Positions 1-35,841 of a DNA stretch of 35,841 nucleotides are shown in pieces; within the stretch, counting starts at the first letter, position 1; each line of letters begins with the position of its first letter. The position numbers and the translations under genes were made by a program. The DNA is from an uncultured Candidatus Thioglobus sp. (GTDB lineage Bacteria; Pseudomonadota; Gammaproteobacteria; PS1; Pseudothioglobaceae): contig CAJQTP010000046.1 of the NCBI GenBank assembly GCA_905620445.1, positions 1 to 35,841 on the forward strand, written 5' to 3'. The notes under the pieces were generated by a model. It was given only the letters and a program-made list of their open reading frames with translations. It had not been told where the DNA came from and did not search any database.

Positions 1-2085
1 AGAAGAAAAAGGCTCATAGCATGAAATTTCACCCTGATCAATCGACTTCTGATCAATCTCAAAAAGAAAAGAATTTGGCATTGATAATGCCTTCTGAAGC
101 TTTGGAGATAACGCTCCAATCCAACCAATAAGCTCACTACCTTTCATTATCTTAGCGCTCTGGCCCATCTGTAAGGCTGGGTGATCGGCTGCCTCAAAGG
201 CATATTCACTCTTACTGTGAAATAACAGTGCCTGAACGTCTGATTTTGCATCAAAAAAGTCAACCTCTCTTTCGTTTTCGCTCCACTGAGAATCGTAACG
301 GTTGCCACAAATAATTCCAGCAATTTTTTGAACTTGGTCTGCAACTGAAGTTCCTGAAAAGCATTGACCTAATTCGAAGAATCTTGCGTTATGATGGCCT
401 CTTCTGATGTTTGACTTAGCAGTTTGAATTAGTCCAGGCCATAGGCTTGAGCGCATAACCGCCATATCATCAGAGATAGGGTTTTTTAATAATATTTTTG
501 CAGCATTGGGGTCAACAAGCTCATGCATCTCGTGAGAGATAAAGCTGTAAGTAATGACTTCTTTATAGCCTCTATTGACCAGAGAATTTGAAAACTCATT
601 AGAGCTAATTTTCGCTTGAGATGATGTTGATATATTGGCATCAATCGAGAGTCTTTGAACTGGAATTTTATCGTATCCATATAGCCTCGCTAACTCTTCA
701 ATGATGTCCGCAGCAATTCGAATATCAAAACGAAAACTTGGCGGTTTAATGGTCCATGACTTATCACTATTCGCTGTGAAATCAAACTCAAGAAACTTAA
801 ACTTTGATTCAATCCATGACGGCTCTAGATCAAAACCCAGGACTTTTGAAATCTTATCGTTAGAAATTTCTATTGGGTCGAGCGCTGGTAGTGATTTTGA
901 GTCAACGCACTCATTAATTTTTGAAGCCTTTCCGCCGCAAATCTCAAGAACTAGCTCAGTCGCCCTCTCTAAAGCCTGGCGAGTAATATTAAAATCCACC
1001 CCTCTTTCAAAACGAAGCGAGGCTTCGGTATGAAGTCCATAAGACCTTGCTATACCTGCGATAGCTATTTGATCGAAAAAAGCACTCTCTAGTAAAATTT
1101 CAGATGAATGAGGCAAGGTGGCAGTCTTCATTCCGCCCATAACGCCAGCAATTGCGATTGCTGAATTTTCATCCGCTATAACCAGGGTTTTTTCAGTAAG
1201 CGAAACCGTTTGTCCATTTAACAGTTCAAGTTTTTCATCTTTATTTGCAGACCTGACCTCGATACCGCCGCTAATTGTTTTTAAATCAAAAGCGTGCATC
1301 GGCTGGCCGAGCTCTAATAGAACATAATTCGTAATATCTACTATTGGTGAATGCAATTGCTGAGAAGCTCTTAACAATTTTTGAGCCATCCATTTTGGTG
1401 TCTCTGCACTATTATTAACACCCTCAATAACTCTTGTTAAATACTTTGCGCACTCATTTGGGTTTGTAACTTTTGAATTGAATGACGTATTGCCTTTTTG
1501 ATCGGCTTTATAGTTAATTGATGGCATTGAAAGGTTGTAGTTAACACAAACCTCTCTTGCAACACCAAGAACACTGAAGCAGTCGCCTCTATTAGGCGTA
1601 ATGTCAAGTTCGATGATTTGATCATCAAGATCAAGAACAGATCGAATATTCTCGCCCAGAATGGAAGACTCATCAAGCTCTATAATGCCTTCATGGCTCT
1701 CTGAAAGCCCGATTTCAGATTCAGAACAAAGCATACCGTTAGATTCAACGCCTCTAAGCTTTGCGCGTTTAATTTTTAAGCTACTTGGTAGAACCGAGCC
1801 GACCGTTGCAACGACAACTTTTAAGTCTTTTCTAACATTTGGAGCGCCGCAAATTATTTGTAAGTTGCTTACCTCTCCAATATCAATCTCGCAGAGGCTA
1901 AGCTTGTCTGCGTTTGGGTGCTTTTCACAATTAACAACGTGACCCACAACTAAACCTTCAAATGCAGGAGCGACTGGAGCAATTCTGTCCACTTCAAGGC
2001 CAGCCATAGTTAGCTTCTCAGAAAGCTCGCTATCGCTAACATCTGGGTTAGCCCATTCTCTTATCCATCTAGTTGAAATGTTCAT
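1..2085 (-). CDS. pheT: Phenylalanine--tRNA ligase beta subunit, partial (C-terminus runs off left edge)
   Basis: Open reverse frame from ATG at 2085 to the window edge: MNISTRWIREWANPDVSDSELSEKLTMAGLEVDRIAP...; immediately downstream of pheS. Missing from the ORF track because it has no stop in the window. Confidence 0.96.
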   Translation of the reverse strand, partial: MNISTRWIREWANPDVSDSELSEKLTMAGLEVDRIAPVAPAFEGLVVGHVVNCEKHPNADKLSLCEIDIGEVSNLQIICGAPNVRKDLKVVVATVGSVLPSSLKIKRAKLRGVESNGMLCSESEIGLSESHEGIIELDESSILGENIRSVLDLDDQIIELDITPNRGDCFSVLGVAREVCVNYNLSMPSINYKADQKGNTSFNSKVTNPNECAKYLTRVIEGVNNSAETPKWMAQKLLRASQQLHSPIVDITNYVLLELGQPMHAFDLKTISGGIEVRSANKDEKLELLNGQTVSLTEKTLVIADENSAIAIAGVMGGMKTATLPHSSEILLESAFFDQIAIAGIARSYGLHTEASLRFERGVDFNITRQALERATELVLEICGGKASKINECVDSKSLPALDPIEISNDKISKVLGFDLEPSWIESKFKFLEFDFTANSDKSWTIKPPSFRFDIRIAADIIEELARLYGYDKIPVQRLSIDANISTSSQAKISSNEFSNSLVNRGYKEVITYSFISHEMHELVDPNAAKILLKNPISDDMAVMRSSLWPGLIQTAKSNIRRGHHNARFFELGQCFSGTSVADQVQKIAGIICGNRYDSQWSENEREVDFFDAKSDVQALLFHSKSEYAFEAADHPALQMGQSAKIMKGSELIGWIGALSPKLQKALSMPNSFLFEIDQKSIDQGEISCYEPFSS

Positions 2086-2101
2086 ACGCTATTCCTTTGC
2101 A

Positions 2102-3166
<1,065 letters not shown>

Positions 3167-3178
3167 AGTAAGATTTTA

Positions 3179-3538
3179 CTACTCAGATAAACCAGATTTT
3201 GCCTGATCTGCAATTTTTGCAAAGGCATCTTTATCAAAGATGGCAATATCAGAAAGAACTTTGCGATCAATCTCAACACCAGCTTTGTTTAAGCCATTGA
3301 TAAATTGTGAGTAGCTTAAGCCATTGTTCCTTGCCTCAGCGTTGATACGTACGATCCATAATCTACGGAACTGACGACGACGTTGACGACGGTCACGATA
3401 TGCATACTGTCCAGCTTTAATTACCGCCTGCTTAGCAACGCGATAAACTTTTGAACGAGCACCATAGTAACCTTTGGCTTTCTTTAATATTTTTTTATGT
3501 TTGGCGTGCGCCTGCACACCTCTTGAAACTCTTGCCAT
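3179..3538 (-). CDS. rplT: 50S ribosomal protein L20
   Basis: [39 protein letters not shown], canonical L20. Confidence 0.99.
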
Positions 3539-3553
3539 AGTAATACTCCTAGT

Positions 3554-3751
3554 TTAGCTGTACGGTAACATTCTTTTGACCATTGGTACATCAGCCTTCT
3601 CAATGAAGTCTGGTGAACGCAATGAGCGTTTTCTAGAAGTACTCTTCTTGGTCAGAATATGCCTCAAGTGCGAGTGTTTACTTTTGTACTGACCGCTAGC
3701 GGTCTTTTTGAAGCGCTTTGCAGCACCTCTATTTGTCTTTAACTTCGGCAT
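3554..3751 (-). CDS. rpmI: 50S ribosomal protein L35
   Basis: [42 protein letters not shown], canonical L35; tandem ATG ATG start, SD GGAG upstream inside infC. Confidence 0.98.
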
Positions 3752-4331
3752 CATTTACTCCTTCACCCTTTTCGGGTTCAATTTTTCGGGCGGCTGGCGC
3801 CTTACTTTTCTTCGATATGGGTGCTAGCATCATGCCAAGCTGGCGACCCTCCATTTTTGCACGTTGCTCTACAACGGCAAATTCTTCTGTATCCTTTTCA
3901 ATTCTATCTAACATAAGTGCGCCGATCTCTCTATGCTGCACTTCCCTGCCACGGAACCAAATAACGACTTTAACTTTGTCTCCGTTTTCTAAAAATTTTG
4001 TCAAGTTCCTAAACTTGATTTGGTAATCACCTTCCTCAGTTCCTGGACGATACTTAATCATCTTGACTTGAGTTTTTTTCTGTTTCTTCTTAGCGTCATT
4101 CTTTTGTTTCTTTAATTCATATTGAAACTTACCAAAGTCCATAACACGACAAACTGGTGGATCTGCACTTGGTGAAACTTCAACTAAGTCTAAACCGACG
4201 CTTACTGCTAATTCAAGAGCTTCTACGTTACTAAGGACTCCCATTTGCTCACCCTTGTCATTGATGACTCTGAGTGTTGGTGAACTAATTTTTTCGTTAA
4301 TCCTTGTCGTTACCTTGTTTGGTCTTTTAAT
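3729..4331 (-). CDS. infC: Translation initiation factor IF-3, with ATT start codon
   Basis: The ORF track starts at an internal ATG (4244). The frame extends upstream to CAGGAGTAATT-ATT AAA AGA CCA AAC AAG..., giving (M)[33 protein letters not shown], the conserved IF3 N-terminus with SD and AUU initiation. Confidence 0.95.
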
Positions 4332-4333
4332 AA

Positions 4334-6226
4334 TTACTCCTGATTTATTAATTCAATCAACGCCTCTATAGACATTGAACCTAGATCCTCTCCACCCCTT
4401 CGGCGAACAGAGACTTGGTTATTTTCTACTTCTCGATCACCAACAACTAAAATATAAGGATAGCGTTGCATCGAGTGCTCGCGTATTTTAAAGCCTATCT
4501 TCTCATTACGCAAGTCAGAAATGACCCTAAGTCCTTGTTTTTTTAGATTCTTCTCTACTTTTTTGCTAAATTCTTCTTGTTTTTCAGAAATATTAAGAAT
4601 AACCGCTTGAATTGGAGCAAGCCATGATGGAAACGCTCCTTCGTAATGTTCGATCAAAATTCCTGTAAATCTCTCGATTGATCCAACGATTACTCGGTGA
4701 AGCATTACGGGTGTTTGTTTGGAGCCATCTTCAGCAATATACTGCGCATCAAGCCTGCCCGGCATGGAAAAGTCAGCCTGTATTGTTCCGCATTGCCATT
4801 CACGATCTAGGCAGTCCTTTAAAACAAACTCAACCTTAGGGCCGTAAAAGGCGCCTTCACCCTCCTGAAGTTCCCAGTTAATTCCTTTTGCATCTAAGGC
4901 TTCAGACAAAGAAGCTTCAGCCTTATCCCAATCCTCGTCCGAACCAACTCGCTTTTCGGGTCTGGTAGAGAGCTTAATATCAATGTTTTCAAAACCAAAA
5001 TGCTTGTAGACTTGAAACGTAAGGTCTATAAATTTAGAAACTTCGTCTTGAATTTGATCGATTGTGCAAAAAATATGAGCGTCATCCTGAACAAAATTTC
5101 GAACCCTCATAATTCCGTGAAGCGTTCCAGAAGGCTCGTTACGGTGACACGACCCAAACTCAGCTAAGCGCAACGGTAAATCTCGATAAGACTTAAGTCC
5201 CTGCTTATAAATCTGAACATGGCCAGGGCAGTTCATCGGCTTAATCGCGTAGTCACGGTTCTCTGAATGCGTGGTAAACATAGCGTCGCCAAACTTATCC
5301 CAGTGGCCTGACTTTTCCCACATTGACCTATCCATCACCTCAGGGGTGTGGACCTCGTGGTAGTCATTATCTTTAAAAACTTGGCTCATATACTGGACAA
5401 TTATTTGATAAAGCGTCCATCCCTTAGGGTGCCAAAAAATCATTCCTGGAGACTCTTCCTGGGTATGGAAAAGGTTCTGAGTCTTACCAATCTTCCTGTG
5501 GTCTCTTTTCTCAGCCTCTTCCAAGCGATGCAAATGGGTCTGAAGGTCCTCCTTATTTTCCCAAGCAGTACCGTAAACCCTTTGAAGCATTTCATTATTT
5601 GAGTCACCGCGCCAATAAGCGCCAGCCAGCTTCATTAACTTAAACGCTTTAAGCTTACTGGTTGAAGGTACATGGGGACCACGACACAGGTCTACAAAGT
5701 CACCCTGCTTGTATAGCGATAAAGCCTCGTTAGAAGGAATCGACTCAATAATCTCTGCCTTGTAATGCTCGCCCTTTGATTTAAAAAATTTAACCGCCTC
5801 TTCACGGCTCATCTCCAATCTCTCGATCGGTAAATTCTGCTTAACAATGGCGTTCATCTTTTTTTCAATCTTTGCAAGATCTTGCTCTGAAAAACCATCT
5901 TTATAAGCGAAGTCATAATAAAAACCATTATCAATGACAGGGCCAATAGTTACCTGGGCCTTTGGATAGAGTTGTTGGGTAGCTTGCGCTAATAGGTGGG
6001 CAGTAGAATGACGAATAACTTCAAGCGCCCTCTCGTCTTTATTGGTAATAATAGCAAGAGCTGCGTCACCCTCAATCATGTAAGACGTGTCAACTATTTG
6101 ACCGTCAATCTCACCAGCAATAGCAGCCTTTGCAAGGCCAGATCCAATCGATGAGGCTACTTCTGCAACCGTTAATGCCTGGTCATAAGATTTAACTGTG
6201 CCGTCAGGCAGTGTTACATTTGGCAT
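4334..6226 (-). CDS. thrS: Threonine--tRNA ligase
   Basis: TGS domain [49 protein letters not shown]; gene order thrS-infC-rpmI-rplT. Confidence 0.99.
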
Positions 6227-6341
6227 ATCACAAGATTAAAAACAAAAAATCCATTTTACCTTGATAGCGCACTTATCTTGGTCAAAAATTGAGACTTTAA
6301 AGAACTTTTAAATGAACCTTTTAAAGGTATATTAACACCCT

Positions 6342-7514
6342 ATGAAAATCGCTCGTAAATCACCCGAACTATTAATCCTTCTAATGACTGTTGGTTCTGC
6401 TATAAGCTGGGCTGTGTGGCTTAACCTGCTTAATAATTTTGCAATTGATGAGATCGACTTTACGGGCGCAGAAATGGGAATCCTTCAAAGCCTAAGAGAA
6501 GTTCCTGGATTTTTAGCCTTTACGGTCATCTTTGTTTTGGCTTTTATTCGAGAGCAGAAGTTGGCGTACATATCTCTCGCGCTTCTTGGTGGCGGAGTAA
6601 TATTGACGGGTTTCGTTGAAACCAATATGACCTTTTATTTGGCAACAATAGTCATGTCTATTGGCTTTCATTACTTTGAAACCATTAATGGCTCATTAAC
6701 GCTTCAGTGGATTGAAAAAGATAAAACAGCAGAGTTTTTAGGGCGAGTTATTGCTACCCGATCAGCCGCATCAATCATTGCATTTAGCCTTGTTTGGGTC
6801 CTTTTTGAGCAATTTCAAGTCGCATACATGTGGCTTTATTTGATTGGTGGCGGCGTCTCTATTGCGGTCGTATTATTTTGTTGGCAGCACTTTTCGCTGT
6901 TCCCAGAAAAAGTCGTTCAGACTAAAAAAATTATTTTAAGAAAGCGCTACTGGCTCTACTATGCGCTTCAATTCATGAGCGGCGCAAGAAGGCAAATATT
7001 TGTGGTTTTTGCGGGCTTCTTGATGGTTGAAAAATTTGACTTCACGGTCGCTGAAATATCACTCTTACTGCTTGCAAATGCTGCGGTAAATATAGTTGTC
7101 GCCCCTAAAATAGGACGGCTTATTCACAAATTTGGTGAGCGCAAAGCGCTCATATTTGAGTATGTTGGGCTCACCTTTATCTTTGCTGGATACGCGTTTG
7201 TAGAGAGCAGTTACCTTGCAGTTTTCTTGTACATTGCAGACCACCTATTCTTCTCAATTGCAATCGCCCTCAAGACGTACTTTCAAAAAATTGCGGATCC
7301 CGCTGACATAGCTTCTAGCGCAGGAGTCTCCTTTACAATTAATCACATTGCAGCGGTCTTTATTCCGGTTGCTTTTGGTTTGATTTGGCTTTACTCGCCT
7401 TCATTAGTTTTCTTGGCAGGCGCTGGAATGGCAGTCATCTCACTTCTTCTTGCTTTTAATATGCCAGCCAGCCCTTCTGCTGGAAACGAAGTCTTGTTGG
7501 GTAAATTTGCTTAA
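6342..7514 (+). CDS. MFS family transporter
   Basis: 390 aa, ~12 hydrophobic segments, MFS-like loop (GRLIHKFGERKALIFEYVGLTFIFAGYAF). Confidence 0.75.
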   Translation: MKIARKSPELLILLMTVGSAISWAVWLNLLNNFAIDEIDFTGAEMGILQSLREVPGFLAFTVIFVLAFIREQKLAYISLALLGGGVILTGFVETNMTFYLATIVMSIGFHYFETINGSLTLQWIEKDKTAEFLGRVIATRSAASIIAFSLVWVLFEQFQVAYMWLYLIGGGVSIAVVLFCWQHFSLFPEKVVQTKKIILRKRYWLYYALQFMSGARRQIFVVFAGFLMVEKFDFTVAEISLLLLANAAVNIVVAPKIGRLIHKFGERKALIFEYVGLTFIFAGYAFVESSYLAVFLYIADHLFFSIAIALKTYFQKIADPADIASSAGVSFTINHIAAVFIPVAFGLIWLYSPSLVFLAGAGMAVISLLLAFNMPASPSAGNEVLLGKFA

Positions 7515-7547
7515 AATAATATAGACCATGGTGATATACTTTTCACT

Positions 7548-9878
7548 ATGAAAAAACTACTCCTACTTTTAATTCTTTCCTTCTTCTCAGCTCAAAGTCT
7601 TGCGGGTTCTTGCCCTGATGGTAGTGAGCCAGTAAAGAGTATTTCTGATGACGGCACTTATTTTGTATTCAACTGTGGCGGTGGTAATGAACAATCATCT
7701 TCATCTACTAATACTGGCAGCTGGAATGACTCAGGTCCATTAGACGAGTTGACAATTCCCGATAACTGGCAATTATTTAAATATAAAAAGACCCTAAGTG
7801 AGGCTCGCAAGAATTTTGAGGCTCTTAGTTTTACAGGATTTGGATTTGGCACTCATAGGTACATCAAAGATACTTGTATAGGTGTTCTCAAAGATTGGGG
7901 TCAATCAATGAAAGTCTACAATTCCATTAAAAAAGAGCTTGATGAAGCTACTAAATTTGGAGGTGAAGGAGCGGAGTCTAAGGATTTGCAGGGCTGTATC
8001 GATAGATTTATATACTCAACACAAAGTTCTACTGGAACCCCAGACTACATGAAAGAAATCCTTCTTCATTGGGCAAAGACTAATGCGGTTTTTATTCCTA
8101 GCGGAGTTAACGATGAAAACTGGAGTAATTATGTCTATGAGGCAGTTCAATCTTGGTCTTCTTTTGGCAGTTATTACGCGACTTTCTATGATGAATTTAA
8201 CTACAGCGATTCTGAGAGAAAGATTGTTGATGCGTATATAAAGGATAAACTTCTAAACCTCGATACCCGAAATCTAGTGTCATCCGCTCACGGTTCAGCT
8301 TGTGACCCTGATAATCTTAATAGAACTGTAGAGGGGGGGATTCAAGGAAAAATTGACCATAATAGTTGTGGCAGCTCTGTCTGGAAGACCACACTCGCTC
8401 AGCTTTTAGTTGGCCTGAGGTTAAACAATGAGGCTCTTTTTAAGAAGGGCGTAGAGAATACTAAATACCAGCTCAGCTTTTTTGATGATAGCGGAATCTT
8501 TACAACTTGGGCTCTAAAGGGTGCTAACGCTTATCACTACAGTAGCAGCGTCCCAATTATGCTGGGCGGACTCACTGAAATCTATGCCAGCGTTGGCTAT
8601 GACTTTATGGAGCACAAACTCCGCAATGGTCTGAGCGTCAAAGAGCTAATGGACAGGCAGTATGAAATCTTGCTTGACCCACATATCTTAGATGGCTATG
8701 TTAAAAGGTACCCATTAGCCTACAGGGGAGTGCCAAACTCAGTGTATATTCAGTCCTCAGCAGAGCAAATAAGAAAGGAAATTGGTATGAATTTGTTTGC
8801 TTTTGTCAGGAATCTGCCGAGATACGTTGATACTTACCGAGCTGATATTGGCAACAGTCAAGAGTTTGATAAAAAACTAGCAAGTCAACCTCAAGAAATT
8901 CGGGGAGATGTTCCGTGGATGTCTTTAGGAGCCTTCCAGCCACTTGACCCCTATTTAGTCTACATATCAGACATCAAAGAGCCAGAATCAAAGACTAAAG
9001 TCGCATCAGAGTTATCCATTTTTGAAGTTGAGGGTGATACCTTCAACTTAGCACTAGATAAAGTAGAGTTTGTTGAAACTGGCTCCTTTAAATTAGAACG
9101 TGAAGAAGAAGGGTATCTTAAGCCTTTTCAACTGCATAAAGGCCATATAAATGGTTACTTAAAAACAAAAAGTAACTGGAGCAAAAATATTGAAACCCTA
9201 GTCTATAAGCATGATAGTGTCCAAGAGCAAAAACTTGTAATCCATACAAATAGCCCAACAATAAAACCCTTAACACGGCATAGTGATTCTCTTCAGAAGA
9301 AATGTGGGTCGAAAGTAATGGAATGGGGATGGCTAAGTTTTATCAGCAAGACCAACGACATCAAGAGTGCTAGGAATCAACAATGTATATACGACTACTT
9401 TAAAGAAGCTAATGATAGAGAGGCTTTGGAATTATTCCAAGCAGTCTTAGGGGGTACGGACTCTATATTAGATTACTTGCAAACAAGTCCTGAAGAGCGA
9501 CGAATTAAAGTTGCGACCAAAGAAGAGGAAAAGCGAATTCCAGCAGACTTAGAACTACCCATTTTTGATGACGTTGAACATAAGCTAGAAGGGCAAATTC
9601 TAAAAATCAATATATTCAGCCCTAAAATGAAACCTTTAATGCGGCATTTAGCCTCTCTTCAGAGGAAATGCGGGGGGGCTTTTATAACTGGAAAAAGGTG
9701 GAATTGGCTTAGTTTTGTTAGTAGTGACTCCGATAATATTAGGAATTCTAACAACCAACAATGTCATTATGATTATTACAAATCTTCTAATGATAATGAG
9801 GCTTTTGAGTTATTTAAAGCTGTCCTAAGTGGTACTGATTCAATATTGGATTATCTTAAAGCAGAAGTTATTGAATAA
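7548..9878 (+). CDS. Secreted protein: alginate-lyase-like (alpha/alpha-toroid) central region plus two copies of a novel C-terminal module
   Basis: Signal peptide MKKLLLLLILSFFSAQSLAG; IDHNSCGSSVWKTTLAQLLVGLRLNNEALFKKG...DDSGIFTTWALKGANAYHYSSSVPIMLGGLTEIYASVGYDF resembles the N-H-W...DG...RG..A.HY pattern of alginate lyase (PL5-like) families; tandem RHxxSLQ(K/R)KCG...NQQCxYDY...GTDSILDYL modules. Confidence 0.55.
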   Translation: MKKLLLLLILSFFSAQSLAGSCPDGSEPVKSISDDGTYFVFNCGGGNEQSSSSTNTGSWNDSGPLDELTIPDNWQLFKYKKTLSEARKNFEALSFTGFGFGTHRYIKDTCIGVLKDWGQSMKVYNSIKKELDEATKFGGEGAESKDLQGCIDRFIYSTQSSTGTPDYMKEILLHWAKTNAVFIPSGVNDENWSNYVYEAVQSWSSFGSYYATFYDEFNYSDSERKIVDAYIKDKLLNLDTRNLVSSAHGSACDPDNLNRTVEGGIQGKIDHNSCGSSVWKTTLAQLLVGLRLNNEALFKKGVENTKYQLSFFDDSGIFTTWALKGANAYHYSSSVPIMLGGLTEIYASVGYDFMEHKLRNGLSVKELMDRQYEILLDPHILDGYVKRYPLAYRGVPNSVYIQSSAEQIRKEIGMNLFAFVRNLPRYVDTYRADIGNSQEFDKKLASQPQEIRGDVPWMSLGAFQPLDPYLVYISDIKEPESKTKVASELSIFEVEGDTFNLALDKVEFVETGSFKLEREEEGYLKPFQLHKGHINGYLKTKSNWSKNIETLVYKHDSVQEQKLVIHTNSPTIKPLTRHSDSLQKKCGSKVMEWGWLSFISKTNDIKSARNQQCIYDYFKEANDREALELFQAVLGGTDSILDYLQTSPEERRIKVATKEEEKRIPADLELPIFDDVEHKLEGQILKINIFSPKMKPLMRHLASLQRKCGGAFITGKRWNWLSFVSSDSDNIRNSNNQQCHYDYYKSSNDNEAFELFKAVLSGTDSILDYLKAEVIE
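9240..9484 (+). repeat. C-terminal module copy A1 (in the 776-aa protein)
   Basis: IHTNSPTIKPLTRHSDSLQKKCGSKVMEWGWLSFISKTNDIKSARNQQCIYDYFKEANDREALELFQAVLGGTDSILDYLQ; alignable with copies A2 and B by eye. Confidence 0.9.
9603..9860 (+). repeat. C-terminal module copy A2 (in the 776-aa protein)
   Basis: INIFSPKMKPLMRHLASLQRKCGGAFITGKRWNWLSFVSSDSDNIRNSNNQQCHYDYYKSSNDNEAFELFKAVLSGTDSILDYLK. Confidence 0.9.
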
Positions 9879-9912
9879 GTATTGACTCAATCATGATCTG
9901 TAAAGACTCATT
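9868..9912 (-). pseudogene. Remnant of the recJ 3' end (last 14 codons plus stop)
   Basis: Minus strand reads NESLQIMIESILIQ*, against NESLQLMIESIAIQ* at the end of intact RecJ (15678-15722); 38/45 nt identical by hand alignment, same stop TAA. Confidence 0.85.
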
Positions 9913-10019
9913 ATATTTGATTACTCTAATTATAAAGAGGAGTGAAATTTGAATTTCGAGTTAAATTAAAATATGATAACATTCGAATTTTAAAGATGTA
10001 ATCATTCGGAAATACTCCC

Positions 10020-11579
10020 ATGAACAAGGCGCCACTTACTGGACGCGAAGGCCAAAAGATAAACCTCGGTCTGCTCCTTCAAAACTCTGCCAAGCAATAC
10101 GGCTCCAAAACTTTTGTGACCCAAGCTGAAACAGGCGAGCGCTTAACCTATGCTGAATTTAATAAACTAACAAATCATATTGCCCATGGCCTCATTGACC
10201 TCGGCTTTGGTGATGAAGAGTACATCGCCATAATGCTTCCAAGCTGTATTCAGTTTTTAGCTTGCTCCTACGCACTTAAAAAAATCGGCGTGATCGAAGT
10301 GGCTATTAATAGTAATGCGCGCGGCCCCTCCCTTGCGCGCATGATTGACATGACAAAGTGCAAAATACTGATTACTTCTGGGAAGCATTTGCAGCAGTTA
10401 TCTGAGGTTTCTGAAAGCCTAAAGCACTTACAGCAAGTTATCATGATCGATAAGCAACAGAGGGCTAAAGAGCTACTTCAAAGTTTTAATATATTGCCGT
10501 GGCAGTCACTTCTTGCTCAGTCCAGCTCAAATTTTTCTTGTGACTTTAGTGACGAAGAAACAGCTGTAATTCTTTTTACTTCAGGAACTACGGGCGTATC
10601 AAAAGGTTGTGATATTCCTCACAGATCCTCAGTTCGAGCTGCAGAGTCGATCATAGAGGCATTCAGTATTACTGAGCAAGATTGTGTCTACAGCCCATAC
10701 CCTTTGTATCATGTAGGGGCAACACAGTACGACATATTGCCAGCTATGATGGTTGGCGGCCGAGTGGTTATTCGTCAGGGCTTTAGCCTATCTAATTTTT
10801 GGAGTGATGTTTGCCGCTATAAGGCAACATGGTTTATGTCGATGGGCTCTGTTCAGCAGTTGCTTTGGTCAGCAGAGCCGTGCATTGAAGAAACGCAGCA
10901 TAGTTTGCGCTTTATATGGGGAACCCCTTTGCCTGTTGACCATGACGATTTTGAATCTCGCTTTCAGCTTAAACTAGCCCGAGGCACTGGATATGGCTCT
11001 ACCGAAGCTGGCGGCGTAGCGCTTCCGCTTTTTGATAAGAGCGGGGCTGGCAAGGTTCTGGATCGTTATAAAGTAGCTATTGTAGGTGCAAACGACAATG
11101 AACTCCCTATAGGAGAATCTGGCGAGCTTGTGATTCGCCCACTTGAGCCCGCTATTATGGCATCCAAATATATTGGCATGCCTGAGGAGACAGCCAAGGC
11201 TTGGCGAAACTCATGGTTCCACTCAGGAGATTTTGCTAAATTGGATGACGAAGGCAACCTTTATTGGCTAGCACGCATGTCAGAAAGGATCCGAGTGAAA
11301 GGAGAAATGGTTTCAGCTTACGAAATTGAAGAGAGCATATTTACTCACCCTTCTGTGACTGATTGCGCAGTAATTGGTATCCCAGATGGAGCTGGAGAAG
11401 AGCAAGTTAAGGCGTTTATAACGCTTAAAGAAAATAAGACACTGACCCTGGAAGAATTACGTTTATTCTGCGCTCCTATTATTAGTCGTTTTATGAACCC
11501 TACATCACTTGAAGTACTTCAAGAAATGCCGCGAACCCAAACAGGTAAGCCCGCCAAAGCAGAACTCCAAAAAAAGTAG
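10020..11579 (+). CDS. AMP-binding acyl-CoA synthetase (crotonobetaine/carnitine-CoA ligase-like)
   Basis: ANL motifs: AVILFTSGTTGVSKGCDIPH, GYGSTEAGG, WFHSGDFAKLDDEGNLYWLARMSERIRVKGEMVSAYEIEE, PRTQTGKPAKAEL. Confidence 0.9.
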   Translation: MNKAPLTGREGQKINLGLLLQNSAKQYGSKTFVTQAETGERLTYAEFNKLTNHIAHGLIDLGFGDEEYIAIMLPSCIQFLACSYALKKIGVIEVAINSNARGPSLARMIDMTKCKILITSGKHLQQLSEVSESLKHLQQVIMIDKQQRAKELLQSFNILPWQSLLAQSSSNFSCDFSDEETAVILFTSGTTGVSKGCDIPHRSSVRAAESIIEAFSITEQDCVYSPYPLYHVGATQYDILPAMMVGGRVVIRQGFSLSNFWSDVCRYKATWFMSMGSVQQLLWSAEPCIEETQHSLRFIWGTPLPVDHDDFESRFQLKLARGTGYGSTEAGGVALPLFDKSGAGKVLDRYKVAIVGANDNELPIGESGELVIRPLEPAIMASKYIGMPEETAKAWRNSWFHSGDFAKLDDEGNLYWLARMSERIRVKGEMVSAYEIEESIFTHPSVTDCAVIGIPDGAGEEQVKAFITLKENKTLTLEELRLFCAPIISRFMNPTSLEVLQEMPRTQTGKPAKAELQKK

Positions 11580-11692
11580 TAGATTAGTCTTCATTAATAT
11601 CTAATAAAGAAACCCCTCTTTCAATAAAAACTATGGATCAATATAGTATGTATACTTTATTTAAAAGTATGGTTAATTTTAAATAACACTAC

Positions 11693-13159
11693 ATGAACGA
11701 AAACTTTCGAATTGCCCAAAAACTTGGACTCATGTTTCGACCAGAAGAAACATTGCCCCAAGACATTAAAGGATGGGCAATTAAGCAGCTCCACGCACCC
11801 TCCCCTTCCCTTGGTATTGGTAATGTTGGATCTGACGTTAAGCCCTGGCCAAAAATATTCCAACCAAGCCTAGATCAGAAGGCAGTAAAACTAAGAATCC
11901 ACTGGGAAACAATCAAAAGAGAGAGAAAGAAAAAAGGCGGCTACACTGAGAGCGCACAGCGTGCAAATGATAGGGACAACTTAATGTATGAAAAAGACAT
12001 TCTTAGATTCTCACATCGCAATGTCTATGGCTCTGACCAGCTTCGCCTTCGTCTTATGTCGTTCTGGGCAAACCACTTTACAATAGGTAGTTTTGATTCT
12101 AGGGAGGTAATTGGGCATGCAATGGAGGAGGCAATATTAGCAAATTTTAATGACTCGTTTTCAACCATGCTATACAAGGTCACCACGCATCCAGGAATGT
12201 TGAGCTACCTGGATAACCATATTAGTGCCGGACCCAATTCAAATCAAGTTAGGTGGGCCAAAGCAAACGGAGAGCAGGCTGGTCTGAATGACAACCTTGG
12301 AAGAGAGCTACTAGAACTTCATACCGTTTCACCAAGCGCAAACTATACTGAGACCGACATTAGAAATGCAGCAAAGGTTCTAGCTGGTTGGGGCATTGAC
12401 ATTAAAGGTAACCCTTTGAGTTCTTTAATGGATCAAGGTGGGACCACTAACCTTTGGGACATGTATAAAAGGAATTGGGCCGAGCCAGGCAATAAGATGG
12501 TCCTTGGAAAAACGATAGGTACAGGAAAAGGCGGCCTCAAACAGTTGACAGATTTTCTGGCCGCTCATGAGCATACGGTAATGCACCTCTCAACAAAGTT
12601 AGCCGAGCATTTTGTTAGCGATGTTCCCAATAAAACGGATGTCAATTACATTGCAAGTGCCTGGAGACAGAGCAATGGCAACCTAGACCAAATCCATACA
12701 GCAGTTATAGAAAGAGCTATTGCATCGAAGGAGCCAAAATTTCAGTTGCCGATGACTTGGCTTTTTCAAGTTTTAAGGCTGAGCAATGCCACATACTTTA
12801 TGGGCTGGAATGAGATTAATACTTCAAATAATAGCTTGAAGTTTAATATGCAGCCTATGCAAATATTTGATGAGCTAGGACAAAATTTATGGGCAGAAAG
12901 ACAACCCAATGGTTACTCAAGTAAAAAAGAGGAGTGGATGTCTGGCGAAATGTTTGAGCGGCGAATTAGGTTTGCTGACTCTATTTGGACTTCGGATAGC
13001 CAAATACAATCAACAAGTGTCATTATGGATCGAATTGGAGCAAGTAAAGAGACACGGAAGCTAGTTGAGAGTCTTCATGGAATGTCTTCAAGGTCTAAAA
13101 AGAATCAATTTATTGCACTAATGTGTAGCCCTGAACTCATGGGACTTGAAAATGCCTAA
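11693..13159 (+). CDS. DUF1800 family protein
   Basis: RLRLMSFWANHFTIG..., MLSYLDNHIS..., NLGRELLELHTVSPSANYTETDIRNAAKVLAGWGI motifs; followed by a DUF1501 gene, the usual partner. No obvious signal peptide. Confidence 0.88.
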   Translation: MNENFRIAQKLGLMFRPEETLPQDIKGWAIKQLHAPSPSLGIGNVGSDVKPWPKIFQPSLDQKAVKLRIHWETIKRERKKKGGYTESAQRANDRDNLMYEKDILRFSHRNVYGSDQLRLRLMSFWANHFTIGSFDSREVIGHAMEEAILANFNDSFSTMLYKVTTHPGMLSYLDNHISAGPNSNQVRWAKANGEQAGLNDNLGRELLELHTVSPSANYTETDIRNAAKVLAGWGIDIKGNPLSSLMDQGGTTNLWDMYKRNWAEPGNKMVLGKTIGTGKGGLKQLTDFLAAHEHTVMHLSTKLAEHFVSDVPNKTDVNYIASAWRQSNGNLDQIHTAVIERAIASKEPKFQLPMTWLFQVLRLSNATYFMGWNEINTSNNSLKFNMQPMQIFDELGQNLWAERQPNGYSSKKEEWMSGEMFERRIRFADSIWTSDSQIQSTSVIMDRIGASKETRKLVESLHGMSSRSKKNQFIALMCSPELMGLENA

Positions 13160-14303
13160 CTATAAATTAACAAGAAGAGATTTTTTAAAGGCCTCTGGAG
13201 CATCTCTGTTCTTAGCAGGTATTCCACTTCAAGGATTTACTCAAGACAAGCCGCCCGGGAAAATCTCGGTCATTATTCTTGAAGGCGGCATGGATGGGTT
13301 AAGTGCTGTTCCAGCCTTTGGTGACCCAAATTTTGAAAAGATGAGAGGCATACTTGTCCCTGAAAATTATTTAAAACTGAATTCATTTTTTGGCCTTCAC
13401 CCCTCTCTCAAAAATCTTTCCTCCTTAATGGCATCCAATAACGCCTCAATTGTTCATGCAACCTCATTTCCGTATAAAAAAAGATCACACTTTGAAGGTC
13501 AGAATTTAATTCAAGGAGGCGGCTTGACTCCGTTTTCTGAAAAGACAGGCTGGCTTGGACGCTCTTTGGAGCTTGCAAAGATTCCAGGTAGAGCCCTTTC
13601 ACTAGAAATGCCGCTGATACTTAGAGGGTATGGTGAAAACGATAATTTTTTTCCAGCAAAAATTAACAATTCTAGCAAAATAAATATTAATTTAGTTGAA
13701 AAACTGACTGCGGCGCATGGAAAGGTGGGAAGTGATGTATTTGAAAAAGTTAAGCAAAAAAGTTTACTAACTTTAGAAAATATGCCAAGAGATTCTCAAA
13801 GTTTAGCGGAGTATGCGGGCAAGGCTATGGCAAAAAAAGATGGGCCTACAGCCTCAGTTATAAGGTTGAGTGGATTTGACTCGCACGCTTCTCAAGATGA
13901 CGGGAACGGTAATGACCATGGGATTGATTTAGCAAAAATTGACGGGGTTATTGCCGCTTACAAAAGAGGACTCGGAGGCGCATGGGATAATAGCATTATT
14001 CTTACTATCACTGAGTTTGGAAGGACGGTTGCTGTCAACGGTACAAGGGGAACAGATCATGGGTACGGCTCTGCTGGAATAATTGCAGGTGGCGCAATCT
14101 CTAAATCAAGAGTTATATCTGACTGGCCGGGTCTTGCAAAAAATGAGCAGTATGAGCAGAGGGATTTAATGTCGACAATTGATTACCGATCGGTGTGTGC
14201 TGCCTGCATTGAAAAATCTTTAGGGCTGGATCACGACCTCATTGCAAACAAGGTATTCTTTGAACCAAAACTACCAAGAGTTTTTGACTACCTCTTTTCG
14301 TGA
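13152..14303 (+). CDS. DUF1501 family protein with Tat-type signal
   Basis: LTRRDFLKASGASLFLAGIPLQG Tat-like leader; VIILEGGMDGLSAVPAFGDPNF, TITEFGRTVAVNGTRGTDHGYGSAGIIAGG motifs; ATG at 13152 overlaps the DUF1800 stop. Confidence 0.9.
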   Translation: MPNYKLTRRDFLKASGASLFLAGIPLQGFTQDKPPGKISVIILEGGMDGLSAVPAFGDPNFEKMRGILVPENYLKLNSFFGLHPSLKNLSSLMASNNASIVHATSFPYKKRSHFEGQNLIQGGGLTPFSEKTGWLGRSLELAKIPGRALSLEMPLILRGYGENDNFFPAKINNSSKININLVEKLTAAHGKVGSDVFEKVKQKSLLTLENMPRDSQSLAEYAGKAMAKKDGPTASVIRLSGFDSHASQDDGNGNDHGIDLAKIDGVIAAYKRGLGGAWDNSIILTITEFGRTVAVNGTRGTDHGYGSAGIIAGGAISKSRVISDWPGLAKNEQYEQRDLMSTIDYRSVCAACIEKSLGLDHDLIANKVFFEPKLPRVFDYLFS

Positions 14304-14344
14304 CTCCCAAAGACATTTAAAGAATCTTATATTCATTTAACTAA

Positions 14345-15658
14345 ATGACAACAATCAAAATCCTTACTAGTTTTCTAATACTCAGCTGCATTATTGGTAA
14401 TGTCAATGCTGGGTATCTTGATGACTGGCCAGATGAGGCATTGTGTGGATGGCTTGATGGCGCTTCTCCACCTGAATATATTATTGAGGAAGCCAATAAA
14501 AGAGGTATCAGCTGTCCAGGAGAAGTTGCATCAAAACATTTAATTGAAAATGTGCAGTCGAGTTCTACACCTAACATTGAAATTTATGACATTATATTTA
14601 GTGATGAGATTTTGCAAGAGCTTCTGGAAATATCTCCAGAAGAGAAGGCTTCAGACTTTACTAGAAACTTTAAAAATTATCGCTTAGCCTTCATTCAAGA
14701 TGAAATAATTTGTGGCTTTAACCTCAAACGCGTTGTTTATGAGAACAAAGCCGAAGGGGAGATTGAGGGCTGGGATATGGCCTATGGCTCAATAACTTTT
14801 AAGGGGCTAAATGCTGACTTCAAAGGCGCCTGGTCAAAGAATATGGGAGGACTCTCAAGTGATTCCAGATATTTTAATGATGAAATCAATATAAAGCTTA
14901 CAAAAGATGGGCACCTTGTTGGGAAAATGGCTTATTTCACCCACACTGTAGGTAGCGATGAAGCCCCTAGGAGGCCTTTATTTATTGAACTTGAAAAACA
15001 CTCAAAATCCAAACCATTGAATTATAAAAATATTAATCTTGATAATTCTGCTGAATTCTGGATTGATGTTGAAGATTGGGCAGGCGGCGTATTGAATCTT
15101 TTCCAATGCAAAGATAGAAAAATAGAAAAACAAAAAGAAGAAGCCAAGATAGCAGCTTCTATATTACATATTTTTAAAATTGATAATGAAACGTACAAAT
15201 TAACCTTAAATAAAGCTGAATTCATGGAAACTAAGCCATTTAAATTGGAGCGTTCAGAGGAATATCTAAAGCCCTATCAACTCTTCAAAACAGTTATATT
15301 CGGCAAACTTAAGTCAAAAATTGATGGCAATAAAATGATTGATTTCACTACCTTAGTTTTTAAGCAAGATGATGGCCAGGAGCAAAAACTAGTAATCAAT
15401 TTAGATGACCGGACACTAGAATCTCTTTGGCGTCATAGTGATTCTATTCAACAAAAATGCGGAATGGGTTTAATTGATCAGTGGGGCTGGATGGGTTTTA
15501 TAACTGAAACCAGTGATCTTATGAATGCTAAGAATCAGCAATGTCATTATGATTATTTTAAAGAAGCAAGTGACACGATGGCTTGGGAGTTATTCCAAGC
15601 AGTCTTGGGCGGTACGGATTCTATATTAGATTATCTTCAAACAAATGTGAAGAGATGA
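14345..15658 (+). CDS. Secreted protein of unknown function carrying one copy of the novel C-terminal module
   Basis: Signal peptide MTTIKILTSFLILSCIIGNVNAG; N-terminal Cys motif EALCGWLDGASPPEYIIEEANKRGISC; C-terminal ~160 aa homologous to the 776-aa protein's C-terminus. Confidence 0.8.
   Translation: MTTIKILTSFLILSCIIGNVNAGYLDDWPDEALCGWLDGASPPEYIIEEANKRGISCPGEVASKHLIENVQSSSTPNIEIYDIIFSDEILQELLEISPEEKASDFTRNFKNYRLAFIQDEIICGFNLKRVVYENKAEGEIEGWDMAYGSITFKGLNADFKGAWSKNMGGLSSDSRYFNDEINIKLTKDGHLVGKMAYFTHTVGSDEAPRRPLFIELEKHSKSKPLNYKNINLDNSAEFWIDVEDWAGGVLNLFQCKDRKIEKQKEEAKIAASILHIFKIDNETYKLTLNKAEFMETKPFKLERSEEYLKPYQLFKTVIFGKLKSKIDGNKMIDFTTLVFKQDDGQEQKLVINLDDRTLESLWRHSDSIQQKCGMGLIDQWGWMGFITETSDLMNAKNQQCHYDYFKEASDTMAWELFQAVLGGTDSILDYLQTNVKR
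15394..15649 (+). repeat. C-terminal module copy B
   Basis: INLDDRTLESLWRHSDSIQQKCGMGLIDQWGWMGFITETSDLMNAKNQQCHYDYFKEASDTMAWELFQAVLGGTDSILDYLQ; the ttattccaagcagtctt.gg.ggtacgga.tctatattagatta stretch is nearly identical to copy A1. Confidence 0.9.
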
Positions 15659-15677
15659 CTTGAGTCAAAAATTTTAG

Positions 15678-17372
15678 TTACTGAATAGCTATTGACTCAA
15701 TCATAAGCTGCAAAGATTCATTGCCTCTAAATGAATTAACGTTTAACTTATAAGCAACCTTTACTTGTTTCGTTTCAAGCTTGCCCTGGAAAAAAGCAAT
15801 GCCCTCAAAAATCGAACTAGCGCCAACAAGTTTTAGAGTGCACTTAAGATGCTTTTCACCAACAATTTTTTGCTCTATTAGCTCAAAGTTGCCATAAAAG
15901 ATTGGCTCTTCAAAACCCTGGCCCCATGGGGATGCCTTTCGAAGAAGTTCTGCATTCTTAAGCGTTATTTCTGAAGCCTCTAACTTTCCATCCGTCATTA
16001 GCTCAATGATTGGCTTCTTGCCCTCGAGATGTTTTTTTATTGCCTCTGAAAAAGCATCACTAAACTTCTCAAAGCTCTCTGGCGAAAGTGCCAAGCCGGC
16101 CGCCATCGCGTGACCGCCAAACTTATCAATTAGGCCTGGGTTATCGCGATCAACCAGGTCTAGCAAATCTTTTATGTGCACGTCAGGTATTGAGCGGATT
16201 GAGCCTTTTAATACTTTGCCTGATTTTGCAAAAACAGCGCACGGGCACTGATACGTTTCTTTGAGCTTCCCTGCAACAATGCCAACAATACCTTCATGCC
16301 AGGTCTCGTCATATAAAACGATTGCAAACTGACTCTCATCAATTGACTGACTCTCGACAATGGCTAAAGCCTCATCCTGCATTCGGGTCTGCTCTTCACG
16401 CCTTTTAACATTGAACTCTTCAAGCGTTTGAGCGTACCTTCTTGCGTCATTCATATCTTCAGATAAGAGGCAGCGGATACCCTGTGATATGTCGCTCAGC
16501 CGGCCTGCCGCATTAATTCTAGGAGCCACCGTAAATCCGAGGTCGGATGCTTGCAGCGTTTCGACAGGACGCTTAGTAAGCTCAAGTATCGCTAGAATGC
16601 CTTTTGAGCAGAGTTTTTGACGAATGCGCTTAATTCCCTCATTAACTAGAATGCGATTGTTCTGATCCAGTTTTACGACGTCTGCAACGGTTCCAAGAGC
16701 AACAAGGTCAAGGAGTTCACGAAGATCTGGAACCTGGATGTTGTTCTCTTCAAAATACCCCTTACCAACCAGGTGAGTCTTAAGCGCTGAAAACAGATAA
16801 AAACAAACGCCGACGCCTGCTAAATTTTTAGAGGGAAAGTCACAGCCTCGTAAATTCGGGTTAATTATTGAGTTTGCATCAGGAAGAACTTTAGGAGGTA
16901 GGTGGTGGTCGGTAATGATAACGTCAATGTCAAGTGACCTAGCGAGCGCAGCGCCTTCATTACTGGATATACCATTGTCAACGGTAATAATTAGGTTTGG
17001 ATTTTTATCGGTCTTTGCCTCTTGAACAATTTCTGGGCTTAAGCCGTATCCATGCTTAAATCGGTTTGGAACCAAAAAGTCAACGTGCTTTGCTCCCATT
17101 AACCTAAGAGCCTTTATTGCTACAGCGCTTGCTGTTGCGCCGTCCGCATCAAAGTCTCCAACGATGAGTATGCGCTGGTCTTCAAGAATGCACTTTTCAA
17201 GAAGGTCAAGCGCAATGTTAAGTTGATCAAAGCTTGGCTTAAGGAGGCCTGGAAGCGCCATTGAAAGCTGTGATTCAGAAACGGCTCTTGCCGCATAGAC
17301 CCTCTTAAGAATTACAGGTATATCCTCAGAGTAGGACTCAAACAATGAATTGTCAAGCTCTCTAGTCAGCAC
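15678..17372 (-). CDS. recJ: Single-stranded-DNA-specific exonuclease RecJ
   Basis: LIVGDFDADGATASAVAIKALR, ITVDNGISS, DVIITDHHLPP, NPNLRGCDFPSKNLAGVGVCFYL, FGGHAMAAGL motifs. Confidence 0.98.
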   Translation of the reverse strand: MLTRELDNSLFESYSEDIPVILKRVYAARAVSESQLSMALPGLLKPSFDQLNIALDLLEKCILEDQRILIVGDFDADGATASAVAIKALRLMGAKHVDFLVPNRFKHGYGLSPEIVQEAKTDKNPNLIITVDNGISSNEGAALARSLDIDVIITDHHLPPKVLPDANSIINPNLRGCDFPSKNLAGVGVCFYLFSALKTHLVGKGYFEENNIQVPDLRELLDLVALGTVADVVKLDQNNRILVNEGIKRIRQKLCSKGILAILELTKRPVETLQASDLGFTVAPRINAAGRLSDISQGIRCLLSEDMNDARRYAQTLEEFNVKRREEQTRMQDEALAIVESQSIDESQFAIVLYDETWHEGIVGIVAGKLKETYQCPCAVFAKSGKVLKGSIRSIPDVHIKDLLDLVDRDNPGLIDKFGGHAMAAGLALSPESFEKFSDAFSEAIKKHLEGKKPIIELMTDGKLEASEITLKNAELLRKASPWGQGFEEPIFYGNFELIEQKIVGEKHLKCTLKLVGASSIFEGIAFFQGKLETKQVKVAYKLNVNSFRGNESLQLMIESIAIQ

Positions 17373-17943
17373 TTCTTACAAGTCTTACAAACGTGTCAAT
17401 AGTCTTATCTCGAGCTATTGAGCCGCCAAAAAAGAAAGGGATTTCATATGCAAGCTTTGGATTATCCTTTACAGACGTTGAGGTCCAATAAGAATCCATC
17501 TGAGTATTTGGGAAAAAATCAGAATTAATCAAGGTATCGCTATCACCATAATAATCTACAATAGAATTTAGCTCATTTCTTGAAGGCAATCGCCAATCAG
17601 TAAAGCTGCAAAGCTCACGCTTATTAATATCATCGGTATAGGATTTTGTGTTGCAGTTCTTACCCCAATAACAATTTTTACTGAAGGTACCATTATCTCT
17701 GCCACTCTCTCCATCAAACCAAGTGTAAGTATTTAATGAAGACTGCAAGCGCTTATCTTCACTCTTAACTTCCCAGACTAGGGAATTCTTTTCATCTAGC
17801 ACGCACGACCATTCTAAGTTATCAGACTTTAAGAGTTCACCATCACCCGACATCTTCTGTAATTCAGCACTAACAGAGATGCTGATCAACATAAGTAATG
17901 AAAGTAGGAGGCCTTTTTTCATGAAAAAATAGTTTGTATTCAA
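17362..17943 (-). CDS. Secreted DUF1566 (Lcl C-terminal)-like domain protein
   Basis: Signal peptide; ELCSFTDWRLPSRNELNSIVDYYG...YWTSTSV...FVRLVR, typical DUF1566 pattern. Overlaps the recJ start by 11 nt. Confidence 0.8.
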   Translation of the reverse strand: MNTNYFFMKKGLLLSLLMLISISVSAELQKMSGDGELLKSDNLEWSCVLDEKNSLVWEVKSEDKRLQSSLNTYTWFDGESGRDNGTFSKNCYWGKNCNTKSYTDDINKRELCSFTDWRLPSRNELNSIVDYYGDSDTLINSDFFPNTQMDSYWTSTSVKDNPKLAYEIPFFFGGSIARDKTIDTFVRLVRSAD

Positions 17944-17992
17944 AGTAAATTAATATTCTACCAGCTGAGATGATTTCTCAATGGCAATTGCC

Positions 17993-18466
17993 TTAAGTAG
18001 TCGATTTTCTCTCAAATAAAATAAGCGCAACACCAAGAAAAATAAAGCCATCTGCTAAGTTAAAGACTGGCCAGTAGAAGCCGTTAACGTGCACATCAAT
18101 AAAATCAATAACGAAACCATTTAGAGCCCTATCAATTAGGTTTCCAACGGCCCCAGAAAGCAATAAAAACTGACCTAGTAATTTTTGAAGATGAAGAGAT
18201 GAGGTTCTCTGAATCCAAAAAACGAGCCAAATAGACACTAAAACAGATACCGATAATAGAAAGGTCTTCTCTATAAACCCGCCACCGGCCAAAAAACTAA
18301 AGGCGGCGCCCGTATTTTGAAGATACGTCCAACTAAGGTAGGAATTGACAAAAACAGACTGCCCCAAATCAAAAGAAGTCATAAAAAATTGCTTAGTAAA
18401 CTGATCAAGCGATACCAATACTAAAAATAAGAGGTAATAAAGTTTGTGCTTCATTAGTAATAACAT
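17993..18466 (-). CDS. lspA: Lipoprotein signal peptidase
   Basis: DQFTKQFF, YLQNTGAAFSFLAG, GAVGNLIDRALNGFVIDFIDV, WPVFNLADGFIFLG motifs (start could also be ATG at 18454). Confidence 0.97.
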   Translation of the reverse strand: MLLLMKHKLYYLLFLVLVSLDQFTKQFFMTSFDLGQSVFVNSYLSWTYLQNTGAAFSFLAGGGFIEKTFLLSVSVLVSIWLVFWIQRTSSLHLQKLLGQFLLLSGAVGNLIDRALNGFVIDFIDVHVNGFYWPVFNLADGFIFLGVALILFERKSTT

Positions 18467-18597
18467 AAAAATATATAGATTTATTAGAGGGGAATGTTTT
18501 AAATATACAGCAACACTGATTAAGTAAACAGTATCTAAGTAATCAATGCGTTTATAATTTATCAGTAATTGTATTATAAATATTGTGGAGGTTTTTT

Positions 18598-19383
18598 ATG
18601 GGTTTTTTAACAGGTAAAAAAGCATTAATTGTTGGCGTTGCTTCGAATCGCTCAATTGCTTGGGGTATTGCCGAATCTATGGCAGCAAATGGCTGCGAAG
18701 TTGCCTTTACCTATCAAACCGATAAGCTCAAAAGTCGTGTCGAAAAATGCGCTGAAATTTGCAACTCTTCAATTGTTATTCCTTGTGACGTCTCTAGTGA
18801 CGAACAAATTAATGAGACATTTACTGAACTTAAGAAATCTTGGAATAATTTTGACATCATTGTCCACTCAGTCGCATTTGCAGACAGAGCAGAGCTAGAT
18901 GGTAATTATGTTGAAGTTACAACCCGCGAAGGATTTCTTAAGGCTCATGAGATCTCATCGTACAGCTTTACAGCTCTTGCAAAAGCCGCCCTTCCAATGC
19001 TGAATGAAAATGGCGCTTTATTAACGCTGAGCTATTTAGGCTCTCTCAGGGCGATTCCAAATTACAACGTCATGGGCGTTGCAAAGGCCTCTCTTGAGGC
19101 GAACGTTAGATATATGGCTGCAGCCTTAGGAGCAGAGAAAGGAATTCGAGTTAATGCAGTATCCGCCGGCGCTATAAAAACGCTAGCTGCAAGCGGCATT
19201 AAAGGTTTTGGAAAGCTGCTTGATCACGCCGCTGAAAGTTCAGCACTTAAGCGTAATGTAAGTACTGAAGAGGTTGGCAATGCTGCAGCATTTTTATGCT
19301 CAGATTTAGCCTCTGGCATCACAGGTGAAGTCACCTATGTTGATGCAGGATATAACTTTTATGAAAAGGGGCCAGACCTTTAA
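18598..19383 (+). CDS. fabI: Enoyl-[acyl-carrier-protein] reductase (NADH)
   Basis: [48 protein letters not shown] catalytic Y-x6-K; GGAGG SD at ~18584 supports the ATG at 18598, not the longer ORF. Confidence 0.97.
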
Positions 19384-19503
19384 AGTCAGGCTTCTTTTTA
19401 AAAGAGAAAAGAAATAGAAGTAGCTAAAAGACCAAAAAGGGTAAGGAGATAATTAAAAAATCAACTACCCTTTTAAACTAAGTAGGCCTTTCTTCAACCT
19501 GTA

Positions 19504-19617
19504 CTATTTTTTATCTTCTTTCTCTATACGTTTAAATTCTACTACAGTCATTACAGCGCCAACTATAGCAAGAGCAAAGCAGAAAAAACCAGTAAAGAAT
19601 ATTAGTGAATCATCCAT
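19504..19617 (-). CDS. 37-aa predicted single-TM small protein
   Basis: MDDSLIFFTGFFCFALAIVGAVMTVVEFKRIEKEDKK; same strand and tandem with the 64- and 62-aa membrane ORFs; below the ORF-track length cutoff. Confidence 0.5.
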   Translation of the reverse strand: MDDSLIFFTGFFCFALAIVGAVMTVVEFKRIEKEDKK

Positions 19618-19619
19618 GA

Positions 19620-19814
19620 TTAGTCCTTCCTAGCTATTATTTTAAAATAAATAGCAAAAGTTAAAATTGATGGGATCCAGGTTGCTGTAAACAATGCTTC
19701 CTGTTTTAAATCTTGGCCAGTGGTTACATCAACACCTTGAAACCAAAGATAAGCAGTTGTTACAAATGCAACTGCAACTGAAATTAAAATACATATATCT
19801 GACGTTTTTATCAT
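19620..19814 (-). CDS. 64-aa predicted membrane protein
   Basis: MIKTSDICILISVAVAFVTTAYLWFQGVDVTTG...TATWIPSILTFAIYFKIIARKD; two hydrophobic segments; AAGGA SD upstream. Confidence 0.6.
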   Translation of the reverse strand: MIKTSDICILISVAVAFVTTAYLWFQGVDVTTGQDLKQEALFTATWIPSILTFAIYFKIIARKD

Positions 19815-19835
19815 AACGAAATCCTTTATTAAAAA

Positions 19836-20024
19836 TTAGTCTTCATTCCAAAAAGCCCAAGACCCTATTAGCAAGAAAATGACCGCTAATGAGGCATGCG
19901 CCCTAGTACTTGTTTCCTGAGGTAACTCTATTAAAAATGGTACCATATTAAGCATACCAAGTATAAGCCAAATTACCGCTAGCGCAGCTAAAACTAGCGC
20001 CGCTTTTCCGATTTTTCTTTTCAT
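19836..20024 (-). CDS. 62-aa predicted membrane protein
   Basis: MKRKIGKAALVLAALAVIWLILGMLNMVPFLIELPQETSTRAHASLAVIFLLIGSWAFWNED; two hydrophobic segments. Confidence 0.6.
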   Translation of the reverse strand: MKRKIGKAALVLAALAVIWLILGMLNMVPFLIELPQETSTRAHASLAVIFLLIGSWAFWNED

Positions 20025-20050
20025 AAAATTATTATTTTAGCGCTAATATT

Positions 20051-21895
20051 CTAAAGAAGATCAGAAAATACTCTTATCTCAGCATTCTCTCTTAGCTGCT
20101 TAATGAGTGACACAAACATTTCATTGTTTGCTTGACTCATATAAAGTGCTGCAATACCAGTATCTGCATCTTCCTCTGGGAGCCTAACGCCGCTTAAATC
20201 AATCACTAAAGAAGTCAAGCTATCAACACTTCGAGAGCTGTATGTATGCTCGCCCTCAATAGGCTTGGGTATTGAAAAGGCAATACTGGTTACGTCAAAA
20301 GGTAACTCTTTAGCTCTAGAAATCCAGCCTTCTTTATTCCACTCTAGCTCATTATCAGTAAGTAGCTTATTTGTCATCAATTCATCGCCGCTCACTAGTG
20401 CAGTGGCAATTGCAAGTGATAGATTATCAATCAATATTTTTGCGCCAATATTACTTAAGATTGATGCAACTTGATCCTTAACCTCATCTAACTCTTTTTC
20501 GCGCTCAGGCTGAGCAGATGAAAGAGACAGAACTACAAATTTTTCTGCGCTAAGCTCAATTACTTCTGAGTTCTCACCCTCATCAATAACAGTCTCACTA
20601 AAAGCGGCAGACACAAAAGCCTCATCGTACTGTTCACTTGAACTTGCAAAATAGTCACTAGTTTGAAGCTCTAGACCAAATTGATCGGCAACCATATCAA
20701 GAGACTCTTCGTAAGCTAAGCTTGCAAACTCCTCCAATAAGTCAAACAGCATTTTTTTACTAACATTTTTCTTATTAAGGGCAACTAACTGCTCTGTGAC
20801 GTCATCAAAAGATTGAACTGTTTCAACTTCAATATCAGTCAGCTTAATAATATGGAAATAGCCGTAGTCTGTAGAAACAATTTCACTAACCTCTCCCACA
20901 TTCATTGCAAATGCAGCTTCATCAAATTCTGCGCCCATTAAATCTTTTTCAAAAAATCCTAGATCACCGCCCCTCTCATTCGAAGACGTATCTTTTGAAT
21001 TAACAATTGCAAGCTCAGAGAAATCAGCACCTTGGTTGATTTGCTCAAGAAGCTCTTTCGCAAGCTCTTCATTTTCAACTAATATATGTTGGGCGCGTCT
21101 TCTTTCTGAATTGGTATATAGCTCCAAGTTATCATCGTATAGACTTTTAAGAGTCTCCTCATCTGGGCTTGCAGGCTCTTCCATATCCGCTAATGAAAGC
21201 TCAACAAAATCAACTTTAACTTTTCGGCCCTCTATAAAGTTTGATCTATTTTCGTTAAAATAGTCTGAAATTTCACTTTGTGAAACAGAAACCTGGCTCT
21301 CATAATCTGAAGTATTAAGGGCTATATAAGAAACCTCCCTCTCTTGAGATGCGAGATCATTAAGCTGTTTAATTTGAGTTGATGACATGAACGCAGAGCC
21401 GCTCAAATTACGTTTAATTTGGTCTCGCGTTAGTGCCTTTGATTGAGCAATTTCATAACCGGCTGGTGAATAGCTATTCAGTCTTAAAAGTTGGCTGTAT
21501 CGATCTTCAGAAAACTTACCATCAACAATAAATGCTTGGTTCATTTCAATAACAGAGCGAACCTCATCATCTAAAGTAACAACATCCAATGAATTAGCAA
21601 AATTCTCTAATAATTTTTCATTGATCATTGAATCTATAAGCGTCTGCTTTAAGGCGTTATCAATTTCTTGTGAATACGCGGCTCCTAATTGTTGCTGCAG
21701 GTTTCTTTGCTGCGTATTTAATTCTTGATAATAAACGTTTATGTCAACATCCTCACCATCAACTGTTGCGATCGAAGCATTTGATGACCCACTTACATAG
21801 TCCTGGATACCAAATAAAGCAAATGGAATCGTTATAAAACCAACTACAACATAAGCAACCCAACCTTTAGATTTATTTCTTATTGCACTTAACAT
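20051..21895 (-). CDS. ppiD: Peptidylprolyl isomerase PpiD / SurA-N domain chaperone
   Basis: MLSAIRNKSKGWVAYVVVGFITIPFALFGIQDYVSG anchor; rotamase RRAQHILVENEELAKELLEQINQGADFSELAIVNSKDTSSNERGGDLGFFEKD. Confidence 0.95.
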   Translation of the reverse strand: MLSAIRNKSKGWVAYVVVGFITIPFALFGIQDYVSGSSNASIATVDGEDVDINVYYQELNTQQRNLQQQLGAAYSQEIDNALKQTLIDSMINEKLLENFANSLDVVTLDDEVRSVIEMNQAFIVDGKFSEDRYSQLLRLNSYSPAGYEIAQSKALTRDQIKRNLSGSAFMSSTQIKQLNDLASQEREVSYIALNTSDYESQVSVSQSEISDYFNENRSNFIEGRKVKVDFVELSLADMEEPASPDEETLKSLYDDNLELYTNSERRRAQHILVENEELAKELLEQINQGADFSELAIVNSKDTSSNERGGDLGFFEKDLMGAEFDEAAFAMNVGEVSEIVSTDYGYFHIIKLTDIEVETVQSFDDVTEQLVALNKKNVSKKMLFDLLEEFASLAYEESLDMVADQFGLELQTSDYFASSSEQYDEAFVSAAFSETVIDEGENSEVIELSAEKFVVLSLSSAQPEREKELDEVKDQVASILSNIGAKILIDNLSLAIATALVSGDELMTNKLLTDNELEWNKEGWISRAKELPFDVTSIAFSIPKPIEGEHTYSSRSVDSLTSLVIDLSGVRLPEEDADTGIAALYMSQANNEMFVSLIKQLRENAEIRVFSDLL

Positions 21896-22121
21896 AATTA
21901 TTTTATATACCAATAGCGTTGATGCTTAGCGCCATCAAACATTTAAACTTAAACTCAAAATAAAATTTGAGCTTCCTATAAAGAGTTAACTTTTAACTCT
22001 CAATTATTTATTTACTAGCTAGGAGTGTCTTACAATATTACTAGTCTCACTAAACTCGTTCAGCTGCATTATACAAGGCTAGACCCTTTATCTATACAAA
22101 GTTTTTAATCCTTAGTTTGTT

Positions 22122-23150
22122 TTAGTATTTTTTAGCTAAAGTTTCCAAAAGATTATTAATATCATTTAACTCAGAATTCCATGCTGTTACAAACCGAACC
22201 GCCTTACCATCAAGCTCTTCTTCATTAATATCGTAACCAGAATTATTTAAATAATCTATAACGTCACGTGGAAGATGAACAAAAACTTCATTGGACTGTG
22301 TTGGATATGCGAGCTTAATATTCGAAAAAGCATCCAAACCCTCGCTCAAAATTTTCGCCATTGCGTTTGCATGGCGAGCATTTCTAAGCCATACATCATC
22401 AGTTAGATACGCTTCAAGCTGTGAAGAAATAAAGCGCATTTTAGATAGAAGCTGACCTGACCTTTTATGCAAAAATGGAAAATTTCCAACCATCTCGGGT
22501 TTAAAAAATATAACTGCTTCAGCGGCAAGGCAGCCATTTTTTGTGCCGCCTAATGTTAGGACGTCAACTCCAGATTTCCAGGTCATCTCTGCAGGGCTTA
22601 CGTCAAGAGAAACAAGAGCATTTGCAAATCGAGCTCCGTCCATATGTACGCTCATTTTATTATCGCGCGCTATTTTAGAAATAGCCTTAATCTCGTCCAG
22701 TTGATACAGGGTGCCAGTTTCACATGACATGGTTACGCTCACAACAGAAGGCTGGGTAACGTGAACATTACCTGTACCCCTTATAGTTTCGGCTAGATCA
22801 CCCGCATCTATTCTTCCATTACTACTGCGCATTGGAACTAACTTAGCGCCACCCGTAAAAAGTTCTGGTGCGCCGCATTCATCAGTATTTATATGCGATA
22901 GCTCATGGCAATAAATTTTTCCAAAAACTGGAGCAAGAGCGGAAAGCGCTAATGCATTTGAAGCGGTTCCGGTTACCGCAAGAAAGACCTCAACCTCAAT
23001 TTCAAAAATCTTAGACAATCTATTTTTTAATGCTAAAGACCACTCATCATCCCCATAAGACCCTGCAATACCTGAATTGGCAGCAATGACAGCGTCCATG
23101 ACCTCAGGGCAAGCACTAGTTACGTTATCTGATGCAAATAATGCATTCAT
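22122..23150 (-). CDS. ltaE: Low-specificity L-threonine aldolase (PLP beta-eliminating lyase family)
   Basis: FASDNVTSACPEVMDAV, TGTASNALAL, MSVHMDGARFANAL, LTLGGTKNGCLAAEAVIFF motifs. Confidence 0.92.
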   Translation of the reverse strand: MNALFASDNVTSACPEVMDAVIAANSGIAGSYGDDEWSLALKNRLSKIFEIEVEVFLAVTGTASNALALSALAPVFGKIYCHELSHINTDECGAPELFTGGAKLVPMRSSNGRIDAGDLAETIRGTGNVHVTQPSVVSVTMSCETGTLYQLDEIKAISKIARDNKMSVHMDGARFANALVSLDVSPAEMTWKSGVDVLTLGGTKNGCLAAEAVIFFKPEMVGNFPFLHKRSGQLLSKMRFISSQLEAYLTDDVWLRNARHANAMAKILSEGLDAFSNIKLAYPTQSNEVFVHLPRDVIDYLNNSGYDINEEELDGKAVRFVTAWNSELNDINNLLETLAKKY

Positions 23151-23211
23151 TCAAGACTCCTTAAAGTGTAATTCATGAAAATATTCTTTTGTCGCTTGAG
23201 GTTAATGAGGC

Positions 23212-24201
23212 CTAGACAGGAACTGCAACGATGCCAAGAAAATCACCATTAACTACGTGCCCTGGAAAGTGCCTTCCAGTATAAATACCATCAATTCCAG
23301 CAAAGTACTCAACTGGCTCTGTTCCTGTTCGCTCTATATTGTGAACTTTAGCAACAAGCTGGCCTTTCTTTACTTTATCACCAAGGTCAACGCAGTGCTC
23401 TACCAGTCCAGTTGTCTCACTAAAAACATAGCAGCGCTCATCGGGCATATCTAAATTCATCGTTTCATCAACCTCCATTTCACCTTTAGTGATGCCGGCA
23501 TGACGAAGAATGTTTCGGATTCCTTTTTTAGCAATACCGACTGTATAGGCAGAAGTCGTTCCGCCTCCAGCAAGCTCAGTGCTAATAAAAACTTTACCCA
23601 TATTTTCTGCTGCAGTATCATACATGTTGACCGCATCGATCTCTAAAAGCATTACGGAGTGTGGCGCATTAAAAGCCTTCATAGCTGCAATGCATTTAGC
23701 TTGCTGCTCTTTATCTTTTAGTACATGAGCACAACAAAAAGGCAGAAAATCCAAAGTCTTACCGCCAGAATGAAAATCCAGCACATAATCAGCAAGAGGA
23801 AGAAGAGTGCGATTAAAGTAGTCCGCAATTTTCTCAGTAAAGTTACCCTCAGGATCTCCAGGAAAAACTCGGTTCATATTCCCACCATCAATTGGCGACG
23901 TCCTCTTGCCCGCCTGAAAAGCAGGATAGTTCATTCCAGGAACAATAATGACGCGCCCAGAAATATCTTCAGCTTTAATTTGACTCGCCAAATCAAAAAG
24001 AGCGATTGGCCCTTCGTATTCATCGCCATGATTTGCGCCAGTGAAAAGAATGGTTGGGCCCTGACCATTTTTTGCAACTGTTATAGGAATAACAATTGAT
24101 CCCCAAGCAGAATCATCATGAGAATGCGGAAGCTTTAGAAATCCATGCTGAACACCATCTTTTTCAAAGTCAACGGTTGAACTTATTGGGCTATCTTTCA
24201 T
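23212..24201 (-). CDS. Succinylglutamate desuccinylase/aspartoacylase family deacylase, DoeB-like
   Basis: PTILFTGANHGDEYEGPIALFDLA Zn-binding motif, GGNMNRVFPG, YVLDFHSGGKTLDFLPF; start ISSTVDFEKDGVQHGFLKLPHSHDDSAWGS resembles DoeB-type N-acetyl-diaminobutyrate deacetylases. Confidence 0.8.
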   Translation of the reverse strand: MKDSPISSTVDFEKDGVQHGFLKLPHSHDDSAWGSIVIPITVAKNGQGPTILFTGANHGDEYEGPIALFDLASQIKAEDISGRVIIVPGMNYPAFQAGKRTSPIDGGNMNRVFPGDPEGNFTEKIADYFNRTLLPLADYVLDFHSGGKTLDFLPFCCAHVLKDKEQQAKCIAAMKAFNAPHSVMLLEIDAVNMYDTAAENMGKVFISTELAGGGTTSAYTVGIAKKGIRNILRHAGITKGEMEVDETMNLDMPDERCYVFSETTGLVEHCVDLGDKVKKGQLVAKVHNIERTGTEPVEYFAGIDGIYTGRHFPGHVVNGDFLGIVAVPV

Positions 24202-24335
24202 GTCTAATTAGGATGTAAAAATAATATAGCGTCATTGTACTAGAGCGCTTTAATATTATCAATCTTGACTGGCGGTAAGCAAAGAGCAATGAGCTTTATT
24301 TTCGCTCAAGGGCAAAGTGTTAGCATATCCATGGA

Positions 24336-25130
24336 TTACTTAACACTAAATTTAAATACGATTTCTTTATCAAATACTTCCTCATCTTGAGGAAGTGGAA
24401 GAGGCGATGATTTAAAGACTGCCCTTCTGATAGATGCTCCAAATGCTTTTGCATTGCTTTTTGACATTGCAGGTAAATCACACCCTAGAATTTTTACGCC
24501 CTCTACAGCACCATTCTCAGCTTGATTAATTAGCACATCACAACTCCAGCTGTCTTCTGCGGCTTCATAGCGCCAAAATGCTTTAATATTTGCCTCAACA
24601 CTCTTAATGTAGGGTGACTTTAAGACACTCATTTGAGATGAGTTTTTTTCTACTTCAGAATCTTTAGTAAGTCCGTTTCTTTGTCTTTCAAACTCTTCAT
24701 TTCTTTTTGTTAACGCCTCAATACGGATTGCCTGTTGTTCAGGATTTAGCTTTGACATTTGACATATAAAATTTAATAAGATTTCATAACCAGTATTTGG
24801 CTCATAGTATTCCCAAGAACTAACCATATTATTTTCAATACCTTCACCCTCTCCCATAGGCATTGAAAAATTAACTCTTTTATTAACTTTAAACCCCTTT
24901 AAATTACAATCACCCTGGGCATTAGATTTAGCACTTCCATCACTCCATGAATCCATATAAAGCCAATAAATAAAACCCTCTCGCTCTTCGAGTGTTTCAA
25001 AGTCGATGTATAAAGAGGAAGTATTGCCTGGTAGTACAGTTGTCCACTCACCATAAGCATTAAATGAGAGTATTAGAGAAGATATTAGTAGGAGTAATTT
25101 ATTTTTCATGGCGACCATTCTAGGTGTCAT
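24336..25130 (-). CDS. Secreted protein: surface-adhesin-E-like N-terminus plus TolA-C-like C-terminus
   Basis: Signal peptide; WTTVLPGNTSSLYIDFETLEEREGFIYWLYMDSWSD...; SVEANIKAFWRYEAAEDSWSCDVLINQAENGAVEGVKILGCD...AVFKSSPLPLPQDEEVFDKEIVFKFSVK resembles the TolA C-terminal domain. Confidence 0.6.
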   Translation of the reverse strand: MTPRMVAMKNKLLLLISSLILSFNAYGEWTTVLPGNTSSLYIDFETLEEREGFIYWLYMDSWSDGSAKSNAQGDCNLKGFKVNKRVNFSMPMGEGEGIENNMVSSWEYYEPNTGYEILLNFICQMSKLNPEQQAIRIEALTKRNEEFERQRNGLTKDSEVEKNSSQMSVLKSPYIKSVEANIKAFWRYEAAEDSWSCDVLINQAENGAVEGVKILGCDLPAMSKSNAKAFGASIRRAVFKSSPLPLPQDEEVFDKEIVFKFSVK

Positions 25131-25272
25131 ACATAAAGGATAGATGAAGATTAGGAGTTGTTTAGATAAAGATAACCACTAAAACAAATCTGACTAAAGT
25201 CTCTCTGATATATGAGATAGAATTAATTTTGAGCTATAATTAAATTTCTTTAAAAATAAAAGGAGAAGTTTT

Positions 25273-25641
25273 ATGGCGAACTTAGTTAGAAAATCTTTTG
25301 ATACTCCTGATGATTTAATATCACCAGACAAGACTCGTGCAGAAGTGCTTGAATTTGGAACAGTAAAAGCTATTAGAGTAACAGCTCAACCAGGATGGAT
25401 GTGGTCGGAGTGTATTAAACCTCATGTTGGTGGTGATAGTTGCCAAGCAGGTCATTTAGGTGCTTGTATTCAGGGAAGCATGCGTGTTACTCATGATGAT
25501 GGCACCGAGATGATTGTTAATGCGGGTGATGCGTATTCTATTGCTCCAGGCCATGATGGTCAAGTCATTAGTGACGAGCCTTTTATTGGCTATGAGTTCA
25601 ATAATCAGGGCAAGTCATTCGCAGTATGGGATAACAACTAA
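25273..25641 (+). CDS. Cupin-like domain protein
   Basis: VTAQPGWMWSECIKPHVGG...CIQGSMRVTHDDGTEMIVNAGDAYSIAPGHDG; strong SD aaggagaag. Confidence 0.7.
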   Translation: MANLVRKSFDTPDDLISPDKTRAEVLEFGTVKAIRVTAQPGWMWSECIKPHVGGDSCQAGHLGACIQGSMRVTHDDGTEMIVNAGDAYSIAPGHDGQVISDEPFIGYEFNNQGKSFAVWDNN

Positions 25642-25663
25642 CAGCTATAAAAAGAGCTTATAA

Positions 25664-25688
25664 ATAAGGCCCTATCTTTGGGCCTTAT
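25664..25688. terminator. Bidirectional intrinsic terminator between cupin and MATE genes
   Basis: ataaggccc-tatcttt-gggccttat, 9-bp stem between convergent genes; overlaps the MATE stop codon (25685-25687). Confidence 0.8.
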
Positions 25689-27046
25689 CTTATTCTAGAG
25701 ATTGCTTTTTGAGGACTATATAAAAGAAATAGAGCTATCGCAAGGATAAAGGCAACACCTTCAGCAATTGAAAGAGCAGCAATAAACCGGAAATCGGATA
25801 GTAAGCTATAAAAAAGTATTAAAAGACCAGTTGGAAGAATCAATCCACGACTCATTGCTAAAAGCGCAGACTGAAAAGGCAGATGAATAGCAGTTAAGTA
25901 GCCAGTTATCATCATATTAAAGCCAGCAAAAATAAAAATTGGCCAAACATAAGTAACAAACTCCAGAGCCAACGCTACAGTTTGAGCACTGCCCTTCTCA
26001 TTAACAAATAGGTAAATCAGGGGCTCACTTGCTGTTACCAATACAGTTATAAAAAATAAACTTAATAAAGCAACTATAACGCAAGCAGTTTTTAGAAAAG
26101 CTCTAGTACGCTCTGAATTGCGAGCTCCATAATTTTGAGAAATCATCACCTGGCTAGTATCCTCAATGGCAAAGAACATCATAAATCCTGTCATCAACAT
26201 ATAATTGACAACTGTAATAGCCGCAACGCCGTCAACTCCAGCACGTTGGATCAACATCCAGTTAAAGATAAATGCAATAATTGCTCCAGATACCTCATTA
26301 ATAAATTCAGAAATTCCGTTATATGCTGCCTGGAATACTTCCATCCAGTTGTTCTGTCGAAAACTAAAACTTAACGTCCTCTCTGGCATGAAAAAATAAA
26401 ACAGAATAACTAATAGCGATAGAACTTCTGATATGCCTGTTGCCCACGCTGCGCCAGTTAGCCCCCAGTCATAAACCGCAATAAATAAATAGTCCAGTGC
26501 AATATTAACTACCGCGCCAACTCCAAGCGCAATGGCGGCAAGATTAGGTAAGCCATCTAAACGGATGAAGAAATACAGAGGGATAATAATCAACTGAAAA
26601 ATTACAAATGGCATGATGATGCGGTAATACTCGCTCATCACTGGGAAGAGTTCTTTAGTAGCGCCGAGACTCGCAAATATCTGCTCTTCAAACACTAGGG
26701 TCAGAGTAATAGACGCAACACCATAGAGAGTCATAAAAATTAGCGACTTGCTGAATATTGAAGATGCAGCTGCCTTATCTCCCTCACCAAGATACTTTCC
26801 GCCTCGAACTGAGCCACCAATCGACATCATCATACTAACGCCGAATAGGAGAGTAATTATCGGAATAATAAGATTAACTGCAGCTAGAGCTGTAATGCCC
26901 ACATAGTTTCCAATAAAAATGCCATCCACCAATGAGGAAGAGGTCATAGCAATTAGACCCAGAATAGACGGAATCAAATACCTAACGAACGTCGGAAAAA
27001 TCTCACCATTAAGAGCATCATTATCTTTAGTTGTATCAACATTCAT
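25685..27046 (-). CDS. MATE family efflux transporter
   Basis: 12-TM protein; PSILGLIAMTSSSLVDGIFIGNYVGITALAAVNLIIPI and repeat-half motifs. Confidence 0.92.
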   Translation of the reverse strand: MNVDTTKDNDALNGEIFPTFVRYLIPSILGLIAMTSSSLVDGIFIGNYVGITALAAVNLIIPIITLLFGVSMMMSIGGSVRGGKYLGEGDKAAASSIFSKSLIFMTLYGVASITLTLVFEEQIFASLGATKELFPVMSEYYRIIMPFVIFQLIIIPLYFFIRLDGLPNLAAIALGVGAVVNIALDYLFIAVYDWGLTGAAWATGISEVLSLLVILFYFFMPERTLSFSFRQNNWMEVFQAAYNGISEFINEVSGAIIAFIFNWMLIQRAGVDGVAAITVVNYMLMTGFMMFFAIEDTSQVMISQNYGARNSERTRAFLKTACVIVALLSLFFITVLVTASEPLIYLFVNEKGSAQTVALALEFVTYVWPIFIFAGFNMMITGYLTAIHLPFQSALLAMSRGLILPTGLLILFYSLLSDFRFIAALSIAEGVAFILAIALFLLYSPQKAISRIR

Positions 27047-27128
27047 CGGATTTCGATTATAGGTTTTAAATGAATGCCATTTTCACACAATTTACTCAAT
27101 GCAATGAGAGCTTGTAATCTATTAAAAA

Positions 27129-27205
27129 TGGCGGAGCGGACGGGGGTCGAACCCGCGACCTCCTGCGTGACAGGCAGGCGTTCTAACCAACTGAACTACC
27201 GCTCC
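27129..27205 (-). tRNA. tRNA-Asp (GTC), CCA encoded
   Basis: Reverse complement ggagcggtagttcagttggttagaacgcctgcctGTCacgcaggaggtcgcgggttcgacccccgtccgctccgcca folds as a cloverleaf. Confidence 0.97.
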
Positions 27206-27212
27206 AATTTTT

Positions 27213-27288
27213 TGGTGGGCGCTACAAGACTTGAACTTGTGACCCTCGCCTTGTAAGGGCGATGCTCTCCCAACTGAGCTAAGCGCCC
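27213..27288 (-). tRNA. tRNA-Val (TAC), CCA encoded
   Basis: Reverse complement gggcgcttagctcagttgggagagcatcgccctTACaaggcgagggtcacaagttcaagtcttgtagcgcccacca folds as a cloverleaf. Confidence 0.97.
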
Positions 27289-27324
27289 AAAAAAAATGCC
27301 CGAATCACTTCAGGAATCGGGCAT
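27289..27324 (-). terminator. Intrinsic terminator of the HU gene, U-tract abutting tRNA-Val
   Basis: Minus strand atgcccga...tcgggcat followed by a run of T directly before tRNA-Val. Confidence 0.8.
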
Positions 27325-27345
27325 ATTATACTGACAAAAAACTGT

Positions 27346-27618
27346 TTAGTTAACAGATTCCTTTAATAATTTTCCTGCTTTGAAAGCTGGGGCATTTGAT
27401 GCTTTAATTTGAATTGTAGCGCCAGTTTGTGGATTACGACCACTGCGAGCAGCACGAGCTCTAACCAAGAAGCTACCAAAGCCTGTAATTGCTACAGAGT
27501 CGCCTTTTGATAATGCACCTGTAATCGCGCTAGTTGTAGCATCTAAAGCGCGAGCAGCGTCTGCCTTAGAAAGTTCTGAACTGTCAGCAATTGCTGAAAC
27601 TAAATCTGATTTATTCAT
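27346..27618 (-). CDS. hupB: DNA-binding protein HU
   Basis: MNKSDLVSAIADSSELSKADAARALDATTSAITGALSKGDSVAITGFGSFLVRARAARSGRNPQTGATIQIKASNAPAFKAGK. Confidence 0.98.
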   Translation of the reverse strand: MNKSDLVSAIADSSELSKADAARALDATTSAITGALSKGDSVAITGFGSFLVRARAARSGRNPQTGATIQIKASNAPAFKAGKLLKESVN

Positions 27619-27776
27619 TTTTGATATTCCTTATATTTTAATTTATTTAGTAAACACCAAAAAAATTATAACGGTGTTGAAAAATATTATACATCAGTAA
27701 ACCGCAGTCTCAAGCCAAATCCAATAAAAAATTATAAAAAAATTATTGCATAATATGCAATTTTAATAAAAATACT

Positions 27777-28298
27777 TTAACTTTCAACAGGGTTAAGATG
27801 AACTACAAATTTTTTATCCCAGACATTTTGATCAATTTCACCGATATGCTTATATAGAATCATTCCTTTTTTATCCACTAAAAAAGTCTCTGGGGTCGCA
27901 TAAACCCCCAAATCCATTCCAATCTTGCCATCTGGATCAAACAAAATTTCATCAAAAGGATTTCCCATAATTTCTAAATACTTTGCACCATTTTCTCGAG
28001 TATCTTTGTAATCAATGCCTATTATTTGCAAATCTGTATTTTTAGCTATATTCATAATCATTTGATGCTCCTTTCGACATGTAGTGCACCATGACGCCCA
28101 AACATTGACTAAGGTCATTTTATTATCAAGAAGATTCACAACTTTAACGGTGTCGTCAGTATAAAAATCTTTACCTTCAATGGCAGGAAACATTTTTCCT
28201 AAGAGCGGAGAAGGCAGCTCACCTTTATTTGAATTTAGACTTAAAAACAGAAATGCTGCAATAACAATAAATATAATTAATGGAATTATTTTTTTCAT
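27777..28298 (-). CDS. ccmG: Cytochrome c biogenesis thiol:disulfide interchange protein CcmG/DsbE
   Basis: Membrane-anchored thioredoxin fold, VNVWASWCTTCRKEHQ, GIDYKDTRENGAKYLEIMGNPFDEILFDPDGKIGMDLGVYATPETFLVDKKG. Confidence 0.93.
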   Translation of the reverse strand: MKKIIPLIIFIVIAAFLFLSLNSNKGELPSPLLGKMFPAIEGKDFYTDDTVKVVNLLDNKMTLVNVWASWCTTCRKEHQMIMNIAKNTDLQIIGIDYKDTRENGAKYLEIMGNPFDEILFDPDGKIGMDLGVYATPETFLVDKKGMILYKHIGEIDQNVWDKKFVVHLNPVES

Positions 28299-28741
28299 TC
28301 TTCTTCTGCCGTAATTTTTAATGCTGCAGCGACTTCAGGCGGCATATAGTTTTCATCATGTTTAGCTAAAACTTCAGTTGCTAGAAAATAGGTCTTGCAA
28401 GTCCACCTCACACAATTAGTTAACACTGAGCCAGTTGCAACAATGCCTTGACCCTCTCTAAAAAGATCTGGCAGAATCCCTTCAAAATTTACCTCAACTG
28501 ATTCATTATTATCTGTCACCACAAAGCTTACTATCATATCTTGCCTCTTAACACTATCTTTTTCAACCAGTCCGCCCACTCTAAAGCTTTTTCCAACTGG
28601 AGCTTTGCCGTTGGCAACATCAGTTGGCGTATAGAAATATAATAGATTTTCATTAAACGCTTTGATACCTAAATAGCCAGCTGAAAATACTCCTAACACA
28701 AGGAGCGCAACAAGCAGCATTCGGTTTTGCCTTCTAGTCAT
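28295..28741 (-). CDS. ccmE: Cytochrome c heme chaperone CcmE
   Basis: FRVGGLVEKDSV..., GILPDLFREGQGIVATG, heme-binding LAKHDENYMPPEV. Confidence 0.97.
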   Translation of the reverse strand: MTRRQNRMLLVALLVLGVFSAGYLGIKAFNENLLYFYTPTDVANGKAPVGKSFRVGGLVEKDSVKRQDMIVSFVVTDNNESVEVNFEGILPDLFREGQGIVATGSVLTNCVRWTCKTYFLATEVLAKHDENYMPPEVAAALKITAEEE

Positions 28742-28908
28742 TAGCTTCTTGAATACTTATTTTTAAGACTCATTATGGCTTTTTTATGATTCCTTTTGGC
28801 ACTTACAAAAAGCGTTATAACTGTTATTGCAGAAACTCCATATGCTAGCCATACATAAAATGCATATTTACCATATGGAAGAAAAGAAAAATACTCTACC
28901 ATTGTCAT
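28741..28908 (-). CDS. ccmD: Heme exporter protein CcmD
   Basis: 55-aa ORF below the track cutoff: MTMVEYFSFLPYGKYAFYVWLAYGVSAITVITLFVSAKRNHKKAIMSLKNKYSRS; overlaps the ccmC stop (ATGA) and ccmE start. Confidence 0.88.
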   Translation of the reverse strand: MTMVEYFSFLPYGKYAFYVWLAYGVSAITVITLFVSAKRNHKKAIMSLKNKYSRS

Positions 28909-29642
28909 AAGATTGCCCCGCTCACTTCATCTTTAACCCAGCGAGAATTTTGCTCACGAATTAAAACCTCAGTCTTAGCCTTAATAACCACCAATAAAGC
29001 ATACAGAAAAATAGATGCCACAAACATTAGCGCAAGAGCAATTTGCATGTCGGGATCTTTTAGTCCGCCTGTACCAACTGAGTAACCTTGATGAAGGGTG
29101 TTCCACCATTTAACAGAGTAATGAATAACAGGTAAATTTACCAATCCAACTATTGCCAAAATTGAGCTTGCCTTAGCTGCTGTTTTTGGATTATCAAATG
29201 CATTATTGAGTGACATGTAAGCTAGATATAAAAACAATAAAATAAGCTCTGATGTTAGTCGCGCATCCCAAACCCACCAAGCCCCCCACATCGGCTTTCC
29301 CCAAACAGCCCCTGAAACCAGGGCAATAATTGTAAAGGCAGCTCCAATAGGGGCGGAAACCTTAGCGACAACTTCAGCCATTTTGATTTGCCAGATGAGT
29401 CCAATGCCGCCAGCAATGGCCATCACTGCATAAACCATCATTGACAAAATAGCGCTAGGCACATGAACAAAAATAATTCTGTAGCCATCCCCTTGTTGAT
29501 AATCAGCAGGAGAAACAATAAGAGCCCAGTATAAGCCTACTAATAAAAAACCAATAAAAGGCCAAAAAAACCAAGGGGTTAGATTAGTGCAAGTTTGGTA
29601 AAAAATTTTAGGAGACGACTGCCTTTGAATCCATTTCCACAT
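28905..29642 (-). CDS. ccmC: Heme transporter/lyase subunit CcmC
   Basis: WGAWWVWDARLTSELILLFLYLAYM Trp-rich heme-handling motif; six TM pattern. Confidence 0.97.
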   Translation of the reverse strand: MWKWIQRQSSPKIFYQTCTNLTPWFFWPFIGFLLVGLYWALIVSPADYQQGDGYRIIFVHVPSAILSMMVYAVMAIAGGIGLIWQIKMAEVVAKVSAPIGAAFTIIALVSGAVWGKPMWGAWWVWDARLTSELILLFLYLAYMSLNNAFDNPKTAAKASSILAIVGLVNLPVIHYSVKWWNTLHQGYSVGTGGLKDPDMQIALALMFVASIFLYALLVVIKAKTEVLIREQNSRWVKDEVSGAIL

Positions 29643-29670
29643 AACTAAAAAAAGTTATAAAAAAAAGATT

Positions 29671-30327
29671 TTATTTTAATGATTTTTGAGCGACGTTGTT
29701 TCGTAAATATATTGGTTGAGGGAGATCAAATGTTGGACTTTCCCCCGACTCAATTGCCAGAAGAGATAAATCTACTAATTCAGATGATTCAGGGTAAATA
29801 GTAAGGTCAGTGGTCTTGATATTAGTGGCTGTATGTAGTTTATCGTTATGAGCACCCCATCCCGTTCCAACTCCTACAAAATCAGCGCCTAAATTATCAA
29901 CATCTTCAGGACTACAAATTTTCATCTTACTAAGGACTCCATGATCATAAACTGCCCAGTAAACTTCTCCCATTCTTGCATCAAGCGCAACAGCAATTTT
30001 CTCTGCTTTAAGCATTTTAGATGCTCTAAATCCTAACAATTCAAGCGTTGAAAAACCGATGGTAGGAATGTTGCAAGAAAGCGAAAGCCCCTGCACAACT
30101 CCAATACACATTCTAACGCCTGTAAAAGCGCCGGGACCTTTTGAATATGCAATCACATCAACGTCATTTAATTTTTTTCCTGACTCATTAAAAACCTCAT
30201 CACAAAGCTTCAGAATGTGGCCAGAACTTTTTTCAATATTAGTTAGCACTCTGCTCGTCCTAAAACCAGAAGAATATAAAGTAACAGATGCAACCTCTGT
30301 ACATGTATCAATAGCAAGTATATTCAT
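29671..30327 (-). CDS. tsaB: tRNA t6A biosynthesis protein TsaB
   Basis: MNILAIDTCTEVASVTLY, YSKGPGAFTGVRMCIGVVQGLSL, ALDARMGEVYWAVYD. Confidence 0.93.
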   Translation of the reverse strand: MNILAIDTCTEVASVTLYSSGFRTSRVLTNIEKSSGHILKLCDEVFNESGKKLNDVDVIAYSKGPGAFTGVRMCIGVVQGLSLSCNIPTIGFSTLELLGFRASKMLKAEKIAVALDARMGEVYWAVYDHGVLSKMKICSPEDVDNLGADFVGVGTGWGAHNDKLHTATNIKTTDLTIYPESSELVDLSLLAIESGESPTFDLPQPIYLRNNVAQKSLK

Positions 30328-30992
30328 CAAATTATTCTTTTATAGTTTTTATGCATCGACAAAATCATTTCAACACGCTTTTTAAGGCGGTCAGGAAAAT
30401 TAGTAGGATTGAAATAAGAAGGACCTTTAAGCAAAGCAACAAGCGTAGCCATTTCCCTCAAATTTAAACTACTTACATCCTTTTCAAAGTAGTGCAAACT
30501 TCCGCTAGCAAAGCCATGAAAAGCAGTAGATCCTTGTTGGGCTAAATATACCGTATTCATATATCTCTCAAGAATAAATTTTTTATCATATGACAGCTCC
30601 AGTATGATTGCCATTAGAGCCTCCTCTACTTTTCTTGATAATGTTTTGTCTCTTGAGAGTAATGAGTTTTTAATTAACTGCTGAGATATTGTACTAGCAC
30701 CTCTAAGCTCTTTTTCATCAAATAAATAGCCGTATAAAACTCTTAATATTTCCTTAAAATCAACCCCGCTATGATTGAAAAATGATTGATCCTCAACCAA
30801 TAAAAGCATATTTACTAAATCTTTAGGGTACTCATCAAAAGAGTATTGGACCTGAATAACATCTTCCATTGATCCAATGTCTGAAGAAAATTCAGCTTTC
30901 ACTAAGCTATTCAAATACCAAGCATATGATATAAAAATAAAAATACATAATAAAAGTATTCGTTTAATCCATGAACTAGTAATTAATTTCAT
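30327..30992 (-). CDS. GT51 peptidoglycan transglycosylase (monofunctional, MtgA-like)
   Basis: LLLVEDQSFFNHSGVDFKEILR, GASTISQQLIKNSLL, RKVEEALMAIILELSYDKKFILERYMNTVYL motifs of GT51. Confidence 0.85.
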   Translation of the reverse strand: MKLITSSWIKRILLLCIFIFISYAWYLNSLVKAEFSSDIGSMEDVIQVQYSFDEYPKDLVNMLLLVEDQSFFNHSGVDFKEILRVLYGYLFDEKELRGASTISQQLIKNSLLSRDKTLSRKVEEALMAIILELSYDKKFILERYMNTVYLAQQGSTAFHGFASGSLHYFEKDVSSLNLREMATLVALLKGPSYFNPTNFPDRLKKRVEMILSMHKNYKRII

Positions 30993-31653
30993 TTTTTATA
31001 CTTATAATTTTATTAGAGTCAGTAAAAGAACTGTTTTCAAATATGCCAGAGCAAGAAGAATGAATCCAGTTGAAGTTAGAGCTCAAGGCAATTTTTTGAG
31101 CATTTTCTGGGTTAATACCTGAGCCGGGCATTATTTCGATTTTACCCAAAGCCTTGATATGCATTTCTTTGAGGACTGACAAACCATCATTAGCGGTTTT
31201 AGCACCTCCAGAGGACAAGATACAATCAAAGCCTAAATCAGTTGCAATCTCAACTGCACTAACTGGCTTCGATATAGTATCAATAGCCCTGTGTAAAGTT
31301 TTCTTTAATCCAGATGCATGCTCGACAAGCTTCTCTAGAATAGCTTGATCAATACATCCACTGGTTGATGTGGCTCCAAAAACAACGCCCTCAAAGCCAA
31401 AGGAGTGGGCCATATCAATATCTTTTTTCATTTGATTTACATCTGAAGGTGAATAATGAAAATTAGCACTTTTTGGGCGAACCATAATACGCAAAGGTAT
31501 TTTAGATTCTGATGCTTGTTTCATTAATTCAACTGTTGGAGTTAGGCCACCATGCTTAAGTGAGCTGCAAAGCTCTATCCTGTCTGCATTACCCTCGATG
31601 CATGCCTCAAGCCCAGCTAAGTTATCAATACAAACTTCAAGTTTAGTTGCCAT
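30976..31653 (-). CDS. cutC: Copper homeostasis protein CutC
   Basis: MATKLEVCIDNLAGLEACIEGNADRIELCSSLKHGGLTPT, IMVRPKSANFHYS, LHRAIDTISKP, ILSSGGAKTANDG, IMPGSGINPENA. ATG at 31653 is preferred over the longer ORF. Confidence 0.95.
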   Translation of the reverse strand: MATKLEVCIDNLAGLEACIEGNADRIELCSSLKHGGLTPTVELMKQASESKIPLRIMVRPKSANFHYSPSDVNQMKKDIDMAHSFGFEGVVFGATSTSGCIDQAILEKLVEHASGLKKTLHRAIDTISKPVSAVEIATDLGFDCILSSGGAKTANDGLSVLKEMHIKALGKIEIMPGSGINPENAQKIALSSNFNWIHSSCSGIFENSSFTDSNKIISIKNEINY

Positions 31654-31821
31654 GTAACAAATTATAAAATAGTGTTTATTTAAACAGTTTATCTCAATGT
31701 ATACATAATACGACAAGAAGAGTAAATAATTGATAAATATAGATTAAGTAGTATAAAATACCCCCTTCCTTGCTTGATCAGCACTAGTTGGCAAGCTTTT
31801 TTTAACCGTAAGGAGATGTTA

Positions 31822-32199
31822 ATGAGACATTATGAAATAACTCTCATTGTCCATCCTGATCAAAGCTCTCAGGTAACGACAATGATTGAAAAATACAAAG
31901 AACTAATCACTTCAGGTGGTGGTATGGTTCACAGAGATGAAGACTGGGGTCGTAAACACCTCGCCTATCCAATCGATAAAATCTATAAAGCACATTATTT
32001 AATGATGAATATTGAGTGTGACAAAGATACTCTCGATAAATTGAACTATAACTTCCGATTCAATGACGCCATACTTAGAAACTTAATAATCTCTAAGAAA
32101 GTGGCTATCACTGATCCATCAATTATGGTTACAGAATCTGATAAAGATAAAGATCATGGTAAAGATAAAACCAAAGATCGTGTTGCTGACAAGAAATAG
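31822..32199 (+). CDS. rpsF: 30S ribosomal protein S6
   Basis: [29 protein letters not shown]...[27 protein letters not shown] aaggag at 31810. Confidence 0.98.
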
Positions 32200-32208
32200 G
32201 AGATTGTA

Positions 32209-32466
32209 ATGGCTAAAAAACAAGTAACTAAAAGACGTAAATTTCAAATCCCTATCAACCGCTTTTGTCGTTTTACAAAAGCTGGTGTTAAGGAGATCGA
32301 TTATAAAGATGTCGAAACTTTGCTCAGAAACATTGACGAGAGTGGAAAAATCACTCCATCAAGAATAACTGGTACAACAGCTAGATTTCAAAGACAGCTA
32401 ACTACTGCGATTAAACGAGCAAGGTTCTTAGCGTTAATTCCATATACTGATAAACACAAAAAATAG
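32209..32466 (+). CDS. rpsR: 30S ribosomal protein S18
   Basis: [52 protein letters not shown]. Confidence 0.98.
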
Positions 32467-32474
32467 GAGGCCTC

Positions 32475-32930
32475 ATGAAAGTAATTTTATTAGAAAAAAA
32501 TGAAAAATTAGGTAGCCTTGGTGATATTGCAAACGTTAAATCTGGCTATGCTCGAAACTATTTAATTCCTCAAGGGAAAGCTAAGCCTGCCAACAAGGCT
32601 AATATGGCTACTTTTGAAACAATACGTGCAGATCTTGAAGCTAAAGAACTTGCAGCCATGACAGACGCACAATCTAAAGAAACTGCAATGTCAGATGTTG
32701 TATGTACAATTACAGCAAATGCAGGCGAAGAAGGAAAACTTTATGGCTCTGTTAGTCCTGCTGATATTGCTGAAAACCTTCTTGCACAAGGTTTTGAAGT
32801 TGAAAAAAGAGACATTAATATGTCTGAAGCCATAAGAAACACAGGTGAATATGAAGTGACAGTTTCTCTCTATGCAGAAGTTGTTGTAACGGTTAAAATA
32901 ATAGTTATAGCTTCAACTGAAGCAGAATAA
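32475..32930 (+). CDS. rplI: 50S ribosomal protein L9
   Basis: MKVILLEKNEKLGSLGDIANVKSGYARNYLIPQGKAKPA; EGKLYGSVSPADIAE. Confidence 0.98.
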   Translation: MKVILLEKNEKLGSLGDIANVKSGYARNYLIPQGKAKPANKANMATFETIRADLEAKELAAMTDAQSKETAMSDVVCTITANAGEEGKLYGSVSPADIAENLLAQGFEVEKRDINMSEAIRNTGEYEVTVSLYAEVVVTVKIIVIASTEAE

Positions 32931-32961
32931 GTTAATTCAAATCACATAAGTAAGTTAAAAT

Positions 32962-32990
32962 AAAAAGCCCTTTTTGAGGGCTTTTTATTT
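32962..32990 (+). terminator. Intrinsic terminator after rplI
   Basis: aaaaagccc-tttttga-gggctttttatttt, 9-bp stem plus T-tract. Confidence 0.88.
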
Positions 32991-33005
32991 TTCTAAAATG
33001 CACTA

Positions 33006-34448
33006 ATGGATATTGAAAACCCAAAAATACCACCAAATTCAATTGACTCTGAGCAGTCAGTTCTCGGCGGTCTATTATTGCACAATGATTCTTGGGATAA
33101 CGTTGTTAACATAATTAGTTCTGATGATTTCTATCAAGCCTCTCACCGCATCATTTATGATGCAATAGTGATCCTTCTTGAGCACGACAAGCCTGCAGAC
33201 ATACTTACCGTCAAAGAGCAAGTTATCAAGACACACGACGAGGAGTCTATTGGAGGATTTGCTTACCTTGCTCAAATTGCGGAAAACACGCCAAGTGTCT
33301 CGAATATTGATGCTTATGCAAAGCATGTAAGAGAGCTTTCAATCTTTAGGCAACTAATCAAGATTGGAAGAGAACTGGCTGATACTGCTTTCCATCCAAA
33401 AGATATTGAAGTTAACAATTTACTAGACTTATCTGAAAGAAAAATCTTTGAAATTGCAGAACAAGTCAGTCGCAATAAGCAAGAAATTACAAATGTAAAA
33501 GACATTATCAAAGATGTTGTCAATCGCGTTCATGAAATGCAAGAAAAGAAAGGCTTTAAAGGAACTGAGACTGGGTTTTCTGAATTGGATAAATTAACAT
33601 CAGGACTTCAAAATGGCGATCTAATAATTATCGCAGGAAGGCCAAGTATGGGTAAAACAGCTTTATCAATGAATATTGTAGAGCATGTAGCAATTCATAA
33701 TTCAACGCCTGTTGCAGTTTTTAGTCTTGAGATGCCTACAGAGCAATTAGTGATAAGAATGATTTCATCATTTGGGCGCATAGATTCAAGTAAATTACGT
33801 GATGGAGACATGTCTGAAATTGACTGGAATAGCTTTAATCACGCAGTAAGAGCTTTTGAAGAAAATACAATTTTGATCGATGAAACACCTTCAATCACTC
33901 CAACTGAAATACGCGCAAAATGTAGAAGACTTAAAAGAAAATATCCAGATCTTGGTTTGATAATGGTAGATTACTTACAATTAATGACTGTGCATGGAAA
34001 ATCAGAAAATAGAGTTCAAGAGATCTCAGAAATTTCACGCTCATTAAAAGCTCTTGCTAAGGAAATTAATGTTCCAGTAATTGCGCTCTCTCAGCTTAAT
34101 CGAGGCGTAGAATCTCGCTCAAAAACTGGCAAAGGAAGAATACCTCAAATGGCTGATTTACGTGAATCAGGCTCAATTGAGCAAGATGCTGATATTATTG
34201 GATTTATATATCGTGATGAAGTTTATCATGACGACTCCTACACCAATCCAGAGGAAGTAGGGAAAGCTGATTTAAGAATTGCGAAACATAGAAATGGAGC
34301 AACGGGTAATATTAAACTAGCCTTTGTAGGACAATATTCTAAATTTGAAGATTTAGCTTTTGAAGATAGATTTCAGGGCGTTAGTGATGATCAAATGGAT
34401 GCGTCGTATGTTAAAAACATGTCAAATTTTGATCAAGGCGACTTCTAA
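33006..34448 (+). CDS. dnaB: Replicative DNA helicase DnaB
   Basis: NSIDSEQSVLGGLLL, LIIIAGRPSMGKTALSMNI (Walker A), MVDYLQLM, NRGVESRSKTGKGRIPQMADLRESGSIEQDADIIGFIYRDEVY; no intein. Confidence 0.98.
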   Translation: MDIENPKIPPNSIDSEQSVLGGLLLHNDSWDNVVNIISSDDFYQASHRIIYDAIVILLEHDKPADILTVKEQVIKTHDEESIGGFAYLAQIAENTPSVSNIDAYAKHVRELSIFRQLIKIGRELADTAFHPKDIEVNNLLDLSERKIFEIAEQVSRNKQEITNVKDIIKDVVNRVHEMQEKKGFKGTETGFSELDKLTSGLQNGDLIIIAGRPSMGKTALSMNIVEHVAIHNSTPVAVFSLEMPTEQLVIRMISSFGRIDSSKLRDGDMSEIDWNSFNHAVRAFEENTILIDETPSITPTEIRAKCRRLKRKYPDLGLIMVDYLQLMTVHGKSENRVQEISEISRSLKALAKEINVPVIALSQLNRGVESRSKTGKGRIPQMADLRESGSIEQDADIIGFIYRDEVYHDDSYTNPEEVGKADLRIAKHRNGATGNIKLAFVGQYSKFEDLAFEDRFQGVSDDQMDASYVKNMSNFDQGDF

Positions 34449-34485
34449 AGCTTCCGTAAAAAATAAATTTACCAATATAGTTTCC

Positions 34486-35187
34486 ATGACCAACTCCTTT
34501 ATTCAAATTAGCGATAGTCACATTGATGATGAAAAAAATGTATGGGGTACTGATTCTCAAAAAAATCTCAGCTCTGTAGTCAAAAGTATTGCTAGTAGAA
34601 ATTATAATGCACTAATAATTAGTGGAGACTTGACACATAATGGGACTTCATCATCCTACTCAATATTTAAAGAGATAGCCAAACCAATCAGCGCTAACCT
34701 TTCTGTTGTTCCTGGAAACCACGACAATAAGTTAAATTTATCTTCAGCATTCAGTCAAAATTATTTAACAAAACTTACAATTGCAGATTGGGAAATAATT
34801 TCAATGGACTCTGTTCAAGATAATAAGACTAGTGGTTTCTTGAGAAAAGATGAACTTAAACTATTAACTGAAAACATCCTATCTTCAACCAAAAAATTTA
34901 TTGTGCTTTGCCTTCATCACCCTCCAATTTCAATGGAAAGTAATTGGGATGATCAAAAATCCTTAGAAAATCCAGATGATTTTTTTAATACCCTAGATAA
35001 GTTCAGTAACATCAAAGCAGTTATTTGGGGCCATGCTCATCAAAGCTCTGAGTTTATCAGAAACGATGTAAAGCTCTTTTCATGTCCATCGACTTCTCTT
35101 CAATTTAATGGTCCAGAAATGATTGGTTATAACCACTACAATTTGAGTGATGAAGGCGAAATTAATTGTGAAACAGTATGGCTATGA
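34486..35187 (+). CDS. cpdA: Calcineurin-like metallophosphoesterase, CpdA (cAMP phosphodiesterase)-like
   Basis: FIQISDSHIDDE, LIISGDLTHNGTSSSYSIFKEIAKPI, SVVPGNHDN, LCLHHPPI, IWGHAHQSSE. ATG at 34486 is preferred over the ORF-track start inside dnaB. Confidence 0.8.
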   Translation: MTNSFIQISDSHIDDEKNVWGTDSQKNLSSVVKSIASRNYNALIISGDLTHNGTSSSYSIFKEIAKPISANLSVVPGNHDNKLNLSSAFSQNYLTKLTIADWEIISMDSVQDNKTSGFLRKDELKLLTENILSSTKKFIVLCLHHPPISMESNWDDQKSLENPDDFFNTLDKFSNIKAVIWGHAHQSSEFIRNDVKLFSCPSTSLQFNGPEMIGYNHYNLSDEGEINCETVWL

Positions 35188-35648
35188 CAAACGATCAAAT
35201 ACTAAATAAATTAATTTATAACCAAAAAAAAGTAACTTACTCAAATATAGCTGATATTTTTGAGCTTAACTTTAAAAAAATTTCAAGGCTTATACCGCTT
35301 CTACCATCTATTAAGGATGACTTTGTTGGAATAAAAAAACCATCTAATGACCTGTTTTTACTTTGCCATGATAAAGCCCCTTATACAGGAACATATACAC
35401 TGACTCACAAGATTGAATCTCAAGAGAAAATTATTAATCGGCCAGATATTTGTTTCAAAATATATTTTGATGCAAGACTCTTAGAGGTTACCTCAATTTG
35501 CAAAGAAACAAGAATCAATGACTCTCATCCTTTAATTAATGACTGTAGTGATTTAGCCTTCCAATTAGAGCTTAACCTCTTCATGCTAAGGTGGCTAGAT
35601 TATTGTCTGGATAGGTACAATGGTGCACAATGGTCAAAAAGCAAATAA
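35178..35648 (+). CDS. DUF1249 (YqiB-like) protein
   Basis: ELNFKKISRLIPLLPS..., RPDICFKIYFDARLLEVTSIC, QLELNLFMLRWLDYCLD; adjacent to cpdA as yqiB-cpdA are neighbours in E. coli. Confidence 0.78.
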   Translation: MAMTNDQILNKLIYNQKKVTYSNIADIFELNFKKISRLIPLLPSIKDDFVGIKKPSNDLFLLCHDKAPYTGTYTLTHKIESQEKIINRPDICFKIYFDARLLEVTSICKETRINDSHPLINDCSDLAFQLELNLFMLRWLDYCLDRYNGAQWSKSK

Positions 35649-35841
35649 AAACTGAAAGCACAAAATTAGTCATTGCAATCTCCTCAAGAGCATTGTTTAA
35701 TCTTGATCACTCCCATCAAATATTTAAAGATGAAGGTATTGAGGCTTACGCCAAACACCAACAAGAAAATGAGCAGGCAGTTCTTGAACCAGGTGTAGGG
35801 TTTACTTTGGTCAAAAAATTACTTAAATTAAACAGCAAAAA
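35630..35841 (+). CDS. 5'-nucleotidase family protein, partial (runs off right edge)
   Basis: ATG at 35630: MVKKQIKTESTKLVIAISSRALFNLDHSHQIFKDEGIEAYAKHQQENEQAVLEPGVGFTLVKKLLKLNSK. Confidence 0.8.
   Translation, partial: MVKKQIKTESTKLVIAISSRALFNLDHSHQIFKDEGIEAYAKHQQENEQAVLEPGVGFTLVKKLLKLNSK

What the first reader, a model, noticed from the sequence alone, without database searches (positions are those of the whole stretch)
9868..9912. Displaced remnant of the recJ 3' end, 5.8 kb from intact recJ
Directly seen: behind the 776-aa gene the minus strand encodes NESLQIMIESILIQ*, against NESLQLMIESIAIQ* at the end of intact RecJ (15678-15722). By hand, 38/45 nt are identical and the stop is in the same place. 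Both copies lie in the same orientation and both sit immediately after the same C-terminal module. The 9868-15680 interval (CoA ligase, DUF1800, DUF1501, 437-aa protein) is therefore bounded by direct repeats. Inference: this segment arrived or was duplicated by recombination at the recJ 3' junction, leaving the old recJ end as a fossil.
Basis: partly seen in the sequence, partly recalled or inferred. Interest (0 to 1): 0.8.

Follow-up and report, generated by a model that had tools for sequence, protein, structure and literature searches.

The report
Recombination scar carrying a recJ tail
A 47-base copy of the end of the repair gene recJ sits behind another gene because that gene once lay directly against recJ in some genome, and two alternative versions of this variable stretch were later spliced end to end; it is a clear scar of a known kind of gene-island shuffling in ocean bacteria, not a new system.

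Summary
Window 9866-9912 repeats the recJ 3' end (40/47; E=4e-9 genome-wide), in the same orientation and behind the same C-terminal module. The remnant is 46/47 identical to the recJ end of the closest relative (G010). Its first 11 nt overlap the 776-aa gene's last codons and stop, the same 11-nt convergent overlap that slot genes have with intact recJ in G010 and G015. So the 776-aa gene once abutted a recJ. The genus is Ca. Pseudothioglobus; thrS and recJ are neighbours across the family. In this genus the gap holds exchangeable content: MFS-[secreted gene]-recJ (G015), MFS-CoA ligase (G010), MFS-DUF1800-DUF1501-437aa-recJ (most). The window stacks these. At 9913 a recJ tail meets sequence that in G010 follows MFS directly. 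Divergence inside MFS (from ~7211) and an affinity switch inside recJ (~15980) mark homologous crossovers. Best reading: haplotype MFS-P776-recJ was joined illegitimately to haplotype MFS-CoA ligase-...-recJ. Which was resident is not resolved. Known kind; low-moderate interest.

The parts
9866..9912 (-). recJ 3'-end remnant (last 14 codons and stop of a recJ, NESLQIMIESILIQ*)
   Evidence: 40/47 to own recJ, 46/47 to G010 recJ
9868..9878 (.). 11-nt overlap between the 3' end of the 776-aa ORF (..VIE*) and the recJ remnant frame; same overlap seen with intact recJ in G010 and G015
9912..9914 (.). joint without homology between the recJ tail (left) and the MFS/CoA-ligase intergenic sequence (right)
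7548..9878 (+). 776-aa secreted protein gene (P776): genus-wide leader, alginate-lyase-like body (inferred through a homologue), two C-terminal modules
8976..9488 (+). first C-terminal module of the 776-aa gene
9594..9869 (+). second C-terminal module; its last part (9840 on) is G010-like
7211..7514 (+). 3' end of the MFS gene with an excess of window-private, mostly synonymous sites: left crossover tract
9914..10019 (+). intergenic sequence that in G010 lies about 32 bp after the end of the MFS alignment, upstream of the CoA ligase
10020..11579 (+). acyl-CoA ligase (AMP-binding); same place after MFS in G010, elsewhere in other relatives
11693..13159 (+). DUF1800 gene, usual content of the slot
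13146..14303 (+). DUF1501 gene, usual content of the slot
14345..15658 (+). 437-aa protein gene (P437) with one C-terminal module (from about 15128), convergent with recJ
15678..17372 (-). intact recJ
15681..15980 (-). 3' ~300 bp of recJ whose affinity differs from the rest of the gene: right crossover tract

Best explanation
The remnant is the seam of an illegitimate joint between two alternative versions (haplotypes) of one variable slot between thrS-MFS and recJ. Haplotype A was MFS-P776-recJ, with P776 ending 11 nt inside recJ. Haplotype B was MFS-CoA ligase-DUF1800-DUF1501-P437-recJ. DNA of one entered a cell with the other; one end crossed over by homology (in MFS near 7211, or in recJ near 15980) and the other end was joined without homology at 9912/9914, so A's recJ tail now abuts B's MFS/CoA-ligase intergenic sequence. 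Shown: the remnant, its G010-like sequence, the joint, each flanking piece of B in other genomes, the two affinity switches. Inferred: the event order, the mechanism, and haplotype A itself (known only through a G015 analogue with a different gene). Not resolved: which haplotype was resident.
For: Remnant 46/47 to the G010 recJ end and continuous with the P776 C-terminal end. Same 11-nt overlap of a slot gene with intact recJ in G010 and G015. G015 has MFS, a 435-aa secreted gene with the same leader and a weak alginate-lyase match, then recJ, and no other slot genes. G010 C39 has MFS, 32 bp, then the equivalent of 9914-11651, and its post-MFS intergenic resembles that of G002. Most relatives have MFS-DUF1800-DUF1501-P437-like-recJ. 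Outgroups have recJ-thrS adjacent. MFS private sites 29/301 after 7211 against 64/2874 before (permutation 0 of 2000), 22 of 29 synonymous. recJ switch near 15980 (Fisher 4e-6). DUF1800-P437 block 95-96% to G002/G009 while the left flank is 87-90%. Remnant absent from all relative loci scanned.
Against: No genome with P776 itself between MFS and recJ was found; the G015 gene shares the leader and perhaps the fold class but no detectable body sequence. The joint shares at most 1-2 nt, less than the 3-10 bp usual for this mechanism (PMC3240628). G010 is split exactly in this slot, so its DUF1800 state is unknown. The order of events is ambiguous.
Confidence: 0.7

Rival explanations
1. Mirror case 1 (a sub-case of the best explanation): haplotype B was resident and a fragment MFS3'-P776-recJ tail entered it, crossing over in MFS near 7211 and joining illegitimately at 9913.
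For: G010, the closest backbone relative, has the empty MFS-CoA ligase junction with a G002-like intergenic; MFS changes affinity at 7211; P776 plus tail is absent from relatives.
Against: Needs a separate event for the recJ switch at 15980 and a donor whose recJ tail is nearly identical to G010 although its MFS end is not.
Confidence: 0.35
2. Mirror case 2 (a sub-case of the best explanation; the first reader's order): haplotype A was resident and CoA ligase-DUF1800-DUF1501-P437-recJ3' entered, crossing over in recJ near 15980 and joining illegitimately inside the old recJ tail.
For: The remnant is the tail expected for this backbone (46/47 to G010) while the present recJ 3' 300 bp are not G010-like; the DUF1800-P437 block is recently shared with G002/G009.
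Against: Needs an earlier event that put P776 beside MFS (switch at 7211) and displaced the MFS-CoA ligase arrangement seen in G010.
Confidence: 0.35
3. Ectopic copying inside one genome: P776 already lay after MFS and copied the 3' end of the C-terminal module of the recJ-adjacent gene, overrunning 36 nt into recJ.
For: Identity of P776 to the G010 slot gene jumps from about 60-65% to 100% at 9840, a plausible switch point inside the module.
Against: The far end still has to be joined without homology; the same module end would also result from exchange in haplotype A.
Confidence: 0.15
4. Amplification or assembly chimera.
For: The genome is partial (54%, 52 contigs) and may be a single-cell assembly; relatives' contigs often break in this slot.
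Against: Only one recJ was found in this assembly, so a P776-recJ molecule would not be expected beside the P437-recJ one in a single cell; direct orientation, whereas 85% of such chimeras are inverted (PMC1855051); no long shared word at the joint for an assembler to cross.
Confidence: 0.1
5. A conserved terminator or other element shared by both loci rather than a recJ fragment.
For: Both copies lie at convergent gene ends.
Against: No terminator-like site at the remnant; the repeat matches recJ codons and ends abruptly where the flank changes to another locus; no such second copy in relatives.
Confidence: 0.03

Closest known systems
Replacement flexible genomic islands of aquatic prokaryotes (Lopez-Perez et al. 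2014, PMC4033161)
   Same: One chromosomal slot with different gene content in related genomes, and peaks of mostly synonymous substitutions in the flanking core genes
   Different: Small slot (roughly 1-8 kb between MFS and recJ) of secreted-protein and enzyme genes; here two versions are stacked rather than swapped
Homology-facilitated illegitimate recombination (described in PMC3240628)
   Same: One homologous crossover plus one joint without homology, giving insertion of linear DNA
   Different: Inferred from one natural sequence; joint shares at most 1-2 nt; little resident DNA lost

Membership tests
Replacement flexible genomic island | Same position between core genes in related genomes, different gene content | tested here: met
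Replacement flexible genomic island | Peak of mostly synonymous substitutions in flanking genes | tested here: met
   (MFS side, 22 of 29 synonymous); affinity switch in recJ
Replacement flexible genomic island | Near-identical gene blocks shared across diverged backbones | tested here: met
   DUF1800-P437 block 95-96%, left flank 87-90%
Replacement flexible genomic island | Genes for exposed cell structures | tested here: inconclusive
   N-terminal leaders suggest secretion; surface exposure not tested
Homology-facilitated illegitimate recombination | One end joined by homologous crossover | tested here: inconclusive
   affinity switches in MFS and recJ are consistent; which, if either, belongs to this event is open
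Homology-facilitated illegitimate recombination | Other end joined illegitimately, usually with 3-10 bp shared | tested here: inconclusive
   joint at 9912/9914 has at most 1-2 nt shared; joints without homology are also reported
Homology-facilitated illegitimate recombination | Occurs by uptake of linear DNA | not testable with these tools
   uncultured organism; competence genes not examined
MDA (single-cell amplification) chimera | Joint absent from native DNA | not testable with these tools
   no reads available

The most novel reading that the evidence does not exclude
The recJ 3' end is a recurrent breakage or joining point for slot genes in this genus: genes evolve to end inside recJ, so a move of a slot gene drags a recJ tail along, leaving scars that record the history of the slot.
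Probability: 0.08. Interest if true: 0.5.

Novelty: new member of a known kind. Interest (0 to 1): 0.28.

Why it matters
It is an unusually legible scar: a 47-nt tag shows which neighbour a gene had before, and together with empty sites in relatives it lets the build-up of a small variable slot in an uncultured marine lineage be read step by step. Replacement islands are usually described as clean swaps; this one shows how versions can end up stacked.

Tried and rejected
Chance similarity: rejected (E=4e-9). Terminator element: no terminator-like site at the remnant. Other remnants: none in about 65 relative loci. Donor of P776: none in the genus (only bodies of about 30% identity) and none in viral contigs; the joint sequence was not found in viral contigs. 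P776 had no solved-structure sequence relative, and its single-sequence model was too poor to use (pLDDT 38.6), so no fold search was run. CoA ligase divergence (95% to both G010 and G023) does not tell which haplotype was resident.

Full report
Observation. The direct repeat 9866-9912 / 15676-15722 is real: 47 nt, 85%, same orientation, same stop position. Searched against the window's whole assembly (906,769 bases, 52 contigs, 54% complete), the recJ end region has only these two matches, the remnant at E=4.2e-9.

What the repeat resembles. Compared with the recJ ends of 19 same-genus genomes, the remnant is closest to G010 (46/47), then G023 (44/47), and only 40/47 to the window's own recJ. 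In G010 the match runs on from recJ into the end of the neighbouring gene (9860-9912, 98%), and identity to that gene is about 60-65% before 9800 and 95-100% from 9840. In G010 and G015 the slot gene ends 11 nt inside recJ; P776 ends with the same 11-nt overlap with the remnant. So P776, or at least its 3' end, once lay against a recJ.

What follows the repeat. Bases 9914-10019 and the CoA ligase to 11651 are contiguous in G010:C39, where they start 32 bp after the end of the MFS alignment. The G010 post-MFS intergenic (GCGAAACCCATCACTCT) resembles that of G002 (GCGAGGCTCATCACTCT), where DUF1800 follows, while the window's own post-MFS sequence is different and leads into P776. About 7508-9913 is therefore extra relative to G010.

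The slot. Titles of close matches name Candidatus Thioglobus/Pseudothioglobus and SUP05 relatives. In the wider family recJ and thrS are usually immediate neighbours; two divergent members (L191, L193) have recJ-MFS-thrS; most of the genus have MFS-DUF1800-DUF1501-P437-like-recJ. G015 has MFS, one 435-aa secreted gene, then recJ. The slot is thus an accretion of alternative contents, and several relatives' contigs end inside it.

Recombination boundaries. Inside MFS, sites where the window differs from both G010 and G002 rise from 64/2874 (4337-7210) to 29/301 at 7211 (permutation 0 of 2000), 22 of the 29 synonymous. Inside recJ, sites shared with only one of G010 and G023 switch near 15980: 8 against 20 in the 3' 300 bp, 145 against 51 in the rest (Fisher 4e-6). 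Boundary peaks of mostly synonymous changes are the published mark of replacement-island exchange (PMC4033161). The DUF1800-P437 block is 95-96% identical to G002/G009 although the left flank is 87-90%.

Interpretation. The window joins haplotype A (MFS-P776-recJ tail) to haplotype B (MFS/CoA ligase intergenic-CoA ligase-DUF1800-DUF1501-P437-recJ) at 9912/9914, with at most 1-2 nt in common. One homologous and one illegitimate end is the pattern of homology-facilitated illegitimate recombination; joints usually share 3-10 bp but joints with none are reported (PMC3240628). Each order leaves the other boundary to a second event. The empty G010 site favours the first, the G010-like remnant together with the non-G010 recJ end favours the second; I hold them about equal. 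Their two confidences in the rivals list are shares of the best explanation, not additions to it.

The gene carried. P776 has the genus-wide leader, an unassigned body and two modules. It has no significant Pfam match itself, but its relative in G024 (29% over residues 168-381, E=4e-17) matches Alginate_lyase PF05426 above the curated cut-off, and the G015 slot gene matches it weakly, below the cut-off. A secreted alginate-lyase-like enzyme is an inference. The structure prediction failed.

Limits. One genome, no reads, no conspecific genomes; G010 is split in the slot, so haplotype B is seen whole only in the window.

Noticed in passing
window 7548-7691; also G000:C19, G019:C4, G040:C1, G042:C4 and others: A nearly invariant N-terminal leader (MKKLLLLLILSFFSAQ..AGSCPDGSEPVKSISADGTYFVYNCGG) heads many secreted proteins in the genus with quite different bodies (alginate-lyase-like, FG-GAP-like by eye, nuclease plus Sel1 and others), often in tandem arrays; it looks like leader-anchored domain shuffling.
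   Followed up: partly
L078 (G009) 2598-4848: recJ and the Lcl gene in G009 are split over several frames with stops, as is its MFS gene; assembly error or decay not distinguished.
   Followed up: no
L078 (G009) about 9018-9065: A leftover start of a P776-type leader lies just upstream of DUF1800 in G009, another possible scar in the same slot.
   Followed up: partly
L155-L158, upstream of the CoA ligase: In G041, G017, G015 and G008 the CoA ligase lies just after a sequence that reads like a tRNA gene 3' end (by eye, not run through ARAGORN), so it has moved within the genus.
   Followed up: no
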